Assembly: GCF_900129245.1 (NCBI RefSeq)
Contig: NZ_FQUT01000006.1
Location: 62,001 to 126,000, forward strand
From: Chryseobacterium arachidis
Lineage (GTDB): Bacteria; Bacteroidota; Bacteroidia; Flavobacteriales; Weeksellaceae
DNA: 64,000 nt
Reading direction: 5' to 3'
Each line of letters starts with the position of its first letter. The stretch's first letter is position 1. The notes under the pieces were generated by a model. That model was not told the DNA's origin, did no database searches, and was given only the letters and a program-made list of their open reading frames with translations. A program made the position numbers and the translations under genes. Below, one piece after another: positions 1 through 64,000 of the stretch.

Positions 1-1161
1 AACGTAAAAGTTGTTGAAAAAACAAAATTTCCAAGATTGGTTGTAGGCGAAAGTCTTATTCCGCGTGTAATGGATCATTTTGATGAAGCCGGACTCTTTC
101 CCGCGCTTGATAAAATGGGCTTTGAAAAGAAATTGGGAGCACGTTTTTTAAGAGGCAACGAAGTCTGTATTTTTGATTTCAGCAATAAATTCGGTGATGG
201 ATGGGATTGGACTTGGCAGGTTCCAAGAGCTGATTTTGATAATGTTTTAGCCCAAGAAGTCATTAATAAAGGTATTGATCTTGAATTTGAAACCGAAGTA
301 ATCGGCATTGAATTTAATGGAACAGATTCTGTTACGACGGTAAAAAATAAAGACGGCGAAACGAAAGAAATTCATGCCAAATTCGTCATTGATTCCAGTG
401 GTTACGGAAGAGTTTTACCAAGACTTTTAGATTTGGAAAAACCTTCAAAATTATCGCCTCATTCTGCGATTTTCTCTCATGTAGAAGATATCAACAGAGA
501 AGAAGGAACGGAAGGAACTTTGATTTCTTTTGATATTATTGAAACTGAAGTCTGGCTTTGGGTTATTCCTTTTTCAAACGGAAATACGAGTGTAGGAATT
601 GTCGGCCCGACCGAATATATTGATAAGCTTTCTGAAAACGGAGATACTGCTGAAGCTTTGAGAAAAGCTATTTCTCTCTCTGATTATTATGTTAAGCGTT
701 TTGGAAACGTGGACTTCCTTTTTGAACCGAGACATTTGAAAGATTATTCTTGCTCTGTAAAAAAATTATACGGAGACGGATTTGCGTTGACAGGAAATGC
801 CTCTGAATTCTTAGATCCGGTTTTCTCTTCAGGAATGGCATTTGCAACCGAGGGCGGAATGACCGCAGCAAAATTGGCTTTAAGACAGCTTAATGGCGAA
901 AAAGTAGACTGGCAGACCGAATTTGCAGATTATATTTTATATGGTGTTGATGTTTTCACCACTTACGTAAAAGAATGGTATACCGGAAATCTTCAGGAAT
1001 TATTTTTCCACCAACCGGAAAATCCTGATGTGAAAAGAAAAATCTGTGCAGTTTTGGCAGGCTATGTATGGAACAAGAAAAATACTTTTGTGAGAATACA
1101 CGATACTGCGATAAAAAATCTTGCAGAGTTTATTAAAACAGAAAAACAACAACAAGCATAA
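1..1161 (+). CDS. FAD-dependent halogenase-like oxidoreductase (5'-truncated by the window edge)
   Basis: The reading frame is open from base 1, so the gene begins outside the window; the first possible start inside, a TTG at 37, lies within a conserved stretch and is not the true start. The visible 386 codons show PRLVVGESLIPRV followed by WDWTWQVPRADFD and, near residue 265, a GNASEFLDPVFSSGM segment. These are typical of the tryptophan-halogenase / geranylgeranyl-reductase-like flavoprotein group. The N-terminal GxGxxG FAD motif would be upstream and cannot be seen. Members of this group occur in aryl-polyene/flexirubin pigment clusters of flavobacteria; that role is inference, supported only weakly by the ligase gene at 1.9-3.2 kb. 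It ends in a strong hairpin shared with the convergent gene. Confidence 0.8.
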   Translation, partial: NVKVVEKTKFPRLVVGESLIPRVMDHFDEAGLFPALDKMGFEKKLGARFLRGNEVCIFDFSNKFGDGWDWTWQVPRADFDNVLAQEVINKGIDLEFETEVIGIEFNGTDSVTTVKNKDGETKEIHAKFVIDSSGYGRVLPRLLDLEKPSKLSPHSAIFSHVEDINREEGTEGTLISFDIIETEVWLWVIPFSNGNTSVGIVGPTEYIDKLSENGDTAEALRKAISLSDYYVKRFGNVDFLFEPRHLKDYSCSVKKLYGDGFALTGNASEFLDPVFSSGMAFATEGGMTAAKLALRQLNGEKVDWQTEFADYILYGVDVFTTYVKEWYTGNLQELFFHQPENPDVKRKICAVLAGYVWNKKNTFVRIHDTAIKNLAEFIKTEKQQQA

Positions 1162-1190
1162 AAAACGGTCTGAATTGTCAGACCGTTTTT
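1161..1190. terminator. Bidirectional terminator between convergent genes
   Basis: A perfect 13-bp inverted repeat (left arm 1161-1173, loop ATTG, right arm 1178-1190) with A-rich and T-rich flanks sits between the stop codons of two convergent genes, so it can end transcription in both directions. Confidence 0.85.
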
Positions 1191-1193
1191 GTT

Positions 1194-1799
1194 TTATTTT
1201 AAAGCATTTTTAATTTCTTTTCCTAATTTTTTCCCTGTCACTTCATACGCAGCAGCGATTCTTCCGTACTCCCAATTAAAATCTCTGTTCATCTGCTTTC
1301 CCTGAATTTTATCAACCTGCAATCTCATGACAACATTCGATGGATTATCTGTTTCTACAAAAGTTAAGTTTGCTGTTAATTTTGCTTCCTGCGAACCAAT
1401 CATTCCACCGTACCAGCCTGCGTAAATCCATTTTGCATCAATAATTAACGTATACTTCGCTTTCACATCGTTCCTAAAAGTTACTTTCTTCGATTTCGCA
1501 TTTATTCCTTTAAAAAAATACTCCAAATATTCTGTCGATTTGAATCTGTCCCACTGATAAATCCAATTTTCCCAAACTTTTTCACTTTTCTTAGCCGTGA
1601 TATCTGCTTTTCTGTTTTCGATATACTGAACTTCTGTGAGGTTCTTTTCCTGATAAGTAGCATTATCAAACTTCAACTGAACATTTACTTCCGTTTGATC
1701 TTTAAGAAAATCAAAGTTTCCTGATTGAAAATTAATTTGGTTTTGAGCAATCGCCGTCGTCGCAATTACCATAAAAAGCATTAGAAATAATTTTTTCAT
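1194..1799 (-). CDS. Secreted protein of unknown function, 201 aa
   Basis: The start is followed by a clear signal peptide (MKKLFLMLFMVIATTAIAQ) with cleavage expected after AIAQ, so the product should be periplasmic or exposed on the outer membrane. The mature part is lysine- and aromatic-rich, with tryptophans at WENWIYQW and WIYAGWYGG, and shows no further membrane segment and no catalytic motif that I recognise. The pattern of alternating residues after 110 (YTLIIDAKWIY, KLTANLTFV) suggests beta strands. It stands alone, convergent with the halogenase-like gene. Secreted proteins of this size are common in flavobacteria and often carry only domain-of-unknown-function labels; I cannot name this family. 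Confidence 0.75.
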   Translation of the reverse strand: MKKLFLMLFMVIATTAIAQNQINFQSGNFDFLKDQTEVNVQLKFDNATYQEKNLTEVQYIENRKADITAKKSEKVWENWIYQWDRFKSTEYLEYFFKGINAKSKKVTFRNDVKAKYTLIIDAKWIYAGWYGGMIGSQEAKLTANLTFVETDNPSNVVMRLQVDKIQGKQMNRDFNWEYGRIAAAYEVTGKKLGKEIKNALK

Positions 1800-1840
1800 A
1801 GTTTATTAATTAAAATAAGTTCGCAAATATATTGTAAAAA

Positions 1841-1860
1841 AGCAGCTCAAATGAACTGCT
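1841..1860 (-). terminator. Terminator of the ligase-like gene
   Basis: Arms AGCAGCTC (1841-1848) and GAACTGCT (1853-1860) pair with one G-U, loop of four, and on the minus strand the hairpin is followed by a T run (TTTTTT, 1835-1840). It lies 35 bases beyond the stop at 1896. Confidence 0.75.
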
Positions 1861-1895
1861 GTATTTTTATTTTCTGTTAAATTTTAAAAATCAAT

Positions 1896-3212
1896 TTATC
1901 TTAAATCCGTAAACGTAATCGGCTTTCTGCTATTTGGATTAAATACGATTTTAGACAAAACATCAAAATCAATTAATTCAATTTTCGGACTTACCCTCAA
2001 TTTTGCACGAAAATGATCTCTCACTTCATTCACAAAATTTTCGGAATCACTGTCTGTGCTGAGTTTAATGATAATTTCATCCAACCCAATTTCATTCGAC
2101 TGAATAACGATCTGATAACACAAAATATTGTTGAAATCATTTAAAATATCGTTCATTGCAGGTGGATACAAAGTTGTTCCTTTGTATTTTATCATCTGCT
2201 GTTTTCGCCCGATCACAGGACCCAACCTCATCGTATTTCTTCCACACTGGCAAGGTTCGTAATGTGCTTTTACAATATCTCCTGTTTTGAATCTTAATAA
2301 AGGAATTGCTTCAACGCCTAAAGTTGTAATGGTTAACTCACCACTTTCTCCTTCTTTTACCAGATTTCCTTCGTCGTCCAGAATTTCCGTGATAATTAAT
2401 TCAGGATGATGATGTCCTCCGATTTGCTGTTCGCATTCTGTGAAAGCTGTGCTCATTTCTGTGGAAGCATAGGTGGAAAATAATTTAATATCCCACTTTT
2501 CTTTAATCTTTTGAGATAAAATATTGTCTGTAAAATCCTGATTTTTGATACTTTCCCCAATGCAAACCGCTCCATAAACACTGGAATTTTTATAATCAAT
2601 CCCATGTTTCTCAGCGTAATCGATCATTTTTAACAAAAACGACGGAACGGTAATCAAATATTTAGGTTTATATCTAAAAATTGAATCCCATTGCAGCTCC
2701 GGAATTCCGGGTCCCATCCTCACAACGCTTGCTCCCATTTTTCTTAATCCTAGAAAATAAGCAAGTCCGGCCATGAATCTTTTGTCAATCGTTGTAATCA
2801 TCTGTACAACATCGCCCTTCTGTATTCCTGCACAGGCGAAAGAAATTGCTTCGTTGTAAGCCAATCTTTCCAGATCATTGTCTGATAATCCAAAAGTTAC
2901 AGGATCCCCTAAAGTTCCTGAAGTGGTGCTGTAATCCACAATTTTATCGGGCGTGATACAGAAGAAATCATCGTTATTTTGCTGAATATCGTTCTTCGTT
3001 GTTGTCGGGATTTTCTTTAAATCTTCCAACATCTGAATATCCGAAATATTGATATTATTTTCTTTGAATAATCTTTGATAAAAAGGTGAATGATTTTCAA
3101 GATAAGCCAAAAGCTCCTGAAGTTTTTGCTCCTGAAACTTTTTTATTTCCTGACTTTCTGATTTTTCGATTGATGTATAGAATTCCAATGTTTTTTTTAT
3201 TTTAAAGGACAA
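1896..3212 (-). CDS. Phenylacetate-CoA ligase / AMP-forming acyl-adenylating enzyme family
   Basis: The protein has the glycine/serine-rich ATP loop YSTTSGTLGDPVTF near residue 95, a second adenylation motif LFSTYASTEM near residue 245, and a GELTITTLG...RFKTGDIV core, ending in the small C-terminal subdomain. This is the PaaK/CapK-like branch of ANL adenylating enzymes; the expected chemistry is ATP-dependent activation of a carboxylic acid to an adenylate or CoA thioester. The substrate cannot be read from sequence. There is no ATG at the N-terminus: the longest frame starts at a TTG (3212) and a second TTG at 3188 would give a protein beginning EFYTSIEK after the initiator, which I think fits the family better. 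It is alone in its transcript, 115 bases downstream of the M23 peptidase gene. Confidence 0.82.
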   Translation of the reverse strand: MSFKIKKTLEFYTSIEKSESQEIKKFQEQKLQELLAYLENHSPFYQRLFKENNINISDIQMLEDLKKIPTTTKNDIQQNNDDFFCITPDKIVDYSTTSGTLGDPVTFGLSDNDLERLAYNEAISFACAGIQKGDVVQMITTIDKRFMAGLAYFLGLRKMGASVVRMGPGIPELQWDSIFRYKPKYLITVPSFLLKMIDYAEKHGIDYKNSSVYGAVCIGESIKNQDFTDNILSQKIKEKWDIKLFSTYASTEMSTAFTECEQQIGGHHHPELIITEILDDEGNLVKEGESGELTITTLGVEAIPLLRFKTGDIVKAHYEPCQCGRNTMRLGPVIGRKQQMIKYKGTTLYPPAMNDILNDFNNILCYQIVIQSNEIGLDEIIIKLSTDSDSENFVNEVRDHFRAKLRVSPKIELIDFDVLSKIVFNPNSRKPITFTDLR

Positions 3213-3236
3213 ATTTATTGGTTTATTTTTTATTCT

Positions 3237-3323
3237 TGCTGATTTTACAGATTATGCTGATTTATTTTGCCACGAATTTTTATAAATGAATACATTTTAC
3301 TTATTCGTGAATTCGTGGCAAAA
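3237..3323. repeat. Intergenic dispersed-repeat patch with inverted repeat
   Basis: Two pieces are visible. Bases 3237-3263 read like the element at 11209-11235 (CTGATTTT-CAGATTATGC-GATTT, about 24 of 27 positions shared). Bases 3265-3278 (TTTTGCCACGAATT) are the exact inverse of 3310-3323 (AATTCGTGGCAAAA), making a 14-bp stem with a 31-base loop. The patch lies between two minus-strand genes and may also act as a terminator for the M23 gene. No ORF is supported here. Confidence 0.6.
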
Positions 3324-3327
3324 CAGT

Positions 3328-5004
3328 TTATCTTTGAAAAGTAAAAGTCTGTGTATTTGCATTTCCAGCTGTATTGGTGGTTATCACTTTCAACGTATGA
3401 GAACCCGAGCCTTTCGGGCATTTTTCATCAAAAACATACACAAAATCATCTTTTACTCTTGCAAAACGAAGCCATTTTCCATCCAATTCTGCTCTAAAAG
3501 ATTCTATATCGCCTATTTTTGCAGCTCCTTTTAATCGTAATGGGCCTGAGGTTATCAATGTTCCCTCTTTCCAGCTTGGAGAAACAGATGGCAAACCATT
3601 ATCCAATAATAATCTTGCTGTTCCAAGTCTGTTGAATTGTCCTTCTGCCCAATCGCCATTCCATTTTGCCTTGATGGTATTCTTATCGCTTCCGTAATTG
3701 AGTTCGATAACCGTTTTATCTTTTTCTTCGCTGGTTAATTTTCTGTTAGTTTTAATTTTTAAACTAAAAAAATCATGAATCGGAATGTAAGGGTTATTTA
3801 AAACAATCGAATTTGAAACCGCTTCTGCATCTGGCTTTTCATACATATTAAAGTTAACAACATCGTAAACCGCGTTTTTACTTAAACTGATTTCTGCATT
3901 TTCTGATTTCATTGTTTTTGATTCGTTTGGAGAAACGGTTCTATTGTTTGATGAAACTTTTTCTGATGAATTACTCAACTGAACTTTTGTTGTCAATCGA
4001 CTTGTATTTCCATTGACATCTTTTAAAATAATTTCAATATTGTGAACTTCATTATCCGAAAGATTGATAATTCCGTCCGAACCGGAACTATAATTCGGCA
4101 ATTTCATTCCCGGCAAATTCGATAAATGTTGAATGCTTATTTTATCGCGGACAAATTTTGTATAATCTACGCAGCCATTGATATATCGTGTATCATTATA
4201 ATGAATTCTGTCAATTTTAAAACTATAAACGAGTTTTCCATCCATCAATAATTCTACGTCGTAAATTCCTAGATTAAAACCCTGATTGGCTTTATCCACC
4301 GCTTTTATCGCAAAACTTATCTGAGGAGAATTCACTTGAATTACATTTGAAGTATAAACACTTCCTGTTTTTTTAACAACAATTCCATTGGCTCCGGGTT
4401 CATAGGTGCTGAAACGACGGTCATACCAATACAATCCACTTATAATCGGAGCAATTCCGTCGAGAATATTAAATCCGAAAAGCAAAGGATTGATACATTC
4501 TTCTGTTTTTGTATCTCTTATTTCAAAATGCAAATGTGGTCCCGCCGAACCGCCTGTATTTCCGCTTAAAGCAATGAGCTGTCCTTTCGTCACAGGAAAT
4601 TGGTTAGGCGAAAAACTAATATTCTGTTCCCATTTTTCGTCTTTATACTGTTGGTCTTTTACGTATTCATCGAGTTTATCGAAATATTTGTTTAAATGAG
4701 CGTAAACTGTTGTATAACCATTCGGATGAGTAACATAAACTGCATTTCCAAAACCGTATCGTTCGACCTTTATACGGCTTACATAACCATCTGCTGCGGC
4801 AACGACAGGCAAATTTTCCTGACTGTTAGTTCGGATATCTAATCCCATGTGAAAATGATTGGAGCGGACGGCTCCGAAATTGGCTGCGAGGTTGATGGGA
4901 ATATTTAAAGGATTTCTGAAATAACCTTGTGGATAGTTTTGGGCAAATATTATAATGCTATTGATTAGGCAAATAAAAATAATCAGTCGGGAAAAGATTT
5001 TCAT
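3328..5004 (-). CDS. M23 family metallopeptidase, secreted
   Basis: After a signal peptide (cleavage expected near AQNYPQG, residue 21), residues 40-165 form a LytM/M23 zinc peptidase domain: HFHMGLDIRT (residues 50-59, zinc His and Asp), VYAHLNKY near 102 and GPHLHFEIRD near 155 (HxH zinc ligand). The family cuts peptide bonds in peptidoglycan stems or cross-bridges, acting in the periplasm. The remaining 380 residues form a long beta-rich C-terminal region without motifs I can name, typical of the large M23 proteins of Bacteroidota. Its zinc ligands look complete, so an active enzyme is expected rather than an EnvC/NlpD-like activator. Single gene, divergent from ileS. Confidence 0.88.
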   Translation of the reverse strand: MKIFSRLIIFICLINSIIIFAQNYPQGYFRNPLNIPINLAANFGAVRSNHFHMGLDIRTNSQENLPVVAAADGYVSRIKVERYGFGNAVYVTHPNGYTTVYAHLNKYFDKLDEYVKDQQYKDEKWEQNISFSPNQFPVTKGQLIALSGNTGGSAGPHLHFEIRDTKTEECINPLLFGFNILDGIAPIISGLYWYDRRFSTYEPGANGIVVKKTGSVYTSNVIQVNSPQISFAIKAVDKANQGFNLGIYDVELLMDGKLVYSFKIDRIHYNDTRYINGCVDYTKFVRDKISIQHLSNLPGMKLPNYSSGSDGIINLSDNEVHNIEIILKDVNGNTSRLTTKVQLSNSSEKVSSNNRTVSPNESKTMKSENAEISLSKNAVYDVVNFNMYEKPDAEAVSNSIVLNNPYIPIHDFFSLKIKTNRKLTSEEKDKTVIELNYGSDKNTIKAKWNGDWAEGQFNRLGTARLLLDNGLPSVSPSWKEGTLITSGPLRLKGAAKIGDIESFRAELDGKWLRFARVKDDFVYVFDEKCPKGSGSHTLKVITTNTAGNANTQTFTFQR

Positions 5005-5469
5005 ACAAATTGTTTTGCGTTTTATTTAAAATTACGAAATTTTTGTTTTATTTCCCACAGATTCTCAGATGAAATTGTTGATCTTTATTTACAAACTTTG
5101 AGAATTTATATAAGTAGAACGGCTTTGTGAAGCTTAAAAAGGTTTATTGTAAAAAATTTAGTGGACTTTGTGTTCAAAATTACAGGAAAACACAGCTTCA
5201 TCAAATCAACTTGTTGATTAATTCTTTGCTCACTTAGGAAATAAATCTTTAAATAAAATCTTTGCGTTCAAATCTGCTTAATCTGTGAGAGAATATTTAA
5301 AAACTTCAAATCAAAAAAGTATTCAACAATTCATAAAAATTAATACCAATATTTATATTTCTGAAACAGAACTTTTTAATTGGAAATATCAAAATAAAAC
5401 ATATATTATAAACCGACAAATTTTAGTAAATTTGCCAACTTAATTAATCAACGATATTGATATATTACA
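5005..5469. other. 465-base divergent intergenic region with repeat fragments and ileS -7 element
   Basis: No ORF is supported. Fragments of the dispersed phrase family are visible: CCCACAGATTCTCAGATG at 5054-5071 and AAATCTGCTTAATCTGTG near 5270-5287, the latter an inverted relative of the elements at 3237 and 11209. A TAAATTTG at 5427-5434, 36 bases before the ileS start, matches the Bacteroidota -7 box TAnnTTTG, but no clear TTG stands at the proper distance upstream. I looked for a T-box leader before ileS and saw none. Confidence 0.5.
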
Positions 5470-8400
5470 ATGAGCCAATTTAAAGAATACAAAAACCTCA
5501 ACCTTATTGACGTAGCAGAGAATGTAGCGGAATTCTGGAAACAGAACAAAACTTTCAATAAGAGTGTTGAGATTCGTGAGGGGCAACCCGAGTTTGTTTT
5601 TTATGAAGGTCCGCCTTCAGCAAACGGTATGCCCGGAATTCACCACGTAATGGCCAGAGCGTTGAAGGATATTTTCTGTCGTTATCAGACCCAGAACGGA
5701 AAGCAGGTTTTCCGTAAAGCGGGTTGGGATACACACGGACTTCCGGTAGAGCTTGGCGTGGAAAAAGAATTAGGAATCACTAAAGAAGATATTGGCAAAA
5801 AAATTTCTATTGAAGATTACAACAAAGCGTGTCGTGAAGCAGTAATGCGTTATACAGACGTTTGGAACAACCTTACCGAAAAAATCGGTTACTGGGTTGA
5901 TCTTGACGATCCGTATATCACGTACAAATCAAAATACATGGAAACGGTTTGGTGGCTGTTGAAGCAATTGTACGATAAAGGATTATTGTACAAAGGTTAC
6001 ACGATCCAACCCTATTCTCCAAAAGCAGGAACCGGACTTTCTTCTCACGAAGTCAACCAGCCGGGAGCTTACCGTGATGTTTCTGACACAACTGTGGTTG
6101 CGCAATTCAAGACATTACCGGAAACTTTGCCTTCATTCTTACAAGGTTTTGGAGACATACATTTCTTGGCATGGACGACAACTCCTTGGACGTTGCCTTC
6201 AAATACAGCTTTAACAGTAGGTCCGAAAATCGATTATGTTTTAGTGAAAACTTTCAATCAATATACTTTTGAACCCATTAATGTTGTTTTGGCTAAAGCT
6301 TTGGTTGGAAAACAGTTTGCTAAAAAATATACGGAGGGAACAGACGAAGATTTTGCAAATTACACTTCTGAAACGAAAGTTATTCCTTATCAGATTTTGG
6401 CAGAATTCAAAGGAGCTGATTTAGTTGGAATTAAATACGAGCAATTATTACAATATGCTCTTCCTTACCAAAACCCTGAAAATGCGTTCAGAGTAATTTC
6501 CGGAGATTTCGTAACGACAGAAGACGGAACAGGTATCGTTCACACGGCTCCGACTTTTGGTGCTGATGACGCGAAAGTAGCTAAAGAAGCCCAACCAGAA
6601 GTTCCGCCGATGTTGGTGTTAGATGAAAATGAAAACCCAATTCCATTAGTAGATTTACAGGGAAGATTTTTATCTATTGTAAATGATGAAATCTATGGTT
6701 TCGCCAATGAATATGTAAAAGGAGAATACCTTAGCGAAGACGAAAAAAATACGGAATTAAATATTCAGAAAGAAAATTTAAAGTCAATCATTGCAGATTT
6801 GAAGGCTTATCTTTCTGTAGATGAAAGAATTGCTTTAAAATTAAGAAAAGAAAACAAGGCTTTCAAAGTGGAAAAATATGTTCACTCTTATCCGCACAGC
6901 TGGAGAACAGATGAGCCGTTACTATATTATCCGTTGGATTCTTGGTTTGTGAAAATGACCGCTGTAAAAGACAGATTGGTAGATCTAAACAAAGAAATCA
7001 ACTGGAAGCCAAAAGCAACAGGAGAAGGACGTTTCGCGAACTGGTTGGAAAACGTAAACGACTGGAATCTTTCCCGTTCAAGATATTGGGGAATTCCGTT
7101 GCCGATCTGGAGAACAGACGATTTGAAGGAAGAAAAAATCATCGGTTCCGTTGAAGAAATTTACAACGAGATTGAAAAGTCGATCGCAGCGGGATTCATG
7201 ACAGAAAATCCATTCAAAGATTTTGTAATCGGAGATATGTCTGAGGAAAATTATGCTTTGGTTGATTTGCATAAAAATATTGTTGACCAAGTAATTTTGG
7301 TTTCGGATTCAGGAAAAGCGATGAAGCGTGAGAGCGACTTGATCGACGTTTGGTTCGATTCTGGTTCCATGCCTTATGCGCAATTGCATTATCCTTTTGA
7401 GAATAAAGAATTAATCGACAACAATAAAGCTTTCCCTGCAGATTTCATCGCGGAAGGAGTTGACCAGACTCGTGGTTGGTTCTACACTCTTCACGCGATC
7501 GGAACGGCGGTTTTCGATTCTGTTGCTTATAAAAATGTAATGAGTAACGGACTTGTTTTGGATAAAAACGGCATTAAAATGTCGAAATCCAAAGGAAATG
7601 GAATTGATCCATTTGAAACCTTAGCGGTTTACGGGCCAGATGCTACGCGTTGGTACATGGTTTCGAATGCGAATCCGTGGGAAAACCTGAAGTTCGACAT
7701 CGATGGAATTGATGAAATCAGAAGAAAATTCTTCGGAACATTATACAATACGTATTCATTCTTTGCCTTATATGCGAATGTTGACGGATTCAATTATTCT
7801 GAAAAAGACGTTGAAAACAGACCGGAAATCGACAGATGGATCTTGTCTGAATTAAATTTATTAATTCAAGAAGTTAAAGCATTCTACGAAGATTACGAGC
7901 CGACAAGAGTGGCAAGAGCAATCAACACTTTTGTGAACGATAACTTATCAAACTGGTACGTAAGATTGTGTAGAAGACGTTTCTGGAAAGGAGATTATTC
8001 GGATGATAAAATTTCAGCTTACCAGACTTTATATACTTGTCTGGAAACGGTTGCTAAATTATCTGCGCCAATTGCTCCGTTCTTTATGGATCAATTGTAT
8101 CAGGATTTAAATAAAGTAACAGGAAAAGAAACTGCGGAATCTATTCACTTGACAGATTTCCCAGTTGCAGATGAAAGCTTAATTGACACTGATCTGGTTG
8201 AAAAAACACATTTAGCACAAACTATTACAAGTTTAGTATTATCCATCAGACGTGCAGAAAGCTTAAAAGTAAGACAGCCGCTTCAAAGGGTATTAATTCC
8301 TGTCCTAGATTCAAAAACTGAGAAGCAAATTGCTGCGGTTTCAGAATTGATTAAGCAAGAAGTAAATGTTAAAGAAATTCAATTAATCAATGCTGAAGAA

Positions 8401-8925
8401 GCATCTGATTTAATTGTAAAACAGATAAAACCGAATTTCAAAGCGCTGGGTCCTAAGTTAGGAAAAGATATGAAAGTGGTTGGTGGAGAGATCGCTAATT
8501 TTAATGCAGAACAGATTTCAACATTAGAAAAAGAAGGAAAACTAGACGTTCAGGGATACGAAATTACATTGGATGACGTAGAAATTTCGACAAAAGATAT
8601 TCCTGGATGGACCGTAACTTCTGATGGAAAAACAACTGTGGCATTAGATTTGACGTTAACAGACGAATTAAAATCTGAAGGTATCGCAAGAGAATTCATC
8701 AACAGAGTTCAGAATCTGCGAAAAGATAAAGAATTTGACCTGACAGACAGAATATCCATCACATTGGAAGAAAATTCTCCGTTCTTAAATGATATTAAGA
8801 AAAATGAAGAATATATTTCGTCTGAAGTCTTGTCAAATAAAATAGAAATTGTATCTTCACTTTCAAATTTTAACGAAATCGAAATAGATGAGGTTAATTT
8901 TAAGATAAATGTTGAAAAAAATTAA
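5470..8925 (+). CDS. ileS: Isoleucyl-tRNA synthetase
   Basis: This cytoplasmic class Ia synthetase charges tRNA-Ile with isoleucine. Its 1151 residues fit the long (eukaryote-like, type 2) IleRS rather than the ~940-residue type. Visible motifs are the HIGH signature as PPSANGMPGIHH (residues 48-59), WTTTPWTLPSN of the CP1 editing domain near 238, the QTRGWFY and DVWFDSGS blocks, and the KMSKS loop (KMSKSKGNGIDP) near residue 703. The C-terminal anticodon-binding domain and the tail rich in EIxLxD strands follow. It starts a run of same-strand genes through lspA. Type-2 IleRS are often less sensitive to mupirocin; whether this applies here is not readable from sequence. Confidence 0.97.
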   Translation: MSQFKEYKNLNLIDVAENVAEFWKQNKTFNKSVEIREGQPEFVFYEGPPSANGMPGIHHVMARALKDIFCRYQTQNGKQVFRKAGWDTHGLPVELGVEKELGITKEDIGKKISIEDYNKACREAVMRYTDVWNNLTEKIGYWVDLDDPYITYKSKYMETVWWLLKQLYDKGLLYKGYTIQPYSPKAGTGLSSHEVNQPGAYRDVSDTTVVAQFKTLPETLPSFLQGFGDIHFLAWTTTPWTLPSNTALTVGPKIDYVLVKTFNQYTFEPINVVLAKALVGKQFAKKYTEGTDEDFANYTSETKVIPYQILAEFKGADLVGIKYEQLLQYALPYQNPENAFRVISGDFVTTEDGTGIVHTAPTFGADDAKVAKEAQPEVPPMLVLDENENPIPLVDLQGRFLSIVNDEIYGFANEYVKGEYLSEDEKNTELNIQKENLKSIIADLKAYLSVDERIALKLRKENKAFKVEKYVHSYPHSWRTDEPLLYYPLDSWFVKMTAVKDRLVDLNKEINWKPKATGEGRFANWLENVNDWNLSRSRYWGIPLPIWRTDDLKEEKIIGSVEEIYNEIEKSIAAGFMTENPFKDFVIGDMSEENYALVDLHKNIVDQVILVSDSGKAMKRESDLIDVWFDSGSMPYAQLHYPFENKELIDNNKAFPADFIAEGVDQTRGWFYTLHAIGTAVFDSVAYKNVMSNGLVLDKNGIKMSKSKGNGIDPFETLAVYGPDATRWYMVSNANPWENLKFDIDGIDEIRRKFFGTLYNTYSFFALYANVDGFNYSEKDVENRPEIDRWILSELNLLIQEVKAFYEDYEPTRVARAINTFVNDNLSNWYVRLCRRRFWKGDYSDDKISAYQTLYTCLETVAKLSAPIAPFFMDQLYQDLNKVTGKETAESIHLTDFPVADESLIDTDLVEKTHLAQTITSLVLSIRRAESLKVRQPLQRVLIPVLDSKTEKQIAAVSELIKQEVNVKEIQLINAEEASDLIVKQIKPNFKALGPKLGKDMKVVGGEIANFNAEQISTLEKEGKLDVQGYEITLDDVEISTKDIPGWTVTSDGKTTVALDLTLTDELKSEGIAREFINRVQNLRKDKEFDLTDRISITLEENSPFLNDIKKNEEYISSEVLSNKIEIVSSLSNFNEIEIDEVNFKINVEKN

Positions 8926-8984
8926 CATATAGTTATTGTTTTTCAAATTCCATTTCATAATTTTATTAAAAAAGAGAAAAGAAC

Positions 8985-9365
8985 ATGTCAGACGAAAGAG
9001 TAAGATACAGTGATGCTGATTTACAAGAGTTTAAAGCAGTAATCAAGGAAAAAATAGAGAAAGCAGAAAACGATTTGAAACTCATCAGAGAAAGTTTCAT
9101 CAACGACCAGAATAATGGGACAGATGATACCTCTCCGACATTTAAGGCGTTTGAAGAAGGTGCTGAAACTTTAAGCAAAGAGCAGAATTCTATTTTAGCC
9201 GGAAGACAGGAAAAATTCGTGCGTGACCTTAAAAATGCTTTAATAAGAATTGAAAATAAAACGTATGGTATCTGCAGAGTAACAGGAAAATTAATTCCTA
9301 AAGAAAGACTTTTGGCTGTTCCTCATGCTACATTGAGCATCGAAGCGAAAAACATGCAAAAATAA
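8985..9365 (+). CDS. TraR/DksA-family protein with degenerate zinc finger
   Basis: 126 residues with an N-terminal coiled-coil-prone helix pair (DLQEFKAVIKEKIEKAENDL and the stretch to about 70) and a C-terminal DksA-like fold, YGICRVTGKLIPKERLLAVPHA (in two parts: YGICRVTGKLIPKERLL, AVPHATLS). DksA relatives bind RNA polymerase through its secondary channel. The canonical C4 zinc finger needs CxxC...CxxC; here only the first cysteine remains (CRVTG, then TLSIEA), so zinc binding is unlikely. It follows ileS by 59 bases on the same strand, an arrangement that fits co-transcription. Calling it a transcription factor is by family; whether it still acts on polymerase is unknown. Confidence 0.85.
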   Translation: MSDERVRYSDADLQEFKAVIKEKIEKAENDLKLIRESFINDQNNGTDDTSPTFKAFEEGAETLSKEQNSILAGRQEKFVRDLKNALIRIENKTYGICRVTGKLIPKERLLAVPHATLSIEAKNMQK

Positions 9366-9390
9366 CCACTAGGTTAGTTACAATAAATTT

Positions 9391-9436
9391 GGGTTTATAT
9401 CGTATTTCAAGGAATACTTTATAAACCTAATTTTTA
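9391..9436 (+). terminator. Imperfect hairpin between dksA-like and the next gene
   Basis: GGGTTTATATCGTATT and AATACTTTATAAACCT form an imperfect stem around a short loop, followed by TAATTTTTAAT. It could be a weak terminator or attenuator separating the ileS pair from the lspA group. Confidence 0.45.
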
Positions 9437-9440
9437 ATAT

Positions 9441-9692
9441 ATGCCCATGAGCGAAATATTAATTTTAGGAATTATCATTATTGCAGTATTGGCGTTTTTC
9501 AATAGAGAATGGATCAAAAACAGATTCTTTCCCAATGAAAAGCGAAATTATACAATTGATGATCAATTTAATTCCGATAAACGCGACAGGGAAAAAGAAA
9601 TCGATCATCTTCTCAGCAAGATGGGGAAAAACGGAATAAACGATCTGTCGGCAAAAGACAGAAAAAGACTGGATGAGCTGTCCAGAAAATAA
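9441..9692 (+). CDS. Small membrane-anchored protein, DUF6576-like
   Basis: 83 residues. The N-terminus is one membrane segment (EILILGIIIIAVLAFF), then a charged linker, then a helical tail DREKEIDHLLSKMGKNGIND and LSAKDRKRLDELSRK. A tail of the form 'LLdKi...G...LS..dk..L..lS' also ends Bacteroidota rhomboid proteins and small proteins grouped as DUF6576; that match is from memory. An ATG two codons in (MSEIL) is an equally good start. It is 15 bases ahead of the next gene and probably shares its transcript with lspA. Function unknown. Confidence 0.7.
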   Translation: MPMSEILILGIIIIAVLAFFNREWIKNRFFPNEKRNYTIDDQFNSDKRDREKEIDHLLSKMGKNGINDLSAKDRKRLDELSRK

Positions 9693-9707
9693 ATTTAAAT
9701 TAAAGCA

Positions 9708-9899
9708 ATGGAATCTATAATTGTACACACCAAAAATGCAATGGAACTGAACGCGCTGAAAAGTGTGCTGAAAGAAATGAATATCAAATTTGAAAAATTC
9801 CATACCAAAAACACTCACCACAACCAGAAGACGATCAAGAAAATCGTTGATCAAAAAAACGAAAAAATAGGGAAACCGACTAAACCAAAAGGATTGTAA
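9708..9899 (+). CDS. Small protein, DUF2683-like
   Basis: 63 residues beginning ESIIVHTKNAMELNALKSVL, resembling the small DUF2683 family (usual form 'e.lIvhpkn..ql.alka..kalki.fe'), with a lysine-rich tail. Such proteins are sometimes compared with antitoxins, but no partner toxin is visible here. The stop codon overlaps the lspA start by one base (TAATG), which points to translational coupling with lspA. Confidence 0.7.
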   Translation: MESIIVHTKNAMELNALKSVLKEMNIKFEKFHTKNTHHNQKTIKKIVDQKNEKIGKPTKPKGL

Positions 9900-10540
9900 T
9901 GAAGAAGATAGCATTTGTAACCTTGCTTATTTTATTGATAGATCAGGCTTCAAAAATTTATGTAAAGACAAACTTCGAACTCAATGAAAGCATTCCTGTT
10001 ATTAATGGTTTTTTCAACAAAACTTTTGTAGAGAATCCAGGGATGGCCTATGGTTTTCAGTTTGGAGGAATTATTGGTAAATATTTTCTTGTTATTGTAA
10101 GAATTTTCCTGATTGGGGGAATGGTTTACCTTTTCAGAAAATGGTTAAAACGCGGTGAATCTAATTACCTGCTTATTCCAATGGCCATGATTTTTGCAGG
10201 AGCCATCGGAAATTTAATTGACGGAATGTTTTATGGAATGATTTTCGACAGCGGTACAGTCTTCGATGAAAGTACCGGAAGATGGATCGGCTATGGAGGA
10301 GTCTCCAAATTTGTTCCTTTTGGACAGGGATATTCTACATTCATGAAAGGCTGTGTAGTGGATATGCTTCATTTTCCGTTGGTAGACTGGAACGTTCCGG
10401 AAAGCTGGCCTTTAATCGGAGGAAGACATATTGAATTTTTCAAATATATTTTCAATGTGGCAGATTCTGCGATTACAGTAGGTGCCGCTTTATTATTGAT
10501 TTTCAGAAAAAAAGCTTTTCCAAACGGTCTGGAATTTTAA
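9899..10540 (+). CDS. lspA: Lipoprotein signal peptidase (signal peptidase II)
   Basis: LspA is the inner-membrane aspartyl protease that removes signal peptides from prolipoproteins after diacylglyceryl transfer. The sequence shows the family blocks LIDQASKIYVKTNF (residues 13-26), VENPGMAYG, GNLIDGMFYG with the first catalytic Asp, and FNVADSAITVG with the second (near 193-200), and four membrane segments. At 213 residues it is longer than the usual ~165, with an insertion around residues 115-165; Bacteroidota LspA proteins often have this. It begins at the stop of the preceding small gene. Several lipoproteins in this window (for example at 12485, 25173 and 26938) would be substrates. Confidence 0.95.
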   Translation: MKKIAFVTLLILLIDQASKIYVKTNFELNESIPVINGFFNKTFVENPGMAYGFQFGGIIGKYFLVIVRIFLIGGMVYLFRKWLKRGESNYLLIPMAMIFAGAIGNLIDGMFYGMIFDSGTVFDESTGRWIGYGGVSKFVPFGQGYSTFMKGCVVDMLHFPLVDWNVPESWPLIGGRHIEFFKYIFNVADSAITVGAALLLIFRKKAFPNGLEF

Positions 10541-10555
10541 AGAATAACACACCCG

Positions 10556-11200
10556 ATGAAAAAATTAATTAAAAACATTTTTAAAATTTTCCTGCTGCTT
10601 TTTGTTGCAGGAATTATTTTTATTACCTGGGCGAACTACAGCATTAAAAAAGACAGCGATCCCAAAGTCTTTTATGATATTGCAGATCTGCCAGCAACGA
10701 AAACCGCACTACTGCTTGGAACGGGTAAAAATCTAAGCAACGGGCAGCCCAATGCTTATTTTTATAATAGAATTAAGGCAACTGCAGACTTATATAAAAG
10801 CGGAAAAGTTCAGTATATCATTGTAAGTGGCGACAACAGTCAGAAAAATTACAACGAACCGGAAGACATGCAGCTCGCATTGATTCAATACGGAATTCCT
10901 AAAGATAAAATCTTCCTTGACTTTGCTGGATTCCGAACGTTGGATTCTGTTGTACGAGCGAAAGAAATTTTTGGACAGAAAAAATTGATCATTGTTTCGC
11001 AAAAGTTTCATAATGAAAGAGCAGTATTTTTAGCCAAACAGAACGGAATGGAAGCTTTCGGTTACAATGCTCCCGATGTTAATAAATACGCAGGTTTTAA
11101 AACCAATATAAGAGAATATCTGGCTAAGGCAAAGGCTTATTTGGATTTGATTTTAGGTGTGAAGCCAAAATTTGGAGGAGACAAGGTTTTGATTCCTTGA
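10556..11200 (+). CDS. SanA/YdcF-like DUF218 protein
   Basis: The N-terminus is a single membrane anchor (IFLLLFVAGIIFITWAN, about residues 11-27). Then comes the DUF218 core: TALLLGTGKNLSNGQPN, YIIVSGDNS near residue 88, and a conserved Asp/Arg stretch DFAGFRTLDSV near 121. SanA of E. coli is an inner-membrane protein with an envelope barrier role (vancomycin exclusion at high temperature); the biochemical function of the family is unclear. It starts 15 bases after lspA and is likely the last gene of that run, since a 248-base repeat-bearing gap follows. Confidence 0.85.
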   Translation: MKKLIKNIFKIFLLLFVAGIIFITWANYSIKKDSDPKVFYDIADLPATKTALLLGTGKNLSNGQPNAYFYNRIKATADLYKSGKVQYIIVSGDNSQKNYNEPEDMQLALIQYGIPKDKIFLDFAGFRTLDSVVRAKEIFGQKKLIIVSQKFHNERAVFLAKQNGMEAFGYNAPDVNKYAGFKTNIREYLAKAKAYLDLILGVKPKFGGDKVLIP

Positions 11201-11208
11201 TTTTCACT

Positions 11209-11400
11209 CGCTGATTTTGCAGATTATGCAGATTTTTTTCATTTAGAATAATTTAAAATTTGGGCTAAAGCCTAATCTGTGTGCTTATTTTAAAAGCGGA
11301 CTAAAATCTACTCCTATTGATACACGGATATCAAATTTCTTCCGTAATTAAAAATTACCATGTAAACATCTGTGTAAATTCGTGAAATCTGTGGGAGAAT
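11209..11400. repeat. Intergenic dispersed repeats between sanA-like and trpS
   Basis: Three pieces follow each other. 11209-11235 (CGCTGATTTTGC, AGATTATGCAGATTT) matches the element at 3237. 11253-11330 has GGGCTAAAGCC and GCGGACTAAAATCTACTCC followed by TATTGATA, similar to the phrase at 31226-31248. 11366-11400 has CTGTGTAAATTCGTGAAATC and TGTGGGAGAAT, a relative of the pieces near 5054 and 3310. Such phrases recur between genes in flavobacterial genomes (from memory). No ORF is seen. Confidence 0.6.
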
Positions 11401-11448
11401 TAACTAAATTTGCAATTCATTAATTTTTTTAAATATAAATTTTAAACA

Positions 11449-12417
11449 ATGTCAAGAATTCTTACCGGCATTCAAGCCACCGGAACACCACACTTGGGAA
11501 ACCTTTTGGGTGCAATTATTCCTGCAATTGAGCTATCAAAGCAAGAAGGAAACGAATCATTTTTATTTATTGCAAATCTGCATTCTCTTACGCAAATCAA
11601 AGATGCGAAAGAACTGAAACAAAACACCTACGAGATTGCTGCGGCTTGGCTTGCTTGTGGGCTAGATACCGAAAAAACATTTTTTTACAGACAAAGCGAC
11701 ATCCCTGAAACCTGTGAACTTTCTTGGCATTTATCATGTTTTTTTCCTTATCAGAGATTGACGCTGGCGCATTCTTTTAAAGATAAAGCAGACCGTTTGC
11801 AGGATGTAAATGCAGGGTTATTTACCTATCCGATCTTGATGGCTGCCGATATTTTATTGTATGATGCTGAAATCGTTCCTGTAGGAAAAGATCAGCTTCA
11901 GCACTTGGAAATTGCGCGTGATGTAGCTTCAAGATTCAACAATCAGATGGGTGAAGTTTTTGTTTTGCCACAATCGGAGCTTCAGGAAGACACTAAATAT
12001 GTTCCCGGAGTGGATGGACACAAAATGTCTAAATCCAGAGGAAATATCATCAATATTTTCTTACCTGAGAAAGAGCTGAAAAAGCAGGTCATGAGCATCG
12101 AATCCGATTCTAAAACATTGGAAGAGCCTAAAGATCCTGAAAATGATAAAACATTTGCCATCTATCAACTGATTGCAACGCCTGAACAAACTGAAGAGTT
12201 AAGAGCGAAATATTTAGCAGGAAACTTCGGTTATGGTCATGCGAAAAAAGAGCTTTTGGATTTAATTTTAGTAAGGTTTGAAAAAGAAAGAGAATTATTT
12301 TCTTATTATATGAACAATCTTGAGGAACTGGAAGCTAAGCTTCAGGAAGGAGCGGCAAAAACGAGAGTGATTGCTACGGAAACGATTAAAAGAGTGAGAG
12401 AAAGTTTGGGAATTTAA
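11449..12417 (+). CDS. trpS: Tryptophanyl-tRNA synthetase
   Basis: This class Ic synthetase charges tRNA-Trp. Its 322 residues match the bacterial size. The HIGH equivalent TGTPHLGNLLG lies at residues 11-21 and the KMSKS loop as GHKMSKSRGN near residue 190; YPILMAADILLYDAEIVPVG is a family block of the active site (in part YPILMAADILLY). A TAAATTTG at 11405-11412, 37 bases before the ATG, fits the Bacteroidota -7 box. A hairpin ends it at 12441. Transcribed alone. Confidence 0.97.
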   Translation: MSRILTGIQATGTPHLGNLLGAIIPAIELSKQEGNESFLFIANLHSLTQIKDAKELKQNTYEIAAAWLACGLDTEKTFFYRQSDIPETCELSWHLSCFFPYQRLTLAHSFKDKADRLQDVNAGLFTYPILMAADILLYDAEIVPVGKDQLQHLEIARDVASRFNNQMGEVFVLPQSELQEDTKYVPGVDGHKMSKSRGNIINIFLPEKELKKQVMSIESDSKTLEEPKDPENDKTFAIYQLIATPEQTEELRAKYLAGNFGYGHAKKELLDLILVRFEKERELFSYYMNNLEELEAKLQEGAAKTRVIATETIKRVRESLGI

Positions 12418-12440
12418 TTCAAATTTTTAAAAATATTAAG

Positions 12441-12465
12441 AAAGCCTTTCAGATTGAAGGGCTTT
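12441..12465 (+). terminator. Terminator of trpS
   Basis: Arms AAAGCCTTTC (12441-12450) and GAAGGGCTTT (12456-12465) pair with a single G-U, loop AGATT, then TTGTTTTCTATTTTTAT. Confidence 0.8.
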
Positions 12466-12484
12466 TGTTTTCTATTTTTATTTA

Positions 12485-12847
12485 ATGAAAAATTTTTGCT
12501 TAGTAATTATTCTAATTTTGTCTTCTTGTAAAAAAGAAGATCAGTATTTTAATGTAAAGGATGATTTAATTTATAAATATAAAAATGAATTATTTTTAAA
12601 ACACACAATAATTCTTAAAAATAGAAATCCTAAAAATTCAGGTAAAGTAATACGCTTTTTTAACGATGTTGCTCACAAGAACAAGGTTCTTAAATTAAAA
12701 GATTTTATTGATACAAAGACCTTTCATCAAATAAAAAACAATTATCAAGACAGATTTATTAAAGATGTATATGAAGATTCTAAATATCAATATATTTTCA
12801 GGGACCACCCAGCTTCTTCACCATATATTTTAATAAAAAGTAGATAA
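12485..12847 (+). CDS. Small putative lipoprotein, 120 aa
   Basis: The protein opens with a lipoprotein signal, MKNFCLVIILILSSCKKEDQ, with the lipobox cysteine at residue 15. The rest is lysine-, asparagine- and isoleucine-rich with no motif that I recognise. Codons are more AT-rich than in trpS. The gene sits immediately after the trpS terminator, and its stop codon directly abuts the stop codon of the convergent kinase gene (12847/12848, no spacer). Function unknown; possibly recently acquired or fast-evolving. Confidence 0.65.
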   Translation: MKNFCLVIILILSSCKKEDQYFNVKDDLIYKYKNELFLKHTIILKNRNPKNSGKVIRFFNDVAHKNKVLKLKDFIDTKTFHQIKNNYQDRFIKDVYEDSKYQYIFRDHPASSPYILIKSR

Positions 12848-14131
12848 TTACTTATTGTCTTTTGAAAGAATAAAATAATGCATTTCATCCCCAAATTCAT
12901 ACGAAATATTCCAATTTGGATATTGTTTGATGATCGACATAATAATTGAAAGTCCTAATCCTGTAGAAGTATGATCCGAGCTTTGCTTATAAAAACGGCT
13001 GAAAATTTTCGATGAATCCAAAGCTGTTTTAGAACCTGAATTTTGGAAAATCATTCTTTCTTTTTCAATAATGATATTAATATTTCCGTTTTGATGATTG
13101 TATTTCACCGCATTTTTCAACAAATTTGATAGTAAAACATTCGCCAGATCCGGATTAAAATCTGTGACGAAATTTTCCTTTTCGAAGACATTTACTTTAA
13201 TATTTTTGAACTCAATAAAATCTTCATATTCTTTCAGTAAATCATGGATCATGTCATTGAAATTAACGATCTGAATTTTATTGAACTGACTGTTTTCAAT
13301 TTTAGAAAGCATCAACAAAGATTTATTAATGGCGACCATTCTTCGCAAATCATTCTTTACTTCCACGAAAGAATTCATGCTTTTTTCTTCCAAATCTTCG
13401 TTCTGAATCATTAAATCAATTTTATTAATGACAATCGCCAAAGGGGTCTGCAACTCATGCGAAGCATTTTCTATAAATTGCTTCTGTTGATGAAAAGCCA
13501 ATTCGTTTCTTTCGATCATTTCATCAATTTCAACATTCAATTCTTCAAATTCCTTGATTTTATACTCTTGCGGAACTGCTGTTGTAGCAACCCCAAACTG
13601 GTATTTTTTAAGTTTATCTAAAATCTTATAAAACGGTCGCATCGCCTTGCTCAACAAAAATCCGTTGACGAAAAGAATACTTACCACCAAGAAAAAATAA
13701 AGCACAACCAAAGCAATACTTAAGTCATAAATCAGTTCATCCTCTTCTACCGTCGATGTCCTGACCGTTAATTTTCTGTATCCGCCAAATTGGTCTTTAA
13801 ATCCTGTTTCCAACACACGATACGGTTCATCATCATCGTCGTACTCCATGTAATATGTTCGGTTGTAAAACTTATTTCTGTTGTTGTATTCTGCTTCCGA
13901 AACAGGAACTATCTTAAATTCATTGAAAGCAAAATCAGTATTATTAAGCAATTTTTCATCCTGATAAACCGCCTTGATCAACTGTATTTTTCTGTTTTTC
14001 AGTCCGTCATCCACATTATCATACACTTCATCCAAAATAAAGGCATAAAACAAAGCCGCCCAAACCGCAATAATCAGCAGCAAGGCAACAATAAGGTATT
14101 TTATCGTGTAATATTTTAACGAACTTTTCAT
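12848..14131 (-). CDS. Sensor histidine kinase (OmpR-partner type)
   Basis: Membrane kinase of 427 residues: membrane segments at about 11-33 and 135-157 flank a periplasmic sensor of about 100 residues rich in acidic and aromatic residues. The HisKA box is FIENASHELQTPLAI with phospho-His at 225. The HATPase region has the N box LLSNLLKNAVKYNH, a shortened G1 (FQNSG) and G2 GLGLSIIMSI near 400. The kinase starts exactly where the response regulator gene ends (14131/14132), so the two form one transcript. The lack of a distinct HAMP motif is common in this Bacteroidota subgroup. The signal is unknown; the PepSY-like gene at 14.9 kb is a possible target. Confidence 0.92.
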   Translation of the reverse strand: MKSSLKYYTIKYLIVALLLIIAVWAALFYAFILDEVYDNVDDGLKNRKIQLIKAVYQDEKLLNNTDFAFNEFKIVPVSEAEYNNRNKFYNRTYYMEYDDDDEPYRVLETGFKDQFGGYRKLTVRTSTVEEDELIYDLSIALVVLYFFLVVSILFVNGFLLSKAMRPFYKILDKLKKYQFGVATTAVPQEYKIKEFEELNVEIDEMIERNELAFHQQKQFIENASHELQTPLAIVINKIDLMIQNEDLEEKSMNSFVEVKNDLRRMVAINKSLLMLSKIENSQFNKIQIVNFNDMIHDLLKEYEDFIEFKNIKVNVFEKENFVTDFNPDLANVLLSNLLKNAVKYNHQNGNINIIIEKERMIFQNSGSKTALDSSKIFSRFYKQSSDHTSTGLGLSIIMSIIKQYPNWNISYEFGDEMHYFILSKDNK

Positions 14132-14803
14132 TTAAATCAATTTATAACCAATTCCGTAAACCGCCTGAAAATCGGCTTCTGAATTGGAATTCTTTAATTT
14201 TTTTCTAAGATTTTTAATTTGAGAATAAATAAAATCCAGACTGTCCGCCTGATCGATATAATCTCCCCAAATTGCTTCCGCCAAAGTAGTTTTCTGCAAC
14301 GTTTTTTCAGGCTGAATCACAAAATAATACAACAAATCATATTCTTTACGATTCAAAACCAATTCTTTATTATTGATTAAAACTTTTCTGTTTTCCGGAT
14401 CGATGTTGATATTTTTATAAGAAATTGTATTTTCTCCGTCCTGTTTTTTCCTTCTGATAACAGATTTTATTCTCGCCAATAATTCAGCCAAATGGAAAGG
14501 TTTAGCCAAATAATCATCTGCACCAATCTCCAGACCGGCAACTTTATCATCCACAGAATCTTTTGCCGACAAAATAATCACTGGATCTTTTTTGTGCATG
14601 GCTTTTATTTCTTTCAGTAAATTAATTCCGCTTCCGTCGGGAAGCATGATATCTAAAAGAATGCAGTCATATTCATAAGAAATGATTTTTTCCAGTCCGG
14701 AACTGTAATCTTCGGCATATTCTACAATAAATTGTTCTGCTTCCAGAAAATTTTGGACAATATTTTTCAGTTCAGGTTCGTCTTCTATAATTAAAATTTT
14801 CAT
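14132..14803 (-). CDS. OmpR/PhoB-family response regulator
   Basis: Receiver domain at residues 1-115 with acidic pocket IEDE (6-9), phospho-acceptor Asp51 in LLDIMLPDG and the conserved Lys101 in AKPF. Residues 125-223 are the winged-helix DNA-binding domain (LNRKEYDLLYYFVIQPEKTL; VYGIGYKLI at the end). It is the first gene of the two-gene operon with the kinase and ends on the base next to the kinase start codon. DNA targets are not evident from the window. Confidence 0.93.
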   Translation of the reverse strand: MKILIIEDEPELKNIVQNFLEAEQFIVEYAEDYSSGLEKIISYEYDCILLDIMLPDGSGINLLKEIKAMHKKDPVIILSAKDSVDDKVAGLEIGADDYLAKPFHLAELLARIKSVIRRKKQDGENTISYKNINIDPENRKVLINNKELVLNRKEYDLLYYFVIQPEKTLQKTTLAEAIWGDYIDQADSLDFIYSQIKNLRKKLKNSNSEADFQAVYGIGYKLI

Positions 14804-14839
14804 GCGTTTTAAATATGAAGTTCTATCAAAGATATAAAA

Positions 14840-14863
14840 TTAAAACCTCCTGCTTTAGGAGGC
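14840..14863 (-). terminator. Terminator of the PepSY-like gene
   Basis: On the minus strand CCTCCT-AAAGC-AGGAGG (14846-14862) is followed by TTTTAATTTTA, just past the stop at 14869. Confidence 0.75.
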
Positions 14864-14868
14864 TATGA

Positions 14869-15318
14869 TCAATCATCAATTTTTGTAAAGTTTCCGTTTC
14901 TGTCGAATTCCACTTCAACTCCGTTAGAAAGTTCGGCTTCATAAGACCATCTTCCTTTTTTAATCTGAGTAATAAAGGTTTGGGGAAAGCTTCTCGTTAC
15001 ATAGTTTCTGATATTGACAGGAATGAAATTGTAAGGAATTTTCTGATGTTTTCCATCGACTTCTTTCCAGTTTCCATTTCTATCAAATTCAATTTTTACG
15101 CCATTTGCCAAATACACATTGTATTCATCGACACCATAAATTTCTCTGTCTTCAACTGCAGAACCAATTCCGACACCTTTAAAATTCGTAAAAAGAAAAG
15201 TTTTTGCTGCTTTGGGTAATTGATTGGGATTAATCGCTCTGTCTTGTCCGTAAACAAAACCCGCAATTAAGATAAGAAGGACTGCTAATGCAATTGTTAT
15301 TTTTGTTCTTGTTTCCAT
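14869..15318 (-). CDS. PepSY-like (DUF2874-type) secreted protein
   Basis: After one N-terminal hydrophobic segment (ITIALAVLLILIAGFVYG) there are two internal repeats. Each has a LPKAAKTFL/IPVNIRNYV-type helix, then an aromatic strand and the phrase NGVKIEFDRNGNW (about residues 71-83) or NGVEVEFDRNGNF (about 132-144). This tandem arrangement is typical of PepSY-like periplasmic proteins of Bacteroidota, related to BLIP folds. Known genes of this type are often targets of neighbouring two-component systems; here the regulator gene lies just downstream on the same strand, with a terminator between. Function unknown. Confidence 0.8.
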   Translation of the reverse strand: METRTKITIALAVLLILIAGFVYGQDRAINPNQLPKAAKTFLFTNFKGVGIGSAVEDREIYGVDEYNVYLANGVKIEFDRNGNWKEVDGKHQKIPYNFIPVNIRNYVTRSFPQTFITQIKKGRWSYEAELSNGVEVEFDRNGNFTKIDD

Positions 15319-15448
15319 AATTTTCTACTTTTTGTTAATTATTATGGAACAAATATCTATATCAAATTGGGAAAGAATTGGGAAAAATCCAGAATTGGAT
15401 TTAGATGATGATTTTTTTGCTGATATCACCTTTTTTCTTCTTAAGAAA

Positions 15449-15483
15449 AATGCTTGTCAAGGTTTTGAACCTTGACAAGCATT
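15449..15483 (-). terminator. Long perfect hairpin, terminator of the yjjG unit
   Basis: A perfect 16-bp inverted repeat (AATGCTTGTCAAGGTT, 15449-15464; AACCTTGACAAGCATT, 15468-15483; loop TTG). On the minus strand a T run with C (TTTCTTAAG) follows. It lies 19 bases past the stop of the phosphatase gene. The stem is longer than a terminator needs. Confidence 0.75.
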
Positions 15484-15501
15484 AAATATAATTCAAAACT
15501 T

Positions 15502-16209
15502 TTAATTAAAATTTAAAAAAAATTCTTTAATCTGCAACAAATGTTTAATTGATTTCAAACCTTCCTGTTGTGGATTTTCATTTAAAACATCAAAGAAAAT
15601 AACATCCATTCCGAAGTTTTGGGCTCCGACAACATCCGCGATCCAATCATCTCCGATTAAAATACTGTTTTCTTTTGTGGCATCAGAAAGATTTAAAGAA
15701 TATTCAAAAATTTCAGGACGCGGTTTTCTTACTCCAACTGTATCCGCACTTGTAATGGTCTGGAAATATGTATCAATTCCGGATAAAATACATTTTCTTT
15801 CCGTCACTTCTTTAAATCCGTTGGAAATAATATGCAATGTGTAGTTTTTGGCTTTAAGATATTCTAAAATATACTCTGCGCCTTCTACCAGTTCATTATG
15901 ATTGAGGATTTTATCTAAAAAATGTTCTTCAAAAAACATTGATAGTTCTAAATCATCTACAGTAAAACGTTTAAAAGTATCATAAAAACGATGTTTCCTC
16001 AGATATTCTTTATCGATAATTCCATCACGAATGTCTTCCCAAAGTTTTTCATTGATTTCGTGATAAACCGAATGGAATTCATCAAAATTGATATTATATT
16101 TTAACCCGATTTCTTCTTTTTCGAAAAGGTCTTTTATCGTTAAATAGGCATTTCTGCGGTGATCCCAAAGTGTATTGTCGAGATCAAAAAAAATGTGCTG
16201 AATTTTCAT
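15502..16209 (-). CDS. YjjG-family HAD nucleotidase
   Basis: HAD-superfamily phosphatase of 235 residues with motif I FFDLDNTLWDH (Asp nucleophile near residue 7), motif II IISNGF, motif III Lys in GVRKPRPEIF and motif IV IGDDWIADVVGA. YjjG enzymes hydrolyse non-canonical pyrimidine nucleoside monophosphates as a house-cleaning step in the cytoplasm. The only ATG is at 16209; a longer reading from a TTG at 16218 has no support. It is the last gene of a probable three-gene unit, 20 bases after a 44-codon gene. Confidence 0.88.
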   Translation of the reverse strand: MKIQHIFFDLDNTLWDHRRNAYLTIKDLFEKEEIGLKYNINFDEFHSVYHEINEKLWEDIRDGIIDKEYLRKHRFYDTFKRFTVDDLELSMFFEEHFLDKILNHNELVEGAEYILEYLKAKNYTLHIISNGFKEVTERKCILSGIDTYFQTITSADTVGVRKPRPEIFEYSLNLSDATKENSILIGDDWIADVVGAQNFGMDVIFFDVLNENPQQEGLKSIKHLLQIKEFFLNFN

Positions 16210-16229
16210 ACAGCACAAAATTAATAATT

Positions 16230-16364
16230 TTAATTTTTGGAAATCGGATAATTCTTGCTCTTGGTTTTTACAACCTCGACACTCTTTGAAAAGTTGAGCA
16301 AAAAGTCAATCGTTTGTTTCTTAGGTTTCAAAGCTTTCACTTTTAAGGAATCATTTTTTCTCAT
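16230..16364 (-). CDS. Small basic protein of 44 aa, unknown function
   Basis: A complete ORF lies between the sigma factor and the phosphatase genes on their strand: it begins MRKNDSLKVKALKPKKQTID and ends VVKTKSKNYPISKN before TAA, with a central hydrophobic helix IDFLLNFSKSVEVV. It is strongly basic, with a lysine-rich head and tail. It starts 49 bases after the sigma factor stop and ends 20 bases before the phosphatase start, so it fits an operon. Support comes from placement, ATG start and protein-like composition; there is no Shine-Dalgarno, which is normal here. I do not recognise a named family. Confidence 0.65.
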   Translation of the reverse strand: MRKNDSLKVKALKPKKQTIDFLLNFSKSVEVVKTKSKNYPISKN

Positions 16365-16413
16365 AGGCGATTAAATGTTTTTCCTTAGAACGAGAATTTT
16401 CCGAATTTATTAT

Positions 16414-17004
16414 CTATCTTGTCAAGACAATATTATTTTCTTCCATGATTTTTCTCAGGTTGATCAACGCGTACCGTACTCTCCCTAATGTAGTATTGAT
16501 GCTCATGTCTGTATGGTCAGCGATTTCTTTAAAGCTTAAACCATCAAAAAATCTAAGTTTAATTACCTCTTGCTGGTTTTGCGGCAGGAATTGGAGCATC
16601 TTCAAAAGATCTTCCTGAATCTGGTTGGTTACCAATTGGTCCTCAATATTTTCAGAAGGTTCTCTTAATAAATCAAAAATAGAATATTCGTCGGTTTCAA
16701 AAGTAGTTTCGGAAACTTTGATGTTTTTTGCTTTTGATCTGAAATGGTCGATAATAAGATTGTGAGCAATTCTTTTTGCCCAAAGAATGAACTTTCCTTC
16801 TTCGTTATAGCGTCCTTCTTTTAGCATCACGATAATCTTCATGAATGTATCCTGAAATACATCGTTTGCTAAATCTTCATCATTAATTTTGTAAAAAATG
16901 AATGTAAACAGTTCTCTCTGATGACGGTGAATAAGGGTTGACAACGCCTCTTCGTCTCCTTTTTGGTAAAGGGAAATTAGTAAACTATCCGATTTTGATT
17001 TCAT
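16414..17004 (-). CDS. ECF-type RNA polymerase sigma factor
   Basis: A 196-residue sigma-70 family protein with region 2 (LANDVFQDTFMKIIVML, the -10-binding helix FILWAKRIAHNLIIDHFRSK) and region 4 (LPQNQQEVIKLRFFDGLSF, then the helix-turn-helix EIADHTDMSINTTLGRVRYA). I start it at the ATG at 17004 (MKSKSDSLLI), preceded by a purine-rich GAAAGAAG; the frame extends 25 codons upstream but that extension has no family look. No anti-sigma gene is adjacent; instead the 44-aa gene follows. The long linker with acidic residues between the regions is seen in the flavobacterial general type. Confidence 0.9.
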   Translation of the reverse strand: MKSKSDSLLISLYQKGDEEALSTLIHRHQRELFTFIFYKINDEDLANDVFQDTFMKIIVMLKEGRYNEEGKFILWAKRIAHNLIIDHFRSKAKNIKVSETTFETDEYSIFDLLREPSENIEDQLVTNQIQEDLLKMLQFLPQNQQEVIKLRFFDGLSFKEIADHTDMSINTTLGRVRYALINLRKIMEENNIVLTR

Positions 17005-17202
17005 AACTTCTTTCTCAATAAATATTTTGCTGATGAAAATTTTCCCAGATATTTTATCTGGCTTCAGCTGTAAATACAAAACAATTCTTCAGAGTAAAGT
17101 CGAATCAATAGGCGGATACAATTTTTCTATGGTGTAAATATAATAAATTTTTAATAACTGTTAACCATTTATTAATTTTTTACGAGAAAAATTTAAAAAA
17201 AA

Positions 17203-17694
17203 TCATTTAAACATGTCGTGAATGAACACAGTTGGGATATTTAGTGTAAAATTTACATTCACCCCCTTTAACTCTTTGCCGTTTATTCCGCTATTTCCTA
17301 TCGGAAAAGCATACCCTCCGGTTACATCAAGGATCCCAAAAATCGTAACGCCAACTTTCGGGGCAACATATTTGTTCGTTCCTTCCGCACCAATCAGGAA
17401 ATAATAGGAATGCGTAAAGTCAACATTTTTTTCAAAATTTAACAAAACATCGGCAGAAATTTTAGGCATGATGGCAAATTGAGAGTTTGCAGAACCCATC
17501 ATTGCGGATGCTCCCAAACGGTAAATAACATCATCATTTTTCAGGAAAAGCAACTTCCCTCCTATCTCCCCGAAACTTTGATTTTGATAGGTGTATCCTA
17601 CACTCACCATTTTATGCACTGTATACTGCGCTTTTGTAAATATACTCAGGAAAAATACGGAAAGGATCGTGATTGCAAATCTGGCGTTTATCAT
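17203..17694 (-). CDS. Secreted protein, likely small outer-membrane beta-barrel
   Basis: 163 residues from the ATG at 17694 (an upstream TTG at 17700 is not needed). A signal peptide ends at TKAQ near residue 22. The mature part alternates hydrophobic and polar residues with glycines (MVSVGYTYQNQSFGEIGGKL, VGVTIFGILDVTGGYAFPIG) and ends in a Phe-containing strand, as expected of an eight-strand outer-membrane barrel. No specific family recognised. Single gene between the sigma factor and metK; transcribed with neither by any clear sign. Confidence 0.7.
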   Translation of the reverse strand: MINARFAITILSVFFLSIFTKAQYTVHKMVSVGYTYQNQSFGEIGGKLLFLKNDDVIYRLGASAMMGSANSQFAIMPKISADVLLNFEKNVDFTHSYYFLIGAEGTNKYVAPKVGVTIFGILDVTGGYAFPIGNSGINGKELKGVNVNFTLNIPTVFIHDMFK

Positions 17695-17726
17695 CTTCAA
17701 TTTATTTTCATGTAAAATTAAAAAAA

Positions 17727-17753
17727 ACTGCCTTATCGGAAAGATAAAGCAGT
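17727..17753 (-). terminator. Terminator of metK
   Basis: ACTGCCTTATC (17727-17737) and GATAAAGCAGT (17743-17753) form an 11-bp stem with one G-U; on the minus strand TTTTTT follows. It lies 27 bases beyond the metK stop. Confidence 0.8.
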
Positions 17754-17779
17754 CATTTATTCTTATTAAGTTTAAAAAA

Positions 17780-19060
17780 TTAAATTCCGAAAGAAGCTTT
17801 AATTTCGTCTACTTTGTCTAGTTTTTCCCAAGTAAAGAACTCTAAACCTGTTAAAGTAAGTTCGTTTTTATGTCCTTTATTGAACGTTTTATCAGCCACG
17901 TAATGCTCTCTTCCCATATGTCCGTAAGAAGCTGTATCCTGATAAATTGGGTTTCTCAATTTCAGGTTTTGCTCGATTGCATAAGGTCTAAGATCAAAAA
18001 TTGTAGAAACTTTTTTAGCGATTTCACCATCGTGAAGATCAACTTTAGCCGTTCCGTACGTGTTGATGTATAAACCACAAGGTTCAGCAACACCGATTGC
18101 GTAAGAAACCTGTACCAGAACCTCGTCAGCAACACCTGCAGCAACTAAATTCTTAGCGATGTGTCTTGTTGCATAAGCCGCACTTCTGTCTACTTTTGAA
18201 GGATCTTTTCCAGAGAATGCACCACCACCGTGCGCTCCTTTTCCGCCGTAAGTATCAACGATAATTTTTCTTCCTGTAAGACCTGTATCTCCGTGAGGAC
18301 CACCGATTACGAATTTACCAGTTGGGTTGATGTGATATTTGATCTGATCATTAAATAAAGCCTTGATCTCCTCAGTTTGTAAAGCAACAACTCTTGGAAT
18401 CAAAATATTTTTAATGTCTTCTCTGATTTTGTTTAACATTTCTTCCTCTGATCCGAAATCGTCGTGCTGAGTAGAAACTACAATAGAATCTATTCTGATT
18501 GGTTTGTGATCATCAGAATATTCGATGGTAACCTGAGATTTTGCGTCAGGACGAAGATATTTAATTTCAGAATCTTCTCTTCTGATCGCAGAAAGTTCTT
18601 TAAGAATAGTATGTGCCAAATCCAAAGCCAAAGGCATATAGTTTGCCGTTTCATTCGTTGCATACCCAAACATCATCCCCTGATCTCCGGCTCCCTGCGC
18701 GTTTGCTTTAGCTTCAAAAGACTCATCTGTTACCGCTCTGTCTACACCCTGATTGATATCCGGAGATTGCTCGTGAATGGCTGAAATAACACCACAAGAA
18801 TCACCATTAAACATATATTCTCCTTTTGTATATCCGATTCCGTTGATTACGTCTCTTGCAATCGTCTGTACATCAAGATAAGCATCAGATTTTACTTCAC
18901 CAGCCAAAACAACCTGTCCTGTTGTAACAAGAGTTTCGCAAGCTACTTTTGAAGATTTATCATATGCTAAAAAGTGGTCGATTAATGCATCGGAAATCTG
19001 ATCGGCAATTTTATCCGGATGTCCTTCTGAAACTGATTCAGATGTAAATAAATAAGACAT
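17780..19060 (-). CDS. metK: S-adenosylmethionine synthetase
   Basis: MetK makes S-adenosylmethionine from methionine and ATP in the cytoplasm. Visible signatures are [20 protein letters not shown] at residues 8-27, [12 protein letters not shown] near 122-133 (methionine/ATP loop), [13 protein letters not shown] near 255 and the P-loop-like [19 protein letters not shown] near 278. At 426 residues it is somewhat longer than the E. coli enzyme (384). Expression is probably controlled by the SAM-II-like leader at 19141-19195, that is, by its own product. Transcribed alone. Confidence 0.97.
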
Positions 19061-19140
19061 ATTATTCTCTTTGTTTTTTTAGATTAAAAAATTCACGAAG
19101 AAAAGTAAGAATAAATTGCCAGAATGTCTAAAAAAAGTAA

Positions 19141-19195
19141 TACTGTTTTAGCATTTTTTTATAGAGGTTGCAATCAGGTCAAATTTTTCCTCGTT
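19141..19195 (-). promoter_or_regulatory. SAM-II-like riboswitch in the metK leader
   Basis: On the minus strand the leader reads CGAGG, an A/T loop with TTTGACCTGATTGCAA, CCTC, an A-rich bridge, then GCTAAAACAG. This follows the compact SAM-II pseudoknot: P1 is GAGG (19192-19189) with CCTC (19167-19164); the conserved TTGCAA precedes the right arm of P1; the conserved GCTAAA is at 19152-19147; the pseudoknot helix would be loop CTG (19177-19175) with CAG (19145-19143). SAM-II is known to bind S-adenosylmethionine and to control methionine genes in alphaproteobacteria and Bacteroidota. The position, just after a good promoter and before metK, fits. Assignment is by eye. Confidence 0.75.
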
Positions 19196-19207
19196 CGTAA
19201 ACGTTGG

Positions 19208-19239
19208 CAAATTTAAGTACTATTTTGCGAATACTCAAA
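19208..19239 (-). promoter_or_regulatory. metK promoter
   Basis: On the minus strand TTTG (19239-19236), a 20-bp spacer and TAAATTTG (19215-19208) match the Bacteroidota housekeeping promoter. The implied transcription start, near 19202, is only a few bases before the riboswitch-like aptamer. Confidence 0.75.
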
Positions 19240-19301
19240 ATTTTTGTTTACTAATTATAATTTTCTTTAAGTTAATGATCTGTCAAGCTTTAACAATAAA
19301 A

Positions 19302-20252
19302 CTATTGTGGTTTTATGCTTACGAATTCTTTCGGATTTTCATGATAATGAAGTTTGTTCTCTAACGAAGTTCTGATAGAATGCGATAATTCGTCAATAAT
19401 TTTCTGTTTAAACGTTGGCTTATAGTAAATTATACTGATCTCTCTGTAAGGAAAAGGCTTTTTGAATCTGAAAACATTGTCCTTTTGCACATCAGAAAGT
19501 TGGTTTAAGGCTAATTCAGGTAAAATACTGATTCCACCTACTTTATCTACCATGTGGACCAAAGTCTGGATATTGGAAGCCAGGAAATCCAAATTCTTAG
19601 GCTTCAAAGTATTTTCCTTTAAATGACAGATATTTTCAAATTGATTTCTCAAACAGTTTCCTTCTTCAAGCAGCCAAACTTTTTCTACATTCAGATCTTC
19701 AGGAACAACATAAGAGTTCTTTTTATTGGTCTCTGTATTCGAACTGTAGATCATTAATTCTTCATTAAATAAGAAGTCCTGATAAAACTCGTCTGCCGCA
19801 TCATAAGGCGTAGAAATAATTCCGGCATCCAATTCTCCGGCTTTCAAAGCCTTGATGATATTGTCCGTTGTCATTTCCTTCACATTCATCTGAATTTTCG
19901 GATTATCTTCCAAAAATTTGAAAATTTCAGTCGGCAAAATAAAAGAAGAAACCGTTGGAATTATTCCTAAGTTAATTGTCCCTCCCAAAATATTATTCAA
20001 AAGATTGGCCTTATTCTTCAGTTCATTGACAGACTCTATGATAACCTTCGCCTGATCGATGATCTGAAGTCCTACATCTGTGGTACGTATCGGGTGCGTT
20101 GTTCTATCGAAGACTTTCACATCCAGTTCGTCCTCAAATTTCTGTATCATTGCACTTAACGTAGGTTGCGTAATGAAGCACGCTTGCGCTGCCTTACCAA
20201 AATGTTTGTACTTATCTACAGCGATAAGATACTCCAGTTGCTGAATGTTCAT
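19302..20252 (-). CDS. oxyR: OxyR-type LysR transcriptional regulator
   Basis: N-terminal LysR helix-turn-helix (FGKAAQACFITQPTLSAMIQ, residues 18-37) and a C-terminal effector domain. The region WLLEEGNCLRNQFENICH carries Cys200 and Cys209, the same spacing and nearly the same numbering as the redox pair Cys199/Cys208 of E. coli OxyR, so peroxide sensing by a disulfide is expected. It is divergent from the catalase gene, 132 bases apart, which supports the role as peroxide-responsive activator. Start chosen by homology to MNIQQLEYL. Confidence 0.93.
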   Translation of the reverse strand: MNIQQLEYLIAVDKYKHFGKAAQACFITQPTLSAMIQKFEDELDVKVFDRTTHPIRTTDVGLQIIDQAKVIIESVNELKNKANLLNNILGGTINLGIIPTVSSFILPTEIFKFLEDNPKIQMNVKEMTTDNIIKALKAGELDAGIISTPYDAADEFYQDFLFNEELMIYSSNTETNKKNSYVVPEDLNVEKVWLLEEGNCLRNQFENICHLKENTLKPKNLDFLASNIQTLVHMVDKVGGISILPELALNQLSDVQKDNVFRFKKPFPYREISIIYYKPTFKQKIIDELSHSIRTSLENKLHYHENPKEFVSIKPQ

Positions 20253-20272
20253 CTGATTAATATTATCTATTA

Positions 20273-20301
20273 CAAAGATAAAATGTTTTTGCTATCGGCA
20301 A
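20273..20301 (-). promoter_or_regulatory. Promoter of oxyR
   Basis: On the minus strand TTG (20301-20299), 18-bp spacer, TATCTTTG (20280-20273), a match to TAnnTTTG, ending 21 bases before the start codon. The catalase promoter must overlap this short divergent region. Confidence 0.6.
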
Positions 20302-20384
20302 TTAAAAATTCTTGTAATTTTGATATTTACTACCTTTACATAATTAACTACAATTAAGAAATCATTCGCAAAAATCATAACTCT

Positions 20385-21872
20385 ATGGATTCTAAAAAAT
20401 TAACATTAAGCAACGGCTCTCCTTATTTTGAGCATCAGGATTCGCAGACAGTGGGACCGAGAGGCCCGGTATTATTACAGGATTTTATTTTACAGGAAAA
20501 TCTTGCCCATTTTGTAAGAGAAAGGATCCCGGAAAGGGTGGTACATGCAAAAGGGAGTGGAGCTTATGGAACTTTTACAGTTACACACGATATTACACAA
20601 TATACCAAAGCAAAATTATTTTCAAAAGTCGGCAATTCCTGCAGAATGTTTGCCCGTTTTTCTACTGTTGGAGGTGAAAAAGGAAGTGCAGATACAGCAA
20701 GAGATCCAAGAGGTTTTGCCCTAAAATTTTATACAGAAGACGGAAATTGGGATCTGGTAGGAAACAATACACCAGTATTCTTTATTAAGGATGCTAAAAA
20801 ATTTCCGGATTTTATCCATACTCAAAAAAGAGTTCCGAAAACGAATCTGAAAAGCGCTACAATGATGTGGGATTTCTGGAGTTTAAATCCAGAATCTCTT
20901 CATCAGGTTTTAATTTTAATGTCAGACAGGGGAACGCCTTATGGCTACCGACACATGCATGGTTTCGGGTCACATACTTTCGCCATGATCAATGATAAAA
21001 ATGAGCGCGTTTGGGTAAAATTTCATTTTAAAACAAAACAGGGGATCAAAAACTTCACAAATGAAGATGCTGTAAAAATGGCAGGAGAAAATCCTGATTT
21101 TGCACAGGAAGATCTTTGCAATGCCATTGAAAACGGAGATTTCCCGAAATGGACGATGTACATCCAGGTGATGACGGAAGAGCAGGCAAGAGATTTCAGA
21201 TGGAATCCTTTTGACGTTACTAAAGTTTGGTTCCAAAGCGATTTTCCGCTAATTGAAGTGGGAGAAATGGAACTGAATGAAGTTCCTGTCAATTACTTTG
21301 CCCATGTTGAACAATCGATTTTTTCACCGAGTAATCTCATCAACGGAATCAGTTTTTCGCCCGACAAAATGCTTCAGGGAAGATTATTTTCCTATCCGGA
21401 TGCACACAGGTACAGAGTTGGTGTCAACGCTCATCAGCTGGAAGTGAACAGATGTCCCTTTGCAGTCAATAATTATCAGAGAGACGGTTTTATGGCAGAT
21501 TCCAGCGAGTATCAGGATAAACCAAACTATCACCCGAATAGTTTTGATGATATTAAAGCCGATTCATCTTATAAAAATTTTGAATATGAGTTAGACAGCG
21601 CTCATGTTGCAAGCTATAACAGAAATGAAAACGACGACGATCATTACACCCAGTCGGGCTTACTCTACTCAAAAGCAATGACACCGGAAGACAGACAAAA
21701 TCTCGTTAATAATATTGTCGGAAGTATGAAAGGGATCGACGGACCAAAGAAAGACGAAATCATCAACCGCCAGCTTTGTCATTTTTTCAGAGCCAACATA
21801 GAACTTGGCATGAAAGTAGCTACACAGTTAAACGTCACCATTGATGGAAATATGATGAATCATAACAAATAA
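20385..21872 (+). CDS. katA: Monofunctional haem catalase
   Basis: Catalase converting hydrogen peroxide to water and oxygen. At 495 residues it is a small-subunit (clade 3) type. Catalytic His54 lies in RVVHAKGSGAYG; the distal Asn in WDLVGNNTPVFFIKD near 127; the haem-ligand Tyr in RLFSYPDAHRYRVG near 337. There is no signal peptide, so it is cytoplasmic. Divergent from oxyR, and presumably activated by it. A U-rich hairpin ends the transcript at 21899. Confidence 0.97.
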   Translation: MDSKKLTLSNGSPYFEHQDSQTVGPRGPVLLQDFILQENLAHFVRERIPERVVHAKGSGAYGTFTVTHDITQYTKAKLFSKVGNSCRMFARFSTVGGEKGSADTARDPRGFALKFYTEDGNWDLVGNNTPVFFIKDAKKFPDFIHTQKRVPKTNLKSATMMWDFWSLNPESLHQVLILMSDRGTPYGYRHMHGFGSHTFAMINDKNERVWVKFHFKTKQGIKNFTNEDAVKMAGENPDFAQEDLCNAIENGDFPKWTMYIQVMTEEQARDFRWNPFDVTKVWFQSDFPLIEVGEMELNEVPVNYFAHVEQSIFSPSNLINGISFSPDKMLQGRLFSYPDAHRYRVGVNAHQLEVNRCPFAVNNYQRDGFMADSSEYQDKPNYHPNSFDDIKADSSYKNFEYELDSAHVASYNRNENDDDHYTQSGLLYSKAMTPEDRQNLVNNIVGSMKGIDGPKKDEIINRQLCHFFRANIELGMKVATQLNVTIDGNMMNHNK

Positions 21873-21898
21873 CGTTATTCTCCAACAATAATCACATT

Positions 21899-21930
21899 AA
21901 AAGGAAAAAAAGTCAATATTTTTTCCTTTT
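21899..21930 (+). terminator. Terminator of katA
   Basis: AAAAGGAAAAAA (21899-21910) and TTTTTTCCTTTT (21919-21930) make a 12-bp stem, then a T run. Confidence 0.75.
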
Positions 21931-21978
21931 TTTTACAAAAAATTTATAATTTGCACAGAATAATATTTCAAAGTGAAA

Positions 21979-22746
21979 ATGAGTTACGATAATATATTAT
22001 TGCATCAAGAAGATAATGTATCAACTATTACTATAAACCGACCTGAGAGTTTGAATGCATTAAATGCAAAAACGATCAGCGAAATAAGTTCAGCTTTAGA
22101 CGAACTTAGCAATGATTCTTCCTGCAGGGTAATTATTCTTACCGGAAGCGGAGAAAAATCTTTCGTTGCAGGAGCTGATATTAAAGAGTTTAGTGATTTT
22201 GGACAGGAAAAAGCTGAAGAGCTGGCCAGAAACGGACAAAACTCTTTATTCAATAAAATTGAAAATATGACCAAACCTGTCATCGCAGCCGTGAATGGTT
22301 TTGCATTAGGTGGAGGTCTGGAGCTTGCTATGGCATGCCACATCAGATATGCTTCGGAAAATGCCAAATTAGGGCTTCCGGAAGTAACATTAGGGTTAAT
22401 CCCTGGTTACGGAGGAACTCAGAGGCTTCCGAAACTTGTAGGTAAAGGTATTGCCAACGAAATGATCTTCTCTGCCAAAATGGTTCCTGCTGCAAGAGCA
22501 AAAGAAATCGGACTGGTAAATGAGGTATATCCTATCGAAGATTTATTGAACAAGACAAAAGAACTGGCAGATACTATAGCGCGCAACTCGCCAATGGCGA
22601 TTTCCAGAGCTATACATGCTGTTAATTTATCGGATACGGATAAAGGTTATGAAACCGAGATTAATTATTTCGGAGAGCTTTTTGATTTAGACGATAAAAA
22701 GGAAGGAGTTTCCGCATTCTTAGAAAAAAGAAAACCGAACTTCTAA
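21979..22746 (+). CDS. Enoyl-CoA hydratase / crotonase family
   Basis: 255 residues from the ATG at 21979 (a GTG six bases earlier is possible). Crotonase core: oxyanion-hole blocks SFVAGADIKEF near 64 and AVNGFALGGGLELAMACHI near 98-116; catalytic Glu residues in GGGLELAM and in LPEVTLGLIPGYGGTQRL near 134-151. Both glutamates of true hydratases appear present, so hydration of trans-2-enoyl-CoA (beta-oxidation or butyryl-CoA chemistry) is likely. First of a same-strand group with dCMP deaminase, XerD and the NUDIX gene, spacing 46 bases to the next. Confidence 0.9.
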   Translation: MSYDNILLHQEDNVSTITINRPESLNALNAKTISEISSALDELSNDSSCRVIILTGSGEKSFVAGADIKEFSDFGQEKAEELARNGQNSLFNKIENMTKPVIAAVNGFALGGGLELAMACHIRYASENAKLGLPEVTLGLIPGYGGTQRLPKLVGKGIANEMIFSAKMVPAARAKEIGLVNEVYPIEDLLNKTKELADTIARNSPMAISRAIHAVNLSDTDKGYETEINYFGELFDLDDKKEGVSAFLEKRKPNF

Positions 22747-22792
22747 ACCTTATCCTTAATACAAATTATTTCGAAAAAATCAATGCTGCTGT

Positions 22793-23215
22793 ATGAATAA
22801 GTTTGATAAAGCTTATCTAAAAATGGCTCAGGAATGGGCAAAACTATCCTACTGTAAACGAAAGCAGGTAGGAGCTCTTATCGTAAAAGATAGGATGATT
22901 ATTTCAGATGGTTATAATGGTACTCCTTCGGGGTTCGAGAACTGCTGTGAGGACAGTGAAGGCAAAACGCATTGGTATGTGCTGCATGCCGAGGCCAATG
23001 CAATTCTAAAATTGTCGGCTTCCACACAGTCTGCCAAAGGTGCCACTTTGTATTTAACACTTTCTCCGTGTAAAGAATGCAGTAAGCTTATTCTTCAGGC
23101 GGGAATTACAAGGCTGGTATACATCAACGAGTATTCGGACGATGACGGAATATCATTTTTAAGAAACCATAACATTGAAATAGAGCAAATTTCGGATTGT
23201 GAACTAAAAAAATAA
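22793..23215 (+). CDS. dCMP deaminase family protein
   Basis: Zinc-dependent cytidine/deoxycytidylate deaminase of 140 residues: HAEANAILKL near 69-78 (zinc His and catalytic Glu) and the PCxxC block LSPCKECSKLILQAG near 89-103, preceded by the N-terminal motif RKQVGALIVKD. Family role: deaminates dCMP to dUMP, feeding dTMP synthesis. It ends six bases before the xerD start. Related ComE-like proteins exist, but the length and motifs fit the deaminase. Confidence 0.9.
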   Translation: MNKFDKAYLKMAQEWAKLSYCKRKQVGALIVKDRMIISDGYNGTPSGFENCCEDSEGKTHWYVLHAEANAILKLSASTQSAKGATLYLTLSPCKECSKLILQAGITRLVYINEYSDDDGISFLRNHNIEIEQISDCELKK

Positions 23216-23221
23216 CACAAC

Positions 23222-24136
23222 ATGACTTGGGATGAAAAAATTAAGGATTTTGAGATCTTTCTTCGTTTCGAACGAAATTTTTCAGAAAACACACTCGACG
23301 CCTACATTCGAGACATCAAAAAATTAAAAGAGTACGCAGAAGAAGATCTGGAAAACGTCGGTCCGGACAGTATAGGCTATGAAAATCTGCAGGAATACAT
23401 CTTTAACCTTTCAAAACAAAAATTCAGCGAAAGATCTCAGGCCAGATGGATTTCTTCTATTAAAGCATTTTTTAAATTTTTAATAGAGGATGAATACCGT
23501 GAAGATAATCCTGCTTCTTTGCTGGAAGGCCCAAAGCTTGGTCTTTATCTGCCGGATACATTAAGCCTGCCGGATATCAACAAAATTATCGGTGCCATTG
23601 AAGCCAATTCAGATCTTGGAAAAAGAAACCAGTGTATTATTGAGGTTCTTTATGGCTGTGGTTTACGTGTGTCGGAGCTTATTGATCTTAAGATTTCCAA
23701 TATCAATTTTAAAGAACATTATATAAAGGTACACGGAAAAGGGAATAAAACCCGATTTGTTCCTTTGGCAGATTATACCGCAGAATTGCTGAAAGATTAT
23801 ATCCGCCATACCCGTTCTAAAAATAAGATCAATAAGAAATATGAAGATACGCTCTTCTTAAACAGCAGAGGTACTTCAATGTCTCGCGTGATCGTATTTT
23901 TAATCATCAAAGAACTGACAGATAAAGCAGGGGTAAACAAGAAAATCTCGCCTCATACTTTCAGACATTCTTTTGCAACACATTTGCTGCAAAACGGTGC
24001 AGATCTTAGATATATTCAGGAAATGCTGGGTCATTCGAGCATTACAACGACCGAGATCTATACCCATCTGAAAACGGAGGAATTAAGAGATGTTATCTTA
24101 AGCTACCATCCGCGAAATATGAATACTACTCAATGA
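23222..24136 (+). CDS. xerD: Tyrosine recombinase XerD
   Basis: Site-specific recombinase that with a partner resolves chromosome dimers at dif. N-terminal SAM-like domain (residues 5-90) and the catalytic domain with Arg149 (GCGLRVSEL), His245 and Arg248 (HTFRHSFATHLLQ), His271 (LGHSSI) and the nucleophile Tyr280 (EIYTHL). At 304 residues it has the usual XerC/XerD length and no integrase extensions; flanking genes are housekeeping, so it is not a mobile-element integrase. The last four bases overlap the NUDIX gene (ATGA). Confidence 0.92.
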   Translation: MTWDEKIKDFEIFLRFERNFSENTLDAYIRDIKKLKEYAEEDLENVGPDSIGYENLQEYIFNLSKQKFSERSQARWISSIKAFFKFLIEDEYREDNPASLLEGPKLGLYLPDTLSLPDINKIIGAIEANSDLGKRNQCIIEVLYGCGLRVSELIDLKISNINFKEHYIKVHGKGNKTRFVPLADYTAELLKDYIRHTRSKNKINKKYEDTLFLNSRGTSMSRVIVFLIIKELTDKAGVNKKISPHTFRHSFATHLLQNGADLRYIQEMLGHSSITTTEIYTHLKTEELRDVILSYHPRNMNTTQ

Positions 24137-24648
24137 AAATATTGAAATATTGCCCCAACTGCGGCAAAGAATCTCTAAACTGGGACGGCGAAAAAAAATG
24201 GAGCTGTCCTGAATGTGGTTTCTCTTTGTATAATAATGTTGCAGGAGCTGTAGCTGTTGTCATTCGGCATGAAGATGAAATTTACCTTACCAGAAGGAAC
24301 AGAGACCCTAAAAAAGGTAAACTGGATCTTGCCGGAGGTTTTGTAGATCCCAAAGAAAGTGCAGAAGAAACATGTAAAAGAGAGCTTTTTGAAGAACTGC
24401 AGATTGATATCGATATTTCAAATTTAAAGTATTTAACGAGCCTTCCGAATGTTTATCAGTATAAAGAGATTGATTACAATACGATTGATCTTTTTTACGA
24501 ATATCATGTTCCGGAAAAGTTTGAGGTCAGCTTAGAACTGTCTGAAATCTCAGAGGCTGTCTGGATTCCTTTAAAAGATCTAAATCTTGAAGATTTAGCT
24601 TTTGATTCTCAAAAGAAATTTTTTGAAGGCTATTTAAAAAATATTTAA
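24133..24648 (+). CDS. NUDIX hydrolase with N-terminal zinc ribbon
   Basis: 171 residues. A zinc ribbon at residues 6-32 (CPNCGKESLN ... CPECGFSLY, four Cys) precedes the NUDIX fold. The NUDIX box is GGFVDPKESAEETCKREL followed by FEELQI, matching GX5EX7REUXEEXGU with Leu/Gln variation at the end. This architecture is similar to NudC-like or ADP-ribose/NAD pyrophosphatases, but the substrate is uncertain. It starts by a four-base overlap with xerD, so it is translated from the same message, and a bidirectional hairpin ends it. Confidence 0.88.
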   Translation: MKILKYCPNCGKESLNWDGEKKWSCPECGFSLYNNVAGAVAVVIRHEDEIYLTRRNRDPKKGKLDLAGGFVDPKESAEETCKRELFEELQIDIDISNLKYLTSLPNVYQYKEIDYNTIDLFYEYHVPEKFEVSLELSEISEAVWIPLKDLNLEDLAFDSQKKFFEGYLKNI

Positions 24649-24665
24649 TTTCTTATTTAAAATAA

Positions 24666-24701
24666 AAAATTCCCACCGATCTCAGGATTTGTGGGAATTT
24701 T
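24666..24701. terminator. Bidirectional terminator
   Basis: AAAATTCCCAC (24666-24676) and GTGGGAATTTT (24691-24701), 14-base loop, between convergent genes. Confidence 0.8.
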
Positions 24702-24710
24702 GTATGTAAA

Positions 24711-25169
24711 CTAATAAGTTTTTAATTTCAATATTTCTTCGAAATACTTTACCAACAAGGTTCTTTCTGCTTCGGAAAGATTGGCTTCTTTGTGATACAC
24801 GATATATCCGGGCATCGGCATCGTTTTGTTCTGAATGGTTTGAATGGATTTATTCAGCATGTTTTCCTTCAGATCTTTGTTATAACTTCCCCATACAGAA
24901 AAATTGAGATGTTCTCTTCCTTCGTTGATGTGGCTTTTAACCGACCACGATATCGGTGCAATATATGCGTATTTAGGATATACCGTTTCGTTGGAATGGC
25001 AGTCGTAACAGGCATTTTTGATCAATCCCTGTATCTTTTCAGGAGTTTTTTGAATATCAAAAAAATTAGCTTTATGATCAACTGGCGGATTTACTTTATC
25101 TGTTGGAATAAACTGTATTAAAGCAAAGCCGAGTAAGCTCCAGAAAAGTATTTTTTTAAACGTTTTCAT
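24711..25169 (-). CDS. Haem-binding domain protein (Haem_bd type)
   Basis: N-terminal membrane segment or signal (ILFWSLLGFALIQFI), then residues 53-90 with a haem-c motif CYDCHSNETVYP and the family phrase PISWSVKSHINEGREHLNFS. This layout is the short Haem_bd family (PF14376) found widely in Bacteroidota; it attaches one haem and faces the periplasm. The redox partner is unknown. It is read right after the Ig-like lipoprotein gene (three bases apart), so the pair is co-transcribed. Confidence 0.85.
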   Translation of the reverse strand: MKTFKKILFWSLLGFALIQFIPTDKVNPPVDHKANFFDIQKTPEKIQGLIKNACYDCHSNETVYPKYAYIAPISWSVKSHINEGREHLNFSVWGSYNKDLKENMLNKSIQTIQNKTMPMPGYIVYHKEANLSEAERTLLVKYFEEILKLKTY

Positions 25170-25172
25170 GTT

Positions 25173-26912
25173 TTACCTCGTTGGTGTCAGCAGTGCATCA
25201 TTGCTTTTCAAATCCATTTTCTTTGCATCTTTGGGAGGTTCGGTATTTTTAGGGAAGCTTAATTTTGAAGTATCCAACACTCTCGTGTCATTAAGATCCC
25301 ATTCTACATTACTTTCCCATAAAGGTCTTACCACCGCTGTCTGGTAGAATATATAAGAATCCTCCGCAAAAATATTATTCTGGAAATCGGCTTCATCCCA
25401 AAACTTATTCTCATTATTATCCACAAGAATTTTCACGATATACTCAGCGGGTTTCAGGATATCAAACTTCACTTCGCTCCCTTTTGTGTATTTCTGATAC
25501 AGAACTTTATCCGACGAATCCACCAACTGAAGCCAATAGCTTGTAGTAGGAGCATTTTTCAAAATAAATGTAAGACTTCCATAATTTTCAATCTTGTCTG
25601 CCGTAAAATCAAAACGTTTTGACTGATAATTTTTAGCATAAAAGGAGGAAACCGTTTCTTTTGGTACTGTCAATTGATATTTTTTTCCTGCAATAAAATC
25701 TGCTTTTACGAGGATCTGATAAGGATTTGTCTCAGATATTTTCGCTGTAAACGGAACTGTATTTAAACTGTCACCAGCAACTCTGAACGTCCATTTATCC
25801 GGACTGATCTTATCTATGTAATAATTTGAACTGATTTTAAAATCTGATTTCGGGGCAAGCAATTCTCCGTTATTATCACTATTAACATCCATTACATTTT
25901 TCGGATTGTACTTGTAAAACAGAGAGGCATTATACAGCGTATCTTTTTTGGGTCCTCCGGCATTATAACCAAATTTAAGATTCTCGGTTACTGTTTGCCC
26001 GACATCACTTTTAACGGCATCAAACCAGATTCTTACCGTATCTGATTTTGGTTTATGAGTGATCTGATATTCCTTAATTTTTTCATTCAGCGGCTGAACT
26101 TTTACCTCATCCGGCTTTCCTTCAAAAGTCATGATGGCACCTCCCGCAATTTCTTTCATTTCAAGATATTTCACAGGTTTTCTGGAAGGATATAATTTCA
26201 AATTCAATCCTGAGACAGATTTTTCAACTGTAACAGGATCTTTCTGGAATCCCACTTTTTCTTTTCCGGGATCGTATATGGAATTTCCGTTTTCGTCTTC
26301 GAAAGCAATGATTTTATAACGTCCCGGAGCCAGATAATTCAGCTCATAATATCCGTCATCATCTACCTTTGTGATGTAATAAGGTTTCTGTTTATAATTG
26401 ATCGTATCTTTTACCTGATATAATCCTACAACAAATTTGTTTTCTCCCGCTTTCTTGATGGACAATGCATCCCTTACATCTCCGCTGATATACAGATCGT
26501 CCAGTTTTTCCCCTGTTGAAAATGCAAAATTGAAATACCTCAGCACGTTCGCTTCGTTATTATCGGCAATGGCATTTCCAAAATTAAAATTATAAGTTGT
26601 ATTAGCTTGTAGGGTATCCGTCCATTGAATCAGGACAAATTTATTGGCAATATTTGCAGGAATAATGCGCTTGATATTTTTAATCGGCGGCGAAATATTC
26701 AGATTCTTGTTGATGTCTTTTAACGTTACATATTCATCAAAATCAATACGGAGCTCTTTAATATCTCTCGGAACATTGATTCTTGACGTATCAATATTGG
26801 AACTTAAAAACTTTGGAGCCAATGTATCTTTTAATCCGCCAACTGGCGAACCCACTCTTGCACATGAGTGCAACAGAAAACCGATAACGAATAAAAAAAG
26901 GAATCTTTTCAT
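25173..26912 (-). CDS. Ig-like (Big_5-type) outer lipoprotein
   Basis: From the ATG at 26912 the protein begins MKRFLFLFVIGFLLHSC, a lipoprotein signal with the Cys at 17 (an ATG at 26918 is also possible). The next 110 residues form an SbsA/Big_5 Ig-like domain (GGLKDTLAPKFLSSNIDTS; RIDFDEYVTL). Later there is a carboxypeptidase-regulatory-like segment (YYELNYLAPGRYKIIAFEDE, about 205-225) and more beta-rich sequence. Such proteins are common Bacteroidota surface lipoproteins without a known enzyme activity. Gene pair with the haem-binding protein. Confidence 0.82.
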   Translation of the reverse strand: MKRFLFLFVIGFLLHSCARVGSPVGGLKDTLAPKFLSSNIDTSRINVPRDIKELRIDFDEYVTLKDINKNLNISPPIKNIKRIIPANIANKFVLIQWTDTLQANTTYNFNFGNAIADNNEANVLRYFNFAFSTGEKLDDLYISGDVRDALSIKKAGENKFVVGLYQVKDTINYKQKPYYITKVDDDGYYELNYLAPGRYKIIAFEDENGNSIYDPGKEKVGFQKDPVTVEKSVSGLNLKLYPSRKPVKYLEMKEIAGGAIMTFEGKPDEVKVQPLNEKIKEYQITHKPKSDTVRIWFDAVKSDVGQTVTENLKFGYNAGGPKKDTLYNASLFYKYNPKNVMDVNSDNNGELLAPKSDFKISSNYYIDKISPDKWTFRVAGDSLNTVPFTAKISETNPYQILVKADFIAGKKYQLTVPKETVSSFYAKNYQSKRFDFTADKIENYGSLTFILKNAPTTSYWLQLVDSSDKVLYQKYTKGSEVKFDILKPAEYIVKILVDNNENKFWDEADFQNNIFAEDSYIFYQTAVVRPLWESNVEWDLNDTRVLDTSKLSFPKNTEPPKDAKKMDLKSNDALLTPTR

Positions 26913-26937
26913 GAACATGTTTACGCAAAAATAAACA

Positions 26938-28200
26938 TTATTCTCCATAAACTTCACTATGCCCGTTCAATGTATCTTTCTCATCACTCATGATGCTGTG
27001 GAGCTTATCTTTCTGAGGCGGAAAATCTTCGAACAAACCTGATAAAGCAAGTGCTGTATACACTCTGTTTGAATATTTGTTTCCGATTGCAACAATTGTA
27101 ACTTTTGATTTCAGCAAATGCGCAAAAACAGAATTTGTCCCGTGCCACCAGCCGTTATGATAGGTCAGCTTTTCACCGTTATCAAAAATTTTCATTCTGA
27201 AGCCGAATCCGTAATTGTTCATCCCGAACTTTTCGTTGCTGTAAGGTGTAAATACCTGCTCCATCAGCTCAGGCTTTAAAAAATCTTTAGAAAACATGGC
27301 TTTAGAAAAATTATATAAATCCCGTGGAGTTGTATATACATTTTTATCGCCATAAATAAGATCCAGCCTGTCTAAAGGGTATAACCTATTTCCTCCATAA
27401 TAAAATGATTGAGAAGCCGTCGGAATATCTTTCTCCTGAAAAATATAACTGTTTTTCATTTTTAACGGAACAAAAACCATCTCTTTCATCGCCTGTGGAA
27501 AAGGCATTTTCGTTACTTTCTCAATCAATAAAGCTAATAATGCGAAATTGGTATTGCAATACATAAATCCGGTATCGGTTTCTCTTGCCAGATCCGGCTT
27601 GTATTTAATGATCATATTCAGCACATCCTCATTGGTGATAAAAGTTTTGGAAAGTTCTGCCGGAGCCGGCTGAATTTTCGTAATAAAGTATTCGTATTTC
27701 GGAAGTCCGCTTCTCTGGTCCAATAATGTCTTAACCGTAACATTCGGATATGGGAAACCCGGAAAAAACTGTGTCAAATGATCCGTTAACTTTATTTTCC
27801 CGGCTTCAACCAATTTAAGCATCGCCATCGCCGTCAATGTTTTTGAAACCGAGGCTACATGAAGCGGTGTATTTCTGTCTATCGGCTTTTGATTTCCTTC
27901 TCTTGCAAAGCCTCTGTAGTTTTCATACAGAATATCATCTCCTTTTGCCACCAGAATTCCTCCGCTCAGGTCACTGCCTTCCCATACTCTTTTATAATAC
28001 TGATCGATATAACGAACTAAAGACGCCTTATCGGGAACCTGACTGTCTTCTCTGGTAAAGACAGAAGACAAATCAACATTTCCGTAATTCGGAAGGCTGG
28101 TTGTACTTTCTGCAACAGCTGCTTTGTTTTCAGATTTATTTTTACAGGAAAAAAGGGCTAAAAAGACAGTTAAAATAAGTACAAAATTACGCATCCTCAT
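26938..28200 (-). CDS. Serine hydrolase, class C beta-lactamase / DD-peptidase fold, lipoprotein
   Basis: The start near 28200 gives MRMRNFVLILTVFLALFSCK, a lipoprotein signal with Cys at 19. The penicillin-binding fold shows SxxK as SVSKTLTAMAML near residue 116, YxN as FMYCNTNFALLALL near 213 and HxG as YHNGWWHGTNS near 372. Members hydrolyse D-Ala peptides, esters or beta-lactams; the specificity is not predictable here, and chromosomal genes of this kind are usually not resistance enzymes. Longer frame starts (28236) lack a signal and are less likely. It may share its transcript with the two genes downstream, which begin 25 bases after its stop. Confidence 0.87.
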   Translation of the reverse strand: MRMRNFVLILTVFLALFSCKNKSENKAAVAESTTSLPNYGNVDLSSVFTREDSQVPDKASLVRYIDQYYKRVWEGSDLSGGILVAKGDDILYENYRGFAREGNQKPIDRNTPLHVASVSKTLTAMAMLKLVEAGKIKLTDHLTQFFPGFPYPNVTVKTLLDQRSGLPKYEYFITKIQPAPAELSKTFITNEDVLNMIIKYKPDLARETDTGFMYCNTNFALLALLIEKVTKMPFPQAMKEMVFVPLKMKNSYIFQEKDIPTASQSFYYGGNRLYPLDRLDLIYGDKNVYTTPRDLYNFSKAMFSKDFLKPELMEQVFTPYSNEKFGMNNYGFGFRMKIFDNGEKLTYHNGWWHGTNSVFAHLLKSKVTIVAIGNKYSNRVYTALALSGLFEDFPPQKDKLHSIMSDEKDTLNGHSEVYGE

Positions 28201-28288
28201 GAATTTCAAAATGAGCGGCAATTTAATAAAACTCAAAATAAATAATAAATATTGAATAGAAATTATGAATTATTTAACATAAAAAAGT

Positions 28289-28329
28289 AAACTGTAAATC
28301 AGATCAAATTGGATTATTATTTACAGTTT
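28289..28329 (-). terminator. Terminator of the hydroxyacid dehydrogenase gene
   Basis: AAACTGTAAAT (28289-28299) and ATTTACAGTTT (28319-28329), perfect 11-bp stem, 19-base loop; a T-rich tract follows on the minus strand (ACTTTTTTAT). Confidence 0.65.
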
Positions 28330-28342
28330 TACATTTTAAACT

Positions 28343-29272
28343 TTATGCAAAGGAAGCTACAATTTTATCTACAATTACCTGAGCCAGCTTTTCTTTGCTT
28401 TGATGCGTCCAGCCTGCGATATGAGGAGTAACTATCACTTTTTCGGATTCTAAAAGGTATTTTAAATCTTCATTTTCGGTTTCTAAATTTTCAAAAGATG
28501 ATTTTTCGTATTCTAAAACATCAAGACATGCTCCTTTTACTTTACCCGCTTTTAAGGCCTCTACTAAACTTTTAGTTTCAATATTTTTCCCTCTCGCCGT
28601 ATTTACAAAATAGAAGTCATTTTTCATGTCGGAAATAAATGGTCCGTCGACCAGATAATAAGATTGTTCCGTTAATGGAATATGTAAGCTTAAAACTTCA
28701 GCCTGGTCTTTCAATTCCTGAAGGGAAACCTGTGTTGCATATTCATCAGAAAGATTGGGGAGAATATCATGAAAGATTACTTTACATCCAAAACCTGAAA
28801 GTCTTTTAGCCGTAGCTTTTCCCATATTTCCGTAACCAATTAACCCGACTGTTTTTCCTAATAATTCATCTCCTCGGTTTTCTTCACGAAGCCAGATCCC
28901 GTTTTTTACTTCCTGAGAAGCAATGAAAAGTCGGTTCATTAAAATCAACAACATTCCGACAACGTGTTCTGCTACAGAATCTCTGTTTCCTTCAGGAGAA
29001 TTAATCAGTTGAATTCCTAATTTTTCAGCCACCGGAATATCAATATTTTCCATCCCTGCTCCTACTCTTGCGATAAACTTTACATTTTTAGCTTTCTCTA
29101 AAAAGTTTTTATCTAAAGGAATCCTGCTTCTGATAATCACCCCATCATAATTTTCAATCTTATCACAAACCTCATTATACGAAGACGTAAAATCTTCCTC
29201 CAGAATAAAGTTTTTGGCTAAAAGCTGTTCGGTAATTAAAGGATGGTTTTTATCTAAGAGTAATATTCTCAT
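28343..29272 (-). CDS. D-isomer-specific 2-hydroxyacid dehydrogenase
   Basis: NAD-dependent dehydrogenase of 309 residues from the ATG at 29272 (another ATG at 29281 is three codons upstream). Rossmann motif GKTVGLIGYGNMGKATAKRL near 140-160; catalytic Arg in NTARGKNIE near 230, catalytic Glu likely in DVLEYE near 257 and His in VTPHIAGWT near 283. The family includes 3-phosphoglycerate dehydrogenase (SerA) and D-lactate/glyoxylate dehydrogenases; the product is most like short SerA without an ACT domain, but I do not assign the symbol. Divergent from a DUF1648 gene. Confidence 0.88.
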   Translation of the reverse strand: MRILLLDKNHPLITEQLLAKNFILEEDFTSSYNEVCDKIENYDGVIIRSRIPLDKNFLEKAKNVKFIARVGAGMENIDIPVAEKLGIQLINSPEGNRDSVAEHVVGMLLILMNRLFIASQEVKNGIWLREENRGDELLGKTVGLIGYGNMGKATAKRLSGFGCKVIFHDILPNLSDEYATQVSLQELKDQAEVLSLHIPLTEQSYYLVDGPFISDMKNDFYFVNTARGKNIETKSLVEALKAGKVKGACLDVLEYEKSSFENLETENEDLKYLLESEKVIVTPHIAGWTHQSKEKLAQVIVDKIVASFA

Positions 29273-29367
29273 GGAAGGCATAATTCTTTATATTTGTTGA
29301 TGCAAAGGTAAGTCTCAAAAAAGTAGAAATTGCCTTTACAAGATAGAATTTTTCAATTTTGATCCTG

Positions 29368-29727
29368 ATGAAATCAGCTAAAATCATTTTCAGTATTTCC
29401 GTATTGTTACTTTTACTTTATATCATTGCATTAAGCTTAAAATTTTCTTCCATACAGGAAACCGTTCCTATTCATTATTCTTCAGAAGGTGCGGATGGTT
29501 TTGGGAATAAAATATTTCTGTGGCTGGAAGTTGGACTGAATGCAATTCTTTTAATGCTTATCAGTTTGCCCATATTTTTCCCTAAGAAAATGTTCAGAAA
29601 GGAAGAAGGTTACCTGGAGACATCTTTTGAGATAGCAATAAAAAACCGACAAATATTTTTGTCGGTTGTATCTGTAATGGTAACTTTAGTTTTCTGTATA
29701 CCTTCTCTGATAAAATTTATTCTGTAG
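29368..29727 (+). CDS. DUF1648 membrane protein
   Basis: 119 residues with three predicted membrane segments (ILLLLYIIALSLKF, IFLWLEVGLNAILLMLIS, LFLSVVSVMVTLVFCIP-like near the C-terminus). The soluble loop TVPIHYSSEGADGFGNKIF fits the DUF1648 pattern (P.H....G.pD..G.k). Start set at the ATG at 29368; the TTG at 29359 is not needed. Its last 11 bases overlap the 3' end of the convergent thioesterase gene. Function unknown. Confidence 0.75.
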   Translation: MKSAKIIFSISVLLLLLYIIALSLKFSSIQETVPIHYSSEGADGFGNKIFLWLEVGLNAILLMLISLPIFFPKKMFRKEEGYLETSFEIAIKNRQIFLSVVSVMVTLVFCIPSLIKFIL

Positions 29728-30244
29728 GTTCTTCCTGAAAAAGCTTTTTAAGCTCGATAGATTCCGTAGGCTTCATTCTTCCGGAAAGAATCAGGGAAAG
29801 TTCTTTTCTTCTTAAAGCTGCGGCATATCTTTCTTTTTCAAGGTCTGTTTCCGGCTCCATATCAGGAATTGGAATGGGCCTGTTGAATTCGTCCACTGCC
29901 ACGAAGGTATAAATTCCTTTGTTGGTCTGTATTTTTTTATGATTAATCGGATCATCCAGCCAGACATCCACATAAATTTCCATAGATGTTGAAAATGCAC
30001 GGGAAACTTTGGACTCCATGACCACAATTCCACCTTCCGGAATCGGATGATCGAAGGAAACGTGATTTACGGATGCTGTCACGACTCTTCTTTCGCAATG
30101 TCTTGTTGCCGATATCGAAGCACATCTGTCCATTCTTGCCAACAATTCTCCACCGAAAAGATTTCTCAGCTGGTTGGTATCATTGGGAAGTACAATATTT
30201 GTCATCACCGTCAGGGAATCTGACGCTTTTTTTATTTTTGCCAT
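29717..30244 (-). CDS. Acyl-CoA thioesterase, hotdog fold
   Basis: 175 residues with a single hotdog domain typical of the YciA/BACH group: MTNIVLPNDTNQLRNLFGGE near 15-34 (Asn and the catalytic Asp region ARMDRCASISATRHC near 37-51), then VTASVNHVSFDHPIPEGG. These enzymes hydrolyse acyl-CoA to free acid and CoA in the cytoplasm. Its first base overlaps the HU-CCDC81 stop (TAATG), so both are co-translated. Confidence 0.9.
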   Translation of the reverse strand: MAKIKKASDSLTVMTNIVLPNDTNQLRNLFGGELLARMDRCASISATRHCERRVVTASVNHVSFDHPIPEGGIVVMESKVSRAFSTSMEIYVDVWLDDPINHKKIQTNKGIYTFVAVDEFNRPIPIPDMEPETDLEKERYAAALRRKELSLILSGRMKPTESIELKKLFQEEPTE

Positions 30245-30999
30245 TATTTCTTAGTGTTGTTTGGGGTTGCCGGAGTTTTTACTATTTCTTTAACTACAGG
30301 CTGAATTGGCTTCTGCACCACAGAGTCTTTCTTCAGCGAATCTGCAACCGACGGATTATGTACCCGTACTTTTACCGTATCTTTTGCTATTCTGTGCGTT
30401 TTGGTCTGTACGGAAATATTTGTTTTATCAAAGGATTTTTTCCCGAAAAGAAGTTCTTGTTGAGTATAACCTACATAAAGAATACCCAGCACCGGAATAA
30501 TAATCAGAAAAGCCCAAAGAATTGACTTGTTGAATTTATAATCTTTTTCGGAAGGAACAGCCACTTTGAATTTGATTTCCTTATTATTGATGTCTGAAAT
30601 TTTAATTTCTTCCAGACCATAAAAATCCGGATGATCCGATTCTAATCTGTTTCCTTTGAAATGAGTTTTGCCATCTTCAATAAAAATGGTTCCCAGGCCC
30701 TGAATTTCCAGTATTTGCTCTGCCTGTAGTTTCTTCTTCCAGAAATCTGTCTGAATCTGCAGATCTGTTTTGGACGCTTCCAGGTGCATTTGCTTCTGGC
30801 TTCCTATGAAAGCCGCCAGATCATCCGACTTTGCTTCATAGTCCGGAGCATAAACAATTTTACTGGCAGGAGGAAGAATACTTCCGTTTTCGGAATTGAT
30901 AATTGCCTTAGAGTTTTCCAGAGAAAACACTCCAAAACCAGGAACTGTTGCAGTCCCAAATTGTTTCAAATATTCTAAAATATAAGCTGAAATATTCAT
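30244..30999 (-). CDS. HU-CCDC81 domain membrane protein
   Basis: Residues 1-130 hold two HU-like domains of the bacterial CCDC81 type: YILEYLKQFGTATVPGFGVF and VYAPDYEAKSDDLAAFIG, LEIQGLGTIFIEDG. A membrane segment follows (about 174-196, SILWAFLIIIPVLGILYVGY), and a 55-residue periplasmic tail rich in Lys, Pro, Val and Thr. Homologues in Bacteroidota usually add a SPOR domain for binding septal glycan; here none is visible and the tail is short. It may tie DNA-like HU domains to the inner membrane, but that is not known. First gene of the pair with the thioesterase. Confidence 0.85.
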   Translation of the reverse strand: MNISAYILEYLKQFGTATVPGFGVFSLENSKAIINSENGSILPPASKIVYAPDYEAKSDDLAAFIGSQKQMHLEASKTDLQIQTDFWKKKLQAEQILEIQGLGTIFIEDGKTHFKGNRLESDHPDFYGLEEIKISDINNKEIKFKVAVPSEKDYKFNKSILWAFLIIIPVLGILYVGYTQQELLFGKKSFDKTNISVQTKTHRIAKDTVKVRVHNPSVADSLKKDSVVQKPIQPVVKEIVKTPATPNNTKK

Positions 31000-31340
31000 T
31001 TGGTGGCAAATTTATGACTTTTTCGTGACTTTTTGAGAGATTTATTTTTTATGAACAAGAGTTTAAAGGAGTTTTAATTTTATAAATTTTAAAATTGCCT
31101 TCATAAGTTCGCCATTTGCTGAATCCATTTTCTTTTCAGAATAAAAAGCCGTTTTTTTAGTTGATTAATGATTCAATTTTACAGATTTTGGATAAAGCGA
31201 ATTGACCGATTTTTTTTGAAAAAAGGCTGAAGCTTGCTCCTACTGATTCAAAAACCGAAAACAAAAAAGGCCGCCGAAGCAGCCTCAAAAATCTAACTTT
31301 TACTTTTTACTATAATTAAGTTTAAATATAGCCTGATTGA
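31000..31340. other. 341-base intergenic stretch with terminator and repeat phrase
   Basis: A TAAATTTG on the minus strand (31014-31007) sits eight bases before the HU-CCDC81 start and may be its -7 box, which would give an almost leaderless message. A phrase AGGCTGAAGCTTGCTCC plus TACTGATTCAAA (31224-31251) resembles the element at 11280-11310. A hairpin with UUCG loop ends the TonB-dependent receptor gene at 31268-31285. No ORF beyond 8 codons is seen. Confidence 0.5.
31268..31285 (-). terminator. Terminator of the TPP-controlled receptor gene
   Basis: On the minus strand AGGCTGC-TTCG-GCGGCCT (one G-U pair), a stable UUCG tetraloop hairpin, followed by TTTTTTG. It is 56 bases past the stop at 31341. 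Confidence 0.85.
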
Positions 31341-33446
31341 TTACTGGATTTTCCAGCTGATCCCAAACATGAAATTGGTTCCTGCCTGAGAAAAATAGTA
31401 CGGCTCGCTATCCCAGACAGCACCGTTATTGGCATACTTTTTATTGAAAATATTGTTCACCAATAATTTCAAAGCGATATCGTTGTTTTTAATTTTAAAC
31501 TGATATTGGGCATTGAAATCCGTCAGAAAATAATCTTTCAGCTGCAGATTTTTATCTTCGGAATTATCCAGATACTGTTTTCCAACATACTGATTGGTTA
31601 AAGCAAACTGGAAATTTTTATTCGGATTGAATCTGATTCCCAAATTGGCAATAACGTCCGGCGAAAAAGAAATCTGTGTATTTCCAAGATCTTGTATACC
31701 TTCTTCGTTTTCGATTTTAAAGTCTAAATTCCTGTTGTTGCTGAAACTTACATTTCCCGTAAGCTCCCATTGTTTTGAAAGCTTTGCCAACGCTCCCAAC
31801 TCGATTCCGCTTCTAAAACTTTTTCCGGAATTGGTTCTGATAAAAGCACCAACGTTATTCAGTTCGCCGTTTAAAACCAATTGATTAACATAATACATGT
31901 AATATAAGTTCGCCGTAAAAGATACGACTCCGAATTGCTTTTCAATCCCTGCTTCAAAATCGTGTAGCTTTTCTGCCTTTACATCATTATTAGCCAATAA
32001 ATCATCTCTGTTGGGCTCACGGTGGGCGTGTGCATAGGAGATAAATATTTTTCCCGTCGGAATTCTGTAATTAATTCCAGCTTTTGGATTGAAGAACAGC
32101 CAGTTTTTATCAAGATCGGCTCCTTCTCCGTCACCTGAAGTAATTATTTTAGTATCATAATCAACATTTCTAAGCTGTAAATCTCCAAAGAATTCAAAAT
32201 CATTTACCCTTATCAAAGCCTTTGCAAATCCCGAAACTTCATTTTTTACAGAACGGTTCCTGTAATATTCGTGCTCGTTAATCTGTGGCAAGAAAACGCC
32301 GGTTACATTTCCGAAATGTCTGCCGTAATATTGGTTGGCAACGGCACCGAAATTAACGTCTACGCTTCCAAATTTTCCGTAAAGTGTTGAAACGATCCCG
32401 TAGAAATCATTATTCAGCCATTTTTTTCTGATAAAGTCTGAATATCCTTCCCCATTTACATCAGGTAAATTATAATCCACGAAAGGATCGCCCTGCTTGT
32501 AATTTTCGTAATATCCTTTTCCTTTTGTATAGTGTAAGGTGGTTTCTAAATTCCATTTATCATTAAACTTCTGCTCCCAAAGCAACTGGTAATGATTTTG
32601 TCTGTAATTATCGGTTTCATTATCATAAAAACCAACAATATTTTCCCAATTCGAATCGTAAATTGCTCCCGAGTAATTGAACTTCGGATCTGTTTCCCAT
32701 GTTTTTCTGTCGATTCCGTTCCATGCCTGATACGTTTTTTCCTTACCTCCGAAAGCCATCAGACGGATTCTTGTTTTTCCTTCCTCATACAAAGCGGTAA
32801 AGTTGTAAGAATGCAGTTTTGATGATGCCCTGTCGATATAACCATCCGAACTGATATGCGTATATCTTCCCATTACAGAAAGACGGTTTCCCCAGAATTT
32901 TCCGGAGCCTATTTCCGCAGAATATTTGTAGGTATTAAACGAACCGTAACTGTCATCTGTTTTAAAATACATTTTTTCTTCCGGATCTTTGGAAAGAACA
33001 TTGATGCTTGCTCCGAATGCCGCCGCTCCATTGTTGGACGTTCCGGCCCCTCTCTGGATTAAGATCTGAGATGCAGAGCTTGTAAGATCAGGCACATTCA
33101 CAAAGAAAGTCCCCTGACTTTCGGAATCGTTGTACGGAACACCATTCATCATCACATTGATAGCACTTCCTGAAACGCCACGGATTCTGAAACCTGTATA
33201 ACCAACACCATTACCGGCATCGGAAGTCGAAATTATTGAGGTTTGATTTTTAAGTAATATTGGCAGGTCCTGTCCGAGGTTTTTGCTGTCTAAATCTTTC
33301 TGAACATTAATGATTTCTTTAGCAACAGGAAGTCTTTTGGTAAAGTTAACGGCTTCTATTTCCTTTATTTTTAAGGAATCGGAATTTTGTGCCTGTACAA
33401 AAGCGAAAGAGCCAACGGTAAGCCCTAAAAAAAATAATCCTTTCAT
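31341..33446 (-). CDS. TonB-dependent receptor under TPP control (probable thiamine/precursor uptake)
   Basis: 701 residues: signal peptide ending FVQAQ near 20, a plug domain (IINVQKDLDSKNLGQDLPIL; VGYTGFRIRGVSGSAINVMM; IQRGAGTSNNGAAAFGASIN) and a 22-strand outer-membrane barrel ending with an aromatic (SWKIQ). The message carries a TPP riboswitch at 33553-33624, so expression falls when thiamine diphosphate is plentiful. TPP-controlled TonB receptors of Bacteroidota have been proposed to import thiamine or its precursors (Omr1 in published comparative work). No inner-membrane thiamine transporter gene stands beside it in the window. Single gene with its own terminator. Confidence 0.9.
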   Translation of the reverse strand: MKGLFFLGLTVGSFAFVQAQNSDSLKIKEIEAVNFTKRLPVAKEIINVQKDLDSKNLGQDLPILLKNQTSIISTSDAGNGVGYTGFRIRGVSGSAINVMMNGVPYNDSESQGTFFVNVPDLTSSASQILIQRGAGTSNNGAAAFGASINVLSKDPEEKMYFKTDDSYGSFNTYKYSAEIGSGKFWGNRLSVMGRYTHISSDGYIDRASSKLHSYNFTALYEEGKTRIRLMAFGGKEKTYQAWNGIDRKTWETDPKFNYSGAIYDSNWENIVGFYDNETDNYRQNHYQLLWEQKFNDKWNLETTLHYTKGKGYYENYKQGDPFVDYNLPDVNGEGYSDFIRKKWLNNDFYGIVSTLYGKFGSVDVNFGAVANQYYGRHFGNVTGVFLPQINEHEYYRNRSVKNEVSGFAKALIRVNDFEFFGDLQLRNVDYDTKIITSGDGEGADLDKNWLFFNPKAGINYRIPTGKIFISYAHAHREPNRDDLLANNDVKAEKLHDFEAGIEKQFGVVSFTANLYYMYYVNQLVLNGELNNVGAFIRTNSGKSFRSGIELGALAKLSKQWELTGNVSFSNNRNLDFKIENEEGIQDLGNTQISFSPDVIANLGIRFNPNKNFQFALTNQYVGKQYLDNSEDKNLQLKDYFLTDFNAQYQFKIKNNDIALKLLVNNIFNKKYANNGAVWDSEPYYFSQAGTNFMFGISWKIQ

Positions 33447-33552
33447 TCTATAAATCTTTAAAATTTAATGAATAAAAGGGGCGGATTATGATGAGTAATT
33501 AGAAATCGTAATAAATAATATTTGAAAATTATTCATTCCTCCTGCTCATTTT

Positions 33553-33624
33553 TAATTTCCCTAAACAGCATTATCTGTTCCAGGTTCATTGGGTATAATC
33601 TCAGCTTGCTACAGCACCCCTTTA
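33553..33624 (-). promoter_or_regulatory. TPP riboswitch (THI element) of the TonB-dependent receptor
   Basis: On the minus strand: GGGGTGC, then GCTGAGATTATACCC, GAACCTGGAACAGATAATGC and TAGGGAAA, in the order and spacing of the THI box. The P2 core CTGAGA and the GAACCTG box are exact. About 106 bases separate it from the start codon. Confidence 0.95.
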
Positions 33625-33633
33625 TTTCAGCCG

Positions 33634-33664
33634 CGAAATTACGAAAAATATATCAGCCCAACAA
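33634..33664 (-). promoter_or_regulatory. Promoter before the TPP riboswitch
   Basis: On the minus strand TTGTTG (33664-33659), spacer 17 or 20, TAATTTCG (33641-33634), close to TAnnTTTG with T to C at the seventh position. The thi operon promoter has the same variation. The start would lie just before the aptamer. Confidence 0.6.
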
Positions 33665-33665
33665 T

Positions 33666-34436
33666 TTAATATGTTTTGTTCTTAGAATCAACATAATAAT
33701 AATTTTTGCCGTCTTTAGATACATCAAACATTCTCCCCAATTTCCAGCTGAAGTTTCTCTTAATATCCGCATATTCAAACGGAATGATAATATTGCCATC
33801 CACATTAATCACACCAAAAACATTATTTTTAGAAGCAATAATCATAGGATTTGCCACATCATCACCTTCCAGAATATACAAATACTCATATTGAGGATAA
33901 ATTTTAAAATGTCTGTAATCCTGTGGATTTTTAAATACCGATTTTTCTATAATCCCGTAAAACCCATTCATCACGTAAGCCTGAAAAAGCTGCTGAACAT
34001 ATTCTTTATAAACACATTTTCCAAGATCCGATTGCCTGAACTGATACACTCTTTTTCCTGTTTTATCAATTCTATAGGATATCTCATTTTTTTCAACCGT
34101 TGCATAGTCCGCGGTTCCGAATTTTCTTAATTTTTCATTCGGGGAATTAAGCAGGTTGCAGTCTTCATAAAAAAATAAAGCAATATGATATTCTGGTTGA
34201 ATAATGTATTTTCCTTTCTGATTGACATAGCCAAAGTTGTTGTCTTTTTTCTTAGGGATTAAAAGAGGAAGATCCGGATTAATAACGGGAAGGTCCGGAT
34301 CGGATTTTGCTTTTGGGGTAGTGTTTTTAACCGCAGTTTTAGATATATTTTTTACGGGTAATTTCTTCACAGTTTTGGACTGGGAAAAAATGGAAATCGA
34401 AATAAAAACACATAAAATCTGAACTGCATTTTTCAT
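33666..34436 (-). CDS. WG-repeat secreted protein
   Basis: From the ATG at 34436 (MKNAVQILCVFISISIFSQS) a signal peptide is followed by a low-complexity KKLPVKNISKTAVK linker and then degenerate WG repeats: NNFGYVNQKGKYIIQPEY near 75-92, GFYGIIEKSVF near 175 and NNVFGVINVDGNIIIPFEY near 212-230. WG-repeat (KWG Leptospira) proteins are widespread in Bacteroidota; their function is unknown. The 3' end lies against the promoter of the TPP-controlled receptor. A long antisense frame over this gene is not a gene. Confidence 0.8.
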   Translation of the reverse strand: MKNAVQILCVFISISIFSQSKTVKKLPVKNISKTAVKNTTPKAKSDPDLPVINPDLPLLIPKKKDNNFGYVNQKGKYIIQPEYHIALFFYEDCNLLNSPNEKLRKFGTADYATVEKNEISYRIDKTGKRVYQFRQSDLGKCVYKEYVQQLFQAYVMNGFYGIIEKSVFKNPQDYRHFKIYPQYEYLYILEGDDVANPMIIASKNNVFGVINVDGNIIIPFEYADIKRNFSWKLGRMFDVSKDGKNYYYVDSKNKTY

Positions 34437-34463
34437 AATCATCATTTGTTTGCAAAAATACAA

Positions 34464-34823
34464 TTAAAAATAGAAAATATAAAATTCATATTTATAAAGA
34501 ATCTAAATAATTTCAAGCAGAAAAAATAGTAAAAATCCGTAAATTTGGGAACATTTTTTAAATGTTTGATAATCCGAAGAGATTTTAAATGATTCAGGCA
34601 CTGATATTTTCATTTTCATGAATTCATCCCTGTTAAAACTAAAGCAAATCGCAATATTATCCGGCATTTTAAAAGGAGGTAGATTATGTTGTTATTACTA
34701 CAGTCGTTGTGTTGCGGCAGCTTTTAATGATTTTATTGTAATGAAAACATCCTGTTAATCAAAATGACAGTACGATGACAATTGTGTACAATCTACATTT
34801 AAATTGAAAAGACTTCTATTATT
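34464..34823. other. 360-base leader and divergent region before acnB
   Basis: Contains a TAAATTTG (34540-34547, candidate -7 box for acnB without an obvious TTG), a small ORF with a strong Shine-Dalgarno (34673-34727), and, after it, a five-codon frame from 34741. The 96 bases from that ORF to acnB are AT-rich and show a short palindrome ACAATTGT near 34778. Confidence 0.45.
34686..34727 (+). CDS. Putative 13-residue leader peptide before acnB
   Basis: AAAAGGAGGT (34671-34680), the best Shine-Dalgarno I see in the window, is six bases before ATG; the frame reads MLLLLQSLCCGSF then TAA. It contains four leucine codons of three kinds and two adjacent cysteine codons. Most real genes here have no Shine-Dalgarno, so its presence in a gene leader is notable. 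It could be a regulatory leader peptide. I do not know a family; chance cannot be excluded. Confidence 0.45.
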   Translation: MLLLLQSLCCGSF

Positions 34824-37604
34824 ATGAGCATTTATAACGATTACATCCAAGAAATCGAGGAAAGAAAAACACAGGGGCTTCACCCAAAACCAATCGACGG
34901 TGCAGAATTGCTAAGCGCAATCATCGAACAGATTAAAGACACATCTAACGAGCACAGAGCAGACTCTCTTAAATTTTTTATTTACAATACATTGCCGGGT
35001 ACAACAAGTGCGGCAGGTGTAAAAGCTAAATTTTTAAAAGAAATCATTCTTGGTGAATCTGTGGTTGAAGAAATCACTCCTACGTTTGCATTTGAGCTTT
35101 TGTCTCACATGAAAGGAGGCCCGTCAATCGAAGTTTTGCTTGATTTGGCTTTAGGAAATGATGAAGCTACAGCAAAACAGGCTGCTGAAGTTCTTAAAAC
35201 TCAGGTTTACTTGTATGATGCTGATACAGCACGTTTAAAAGAAGCTTACGAATTAGGAAGCAAAATCGCTAAAGATATTTTGGAAAGTTATGCCAAAGCA
35301 GAATTTTTCACTAAACTTCCTGAAGTTCCAGAAGAAATTAAAGTGGTGACTTACATCGCTGCAGAAGGTGATATTTCAACAGATTTATTATCTCCGGGAA
35401 ATCAGGCACACTCTCGTTCAGACCGTGAATTGCACGGAAAATGTATGATGTCTCCTGCTCAACAGGAAGAAATAAAGGCTTTACAGGCTCAACATCCTGA
35501 TGCAAGCGTAATGCTAATCGCAGAAAAAGGAACAATGGGAGTTGGTTCTTCCCGTATGTCGGGGGTAAACAACGTTGCACTTTGGACAGGTAAACAAGCA
35601 AGTCCTTATGTACCTTTCGTAAACATCGCTCCGATTGTAGCCGGGACAAACGGCATTTCTCCGATCTTCTTAACAACAGTTGACGTAACCGGAGGTATCG
35701 GAATCGATCTTCAAAACTGGGTTAAGAAAACCGACGAGAACGGACATCCTGTTCGTAATGAAAATGGAGATATTGTTTTGGAAGAAAAATATTCTGTTGC
35801 TACGGGAACTGTTTTGACCATCAATACGAAAGAGAAAAAATTATACAACGGAGAAACTGAATTGAAAGATATTTCAAAATCATTTACTCCACAAAAATTA
35901 GAATTTATCAGAGCGGGTGGTTCTTATGCCATCGTTTTTGGTAAAAAAATCCAGACGTTTGCTGCTAAAACTTTAGGAATTACAGCTCCTGCAGTTTTCG
36001 CTCCTTCTAAAGAAATTTCTATTGAAGGACAAGGTTTGACTGCGGTTGAAAAAATCTTCAACCGAAATGCCGTGGGTGTTACTGAAGGTAAATTATTACA
36101 CGCAGGTTCTGATGTTAGAGTTGAAGTTAATATCGTTGGATCTCAGGATACTACTGGTTTAATGACTGCTCAGGAATTGGAATCGATGGCTGCAACGGTA
36201 ATTTCTCCCATCGTAGACGGAGCTTACCAGTCGGGATGTCACACAGCTTCAGTTTGGGATAAAAAAGCGCAGGCTAATATTCCTAAATTAATGAAATTTA
36301 TGAACGATTTCGGGGTAATCACAGCTCGTGACCCGAAAGGTGAATACCACGCAATGACAGACGTTATTCACAAAGTTCTTAACGATATTACGGTTGACGA
36401 ATGGGCCATCATCATCGGAGGTGACTCTCACACAAGGATGTCTAAAGGGGTTGCTTTCGGAGCTGATTCAGGAACAGTAGCTTTGGCTTTGGCAACAGGT
36501 GAAGCTTCAATGCCGATTCCTGAATCGGTAAAAGTAACTTTCAAAGGCGAGATGAAGGAGCATATGGATTTCCGTGATGTGGTTCACGCGACTCAGGCTC
36601 AGATGCTGAAGCAATTCGACGGAGAAAACGTTTTCCAAGGAAGAATTATTGAGGTTCACATCGGAACTCTTCCAGCTGACCAGGCATTTACATTCACAGA
36701 CTGGACTGCAGAGATGAAAGCTAAAGCTTCTATCTGTATTTCTGAAGACGATACTTTGATCCAATCATTGGAAATTGCAAAAAGCAGAATCCAGATTATG
36801 ATTGACAAAGGAATGGATAACAAAAACCACGTTCTTCAAGGTTTAATTAACAAAGCAAACAAGAGAATCGAGGAAATCAGAACTGGTGATAAACCTGCCT
36901 TGACTCCGGATGCTAATGCAAAATATTATGCTGAAGTTGTTGTAGACCTTGACGTAATCGTTGAGCCAATGATTGCTGATCCGGATGTAAACAACGAAGA
37001 TGTTTCTAAAAGATATACGCACGACACCATCAGAGATCTTACGTTCTACGGAGGTGAGAAAAAAGTTGACCTTGGTTTCGTAGGTTCTTGTATGGTTCAC
37101 AAAGGTGACTTGAAGATTGTTTCTCAGATGTTGAGAAATCTTGAAAAACAAAATGGTAAAGTAGAATTCCAGGCTCCATTAGTAGTTGCCGCTCCAACTT
37201 ATAATATCATTGACGAATTAAAGGCTGAAGGCGACTGGGAATTATTAGAGAAATATTCAGGTTTTGAATTCAACGATGCTGCTCCGAAAGGCGAAGCGCG
37301 TACTCAATATGAAAATATGATGTACCTTGAGCGTCCTGGCTGTAACCTTTGTATGGGGAATCAGGAAAAAGCCGAAAAAGGAGATACTGTTTTGGCAACT
37401 TCTACCCGTCTTTTCCAGGGAAGAGTGGTTGAGGATTCTGAACGTAAAAAAGGAGAATCTTTATTGGCTTCGACTCCGGTAGTTGTTTTATCAGCTGTCA
37501 TGGGAAGAATTCCGAGCATTGACGAATACAAAACAGCTGTTGAAGGAATTGATTTAACAACTTTCGTCCCATCGATCAAAGAATTGGTAACGGTTGGCCA
37601 CTAA
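34824..37604 (+). CDS. acnB: Aconitate hydratase B (bifunctional with 2-methylisocitrate dehydratase)
   Basis: The 926-residue product carries the AcnB-specific N-terminal HEAT-like domain (IYNDYIQEIEERKTQGLHPK onward, residues 1-160) and a swivel domain, then the catalytic parts. The [4Fe-4S] ligands are Cys756 (GFVGSCMVHK) and Cys840/Cys843 (RPGCNLCMGNQ). It converts citrate to isocitrate in the TCA cycle; family members also hydrate 2-methylaconitate. Followed by a strong terminator and then a second aconitase on the same strand. E. coli AcnB has 865 residues; the extra length is spread over loops. Confidence 0.96.
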   Translation: MSIYNDYIQEIEERKTQGLHPKPIDGAELLSAIIEQIKDTSNEHRADSLKFFIYNTLPGTTSAAGVKAKFLKEIILGESVVEEITPTFAFELLSHMKGGPSIEVLLDLALGNDEATAKQAAEVLKTQVYLYDADTARLKEAYELGSKIAKDILESYAKAEFFTKLPEVPEEIKVVTYIAAEGDISTDLLSPGNQAHSRSDRELHGKCMMSPAQQEEIKALQAQHPDASVMLIAEKGTMGVGSSRMSGVNNVALWTGKQASPYVPFVNIAPIVAGTNGISPIFLTTVDVTGGIGIDLQNWVKKTDENGHPVRNENGDIVLEEKYSVATGTVLTINTKEKKLYNGETELKDISKSFTPQKLEFIRAGGSYAIVFGKKIQTFAAKTLGITAPAVFAPSKEISIEGQGLTAVEKIFNRNAVGVTEGKLLHAGSDVRVEVNIVGSQDTTGLMTAQELESMAATVISPIVDGAYQSGCHTASVWDKKAQANIPKLMKFMNDFGVITARDPKGEYHAMTDVIHKVLNDITVDEWAIIIGGDSHTRMSKGVAFGADSGTVALALATGEASMPIPESVKVTFKGEMKEHMDFRDVVHATQAQMLKQFDGENVFQGRIIEVHIGTLPADQAFTFTDWTAEMKAKASICISEDDTLIQSLEIAKSRIQIMIDKGMDNKNHVLQGLINKANKRIEEIRTGDKPALTPDANAKYYAEVVVDLDVIVEPMIADPDVNNEDVSKRYTHDTIRDLTFYGGEKKVDLGFVGSCMVHKGDLKIVSQMLRNLEKQNGKVEFQAPLVVAAPTYNIIDELKAEGDWELLEKYSGFEFNDAAPKGEARTQYENMMYLERPGCNLCMGNQEKAEKGDTVLATSTRLFQGRVVEDSERKKGESLLASTPVVVLSAVMGRIPSIDEYKTAVEGIDLTTFVPSIKELVTVGH

Positions 37605-37640
37605 TCAATTTTTGAATTAAAGTCGAAAGGCTTTTTAAAT

Positions 37641-37677
37641 AAAAATGGAAGATTTCTTTTTGAAGTCTTCCATTTTT
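37641..37677 (+). terminator. Terminator of acnB
   Basis: AAAAATGGAAGA (37641-37652) and TCTTCCATTTTT (37666-37677), perfect 12-bp stem; T-rich tract follows. Confidence 0.85.
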
Positions 37678-37881
37678 ATTTAGAATCTTTCTATTTAACG
37701 ACCATTCAAATTATTTTACCTTAAATCAATATTAAAAATTTTATTTTTTCTTAACTTGATAGTTAGAAATAATCTCAGGCATTTATCCTATTTATTCCCT
37801 TTTACAGGCCTCAGGAATAGAATTTGATGATCATGAGTAAACAAATTTTAAATAATTAAATAGAAAAAAAATAAATCAGAT

Positions 37882-40152
37882 ATGACTTTTGATATTGATA
37901 TGATCAAAAAAGTGTATGAGCGTTACCCTGAAAGAATTGCTGCGGCAAGACAAGTCGTGGGAAAACCTCTTACCCTTTCAGAAAAAATCCTTTACACCCA
38001 CCTTTGGGAAGGAAATGCTACTCAGGCACACGAAAGAGGAAATTCTTATGTAGATTTCGCACCGGACAGAGTTGCTATGCAGGATGCTACTGCACAGATG
38101 GCGCTTTTGCAGTTCATGCAGGCAGGAAAAGCTAAAGTCGCTGTTCCGTCAACCGCTCACGCCGATCACCTTATTCAGGCGAGAGTAGGTGCACAGGCAG
38201 ACTTACAGGAAGGGCTCAATAAAAACTCAGAAGTTTTTAATTTTTTAGGTTCTGTTTGCGACAAATACGGAATCGGCTTCTGGAAACCGGGAGCGGGAAT
38301 TATTCACCAGGTTGTATTGGAAAACTATGCTTTCCCGGGAGGTATGATGATCGGTACCGACTCTCACACAGTAAATGCTGGTGGTTTAGGAATGGTTGCC
38401 ATCGGCGTTGGTGGAGCTGACGCCGTAGACGTAATGGCAGGAATGGCTTGGGAATTAAAAATGCCAAAATTAATCGGTGTAAAATTAACCGGTAAAATGT
38501 CCGGCTGGACTTCCGCAAAAGATGTTATCTTAAAAGTTGCAGGAATTCTTACCGTAAAAGGAGGAACGGGATGCATCGTAGAATATTTCGGTGAAGGTGC
38601 CGAATCTCTTTCAGCGACAGGAAAAGGAACCATCTGTAACATGGGTGCTGAGATCGGGGCTACCACTTCCACCTTCGGATACGATGATTCTATGAGAAGA
38701 TATCTAGCTTCTACAGGCAGACAGGATGTTGTAGATGCTGCTGATGTAATTGCTGAACATTTAACCGGTGATCCGGAAGTATATGCAAACCCTGAACAAT
38801 ATTTCGATCAGGTAATTGAAATCAACCTTTCTGAATTGGCTCCTCACCTGAACGGGCCTTTCACTCCGGATTTGGCAACGCCAGTTTCTGAATTCAGAGC
38901 TAAAGCTGAAGCCAACGGCTGGCCACTTGAAGTAGAATGGGCATTGATTGGTTCTTGTACCAACTCTTCTTATGAAGATTTATCAAGAGCAGCTTCTATC
39001 GTTGAAGATGCCGTTGCTAAAGGAGTAAAACCTAAAGCAATTTTAGGAATCAACCCAGGTTCTGAACAGGTGAAATTTACAGCTGAAAGAGACGGTTTCT
39101 TAAATTCTTTCAGAAAATTTGAAAATGCCAGAATCTTTACTAACGCCTGCGGACCATGTATCGGACAATGGGACAGAGAAGGCGCTGAAAAAGGCGAGAA
39201 AAACTCAATTATTCACTCTTTCAACAGAAACTTTGCGAAAAGAGCGGATGGTAACCCAAATACTCATGCTTTTGTAGCATCACCGGAAATGGTAGCTGCT
39301 GTTGCCATTTCAGGTAGATTAGATTTTAATCCAATTACAGATACTTTAACGAATGAAGCCGGAGAGCAGATCAAATTAGATGAGCCTAAAGGTTTTGAAT
39401 TGCCTGCAAAAGGTTTTGCTGTTGGAGACAACGGTTACCAGGCTCCATCTGAAGACGGATCAAAGGTTGTTGTTAATGTAAACCCAACTTCAGACAGACT
39501 TCAGTTATTGGAAGAGTTCCCTGCATGGGATGGGAAAAACATTACCGGAGCAAGACTTTTAATTAAGGCTTTCGGAAAATGCACAACCGACCACATTTCA
39601 ATGGCGGGACCATGGCTGAAATACAGAGGTCACTTAGATAATATTTCAAACAATATGTTGATCGGAGCTGTAAATGCTTTCAACATGGAAACCAACAAAG
39701 TAAAAAATGTATTGACTGCGGAATACGGTGAAGTTCCTGCTGTACAGAGAGCCTACAAAGCCGCTGGTGTTCCTTCCATCGTTGTGGGAGACCAGAACTA
39801 CGGTGAAGGTTCTTCAAGAGAGCATGCTGCCATGGAACCAAGACATTTAGGCGTAAAAGCGGTATTGGTAAAATCATTCGCAAGAATCCATGAAACAAAC
39901 CTTAAAAAACAAGGAATGCTGGGATTAACTTTCGCTAATGAAGCAGACTATGATAAAATCCTGGAAGACGATGTGATCAACTTCTTAGATCTTGATCAGT
40001 TTGCTCCAGGAAAACAACTTACTTTAGAGTTTATCCACTCCGATGGGACTAAAGATATTGTTATGGCAAACCATACGTACAACGACCAGCAAATTGATTG
40101 GTTTAAAGCGGGTTCTGCTTTGAATCTGATCAAACAACAAGAGAAAAATTAA
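37882..40152 (+). CDS. Aconitate hydratase, AcnA / mitochondrial type
   Basis: 756 residues with the aconitase A layout: substrate Arg/Ser-rich loops, [20 protein letters not shown] near 157, cluster ligands Cys359 ([11 protein letters not shown]), Cys423 and Cys426 ([11 protein letters not shown]), and the C-terminal swivel domain with [17 protein letters not shown] near 637-653. The length and [15 protein letters not shown] form are closest to mitochondrial aconitases. It also catalyses citrate/isocitrate interconversion and could act as an iron-responsive RNA binder, which is not shown. It is separated from acnB by a terminator, so the two may be controlled differently. Confidence 0.95.
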
Positions 40153-40174
40153 TTGTTAGATTTAATTAATCATA

Positions 40175-40206
40175 GAAAAAGCAACTTCAGATGAAGTTGC
40201 TTTTTC
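40175..40206. terminator. Bidirectional terminator
   Basis: GAAAAAGCAACTTC (40175-40188) and GAAGTTGCTTTTTC (40193-40206) form a 14-bp stem between the aconitase gene and the convergent LytTR gene, overlapping the latter's stop codon by two bases. Confidence 0.85.
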
Positions 40207-40891
40207 ACTTTATTTTAGCCAGAAGATTCATTCTGTAGCTCTCTCCTATCGGGATCTCCTGCTCAGAAAGCAGGGTCACTTTTTTACTGCCTAAATTTTT
40301 AATCTGATATAAATTAAGAATAAAAGATTTATGAATTCTTACAAAAGAATTTTCAGGAAGCTGTAGCTCCATAGATTTCAACGTATCCAAAACAATATAT
40401 TCCTGTTCTGATGTTCTGATATTGACATAATCTTTGATGCTTTCCACATACAAAATATCTTCAAAATTGATTCTGTGCTGCTGTCCGGATGATTTTACAA
40501 AGAAATAGGCATTTTCCTTATTTTGATTGATAACAAAACGCTCCTGCGCCTTTAAAGCACTTTTATAAAACCGTTCAAAGGAAATCGGTTTTAGAAGATA
40601 ATCAACAATGTTGTGCTCATATCCTTCCAGAGCATATTCGGAGTAAGCCGTTGTTAAAATATATTTCAGCTTATCTCCTAAGATTTTCATGAAATTGATT
40701 CCCGTAAGCTCAGGCATTTGAATGTCAAGGAAAACCAAATCAGATTCATTTTTTTGAATATAGTCAAGCGCCTCAATCGGATTTTCAGTAGAGAAAACTA
40801 ATTCCAAAAAAGGAATTTTCTGCACATAACTTTCCAGCAGCGAAATCGCTAAAGGTTCATCATCTACAACAATACATTTTATTTTATTCAT
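40205..40891 (-). CDS. LytTR-family response regulator
   Basis: Receiver domain with acidic pocket VDDEP (9-13) and Asp56 in VFLDIQMPELTG, then a LytTR DNA-binding domain from about 130 (FEDILYVESIKDYVNIRT; LPENSFVRIHKSFILN). I start at the ATG at 40891 (MNKIKCIVVDD); the longer frame uses a TTG. This start lies eight bases inside the end of the kinase gene, so the two are co-translated. It stands opposite the divergent DUF5694 gene, a possible target. Confidence 0.92.
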   Translation of the reverse strand: MNKIKCIVVDDEPLAISLLESYVQKIPFLELVFSTENPIEALDYIQKNESDLVFLDIQMPELTGINFMKILGDKLKYILTTAYSEYALEGYEHNIVDYLLKPISFERFYKSALKAQERFVINQNKENAYFFVKSSGQQHRINFEDILYVESIKDYVNIRTSEQEYIVLDTLKSMELQLPENSFVRIHKSFILNLYQIKNLGSKKVTLLSEQEIPIGESYRMNLLAKIK

Positions 40892-41894
40892 TCCGTAAAT
40901 CAATTTTTAAATCTACGACAAATTCTGTTTGCGAATTGTTTATATTCAATTCATATTTTTTAGGATAGAGAATTTCCAGCCTCTTTTTTACATTCGCAAT
41001 TCCGATTCCTGAAACTGAATCCTTCATTCTTTCTTTTTTATAATTTAAAAGATAAAAATGCAGTATATGTTGTTCATCCGAGACTTTCATATAGAAGCCT
41101 TTATCACGAAAATCACCATGTTTAAAAGCATTCTCCACAAAAGGAACTAAAATCATCGGTGAGATATTCAACTTGGGATGGTTGATGTTTTTTTCGAAGA
41201 CTAATAATTCAGGATTTTTAATTCTTAATTTTTCAAGAGCAGTCAAGCTATCAATATAACCGATTTCTTTATCTAAAGTAATAGCATCCTCACCCAAATC
41301 TTTTGTACTATATCTCAATAGCTGACTCAATTCTTCGAGCGCAGGCAGTGCCTTATCCGACTTTTGGTACACCAGGGAATAAATATTATTTAAAGAATTA
41401 AAAATAAAATGCGGATTGATTTGTGTTTTTAAAGCCTGTAATTCTGCTGTTTTTCTAGCTTCAATGAGTTCAGATTTTTCCTGTTCAGCTTTCATGGAAT
41501 ATTTAAAAAACCAAAAGGTCGTACTGATGAAAATTGTGGTACTGCTGTAAAAAATATTATCAAAAAAGTAAAATCCGAAACTTACTCCTTCTGCATAATT
41601 TCTGATACCGAAAAAATGAGGTAAAAATATTTCTTCAGCTAAATACCTTACCATTACAAACGAAGCAACGCTGAGGAAAAAGGCAAAAAAAGATTTGTAC
41701 AACTTATCCGCATCAAAGAACTTCGGAACTACAATAAAATAGTTGACATAAAAACAAATACTGCTCGTGATAAAAAAAGTAATGTTAAATACCGTATTCT
41801 TCGAGTGAAACACAAAATAAGGAACGAGAACGGCGCCCGTTATATAAATTGTCCAAAAGAATATATGCAGATAAAGGAGTTTATTGATTTTCAT
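40884..41894 (-). CDS. LytS-type sensor histidine kinase (His_kinase family)
   Basis: From the ATG at 41894 (MKINKLLYLHIFFWTIYITG) there are four predicted membrane segments up to about 145, then the family box ALKTQINPHFIFNSLNNIYS with the phospho-His near 185, and an HATPase with ENAFKHGDF and GIGIANVKKRLE near the end. No separate sensor domain is seen, so the membrane part probably senses. It pairs with the LytTR regulator in an eight-base overlap. Common in Bacteroidota. Confidence 0.91.
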   Translation of the reverse strand: MKINKLLYLHIFFWTIYITGAVLVPYFVFHSKNTVFNITFFITSSICFYVNYFIVVPKFFDADKLYKSFFAFFLSVASFVMVRYLAEEIFLPHFFGIRNYAEGVSFGFYFFDNIFYSSTTIFISTTFWFFKYSMKAEQEKSELIEARKTAELQALKTQINPHFIFNSLNNIYSLVYQKSDKALPALEELSQLLRYSTKDLGEDAITLDKEIGYIDSLTALEKLRIKNPELLVFEKNINHPKLNISPMILVPFVENAFKHGDFRDKGFYMKVSDEQHILHFYLLNYKKERMKDSVSGIGIANVKKRLEILYPKKYELNINNSQTEFVVDLKIDLRNE

Positions 41895-42052
41895 ATAACA
41901 AAAATAGATTTTCCATGAAATTCTGCCTTGTTTTTTCGACAAACGATTCATTTTTTCCGATGAAAACAGATTGATCCGATGTATATTCTGTTGATCGAAA
42001 TACTCTTTTATACGATAATCAACACTTATAAATTTGTGAGAAAATTAATCTT

Positions 42053-42892
42053 ATGAAAACATTAATATATACCATTTTACTTTGCTTAGCTACATTTACA
42101 TTCGCTCAAAAAAAACCATCAGAATATTTCCCAAATCCCAAAACGAAAGTTCTAGTGGTGGGTTCATTCCATTTTGATTACCCCAATCTTGATGCTCACA
42201 AAACGGAAAAAAACGATCAGGTCGATGTTTTATCACCCAAGACCTCACAGGAAGTGACTGAGCTTGTCAATTACATCAAAAAATTTAAGCCCACTAAGAT
42301 TGCGATTGAAGCATTTCCAAGTTGGAATGCCAATCAGAAATTAAACGAATATAAAGAAGGTAAACACACAAATAAAAGAGATGAAAGATACCAAATTGCG
42401 ATGCGTACAGCGAAAGAATGTAACCTAAATGAATTGTACAGCATAGATGCCGAATCTGTTTTGGACGACTTGCAGGAAAGATTCGGAAAGACAGATTCAT
42501 TATATTTTAAAAATCTAAGTGCGGATTATGATTTCTTAAGTGGTGATGTCATTTCAAAACAGTATAATAGTTTTTTTAAAAGTACAGAACCTAAAAACTT
42601 CAAATCTCTTCTTGAAATGTTCAAATTCATGAATAGTAAAGAATATCATCAGTATGAATATGGTGCTTATCTGAATGGAGACTTTAAGCTGAGAGAACAT
42701 TACGGTGCTGATATGCTGGCTTTGTACTGGTATAACAGAAACCTGAGAATGTTCAGAAACATACAGAATATTCCGCATAATTCTGAAGACAGGATTTTGG
42801 TGGTGGTTGGCAATGGTCATGCTTCCGTTTTAAGACAACTTTTTACCTCATCACCAGAATTTGACTATATAGAATTTGATTCATTAAAGTAA
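42053..42892 (+). CDS. DUF5694 (TraB-like) secreted protein
   Basis: 279 residues. A signal peptide (MKTLIYTILLCLATFTFAQ) is followed by TKVLVVGSFHFDYPNLDA near 32-49 with GSFHF, PTKIAIEAFPSWN near 81-93 and a late RILVVVGNGHASVLRQLF. These Gly/His/Glu positions recall the TraB/PrgY/GumN-type protease fold. The activity is not proven for DUF5694. It is divergent from the LytS/LytTR pair, with 158 bases between start codons, and may be controlled by it. Confidence 0.8.
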   Translation: MKTLIYTILLCLATFTFAQKKPSEYFPNPKTKVLVVGSFHFDYPNLDAHKTEKNDQVDVLSPKTSQEVTELVNYIKKFKPTKIAIEAFPSWNANQKLNEYKEGKHTNKRDERYQIAMRTAKECNLNELYSIDAESVLDDLQERFGKTDSLYFKNLSADYDFLSGDVISKQYNSFFKSTEPKNFKSLLEMFKFMNSKEYHQYEYGAYLNGDFKLREHYGADMLALYWYNRNLRMFRNIQNIPHNSEDRILVVVGNGHASVLRQLFTSSPEFDYIEFDSLK

Positions 42893-43021
42893 AAATACAG
42901 CATCTGATGGAAAAATATCGTACAATAAACCTGACAATATATTTAATTACTTAAAATAGCTATTGCAATTTGTAACAAAAAATATTTTTCTACGTCTAAC
43001 CCTGTAGTAGAAAAAAACATT

Positions 43022-45217
43022 ATGAAAAAAACAATTATTGTTTTATCTTTATTAGGGAATATATTCATATACGCCCAGGAAAAAACTAATAACCAGGTAA
43101 AAGAAAAACAAATTGAAGGGGTAACCATAACCCAAACTAAAAAAGCCGTTGAACAAAAAGCTGACCGCACTATCTTCGATTTTTCAGAACAACCGGCTTT
43201 AAATTCCGGGTCATCTTTAGAAGGCATTAAAAAACTTCCGGGCATGGTAGTGACCGACATCGCAGGAATGATGTACCAGGGAAAATCTTTACAGGTATAT
43301 ATGGATGGCAGACCTTTGAATATTTCCACCAACGACCTCACTGCATTTTTAGAAGGAATGCCTGCTTCATCTATCGAAAGAATTGAGGTAGTGACTCAAC
43401 CGGGCGCAGAGTTTCCGGCAACTTCGGGAGGTGCAATTTTGAATATTATTACTTCTAAATCAGCCAAAAGTTATCTTACGGCTACCTATTCCGGAGGATA
43501 TCGTTTTTCGGATTATGATAAATTCAGAAATAAGTTTAACAACAGTATTGCTTTAAACTCTAAAAACAAGTGGTTTGGCTGGCAATTCAGTGCAGGACAG
43601 AATTATAATGAGTCTTTCGGCAGTAATGAACTGGATGATGTATCGAAAGGATTTAATGATAAGTATAGCCGTTCTTATTTTGCAAAAGCAGCTACCACTT
43701 TTGAACTGGGAATGGACAGGCTATTGTTGAATTATGATTTCTTCAATTCCAATAATGATTCTTATAATACTTCCGAAGGTGTTACTTTGCGTAAAAACCC
43801 TGAGAATTTAAACATTCCTGAAAAGACGCAATATTTAAATGAGGGTAAAAGTAAAAACAAAAACTATAGAAATGAGTTTACAGCAACCTACCAGAAAAGA
43901 TTTGATAATAAAAACCAAAAACTAGATTTTAAATTCAATTATTCTAATTTCAGAAACAATTTTGATCAAAATGCGATCAATACCTATTATTATCTTTCTG
44001 GAAATTCTTTAGGGGAGATTTCCGATTTTGGAAATACTTCAACTCAAAATGCTTACAATATGAGAGTGGATTATTCTCAACCGATCAAGCTTTTGGAAGA
44101 AGGAAAGATCAGTATTGGAGGGATGTATGATAAATTGAATTTTAGGACCGATTTTATGGGTATTGAAAATCTCGATTACCAAAGACAGACCGCCTCCATG
44201 TATACCGAGTTGAACACAAAGTTTAAAAAATTCAGCTTCATCGCAGGTTTAAGGGCGGAAGATTATGATATTTCCGGGAAATCCTTAAACTTAGAGAGTG
44301 AAAAGTGGGATGATTTAAGAGCGTTTAAAAAGTTTCAATTGTTCCCTAACGCAAGCATCCAATATGATATTGCTAAATTAGTCTACTTTAATTTAAATTA
44401 TAGCCGAAAAATTACACTCCCAAGTACCGGACAATTAAACCCGAACAATACTACTTTCCAAAATCCGAATGTAAATATTTCAGGGAACCCCAATGTTCAG
44501 CCTACTATTTTTAATAATTTCGAAGCCAAGCTAAGCGCGTTTAATTACGGATTCATTAGCTATAATGTAAGCAAAGTAAACGATCAGGTAATGATGTATG
44601 TGGAAAAAGACGGATTTAATATCACCCAAACGAATGTAAACATCAGCTCTTTAACACAACATAGCTTCAATATTGCCATACCTGTTCCATTGATGATATT
44701 CAGCAAGCCTTTGAGTGAAGTGATGAAGTTCGACTTCAATCCTGACAAAATTAATTTCCTTTATTTCTATGCAGGATACCAGTTTCAGAATATTAAAGAA
44801 ATTACCGATCAGAAAGGCATGTGGTTCTTTAATGTTACCGGGCAGTTTCTCCTTCCGAAGGGCATTAAATTTGCACCCACCTTTTCCTATTCCACAAAAG
44901 GGAACTATTACTTCTTTCAGTCTACCCAGCCGATCATGAATCGTGTTAATGTAAACTTGAGCAAGAAATTTGACGGTGACCGATTAACCGTAAGTTTGTT
45001 TGCCGACGACATTTTCAACAGCAGCAGAATGAATTTCAAAACGGTAAATACTCCCACTCCTATCTATCTGAGTAACCGATGGGACAGCCGAACTTTCGGA
45101 ATTTCTGTAAATTATAAAATTCCTACAAAGAATAAATTAGCTAAAGTTGATCAAAATATCCTCAATACTGAAACTCCAAAAGATGACAATGGAGGAGTAC
45201 TGAATCAGGGGCAGTAA
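43022..45217 (+). CDS. TonB-dependent receptor-like outer-membrane barrel (OMP_b-brl_3 type)
   Basis: 731 residues: signal peptide ending IYAQE near 21, a plug-like domain (GSSLEGIKKLPGMVVTDIAG; LQVYMDGRPLNISTNDLTAF; IERIEVVTQPGAEFPATSGG) and an outer-membrane barrel of the PF14905 kind. It has the plug phrases of TonB-dependent transporters but no carboxypeptidase-like N-terminal domain. No SusD-like gene follows, so it is not a polysaccharide uptake pair. The ligand is unknown. It is single, ending in a 17-bp perfect hairpin. Confidence 0.87.
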   Translation: MKKTIIVLSLLGNIFIYAQEKTNNQVKEKQIEGVTITQTKKAVEQKADRTIFDFSEQPALNSGSSLEGIKKLPGMVVTDIAGMMYQGKSLQVYMDGRPLNISTNDLTAFLEGMPASSIERIEVVTQPGAEFPATSGGAILNIITSKSAKSYLTATYSGGYRFSDYDKFRNKFNNSIALNSKNKWFGWQFSAGQNYNESFGSNELDDVSKGFNDKYSRSYFAKAATTFELGMDRLLLNYDFFNSNNDSYNTSEGVTLRKNPENLNIPEKTQYLNEGKSKNKNYRNEFTATYQKRFDNKNQKLDFKFNYSNFRNNFDQNAINTYYYLSGNSLGEISDFGNTSTQNAYNMRVDYSQPIKLLEEGKISIGGMYDKLNFRTDFMGIENLDYQRQTASMYTELNTKFKKFSFIAGLRAEDYDISGKSLNLESEKWDDLRAFKKFQLFPNASIQYDIAKLVYFNLNYSRKITLPSTGQLNPNNTTFQNPNVNISGNPNVQPTIFNNFEAKLSAFNYGFISYNVSKVNDQVMMYVEKDGFNITQTNVNISSLTQHSFNIAIPVPLMIFSKPLSEVMKFDFNPDKINFLYFYAGYQFQNIKEITDQKGMWFFNVTGQFLLPKGIKFAPTFSYSTKGNYYFFQSTQPIMNRVNVNLSKKFDGDRLTVSLFADDIFNSSRMNFKTVNTPTPIYLSNRWDSRTFGISVNYKIPTKNKLAKVDQNILNTETPKDDNGGVLNQGQ

Positions 45218-45231
45218 GATCTACAATCAAA

Positions 45232-45265
45232 AAAACGAGTCAGCAAATATTTGCTGACTCGTTTT
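45232..45265. terminator. Bidirectional terminator, perfect 17-bp palindrome
   Basis: Bases 45232-45248 are the exact reverse complement of 45249-45265 (no spacer), so some central pairs must open to form a loop. It separates the receptor gene from the convergent thi operon end. Confidence 0.85.
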
Positions 45266-45280
45266 CTTTAACAATATAAT

Positions 45281-45991
45281 TTAGAAATCAACCGTCTGAA
45301 ATCTCCATTCCAGCGTATCAATTAATGTGAGTTGATTCAATTGTAAAGGTAAATCCGTTATTATTTTTAAGGTCAGATTGGCCATCATGCTTCCTACTAT
45401 TCCGGGCAAAGATCCGAGAACTCCGAGACTGTCACAATCCGGAAGATTTTCATCGAAAGGAGGCTCCGGAAAAATATCTCTTAAGTTCTTACTTCCATTG
45501 TAATTGAAAATCGCAACCTGTCCTGAAAAACCAAGAATACTTCCATACACTAAAGGCTTTTTCAGTTTCACACAAACATCATTAACTAAATATCTCGTTT
45601 TAAAATTATCTGATCCGTCGATAATAATATCAAATCCGGAAATAATTTCTTCTGCATTAGCCTCATCGAGCTTTTGCTCAATTCCAATAAATTTAACCTG
45701 ATGATTGAGACTTTTCACAAATTTTTCAGCACTTTTCACTTTAGAAACTCCGACAGAATTTTCATTATGGATAATCTGTCTGTTTAAATTATGCATTTCC
45801 ACTTTGTCAAAATCTGCAACCCCCAATATTCCGACTCCAGCTGCCGCCAAATACTGAATAACCGGACTGCCCAGTCCTCCTGCTCCAATGACAAGCACTT
45901 TAGCATTCCTGATTTTCCGCTGACCTTCCAAACCAATTTCTTCAATAAAAATCTGGCGGCTGTATCTTGCAAAAACATCTTCGTTTTTCAT
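45281..45991 (-). CDS. thiF: ThiF/MoeB-like adenylyltransferase, thi operon member
   Basis: ThiF adenylates the C-terminal glycine of ThiS so that sulfur can be loaded. Nucleotide motif VIGAGGLGSPVIQYLAAAGV near 31-50, DSDNF-like GSDNFKTRYLVND near 123 and the Cys block PDCDSLGVLGSLPGIVG near 185-201. Zinc CxxC pairs of MoeB/ThiF are missing: the first position reads NLRDIFPEPP and the protein ends (FQTVDF) before the second, so at 236 residues it is zinc-free. It is the last gene of the operon, 11 bases after thiH. Confidence 0.9.
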   Translation of the reverse strand: MKNEDVFARYSRQIFIEEIGLEGQRKIRNAKVLVIGAGGLGSPVIQYLAAAGVGILGVADFDKVEMHNLNRQIIHNENSVGVSKVKSAEKFVKSLNHQVKFIGIEQKLDEANAEEIISGFDIIIDGSDNFKTRYLVNDVCVKLKKPLVYGSILGFSGQVAIFNYNGSKNLRDIFPEPPFDENLPDCDSLGVLGSLPGIVGSMMANLTLKIITDLPLQLNQLTLIDTLEWRFQTVDF

Positions 45992-46002
45992 TACAATTTT
46001 AT

Positions 46003-47121
46003 TTAAACTCCACTATAAACAGCATCCCAATCTTTCATAATCGGGTCATAGCCTGCTTTTTTAATGATTTTTTTTATTTCGTCCATACTTCTTTCATCAC
46101 TGGTCTCAAATTGCTCTAAAGATTCTTTATCCACCGCATAACCTCCGGGATTTGTTTTTGAAGCAGCACTCATCGCTGTTGCTCCCAATGAAATAATATT
46201 ATTCCTGAATTTTTCATTTTCCCGCGTTGAAATTGAAATTTCCAAGTCTTCATTCCAGATTCTGTAAGCGCAGATTAATTGCAGTAAATCTTTATCAGAC
46301 ATAATAAAATTAGGTTCGATAATTCCTTCTGCTGGTCGAAGTCTTGGAAATGAAACCGAAAACTTAGATTTCCAATACGTTTTTTGAAGATAATCGATGT
46401 GAAGCGCATTAAAAAAACTGTCGACGCGCCAATCTTCCAAACCAAGCAAAACTCCCAATCCCATTTTATGAATTCCGGCATTGCCAATTCTGTCAGGTGT
46501 TTCCAGACGAAAATTAAAATTTGATTTTTTTCCTTTCGGATGATATTCTTTATAGACTTCCTTGTGATAGGTTTCCTGATACACTAAAACTGCGTTCACT
46601 CCCGCTTCATGAAGCTGCCCATATTCTTCGTCAGACAAAGGCTGGACTTCAATTGAGATGTTAGCAAAATGAGGTTTTAATAATTTCACAGCATTCAAAA
46701 AGTAATCGATTCCTACTGTTTTATTAGCCTCTCCGCTTACCAGCAGCACATGATTTACCCCCATTGATTTTAAAACGGTGGCTTCAATCATCAATTCGGT
46801 ATCAGTCAGTGTTTTTCTCTTGATGGAATTATCTAAACTAAAACCACAATACGTACAAATGTTCTGACATTCATTACTCAAATACAACGGAGCATACAGC
46901 TGAATGGTCTTTCCAAAGCGTTTTTGGGTAAGCTGCTGAGCCATTTTTGCCATAGCCTCTAATTTTTGAGAAGCGACAGGAGACAGTAAATTCAGGAAAT
47001 CTTCTATTGTTTTAGAACTTTTTCGGAGACTTTTTTCGACATCGGAGAGCGTCACTTTCTCAAGCTTTTCTCTTACCTCTTCCCATTGGTATTTTTCAAA
47101 AAATCCTTTAAAACTCTTCAT
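46003..47121 (-). CDS. thiH: 2-iminoacetate synthase
   Basis: Radical SAM enzyme that splits tyrosine to give dehydroglycine for the thiazole ring. From the ATG at 47121 there are 372 residues, with the CX3CX2C cluster C85-C89-C92 in SNECQNICTYCGF. Because thiH rather than thiO (glycine oxidase) is present, the thiazole nitrogen/carbon comes from tyrosine. The longer frame upstream uses a non-ATG start and is not favoured. Preceded by a 107-base gap holding a repeat; 11 bases to thiF. Confidence 0.95.
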   Translation of the reverse strand: MKSFKGFFEKYQWEEVREKLEKVTLSDVEKSLRKSSKTIEDFLNLLSPVASQKLEAMAKMAQQLTQKRFGKTIQLYAPLYLSNECQNICTYCGFSLDNSIKRKTLTDTELMIEATVLKSMGVNHVLLVSGEANKTVGIDYFLNAVKLLKPHFANISIEVQPLSDEEYGQLHEAGVNAVLVYQETYHKEVYKEYHPKGKKSNFNFRLETPDRIGNAGIHKMGLGVLLGLEDWRVDSFFNALHIDYLQKTYWKSKFSVSFPRLRPAEGIIEPNFIMSDKDLLQLICAYRIWNEDLEISISTRENEKFRNNIISLGATAMSAASKTNPGGYAVDKESLEQFETSDERSMDEIKKIIKKAGYDPIMKDWDAVYSGV

Positions 47122-47159
47122 AAATTTAGTTTTAATCAAAATAAATTGCAAACCGTATT

Positions 47160-47222
47160 TGATAAGATTGATAGGATTGCATCCTATCCTTTATTAAATC
47201 GTCCCTTTGGACTCTTCCGTCC
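47160..47222. repeat. Putative dispersed repeat in the thiG-thiH gap
   Basis: GATAGGAT-TGC-ATCCTATC (47170-47188) is a perfect 8-bp hairpin, followed by CTTTATTAAATCGTCCCTTT and GGACTCTTCCGTCC. The phrase resembles a family that I recall between flavobacterial genes, read as ASYPLLNRPFG when translated, but this is from memory. It is unusual within an operon with otherwise tight or overlapping genes. Confidence 0.45.
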
Positions 47223-47228
47223 TGTGTA

Positions 47229-48005
47229 TTATTCAAATAAAAAAGAAGTCAACGGACTTGAAGCTTCTGCATAATTTCCAATGGCTCCCAGTCCGGATTC
47301 AAAAGCTCTTCTTCCGGCAATAACACCTTCTTTAAAAGCCAGTGCCATATGTACAGGATTTTGCGCTACTGCAATGGCAGTATTCACCAAAACTGCATCA
47401 GCGCCCATTTCCATTGCTTTCGCTGCGTCTGAAGGAGCGCCAATTCCTGCATCTACCACGACCGGTACATTGCTTTGACTGATAATGATTTCCAAAAAGT
47501 CTAATGTTTTTAATCCTTTATTTGTTCCGATAGGTGCTCCCAAAGGCATCACCACCGCCGTTCCTGCATCTTCAAGACGTTTACATAAAACCGGATCTGC
47601 GTGAATGTAAGGCATTACGACGAATCCTAATTTTGCCAGCTCTTCCGTTGCATATAAAGTCTCTATTGGGTCGGGTAATAAGTATTTTGGATCGGGATGA
47701 ATTTCCAGTTTCACCCAGTTGGTTTCCAAAGCTTCTCTTGCCAGTTGTGCTGCTAAAACCGCTTCTTTAGCCGTTCTCGCGCCTGAAGTGTTGGGTAAAA
47801 GATGAGATTTTGTCGGCTTTAAGGCATTTAAAATATCATCTTCTGAAGAATTGGCATCAATTCTTTTCAAGGCCATTGTTACAAGTTCACTTTCTGAAGC
47901 GATGATGGAATCCGTCATCTCGGAAAGGCTTCCGAATTTTCCTGTCCCTAAAAACAATCTCGATTCGAAAGTCCTGTCTGCTATTTTTAATTGTTGATTT
48001 TTCAT
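47229..48005 (-). CDS. thiG: Thiazole synthase
   Basis: ThiG builds the thiazole phosphate from deoxyxylulose phosphate, dehydroglycine and ThiS thiocarboxylate. TIM-barrel with the Schiff-base Lys probably near 103 ([10 protein letters not shown]), [18 protein letters not shown] near 149-165 and [18 protein letters not shown], ending in the phosphate loop [18 protein letters not shown]. Its start shares one base with the thiE stop. Confidence 0.96.
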
Positions 48006-48616
48006 TAGATAACTTTTTTAAATTCTTTGATAATAGAAGGTCGATCAGTAATTTGCCCTGAAACTGCAACTCCATAAATTCCAATTTGTTGCAACAAATC
48101 AATATCTTCCAATAGAACTCCGCCAATGGCAAATATTTTGGGAATTTCAATTGCTTTTTCTTTTAAACCTTTAATGATTTCCTGATAACCTTCAAATCCC
48201 AAGATCGGACTTAGTTGTTCTTTGGTCGAAGTAAACCGCAATGGTCCTAAACCGATATAATCACAAGGCTCATTTATTCTTTGAAGAACATCTGAAATTG
48301 TATTTGCTGTTCCTCCAATGATTTTATTTTTGCCTAAAATATGTCTCGCAATTTCTATGGAAGTATCTTTTAACCCCAGATGAACACCATCTGCATCCAA
48401 ATCTTTCGCAATCTGAACATGGTCGTTGATAATACAAACAGTATCATTGTCTGCACATAGTTTTTTTGAAATTTCACAAAGTCTTATGAATTCGTGCTCA
48501 GGAGCATTCTTCCAACGAACCTGAATCCATTCGATTCCGTTATCAAGAGCTTTTCGTATATTCAGTTCCTGATCTTCTATGGTAAATCCCTGAGAGATGT
48601 ATTGTAATTTTTCCAT
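48005..48616 (-). CDS. thiE: Thiamine phosphate synthase
   Basis: ThiE joins HMP-PP with thiazole phosphate to make thiamine monophosphate. 203 residues: WIQVRWKN near 31, [18 protein letters not shown] near 64-81, [28 protein letters not shown] and FAIGGV near 162. Active-site signature positions (Arg/Lys near 33-35, HLG, GP..TSTK) are all seen. It overlaps thiG by one base and follows thiD with three bases between. Confidence 0.94.
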
Positions 48617-48619
48617 TTT

Positions 48620-49332
48620 TTAATTTGAATGAAATCCTAATAAAGTTGGATTGCTTGTTAAAAATTTTTCAATGTATAATTTTCCTTTTCTACAGGCCAT
48701 TTCTAAATTTTCGCCTTTTACTAAATGACTTACAATGGCAGAAGAAAGCACGCAACCCGAACCATGTTTTGGATAAAAGCCGGAAACCACATTATTGGGT
48801 TCAATAGATATTTCTTTCCCGTTTTGAATTAAAATATCTGTTCCTATTTTATCTTCTCTATGCCCCCCTTTTACCAAGACCGAACAAGAGTTTTCTAAAA
48901 GACTCGCCCCCTTCAATACTTTGTATTCATTATAATTCGGAGTGATTAAATCAATTTGATTCACCACATTTTTCAAATCTGTAATTGTATTGATATCAAA
49001 AAAAGAAAATTCCGAAGTACTTTTTAACACAGAATCCCAAACAATTTTGGCTTCAGAATTATTATTTTTAATCGCTTTAATAATTTCGCTTAAAAAATCA
49101 GCATCTTTTACCACTCCGATTTTCACCGATTCCACATGATAATTTTTCATTAAAACATCAATTGCTGATAAAATTGTTTCTAAAGACTGCCATTCCAGAC
49201 TTAGACATTGTGATTCCGTCTGAATCGTCATTGCCGTACAAACGCCTAATCCCTGAACTTTTAACTCTTCAAATGTTTTAATGTCCGCCAGTAAACCAGC
49301 CCCGCCACTTGGATCGAAACCTGCTACACTAA

Positions 49333-49357
<25 letters not shown>
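48620..49357 (-). CDS. thiD: Hydroxymethylpyrimidine/phosphomethylpyrimidine kinase
   Basis: ThiD phosphorylates HMP and HMP-P. Ribokinase-like fold of 245 residues with SVAGFDPSGGAGLLADIKTF near 10-29, VQGLGVCTAMTIQTE near 34-48, ITPNYNEYKVL and the anion hole GSGCVLSSAIVSHL near 204-217. Its first 25 bases overlap the end of the TenI-like gene. It is single-domain, without the ThiE fusion seen in some bacteria. Confidence 0.95.
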
Positions 49358-51737
<2,380 letters not shown>

Positions 51738-51746
51738 TTATAGAGA

Positions 51747-51953
51747 TTAACCGCCTTGGGTAGCAGTGATAATTAAAATTGAATCTTTGTTCTTGAGAAA
51801 TGTTTCCGCCCAGAATGACTGCGGAATAATGCGATTGTTGAGTGCCACGGCAATACCTTTTTTCTTTTCGGGTAATTCCATAGCAATGAGTGCTTCCAGA
51901 TTTTCGGGAAGTACTTCAAAATTTCTTGTCGTGTGGTTGATTGTGAGTTCCAT
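51747..51953 (-). CDS. thiS: Sulfur carrier protein ThiS
   Basis: 68 residues from the ATG at 51953 (MELTINHTTRNFEV); an ATG three codons upstream is the alternative. Ubiquitin-like fold ending IITATQGG, where the terminal Gly is adenylated by ThiF and converted to thiocarboxylate. First gene of the thi operon, downstream of the TPP riboswitch. Confidence 0.93.
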   Translation of the reverse strand: MELTINHTTRNFEVLPENLEALIAMELPEKKKGIAVALNNRIIPQSFWAETFLKNKDSILIITATQGG

Positions 51954-52026
51954 TCCTAACATTTTTTAAAAATGCACCTCAGGAATGGCCGTTATTGTAC
52001 AATAGAATGTACAGCAAAAGTCATCT

Positions 52027-52108
52027 ACTTTTCCCTACGCTAGTATGATCTAGAAATCAGGTTCAAAGGGTAAAATCTCAGCCCGTTTGTTTAACAGACA
52101 CCCCTAAA
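52027..52108 (-). promoter_or_regulatory. TPP riboswitch of the thi operon
   Basis: On the minus strand AGGGGTG, GGGCTGAGATTTTACCC, TTGAACCTGATTTCTAGATC and GCGTAGGGAAAAG are all present in order, the full THI element. It stands 65-75 bases before thiS and should lower expression of the eight-gene operon when TPP is high. Confidence 0.96.
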
Positions 52109-52116
52109 GTGTGGGA

Positions 52117-52147
52117 CGAATTTAGACATTTTTTTAGAATGGGCAAA
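52117..52147 (-). promoter_or_regulatory. Promoter of the thi operon
   Basis: On the minus strand TTTG (52147-52144), a 19-bp spacer and TAAATTCG (52124-52117), one change from TAnnTTTG. The start would lie close to the riboswitch. Confidence 0.7.
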
Positions 52148-52170
52148 ATTTTTAATTTTAAATGATATAA

Positions 52171-52202
52171 AAAAGATTACCTCAAAATCGAGATAATCCT
52201 TT
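52171..52202 (-). terminator. Terminator of the GH19 gene
   Basis: AAAAGATTACCTC (52171-52183) pairs with GAGATAATCCTTT (52190-52202) with two G-U pairs; on the minus strand TTTTTTATATC follows. It insulates the thi promoter. Confidence 0.75.
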
Positions 52203-52238
52203 AAATTCAGTCAAGTTTTATTAATTGATTTGTATTGA

Positions 52239-52826
52239 TTACAGAAAATAATGCAATCCGGCTTTGTAACGATTCAGCCTGTCCGGTAAACCGTTGTAAC
52301 CGCCATTGATCATTTTTGTGATTTTTTTGAACACCACCAAATTATTTCCGGTATCGATACTTTTGGTGATATCAATCTGGTCTGCCAAGGCATTCAGTTT
52401 CCTGCTGTTCCAGAACCAGCCTGCGCTTTCGGCTGCGTTTTTTAATTGAATATCATTACATTTTGTGACGTTTTTCCCGCCCAGAAATGAAGGATTTACG
52501 GTAAAGTCCGTTCCTAAGGCAAGAGAAACCGATTTATAATTCGCTCTTCCCGTAATCTGGATCAGGCCTCTCCCTTTAAATCTTACGCCATCCCCTTTTT
52601 GAGTATTTCCTAAGTCTGCTCTATTTTCATACGCACTTCCGCTCGCCAATTCTTCGGTATAAAAAAGACCGCCGCTTTCGTGACCGACCTGTGCTAAAAA
52701 ATTCAACATTCTTGAAGGAGTATTAATAGAAAACTTATCACATGTTGCTACAACATATGGTAAAAATTTTGAAGCATACGTCGATTTGGAACATGTTGCT
52801 TCTTTCAGTTGTCCAAGTGTAAGCAT
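52239..52826 (-). CDS. Glycoside hydrolase family 19 enzyme (chitinase/endolysin-like)
   Basis: 195 residues of a single GH19 domain: FLAQVGHESGGLFYTEEL near 44-61 with the catalytic Glu pair (HESGG and TEE), FKGRGLIQITGRANYKSVS near 84-102, and AAESAGWFWNSRKLN near 133. GH19 cleaves chitin, or peptidoglycan in phage-type members; the compact size without chitin-binding module is like the endolysin-type. There is no signal peptide and no holin or phage genes nearby, so how it reaches its target is unclear. Alone between the panB operon and the thi promoter. Confidence 0.85.
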   Translation of the reverse strand: MLTLGQLKEATCSKSTYASKFLPYVVATCDKFSINTPSRMLNFLAQVGHESGGLFYTEELASGSAYENRADLGNTQKGDGVRFKGRGLIQITGRANYKSVSLALGTDFTVNPSFLGGKNVTKCNDIQLKNAAESAGWFWNSRKLNALADQIDITKSIDTGNNLVVFKKITKMINGGYNGLPDRLNRYKAGLHYFL

Positions 52827-52944
52827 GGTTATTGCTCTTTAAAATTGATAGTGTAAAGCTATTTTTAAAAAACAAATACCGATACGGGGAAATTACTATT
52901 TTATGTTAAGTATTTTTACGGAATTTAATTTAGAATTCAAAAAA

Positions 52945-53622
52945 CTAATCTTCACAAGCCCTCCAAACCACATCATTTTGTGGAACCGGAGCAATAATTT
53001 CAATATTTTCTTTAGTTACCGGATGAATAAATTCCAGCTTTCTGGCGTGAAGACTGATCCCGCCGTCTGAATTAGACCGTGGTGCGCCGTATTTTAAATC
53101 TCCTTTAATCGGAACTCCGGTTTTTGATAATTGTGCTCTGATCTGGTGATGTCTTCCTGTTTCAAGATCAATTTCCAGCAAAAGATAATTATCCAGCGAT
53201 TTAATCACGTTATATGTAAGAATGGCTTCTTTCGCTCCATCCGTTGCTTTAGGGAAAACAATGGCTTTATTATTTTTTTCGTTTTTCTTTAAATAATGAA
53301 CCAGTCTTTGCGTCTTTGGAATCATTTCCTTGGCTACAACAGCCCAGTATGTTTTTTTAACTTCACGGTTTTTCACCATCTGAGTTAAACGCGACAATGC
53401 CTTGGAAGTTTTAGCATAGATCACCAAACCCGAAGTAGGTCTGTCGATACGATGAACCAAACCGAGAAAAACATTTCCCGGCTTGTCATCTCTTTTTTTT
53501 ATAAAATCTTTGATTAATTCCAGTAAAGAATCGTCGCCGGTTTTGTCGCCCTGAACGAGCTGTCCGACTTTTTTATTAATGACCAAAAGATGGTTGTCTT
53601 CATAAACAATCTGCTCCTCCAT
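52945..53622 (-). CDS. RluA-family pseudouridine synthase
   Basis: 225 residues with the catalytic motif GLVHRIDRPTSGLVIYAKT near 52-70 (Asp in HRIDR), and the RluA block TGRHHQIRAQLS near 164. It isomerises uridine in 23S rRNA or tRNA; the exact target (RluC-, RluD- or TruC-like) is not assignable, and no S4 domain is visible. Last gene of the panB operon, three bases after the 107-residue gene. Confidence 0.9.
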   Translation of the reverse strand: MEEQIVYEDNHLLVINKKVGQLVQGDKTGDDSLLELIKDFIKKRDDKPGNVFLGLVHRIDRPTSGLVIYAKTSKALSRLTQMVKNREVKKTYWAVVAKEMIPKTQRLVHYLKKNEKNNKAIVFPKATDGAKEAILTYNVIKSLDNYLLLEIDLETGRHHQIRAQLSKTGVPIKGDLKYGAPRSNSDGGISLHARKLEFIHPVTKENIEIIAPVPQNDVVWRACED

Positions 53623-53625
53623 AAT

Positions 53626-53949
53626 TTACTGTCGGTAAGTAGGTCTGTTTGAAAATGAAAGGATGATTCCTGCGAGAAGTCCTAACGTTTTTATCCCTGA
53701 AATTTTCCATTCCGGTGGAAAAAATGCACCGATAATGCAAAGTCCGGCAGCAGCATACATTCCATAGACAAAATTTTTATTTGTAAGAAAAGGTGCCTGA
53801 AGAAAAAAGCTGATCCCGATCAGAATATAAAATACTTTTTTCGATAATAAATTATTGATTTCCGGAGAAAAGAAATTGAACCATCCCGCCGCAAGACAAA
53901 GCAGTGCAACAATGGATAAAATCCCCTGAATAGACTGTTGGTTTCTCAT
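53626..53949 (-). CDS. Small membrane protein, unknown function
   Basis: 107 residues with four predicted membrane segments (GILSIVALLCLAAGWFNFF, VFYILIGISFFLQAPF, YGMYAAAGLCIIGAFFPP, TLGLLAGIILSFSNR). No motif known to me. Three bases after panB and three before the rluA-like gene, so translated from that message. Confidence 0.75.
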   Translation of the reverse strand: MRNQQSIQGILSIVALLCLAAGWFNFFSPEINNLLSKKVFYILIGISFFLQAPFLTNKNFVYGMYAAAGLCIIGAFFPPEWKISGIKTLGLLAGIILSFSNRPTYRQ

Positions 53950-53952
53950 GAA

Positions 53953-54768
53953 TTAATAACTTTCATTTTCGGTAGGAAACTCCTGACCTTTTACATCTTT
54001 CACGTATTGAGCAACTGCTCCTGTGATTTCCGTATACAGATCAAGATATCTTCTTAAAAATTTCGGACTGAAACCTTTGTTCATTCCTACCATATCGTGG
54101 TACACCAAAACCTGTCCGTCACAATGAGGACCCGCGCCAATTCCGATGGTTGGGATTGAAATTGATTCCGTTACTTTTTTAGCCAAATCTGCCGGAATTT
54201 TCTCCAAAACCACAGAGAAACATCCTAATTCTTCTAATAATTGAGCATCAGCGATTAATTTTTCCGCCTCCGCTTCTTCTTTAGCTCTTACTTTATAGGT
54301 TCCGAATTTGTAAATAGACTGAGGTGTTAATCCCAAATGTCCCATTACAGGAATTCCCGCGTTGATAATTTTTTTAATAGATTTTGAAATTTCTTTTCCT
54401 CCTTCAATTTTTACCGCATGAGCACCTCCTTCTTTCATCATTCTTACCGCAGATTCCAGTGCTTTTTCAGGATTACTCTGGTATGTTCCGAAAGGAAGAT
54501 CGGCAACGACCAAAGCTCTGTCAGTTCCTCTGATCACACTCTGAGAATGGTAAATCATCTGATCCAATGTAATTGGCAACGTAGTTTCAAAACCTGCCAT
54601 TACATTCGCTGCAGAATCACCTATCAAAACCGCATCAATTCCTCCCGCATCCACCATTTTCGCTGTGGTAAAATCGTATGCCGTAAGCATCGTAATTTTT
54701 TCCTTGTCGAATTTCATTTTTCGCAAGGTTTCAGTCGTAACTTTTTTAATTTCAGAATGAACAGACAT
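53953..54768 (-). CDS. panB: 3-methyl-2-oxobutanoate hydroxymethyltransferase
   Basis: PanB makes ketopantoate for pantothenate and CoA synthesis. 271 residues, typical: [20 protein letters not shown] near 23-42, [20 protein letters not shown] with metal ligand Asp near 52, VKIEGGKE near 119, and [20 protein letters not shown] near 202-221. First gene of a three-gene operon. No panC or panD is in the window. Confidence 0.96.
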
Positions 54769-54792
54769 AATGTATCTATTTTAAAAGTTAAA

Positions 54793-54813
54793 AAGTCGGC
54801 ATTGAGCCGACTT
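54793..54813 (-). terminator. Terminator of the Crp/Fnr gene
   Basis: AAGTCGGC (54793-54800) and GCCGACTT (54806-54813); on the minus strand a T run (TTTTAAC) follows. It separates the regulator from panB. Confidence 0.8.
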
Positions 54814-54831
54814 AAAGTTTTTGTATGATTT

Positions 54832-55545
54832 TTATAAAACTACGTGACCTAGTTTCATTAATTTGTCGTGATTGAGAATTTTGATATTTCTTCCGTCTAC
54901 TTCGATGAGATTGTCTCCTTTAAATTCAGAAATCAAACGGATTGCACTTTCAGTAGCGGTTCCGATGATATTCGCAATTTCTTCCCTTGTTAAAGAAATT
55001 TTGATGAATCCTTCCGGATCTACTCCCAATTTTTGTTCTAAAAGCAGTAAAATTTCCGCTAATCTTTCTCTTACCGTTTTTTGAGCAAGGAAGGTAATAG
55101 TGTTGGAAGATTCTCCCAATTCGTAAGAAATTTTCTGCAGCATTACAAACGAAAGCTGTGGATCTACTTCAAGCAGATACATGAACACTTCTGCGGGTAA
55201 AAAAGTAGCCTCAATGTCCGTCATCGCTTCAGCCTTTGCCTGGAAATTTTCCCCGCAAAGCAAAGAACGATAACCGATGATATCACCTTCTTTAATAAAT
55301 CTTAAGATCTGATCTTTCCCGAAAGCTCCCGATTTTGACAGCTTGGCTGCCCCTTTCTCTAAAACAAACACCCCTTTCGGCGTCTCTCCGTCCTCGAAAA
55401 TGGTATCGTGTTTCTGAAAACTCAGTTTCTTTTTTGCATTAATGTATTTCTCAAAATCAGCACTGGAAAGTCTTTCCTTAAATGATTTATCATTAAAAAC
55501 TCTTGCGAACCTCTCCTCGATTGCAATTTGTTGTTCCTGCGACAT
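54832..55545 (-). CDS. Crp/Fnr-family transcriptional regulator
   Basis: A cyclic-nucleotide-binding-like sensor domain (FQKHDTIFEDGETPKGVFVL near 45-64, GDIIGYRSLLCGENF near 88-102) and a C-terminal winged helix with recognition segment SLTREEIANIIGTATESAIR near 165. There is no N-terminal cysteine cluster as in FNR, only one Cys, so direct oxygen sensing by Fe-S is unlikely. I start at the ATG at 55545; an ATG at 55557 would leave almost no 5' leader after the predicted promoter. It is divergent from ccoI, and likely regulates the cbb3 locus. Confidence 0.9.
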   Translation of the reverse strand: MSQEQQIAIEERFARVFNDKSFKERLSSADFEKYINAKKKLSFQKHDTIFEDGETPKGVFVLEKGAAKLSKSGAFGKDQILRFIKEGDIIGYRSLLCGENFQAKAEAMTDIEATFLPAEVFMYLLEVDPQLSFVMLQKISYELGESSNTITFLAQKTVRERLAEILLLLEQKLGVDPEGFIKISLTREEIANIIGTATESAIRLISEFKGDNLIEVDGRNIKILNHDKLMKLGHVVL

Positions 55546-55549
55546 TTTA

Positions 55550-55565
55550 TATGACATTTATCACA
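55550..55565 (-). promoter_or_regulatory. Candidate Crp/Fnr site at the regulator's own promoter
   Basis: On the minus strand TGTGATAAATGTCATA: TGTGA, N6, TCATA, an imperfect dyad of the CRP/FNR form (TGA-N6-TCA). The core GTGATAAATGTCAT differs in one base from the site at 58057-58070. It overlaps the predicted -7 region and so could mediate self-repression. Confidence 0.6.
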
Positions 55566-55595
55566 AAAATAGAACTTTTTAACTCCATAAACAAA
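55564..55595 (-). promoter_or_regulatory. Promoter of the Crp/Fnr gene
   Basis: On the minus strand TTTG (55595-55592), 20-bp spacer and TATTTTTG (55571-55564), full consensus, with the same spacing as the metK promoter. Confidence 0.72.
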
Positions 55596-55628
55596 AAAAA
55601 TTGTTATAATTTTGTAGTTCAATAATTT

Positions 55629-58010
55629 ATGGAGGTGAGCGAGAACTGTTTTCATTGTGGTCAAGGTATCGAAAAGGAAAGAATTTCATTCGACGAAAGG
55701 ATTTTCTGTTGCAACGGTTGCAAGTCGGTCTACGAAATTCTAAATACCAATAATTTAAGTAATTTTTACGAATTAAATAAAAGAGCGGGAATCCGCCCTG
55801 ATGAAAGCTCATCCCAATTTGAATATCTTGATACGCAGGAAATTTTCGACAAAGTAACAGATTTTTCGGAAGGAGACACAAGTTTAGTTACATTTAAAAT
55901 CCCTGTAATCCACTGTTCTTCTTGTATTTGGCTATTAGAAAGTCTTCAAACTTTAAATAAAAATATTAAATATTCTCAGGTTAACTTTACCAGGAAGACC
56001 TTACAGATTTCATTCAATCATAATGATTTAAAATTAAGCGAATTAGCTATATTTTTAACCAACTTGGGATACAAACCTGTTATAAGTCTTGAAACGGCGG
56101 ATAAAAACGTTGAACATCTCGACAAATCCTTGCTTGTAAAATTTGCTATTGCCGCTTTTGCCTTCGGTAACGGAATGTTCCTTGCATTCCCTGAATATAT
56201 TGGTGGTGAAGATTACTGGATGGAGCATTATAAAGGTCTTTTCAGAGCTTTGATGTGCTTTTTGGCGATTCCGGTTGTCGTTTACTCTGCATCAGATTAT
56301 TATAAATCAGCCTGGTATGGTTTGAAGAATAAGATTGTCAATATTGATGTTCCTATCGTTTTGGGAATTATTGTTCTTTTCGGTCGAAGTTTATATGAAG
56401 TTGCCACGGATTACGGACCGGGATATTTTGATACGCTTTGCGGATTATTATTCTTTATGCTTTTGGGTAAAATTTTCCAGAAAAGAACGTACAATGCGCT
56501 TTCTTACGACAGAGATTATAAATCATTTTATCCGATTGCGGTAACTAAGGTTGATTTTGAGGGAAAACAAAACAATATTTTACTTTCTGAGATTAAAATC
56601 GGAGACAGGATTCTGGTTCGAAATCAGGAAATCATTCCTGTTGATGCGATTCTGATTAACGGTGAAGGAAATATCGACAACAGTTTCATTACCGGAGAAA
56701 GTGCAACCATCAGCAAGCAGCCGGGCGATAAAATTTTCGCGGGCGGAAAACAGATCGGATCTTCTTTGGAACTGGAAGTAATTAAAGATGTCGATCAAAG
56801 TTATTTGACACAGCTCTGGAATAAAGAAGCCTTCAAGAAACATGAAACAGGACTTGACACACTGACGAATAACATCAGTAAATATTTTACATTCATTATT
56901 TTAGGTATTGCCTTAATTTCCGGAATTTACTGGGCAACCATTGATTTGGAGAAAATGTTCCAGGTGATTTCTGCTATTTTGATTATTGCCTGCCCGTGTG
57001 CTCTTGCGTTATCTGCGCCATTTACTTTCGGACACATTATGAGAATCTTAGGCCGGAATAAGTTTTATGTAAAAGATACTTTGACGATCGAAAAAATTGC
57101 AAAACTGGATACTATTGTTTTTGATAAAACAGGAACCATTACGCACAGAAAAAAATCAAATATAAAATTTGAAGGAACTGAAATTAAAGAATTTGATCTA
57201 CTGAATATCAAATCGTTATTAAAAAATTCGAACCACCCGCTTTCTAAGTCATTATACGAATTTATTGAAGTGAATGATGATTACTTCCCGGTTGAAAATT
57301 TCGTTGAGATTTCAGGGAAAGGATACGAGGCGAGCGTAAGAGGAAATGTTTACAAAATCGGTTCTGCACGCTACAATAATCAGGAATCTAAAAATCTTGA
57401 AACAGCGGTTTATATCAGTAAAAATGATGAGTTTTTAGGGAAATTTATTTTTAAAAATGAGTATCGTGAGAATCTTAAAAACTTATTCAAAAAACTTACA
57501 AATTACAAAATTTTCATATTAAGCGGCGACAATTCTTCAGAGGAAAATCAGCTGAAAGAACTGATCCCGAATTATCAGGGAATGGCATTCAACCAAAATC
57601 CTGAGGATAAGCTGAATTATATTCAAAAACTTCAGCATGAGAACCTGAAAGTGGCTATGCTTGGTGATGGACTTAATGATGCCGGAGCCCTGAAACAAAG
57701 TAATGTAGGTATTGCCATTGCGGATGACTCCAACAGCTTTACCCCCTCATCAGACGTTATTATGAATGGTGAAAAGGTTGTTACCCTAGACAACTATCTG
57801 AACGTTTGCAAAGGTTCTATTACGATTGTGAAAATGACATTTATAATTAGTTTTCTTTACAATGTTGTCGGTTTAAGTTACGCCGTTACAGGACACATGC
57901 ATCCTCTTTTCGCTGCGTTGATTATGCCTGCAAGTTCCATTACAGTAGTTTCATTCACTACACTTTCTACCTGGATACTGGGGAGAAAATATTTCAAAAA
58001 ACAGGCTTAA
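55629..58010 (+). CDS. ccoI: Copper-type P1B ATPase of cbb3 maturation (CcoI)
   Basis: 793 residues. The N-terminus has cysteine-rich sites C7/C10 (NCFHCGQG) and C27/C28/C31 (FCCNGC), then a metal-binding domain with CSSCIWLLE (C96/C99). After eight predicted membrane segments come the CPC motif (IACPCALALSAP, near 455), phosphorylation motif DKTGTITH near 498 and the hinge GDGLNDAGAL. CcoI/FixI pumps copper for the oxidase active site. It leads the cbb3 locus; a start at the ATG at 55629 with almost no leader is possible. Confidence 0.93.
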   Translation: MEVSENCFHCGQGIEKERISFDERIFCCNGCKSVYEILNTNNLSNFYELNKRAGIRPDESSSQFEYLDTQEIFDKVTDFSEGDTSLVTFKIPVIHCSSCIWLLESLQTLNKNIKYSQVNFTRKTLQISFNHNDLKLSELAIFLTNLGYKPVISLETADKNVEHLDKSLLVKFAIAAFAFGNGMFLAFPEYIGGEDYWMEHYKGLFRALMCFLAIPVVVYSASDYYKSAWYGLKNKIVNIDVPIVLGIIVLFGRSLYEVATDYGPGYFDTLCGLLFFMLLGKIFQKRTYNALSYDRDYKSFYPIAVTKVDFEGKQNNILLSEIKIGDRILVRNQEIIPVDAILINGEGNIDNSFITGESATISKQPGDKIFAGGKQIGSSLELEVIKDVDQSYLTQLWNKEAFKKHETGLDTLTNNISKYFTFIILGIALISGIYWATIDLEKMFQVISAILIIACPCALALSAPFTFGHIMRILGRNKFYVKDTLTIEKIAKLDTIVFDKTGTITHRKKSNIKFEGTEIKEFDLLNIKSLLKNSNHPLSKSLYEFIEVNDDYFPVENFVEISGKGYEASVRGNVYKIGSARYNNQESKNLETAVYISKNDEFLGKFIFKNEYRENLKNLFKKLTNYKIFILSGDNSSEENQLKELIPNYQGMAFNQNPEDKLNYIQKLQHENLKVAMLGDGLNDAGALKQSNVGIAIADDSNSFTPSSDVIMNGEKVVTLDNYLNVCKGSITIVKMTFIISFLYNVVGLSYAVTGHMHPLFAALIMPASSITVVSFTTLSTWILGRKYFKKQA

Positions 58011-58056
58011 AACGCCTTATTTAGACTGATTTTAAATTAGCCAAAACCCGTATTTC

Positions 58057-58070
58057 GTGATGAATGTCAT
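58057..58070 (+). promoter_or_regulatory. Candidate Crp/Fnr site before ccoS-ccoNO
   Basis: GTGATGAATGTCAT, 13 of 14 bases identical to GTGATAAATGTCAT at the Crp/Fnr promoter. It lies between the ccoI stop and the ccoS start, upstream of a TAATTTTG (58105-58112) that could be a -7 box, with TTTG at 58085-58088 (spacer 16, short). The location is right for activation of the oxidase operon. Confidence 0.6.
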
Positions 58071-58119
58071 TATTTTTCATTAAATTTGAACCCCGAAAAT
58101 AGGTTAATTTTGTTGTCCA

Positions 58120-58341
58120 ATGGATATTCTATATTTAATGATCCTATGCAGCGTTTCTTTAGCTGCTGTTTTTCTGGTAGTTTTTATTATCTACGCCAGA
58201 AAAGGACAGTTTGAGGACGATGAGTCTCCGGCTGTGCGAATACTTTTCGATTCCGACGAGATCAAGGAAAATGAAAGCGGCAACAAAGATGGCAAGAATG
58301 AAAAAGGAGAAAATAATAAAATTGAAGAAAAAAGTGAATAG
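58120..58341 (+). CDS. ccoS: Cbb3 oxidase assembly protein CcoS
   Basis: 73 residues with one membrane segment (YLMILCSVSLAAVFLVVFIIY) and the family phrase ARKGQFEDDESPAVRILFDS. CcoS is needed for cofactor insertion into the cbb3 oxidase. The tail is Lys/Glu/Asn-rich. Five bases before ccoNO. Confidence 0.9.
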   Translation: MDILYLMILCSVSLAAVFLVVFIIYARKGQFEDDESPAVRILFDSDEIKENESGNKDGKNEKGENNKIEEKSE

Positions 58342-58346
58342 TTGAT

Positions 58347-60602
58347 ATGGAAACACAAAAGTTTAGTTACGACAACAGTATTGTCCGGGCATTCCTGTAT
58401 GCGACCGTAGGATTCGGGATCATCGGGTTTTTGTTTGGGCTTACGGCGGCATTAATGCTTTTCTATCCGGAACTTCCAGAATTCTTTTTTGGAACGGATG
58501 ATACTACCATCAATAGTTTAGGCGGTAGTATACAAGGCTTAGTAAACACACATGGTGCATTTGGATTCGGAAGAATCAGAATGTTGCACACCTCCACTGT
58601 AATCTTTGCATTCGTATGTAATATCGTGTATGTAGGGGTTTATTACTCGCTACAGCGTTTATTGAAAACAAGAATGTACAGTGATACATTGTCTTGGATC
58701 CACTTCTGGACTTGGCAGATCATGATTATAGTGACTTACATTACATTCTTTATGGGAATTAACACTTCTAAGGAATATGCGGAGCACGAATGGCCAATCG
58801 ATATTTTAATCGCATTCTCATGGATTATCTTCGGGGCTAATATGTTCTTAACAATTGCAAAAAGAAGAGTAAGACACTTATATGTAGCCATATGGTTCTA
58901 CATCGGTACTTGGATCGCAGTAGCTATGCTTCATATCTTTAATAACTTGGAGGTTCCTTTATCATTCTCAGGATGGAAATCTTATTCAGCTTATGCAGGG
59001 GTAAAAGATGCTATCGTACAATGGTGGTATGGCCATAATGCGGTTGCATTTATCTTAACAACTCCGGTTTTAGGTTTAATGTATTACTTTTTACCAAAAG
59101 CTGCAGACAGACCTGTATTCTCGTATAAATTGTCTATTATTCACTTCTGGTCATTAATCTTCGTATATATCTGGGCGGGTCCTCACCACCTTCAGTATAC
59201 TGCTTTACCGGCTTGGGCTCAGGCGGTAGGTACAGGTTTCTCTATCATGCTTATTGCACCATCTTGGGGAGGTATGCTAAACGGGCTTCTTACCTTAAGA
59301 GGGGCTTGGGATAAAGTAAGAGAAAACCCTATTTTGAAATTCTTCGTAGTCGCTGTAACTTGTTATGGTATGGCAACTTTCGAAGGACCACTTTTGGCAA
59401 CCAAAAACATTAATAAAATCGGTCACTTTACAGACTGGGTTATTGGTCACGTACACTTAGGTGCATTAGGATGGAATGGTTTCATGGCATTCGGTGTGAT
59501 CTATTATTTGATCCCGATCTTGTGGAGAACGAAATTATATTCTACAAAATTAGCTAACTGGCATTTCTGGTTAGGAACTTTAGGTATCATTTTCTATGCG
59601 GTACCAATGTATATTTCAGGTTTTACTCAGGGGTTAATGTGGAAGCAGTTCAACCCGGACGGAACTTTAGTTTGGAAAAACTGGCTGGATACAGTAACAG
59701 CTATTATTCCTTACTTTAAAATGAGATTCTTAGGAGGATTGTTCTATCTTTCAGGAGCATTATTAATGGTAGTAAACTTAATTGCTACTGTAAGAAAAGG
59801 ATCATTCCAGAAAGATGTGCCTGCAGAAGCGCCTGCTTTAGCAAACATCAGCGGAAAACGTAAAGAAGGAGAAGGAACTCACCTTTGGTTAGAAAGAACT
59901 CCTGTATTGTTAGGTATTTTATCTTTATTAACCATCTCAATCGGTAGTATGGTGGAAATTATCCCAACTCTATCTCTTAAGAAAAGTGTACCTACCATTT
60001 CGGCAGTAAAACCATATTCTCCACTAGAATTAGAAGGTAGAGATATCTATATCAGAGAAGGATGTAACGCTTGCCACTCCCAGATGGTAAGACCGTTCAG
60101 AGATGAGATCGTAAGATTCAACGGTAAAAACGGACAATACTCTAAGGCTGGAGAATTCGTATATGACAGGCCATTCTTATGGGGTTCTAAGAGAACAGGT
60201 CCGGATTTACAGAGAGAAGGTGGTAAAAACCCAAGTTCTTGGCATTACAAACACATGTATAACCCAAGATCTACATCTGCAGGTTCTATCATGCCTCGTT
60301 ATCCATGGTTAATTGCGAACAATCTTGACAGATCTAAAATGGTTGACAAGATTAAGTTTATGAAGAGTACTTATGATGTTCCTTATACAAGAGCTGAGAT
60401 CGATTCTGCAAACTCTTGGGCAGATAACCAGGCTAAGAAAATTGTAAGAGATATCTTCTCTGAAGCAGCTGACTTGAAAACGGCTTATGCTAAGAGACAG
60501 GGAGAATTGGAGAAAAAAGAAATTGTAGCTCTTATCTCTTATCTGCAAAGATTAGGAACAGATATTAAAACAACAGAAATTAAAACAGCAAGTAATAACT
60601 AA
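58347..60602 (+). CDS. ccoNO: Fused cbb3 cytochrome oxidase subunits I and II (CcoN-CcoO)
   Basis: 751 residues. Residues 1 to about 490 form CcoN, the haem-copper catalytic subunit, with the His ligands in MLHTSTVIFAF, YGHNAVAFILTTP, GPHHLQYTALPAWAQ and GHVHLGALGWNG. From about 555 the CcoO part starts, with haem c at C573-x-x-C576-H577 (GCNACHSQMVRPFRDEI). The fusion is characteristic of Bacteroidota. The terminal oxidase reduces oxygen at low tension and pumps protons at the inner membrane. Confidence 0.95.
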   Translation: METQKFSYDNSIVRAFLYATVGFGIIGFLFGLTAALMLFYPELPEFFFGTDDTTINSLGGSIQGLVNTHGAFGFGRIRMLHTSTVIFAFVCNIVYVGVYYSLQRLLKTRMYSDTLSWIHFWTWQIMIIVTYITFFMGINTSKEYAEHEWPIDILIAFSWIIFGANMFLTIAKRRVRHLYVAIWFYIGTWIAVAMLHIFNNLEVPLSFSGWKSYSAYAGVKDAIVQWWYGHNAVAFILTTPVLGLMYYFLPKAADRPVFSYKLSIIHFWSLIFVYIWAGPHHLQYTALPAWAQAVGTGFSIMLIAPSWGGMLNGLLTLRGAWDKVRENPILKFFVVAVTCYGMATFEGPLLATKNINKIGHFTDWVIGHVHLGALGWNGFMAFGVIYYLIPILWRTKLYSTKLANWHFWLGTLGIIFYAVPMYISGFTQGLMWKQFNPDGTLVWKNWLDTVTAIIPYFKMRFLGGLFYLSGALLMVVNLIATVRKGSFQKDVPAEAPALANISGKRKEGEGTHLWLERTPVLLGILSLLTISIGSMVEIIPTLSLKKSVPTISAVKPYSPLELEGRDIYIREGCNACHSQMVRPFRDEIVRFNGKNGQYSKAGEFVYDRPFLWGSKRTGPDLQREGGKNPSSWHYKHMYNPRSTSAGSIMPRYPWLIANNLDRSKMVDKIKFMKSTYDVPYTRAEIDSANSWADNQAKKIVRDIFSEAADLKTAYAKRQGELEKKEIVALISYLQRLGTDIKTTEIKTASNN

Positions 60603-60623
60603 ACATTAAAAGGTTCACCTCTC

Positions 60624-60824
60624 ATGATACCTCAAAATTTTAAAGACATATTATCCAATACTGAGAATGCTGGTTTCTACCAAACTCTGGCTCTGATTTT
60701 CTTTTTGCTGTTTTTCGTTGCTTTGGTAATCTACGTTTTTAGCAGGCCTAAAAAATATTACAAAGAAGAGGAAGAAGCACCTTTGGGGGACGATGAAGAT
60801 GATGATTTTAATTTAAAAAATTAA
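60624..60824 (+). CDS. ccoQ: Small cbb3 subunit CcoQ-like
   Basis: 66 residues: one membrane segment (LALIFFLLFFVALVIYVFS) and an acidic tail (YYKEEEEAPLGDDEDDD). Position between ccoNO and ccoP, 21 and 10 bases away, matches CcoQ, which stabilises the complex. Confidence 0.82.
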   Translation: MIPQNFKDILSNTENAGFYQTLALIFFLLFFVALVIYVFSRPKKYYKEEEEAPLGDDEDDDFNLKN

Positions 60825-60834
60825 ACAACTTATT

Positions 60835-61716
60835 ATGAAACAAAGAACACCGGTTGTTGTAAACATTTTAATAATAATTGGACTTTTAATAGTTTTTTAT
60901 TATCTGTTTGTACAAAGCTATGCTTTCTTAGGATCACCTTACTTCTGGGGAACTGTTGTAATTGCTGGTATCTTGGCCTACATCCACAGTGCTATCGGAG
61001 ATCTTATTGAAAACAATAAATTCAAAAAGTTATCTGCAGAAGAAAAGGCTGCTTATTTGGCAGAAAAGAAAATTCCTTTCCTAAAAAGAATGTACGATGC
61101 TGCATTCAAGAAGCAATCTGCTGCAGAAGAAAAAGACATCCTTATCGACCATGGTTTCGATGGAATTATGGAGTTGGATAACCAATTACCAAAATGGTGG
61201 GTAGGCTTATTCTATTTTGGGACTGCTTTTTGTATTGTGTATATATGTGCATACTCTTTCACTAATTTTGCTCACCCGCTTAGCGAATACGAGCAGGAAT
61301 ATAAAGAGCAATTGGCAAGTATCGCTGAATATGAGAAGTCTCAGCCTCCTGTAACGATTGAAACAGCGAAATATTCAGCTGATAATATCGCAGAAGGTAA
61401 AGAATTATTTAAAACCAACTGTGCATCTTGTCATAAAGAAGACGGTAGTGGTGGTATCGGTCCGAACTTGACAGATAACTACTGGATCAACCAGCCGGAA
61501 AAAACGTTATTCAAAAACGTATTCCACATGGACTGGAATGGTTCACCAAACAACCCTACCATGAGAGCATTTGGTAAAAACGGAGAAGTTTCCGGTGCCG
61601 AAATCGAAAAGATTGCAGCGTATGTATACCACATCAACCAGGAAATGCCTCCTGTAACACCTGCCCAAGGTGGAGCTGCTCCTCAGGGAACTGAAGCTCA
61701 TTGGGAAAAAGAATAA
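60835..61716 (+). CDS. ccoP: Cbb3 oxidase subunit III (CcoP), single haem c
   Basis: 293 residues. N-terminal region with membrane segments (NILIIIGLLIVFYYLFV; PYFWGTVVIAGILAYIHS; WWVGLFYFGTAFCIVYICAY), the CcoP N-terminal domain phrase ELDNQLPKWW near 118, and one cytochrome c domain with C196-x-x-C199-H200 (CASCHKEDGSGGIGPNL), Met ligand probably in the late MPPVTP or MRAFG. Classic proteobacterial CcoP has two haems; only one CxxCH is present here, as expected for this phylum. It passes electrons to CcoO. Terminator hairpin follows. Confidence 0.93.
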   Translation: MKQRTPVVVNILIIIGLLIVFYYLFVQSYAFLGSPYFWGTVVIAGILAYIHSAIGDLIENNKFKKLSAEEKAAYLAEKKIPFLKRMYDAAFKKQSAAEEKDILIDHGFDGIMELDNQLPKWWVGLFYFGTAFCIVYICAYSFTNFAHPLSEYEQEYKEQLASIAEYEKSQPPVTIETAKYSADNIAEGKELFKTNCASCHKEDGSGGIGPNLTDNYWINQPEKTLFKNVFHMDWNGSPNNPTMRAFGKNGEVSGAEIEKIAAYVYHINQEMPPVTPAQGGAAPQGTEAHWEKE

Positions 61717-61745
61717 TTTTAAACAGAAATTAGAAAGTATATGAG

Positions 61746-61792
61746 AAAACATAATTTGTTATTAGATTAAAAATAGTAACGAATTATGTTTT
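61746..61792 (+). terminator. Hairpin after ccoP
   Basis: AAAACATAATTTGTTA (61746-61761) pairs with TAACGAATTATGTTTT (61777-61792), 16 bp with one G-U, then TTCTTTTTTTAAA. It may reduce read-through into ccoG. Confidence 0.8.
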
Positions 61793-61815
61793 TCTTTTTT
61801 TAAAAACATTACAAC

Positions 61816-63270
61816 ATGTCAGAAATAGAAGAAATAGAAGTACGTGGCGGACAGGGACAAGTTCTGGACCCTGAGACTTATAGAGATTCTATAGGGACAA
61901 TGGAGCAATCCGGAAAGAGAAAATGGGTATTTCCGAGAAAGCCTAAAGGAAAATTTACCAACTATAGAAACATTGTAAGTTATATCTTATTAATTGTTTA
62001 TTTTGTGGTACCATTCCTGAAAATCAATGGTAATCCGTTCTTTTTATTTAATGTTATTGATAGAGAGTTTTTCATAGTCGGACAGCCTTTCTATCCTCAG
62101 GATTTTTTCATCCTCACCTTAGGTGCTATCGCCTCTTTAATATTTATCATCATTTTTACAATTGCGTTCGGAAGAATTTTCTGCGGGTGGATATGTCCTC
62201 AGACAATTTTTATGGAATCTGTCTTTCGTAAGATTGAATATCTCATTGAAGGTGACAGAAACAAGCAGATGAAGCTGGACAAACAGGAATGGAACAGTGA
62301 AAAAATCTGGAAGCGAGGTCTGAAATGGACGGTTTATATCATTATCTCTTTAATTATCACTCATTTTATGCTGATGTATATTGTGGGATATAAAGAAATA
62401 TTCAGAATTATCTCGGAAGGACCTTTTGCACATCCTTCCAACTTCATCATTATGATTCTTTTTACTTCCGCATTTTACTTCGTATTTGCGTGGTTCAGAG
62501 AGCAGGTTTGTACTTTGGTATGTCCATACGGAAGATTGCAGGGGGTTTTAATTGATAAAGATACGATCAACGTTTTCTACGATTTTAAAAGAGGTGAAAA
62601 CAGATCCAAATGGAGAAAGGGTGAAGACAGAAAAGCAGCCGGAAAAGGTGACTGTATCGACTGTCATCAGTGCGTTGTGGTTTGCCCTACCGGAATTGAT
62701 ATCAGAGACGGACAGCAGCTGGAATGTGTAAACTGTACAGCATGTATTGATGCCTGCGATGAAGTGATGGAAAAAGTAGGTTTACCGAAAGGATTAATCC
62801 GTTATGCTTCAGAAAACGAAATCGAGAAGCAGACCGAGTTTAAGTTTACCGGAAGAATGAAAGGCTTTGCCATAGTGCTCGTTGCATTGGTTGGGTTCCT
62901 CAGTTTCCTGCTTTATAACCGTGGAGAAATGGAAGCAAAATTCATTAAGCCAGCCGGAAGTACTTTCTTTGTGAGGGACGGAAAAATTACAAATACCTAC
63001 AATTACACTTTTTTAAATAAGACCAACGAGAAAAAGATTGTAACCATTAAGGTAATCGAACCTAAGCATGGAGAAGTAATCTACAGCGCATCCAGCAAAA
63101 TCCCTGTGGAAAGAGATAAAATTACCAAAGGAACCATTAATATTAGCTTCCCGGAAAATGAAATGAACCTTTCCAAACAGAATATCACCATAGGAGTATA
63201 TGATATGAAAGGAAAATTAGTAGATTCTTATCAAACGTATTTCGAAGGGCCATTTAAATTACAATTTTAA
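61816..63270 (+). CDS. ccoG: Cbb3 oxidase accessory protein CcoG
   Basis: 484 residues: N-terminal membrane segments with an internal FCGWICPQTIFMESVFRKIE block near 121, a CTLVCPYGRLQG near 231, then two 4Fe-4S sites: C280IDCHQCVVVCP and ECVNCTACIDACDEV near 302-317, one further membrane segment and a C-terminal Ig-like FixG domain (residues 365-484). CcoG reduces copper for delivery to the oxidase. Separated from ccoP by the hairpin at 61746. Confidence 0.93.
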   Translation: MSEIEEIEVRGGQGQVLDPETYRDSIGTMEQSGKRKWVFPRKPKGKFTNYRNIVSYILLIVYFVVPFLKINGNPFFLFNVIDREFFIVGQPFYPQDFFILTLGAIASLIFIIIFTIAFGRIFCGWICPQTIFMESVFRKIEYLIEGDRNKQMKLDKQEWNSEKIWKRGLKWTVYIIISLIITHFMLMYIVGYKEIFRIISEGPFAHPSNFIIMILFTSAFYFVFAWFREQVCTLVCPYGRLQGVLIDKDTINVFYDFKRGENRSKWRKGEDRKAAGKGDCIDCHQCVVVCPTGIDIRDGQQLECVNCTACIDACDEVMEKVGLPKGLIRYASENEIEKQTEFKFTGRMKGFAIVLVALVGFLSFLLYNRGEMEAKFIKPAGSTFFVRDGKITNTYNYTFLNKTNEKKIVTIKVIEPKHGEVIYSASSKIPVERDKITKGTINISFPENEMNLSKQNITIGVYDMKGKLVDSYQTYFEGPFKLQF

Positions 63271-63343
63271 ATCTAAAGATCTGCATCATTCAATAATAGG
63301 AGTGATGTAGGTTTTTATATACAAAGACAATAAAATCAGAAAA

Positions 63344-63796
63344 ATGAAAAACTTTAGTTGGGGACACGGTGTTGTTATTGCATTATTGGCATTCATTATT
63401 TTCATCTTATCCATGTTATTTCTTTTCCCGAATGGGCAAAAAAATTCTGAGATGGTAACCGATAATTATTATGAAGAAGAATTAAAATACCAGGACGTTA
63501 TTGATGCTAAAGGAAGAGCAGATCAACTAGAAGAAAAACCCACTTACAGACAAAATAAACAAGGGATAACAATCACTTTCCCTAAAGGATACGATAATTC
63601 CAATACCAAAGTGAAATTTGTATTGAACAGAACAGACGATCAGAATCTCGATATCCATAAATCTGTACAATTAGATGCCAACAAATCTTTTTTAATACCT
63701 GGGCAGGTATTAAAAATAGGAAATTATACGTTAAGACTGACTTGGACAAAAGATAAAACGGACTACCGAATGGATTATGATGTAATATGGAAATAG
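63344..63796 (+). CDS. ccoH: Cbb3 oxidase assembly protein CcoH/FixH
   Basis: 150 residues: one membrane segment (GVVIALLAFIIFILSMLFLF) and a periplasmic beta-rich domain (ITITFPKGYDNSNTKVKFVL). FixH family; ccoH is required for stable assembly. It begins 73 bases after ccoG and overlaps the next gene by 10 bases. Confidence 0.87.
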   Translation: MKNFSWGHGVVIALLAFIIFILSMLFLFPNGQKNSEMVTDNYYEEELKYQDVIDAKGRADQLEEKPTYRQNKQGITITFPKGYDNSNTKVKFVLNRTDDQNLDIHKSVQLDANKSFLIPGQVLKIGNYTLRLTWTKDKTDYRMDYDVIWK

Positions 63797-64000
63797 CACT
63801 CGTTTTATCGGCAATCGGCTTGGGTTTTGCTTCCGGCTTTCACTGCATCGGGATGTGCGGACCCATTGCCCTATCGATGGGATTAACAAAAAAACAGGCC
63901 ACCAATTTTTACCTTCAGAATCTTACCTATCAATTCGGAAGAATTTTCACCTACTCACTTTTAGGTGCCATTTTAGGAATTATAGGAGAAGGATTTGAGA
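63787..64000 (+). CDS. TauE/SafE-family membrane protein, cut by the window edge
   Basis: An ATG at 63787 opens a frame beginning MEIALVLSAIGLGFASGFHC then IGMCGPIALSMGL, with the HCIGMCGP signature at residues 19-26 seen in the short sulfite-exporter-like proteins next to cbb3 genes. Only 71 residues lie inside the window. Family members in cbb3 loci are suspected to help copper or assembly. It overlaps ccoH by 10 bases, supporting one operon. Confidence 0.8.
   Translation, partial: MEIALVLSAIGLGFASGFHCIGMCGPIALSMGLTKKQATNFYLQNLTYQFGRIFTYSLLGAILGIIGEGFE

Follow-up and report, generated by a model that had tools for sequence, protein, structure and literature searches.

A SAM-II (long loop) riboswitch upstream of metK in Flavobacteriales and a candidate strand-exchange output around a start codon without a Shine-Dalgarno sequence

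The DNA analyzed here, a 64 kb stretch of the Chryseobacterium arachidis genome (the window, for short), carries on its minus strand a metK gene that is preceded, in the order of transcription, by promoter-like elements, a riboswitch aptamer and a leader segment (Table 1). The predicted metK product shows an equivalog-level match to TIGR01034 (506.1 bits), which places the aptamer upstream of a SAM/methionine gene. The metK ATG at 19060 lies 82 bases from the CAG of the proposed pseudoknot and 77 bases from the end of the covariance match, in agreement with the distance of about 80 bases between aptamer and start codon given in an earlier note on this locus. The bases immediately 5' of the ATG, AAAGAGAATAAT, contain no GGAGG-like site, and there is no Shine-Dalgarno sequence within the pseudoknot of this leader. 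In the vicinity, the segment 19302-21872 holds a gene for an OxyR-like LysR regulator (NF008361, 207.5 bits, below the cut-off of 329), with its end about 100 bases from the aptamer; a catalase-like gene (NF008422, 452.3 bits, below the cut-off of 1102) is oriented divergently to it. Elsewhere in the window, a TPP riboswitch (RF00059, 52015-52115, minus strand, 68.1 bits with a cut-off of 54.3) is located about 290 bases 5' of a gene for a 603-aa protein (49914-51725) that resembles thiC by eye.

Table 1. Features of the metK locus, in window coordinates
Feature	Position	Strand	Basis
TTTG, -33-like promoter element	19236..19239	-	position; role from Bacteroidetes promoter consensus
TAAATTTG, -7-like promoter element (TAnnTTTG)	19208..19215	-	position; conserved across leaders
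SAM-II (long loop) aptamer	19138..19198	-	RF01726 covariance match
P1 5' arm GAGG	19189..19192	-	position; co-varies with 3' arm
CTG, 5' strand of proposed pseudoknot P2b	19175..19177	-	position and RF01726 alignment
P1 3' arm CCTC	19164..19167	-	position; co-varies with 5' arm
A-rich bridge	19153..19163	-	read from sequence
GCTAAAACAG, conserved core (GCTAAA from 19152) and pseudoknot 3' strand CAG (19145-19143)	19143..19152	-	
Anti-aptamer strand GGCAATTTATTCTTACTTTTCTTCG	19096..19120	-	complementary to aptamer 5' half (19194-19170 in full fold)
Start-covering strand, inside anti-aptamer strand	19107..19120	-	duplex of -11.4 kcal/mol with start region
Start region GAGAATAATATGTC (-9 to +5)	19056..19069	-	partner of start-covering strand
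metK, methionine adenosyltransferase, 426 aa	17780..19060	-	TIGR01034, 506.1 bits, cut-off 309.4

Identification of the metK leader element as a SAM-II aptamer is supported by its covariance match to RF01726 (Rfam SAM-II long loop), which scores 68.2 bits (E 4.8e-11 in the whole 64 kb window), above the curated gathering cut-off of 44 bits, and covers the model from end to end (positions 1-60 of 60); the genome of origin contains a single RF01726 copy at E up to 0.001. The earlier note had proposed a SAM-II-like riboswitch before metK within 19141-19239, a span that starts at the promoter and stops just short of the 3' end of the aptamer, and the elements it listed are all present on the minus strand in the SAM-II order, namely, P1, TTGCAA immediately 5' of the right P1 arm, the A-rich bridge, GCTAAA, and CTG/CAG. 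The covariance check that it had suggested yielded a strong SAM-II match, while the model it named for this purpose, RF00521, did not match. This model of the alpha-proteobacterial SAM-II gave no match in a 601-base scan (18900-19500, E up to 10), nor in the genome of origin, where the absence weighs little because the control genomes gave no match either; by the missing match, RF00521 was ruled out as the family model, and RF01726 is the one that fits. We take the element to be a SAM-II (long loop) riboswitch of metK that would bind SAM. As a member of this already known family, the aptamer is ordinary, and it is the output that may be new.

The homologous leaders bear out the conservation of P1. 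Among 220 parsed leaders, 185 have GAGG/CCTC and 33 have GTGG/CCAC in this helix, divided by family, a compensatory change that preserves P1; in the remaining two (L056 and L244), the parser picked an earlier GNGG. The fifth, outermost pair is often non-standard in these leaders. The CTG/CAG pseudoknot pairing is present and near-invariant in the aligned rows and hence carries little covariation information, so that covariation neither supports nor refutes it.

The promoter elements TTTG and TAAATTTG, separated by a spacer of 20 bases, conform to what we take to be the Bacteroidetes promoter consensus (TTTG and TAnnTTTG), and the placement of the promoter directly 5' of the aptamer in the earlier note is corroborated by conservation. 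The TAnnTTTG box occurs within 45 bases 5' of P1 in 109 of 109 leaders of the genus, 46 of 46 leaders from the rest of the family to which the organism belongs (hereinafter f1) and 59 of 65 leaders from other families, the chance rate in mononucleotide shuffles being 2.3-3.5%. A TTG beginning 14-28 bases 5' of the box is found in 105 of 109, 30 of 46 and, among the boxed leaders of other families, 17 of 59. Transcription would begin about 8 bases 5' of P1, in accordance with the earlier note.

In overlapping samples of genomes searched with the stricter filters of Infernal, RF01726 scored above the cut-off in 148 of 148 genomes of the genus, 234 of 246 of the family, 135 of 196 in the order sample and 35 of 247 in the phylum sample. 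Of the 12 family genomes lacking a match, nine fall in a single genus (g17). Six metK leaders, four from these nine genomes and two from the remaining three, were read by eye, and no aptamer was visible in them. In these six genomes (L245-L250; g16, g17, g8), the riboswitch has apparently been lost; by eye, the TAnnTTTG box is still found upstream of metK in five of them. Another variation is seen in family f3, where, in 22 of the 27 parsed leaders (e.g., L089-L097, L099-L104 and L238-L240), an insert separates the right P1 arm from the A-rich bridge; this long-loop insert is up to about 55 bases in length and often includes inverted repeats, as judged by eye.

A second, sub-cut-off RF01726 match is present in nine of the 148 genus genomes, and two of these were inspected. 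The match in L255 (31.5 bits) was rejected as a chance occurrence; it sits within a coding frame that resembles ffh by eye. The match in L254, another genome of the genus (L254:2028-2083, 36.2 bits), is intergenic, 5' of a gene encoding 954 aa or more, and the core letters are altered (TTGAAACC, GGCAAAACAG); parts of its surroundings (301 bases) are found again in 115 of the 146 genus genomes examined, frequently as only a stretch of about 50 bases upstream of the match. Besides SAM-II, the genome of origin contains three SAM-I riboswitches (RF00162; L251, L252 and L253), with genes for a MetX-like acetyltransferase and two TonB-dependent receptors 3' of them, by eye. SAM-I scored above the cut-off in 60 of 60 genus genomes searched, all of which also carry a SAM-II match; Barrick and Breaker (2007; PMC2258182) reported no species with both SAM-I and SAM-II.

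For the comparison of the leaders downstream of the aptamer, 163 of 204 loci were parsed in a first round, yielding 159 distinct leaders for shuffling, and 220 of 244 loci later on; the 24 unparsed loci include all fetched loci of f2, f17 and f25, which, like f3 and f7, are families other than f1. In the window, the strand GGCAATTTATTCTTACTTTTCTTCG can form a duplex of -15.4 kcal/mol with the 5' half of the aptamer, and the fold of the full leader pairs 19119-19095 with 19194-19170. Dinucleotide shuffling gave an equally good anti-aptamer pairing no more than 5 times in 100 for 92 of the 105 genus leaders; the same is true of 21 of 36 other leaders of 60 or more bases and of 7 of 18 shorter ones. 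Across the 105 genus leaders, the 21 aptamer-leader pairs of the fold are retained in 86.8% of the cells compared to 42-69% when slid, and the 12 pairs of a second helix, between the leader strand and the start region of metK, in 89.4% compared to 43-55%; both helices were derived from the window sequence, which biases these figures in their favor. Four pairs of the L001 fold between the aptamer 3' part and the leader are poorly retained (11 to 52 of the 105).

A swap test, in which the partners were permuted among genera and the energies of own and swapped pairings compared, was run on 219 leaders of 40 or more bases; an earlier version used 30 chosen f1 leaders from 13 genera (one for g1). 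Within f1, the anti-aptamer pairing with the own partner averaged -16.10 kcal/mol vs -14.27 with swapped partners, 0 of 500 permutations being as good and the own partner being better in 18 of 18 genera; here and below, the genera are non-independent, so that the permutation counts are not strict probabilities. The corresponding counts are 4/500 for the long f1 leaders alone and 98/500 for the short ones alone. Outside f1, in a set that was mostly but not wholly held out (the shuffle analysis had already included seven of its 65 leaders, five of these had been folded, and further sequences had been read before the swap test), the energies are -16.57 vs -13.78 kcal/mol, with 0/500 and the own partner better in 31 of 37 genera; f3 alone gives 1/500, and permutation by family 2/500. 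Matched changes in the two strands are found, for instance, in L234 (aptamer CTGCTTGC, leader GCAAGCAG), L064 (GATTTGGC and GCCAAATC) and, with one G-U pair, L076 (TGTCTGAT and ATCGGACA). In leaders as short as about 38-53 bases (L043, L046, L177, L196 and similar ones; g21, g28, g10), a pyrimidine-rich strand can pair with the aptamer, and there is no covering of the start.

The 5' part of the same strand can pair, as UGGCAAUUUAUUCUUA with AGAGAAUAAUAUGUCU, with the metK start region. For this pairing, no more than 5 of 100 shuffles equaled the real leader in 62 of the 105 leaders of the genus; of the other leaders, 16 of 36 long and 1 of 18 short ones reached this level. Leaders of the same genus show largely conserved helices and few two-sided changes; between genera, the partners of the start pairing change together, as in CAAAAGAAA/TTTCTTTTG (L198), AAAACACACA/TGTGTGTTTT (L034), AAAAGGAA/TTCCTTTT (L193) and AAACTTAA/TTAAGTTT (L032). 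In the 13 f1 genera with leaders of 60 or more bases, none of 500 permutations reached the own pairing, which was better in 13 of 13 genera, and a separate test gave 0/300, with the qualification that the idea of a strand with two partners was developed and tested on one and the same f1 set. Outside f1, the count is 0/500, with the own partner better in only 23 of 37 genera; when f3 is also excluded, it is 0/500 and 20 of 26 genera. In f3, the start pairing does not exceed that of swapped partners (191/500; own better in 4 of 11 genera), and in f1 leaders shorter than 60 bases it is not supported by the swap (69/500); permutation by family gives 19/500. When the coding bases after the ATG are omitted, the counts are 0/500 for the long f1 leaders, 10/500 outside f1 (own better in 19 of 37 genera) and 64/500 for f7. 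Comparison of the sequences indicates that, within f1, the two predicted alternative pairings both covary across genera, the start pairing in the leaders of 60 or more bases.

The gap between own and swapped energies ranges from -1.43 to -2.94 kcal/mol in the real leaders, compared to means of -0.03 to -0.52 in shuffled sets, one of 15 of which nearly equals the real anti-aptamer gap in the long f1 leaders (-1.59 vs -1.62). Reversed leaders show gaps of -0.14 to -0.94, except for the start pairing of f7, with -2.08 vs -2.45 in the real leaders; because this control nearly equals the real gap, we do not count the f7 start pairing as strong. In folds computed with programs that handle neither the pseudoknot nor SAM, masking of the aptamer increases the pairing of the start region in 47 of 55 genera, and the increase exceeds that in the own shuffled leaders in 46 of 55 (at most three leaders per genus; Wilcoxon p 2.9e-8, with the genera non-independent), that is, in 16 of 18 genera of f1, 8 of 11 of f3 (p 0.067) and 22 of 26 of the rest. 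In the aptamer-masked fold of f1, the start region is paired hardly above shuffles (0.526 vs 0.516; 11 of 18 genera), and the contrast in this family stems, in the folding, from a more open full-length state rather than from extra pairing in the masked state. Overlap of the two leader strands is no greater than in shuffles (0.57 vs 0.53 in f1; 0.65 vs 0.65 outside f1 and f3) and was dropped as evidence of exclusivity. Two other pairings were also discarded: a hairpin between the GCTAAA core and a UUUAGC further downstream, present in some leaders of the genus, is not supported by covariation (197/500 in f1; 9/500 in all genera, but with the own partner better in only 25 of 55), and the initial candidate for start pairing, U7AGA (19136-19127) with TCTAAAAAAA (19083-19074), was not the best pairing once the leader was folded.

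Taken as a whole, the comparison suggests that the metK riboswitch probably works as a translational OFF switch through strand exchange around the AUG. Strand-exchange platforms are well known in other riboswitches, and the order of the elements in the transcript, from the aptamer to the strand to the start, is compatible with such a mechanism. The strand at 19120-19096 would have two partners, the 5' half of the aptamer or, via its own 5' part, the AUG region. At low SAM, the strand would invade the aptamer (GCAATT with GATTGC of the aptamer, and the TTTTCTTCGT end with ACGAGGAAAA), leaving the AUG region open; when SAM is present, the pseudoknot would hold, and the freed strand would pair with positions -9 to +5 of metK, so that initiation would be blocked and SAM would repress its own synthetase. 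We infer SAM binding, the direction of the switch and its translational level. Control of this kind would involve no Shine-Dalgarno sequence. Bacteroidia initiate translation independently of such sequences (PMC6847099) and do not use Shine-Dalgarno pairing (PMC9976891), and in Flavobacterium johnsoniae, the mRNAs of which lack them, translation is described as tuned by the structure of the start region together with adenines at -3, -6, -12 and -13 (PMC6847099), which makes covering of the metK start a plausible block. The broader proposition, namely, that the SAM-II riboswitches of Flavobacteriales possess a conserved output module in which a strand invades the aptamer 5' half without SAM and, once released by SAM, covers a start devoid of a Shine-Dalgarno sequence, seems to us to have about an even chance, or marginally better, of being correct.

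Among the other explanations, the one closest to the proposed switch is a related strand exchange in which the anti-aptamer strand is real, the block is effected via mRNA decay, a ribosome standby site, Rho access or a protein such as S1, and the start helix is a side effect. The wider support for the anti-aptamer pairing than for the start pairing, as seen in f3 (1/500 vs 191/500), fits this possibility, which we nevertheless hold to be unlikely given the covariation of the start helix in the long f1 leaders (0/500 with 13 of 13 genera, and 0/300). Termination of transcription by the SAM-bound aptamer, either by the pseudoknot together with the run of seven U's close behind it (19136-19130) or by a downstream terminator hairpin that becomes free, has a precedent in that many alpha-proteobacterial SAM-II aptamers are described as standing before putative terminators (PMC1273637) and terminators are common in proteobacterial SAM-II (PMC1273637; PMC2258182). 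However, no terminator-like sites were found in 18950-19320 (0.1 expected), an unbroken U run is missing at this place in many leaders of other genera (by eye, uncounted), and covariation of the start region would have no role in a terminator; we regard termination as slightly less probable still than the related exchange.

The textbook SAM-II mechanism, in which the folded aptamer itself blocks the ribosome and there is no downstream switch, appears the least likely. A review does class SAM-II as direct occlusion (PMC10907184), and some f1 genera have shorter leaders, of 35-59 bases, that would suit it, but the 82 bases from CAG to ATG, the lack of a GGAGG-like site before the ATG, and the fact that Shine-Dalgarno pairing is not used by Bacteroidia (PMC6847099, PMC9976891) all speak against direct occlusion, which would also leave a covarying anti-aptamer strand without a purpose. 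The suspicion voiced in the earlier note, that the output could be unusual, gains support from the strand with two partners and its covariation across genera: judging by the sequences, the output seems to differ from the usual translation-blocking design, but not in all clades.

SAM-II is usually presented as direct occlusion of the Shine-Dalgarno sequence, yet it occurs in bacteria without Shine-Dalgarno pairing. If correct, translational strand exchange around the metK AUG would represent a SAM-II output distinct from both direct occlusion and terminators, and would exemplify riboswitch action on the A-rich, Kozak-like start itself. The comparison pinpoints the strands to mutate, which opens riboswitch control of translation without a Shine-Dalgarno sequence to direct testing in a tractable flavobacterium. 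In a search of the open-access literature, we found no account of such an output for Bacteroidetes SAM-II, and neither SAM-II nor metK occurs in the main text of the Flavobacterium psychrophilum transcriptome paper (PMC9723704) or of the Bacteroides thetaiotaomicron map (PMC7366714).

The aptamer itself has been described before. Occurrences of SAM-II in the Bacteroides group were noted by Corbino et al. (2005; PMC1273637), and a table in Weinberg et al. (2010; PMC2864571) lists SAM-II long loops, RF01726, for Bacteroidetes and marine sequences, with the row entries Y, Y, Y; this is the same aptamer as in the metK leader, with no difference between the two, and both are from Bacteroidetes. The alpha-proteobacterial SAM-II (RF00521, PMC1273637) likewise has P1 and the pseudoknot, a promoter few bases 5' of P1 and a presumed OFF mode, but is often followed by a putative terminator, whereas none was found in the metK leader, for which a start-covering strand is proposed. 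In the tandem SAM-II riboswitches with terminator and translational platforms (PMC9481103; "Bacteroid" occurs 0 times in that text), the expression platforms of some copies are mixed, the first aptamer being followed by a terminator, in contrast to the single aptamer without a detected terminator seen here. The metX SAM-II from the Sargasso Sea metagenome (PMC10907184) shares the ligand class and the pseudoknot plan with the metK element; in metX, the Shine-Dalgarno sequence lies inside the pseudoknot, whereas the metK leader has none, its ATG is 82 bases away, and a distinct strand would have two partners. The metA SAM-II of Sinorhizobium meliloti (Scheuer et al. 2022, PMC9373788) also acts at a distance, controlling a start codon 74 nt downstream; there, a Shine-Dalgarno sequence within the riboswitch is required and sequestered, whereas in metK, it is the start region itself that would pair with a strand of the leader.
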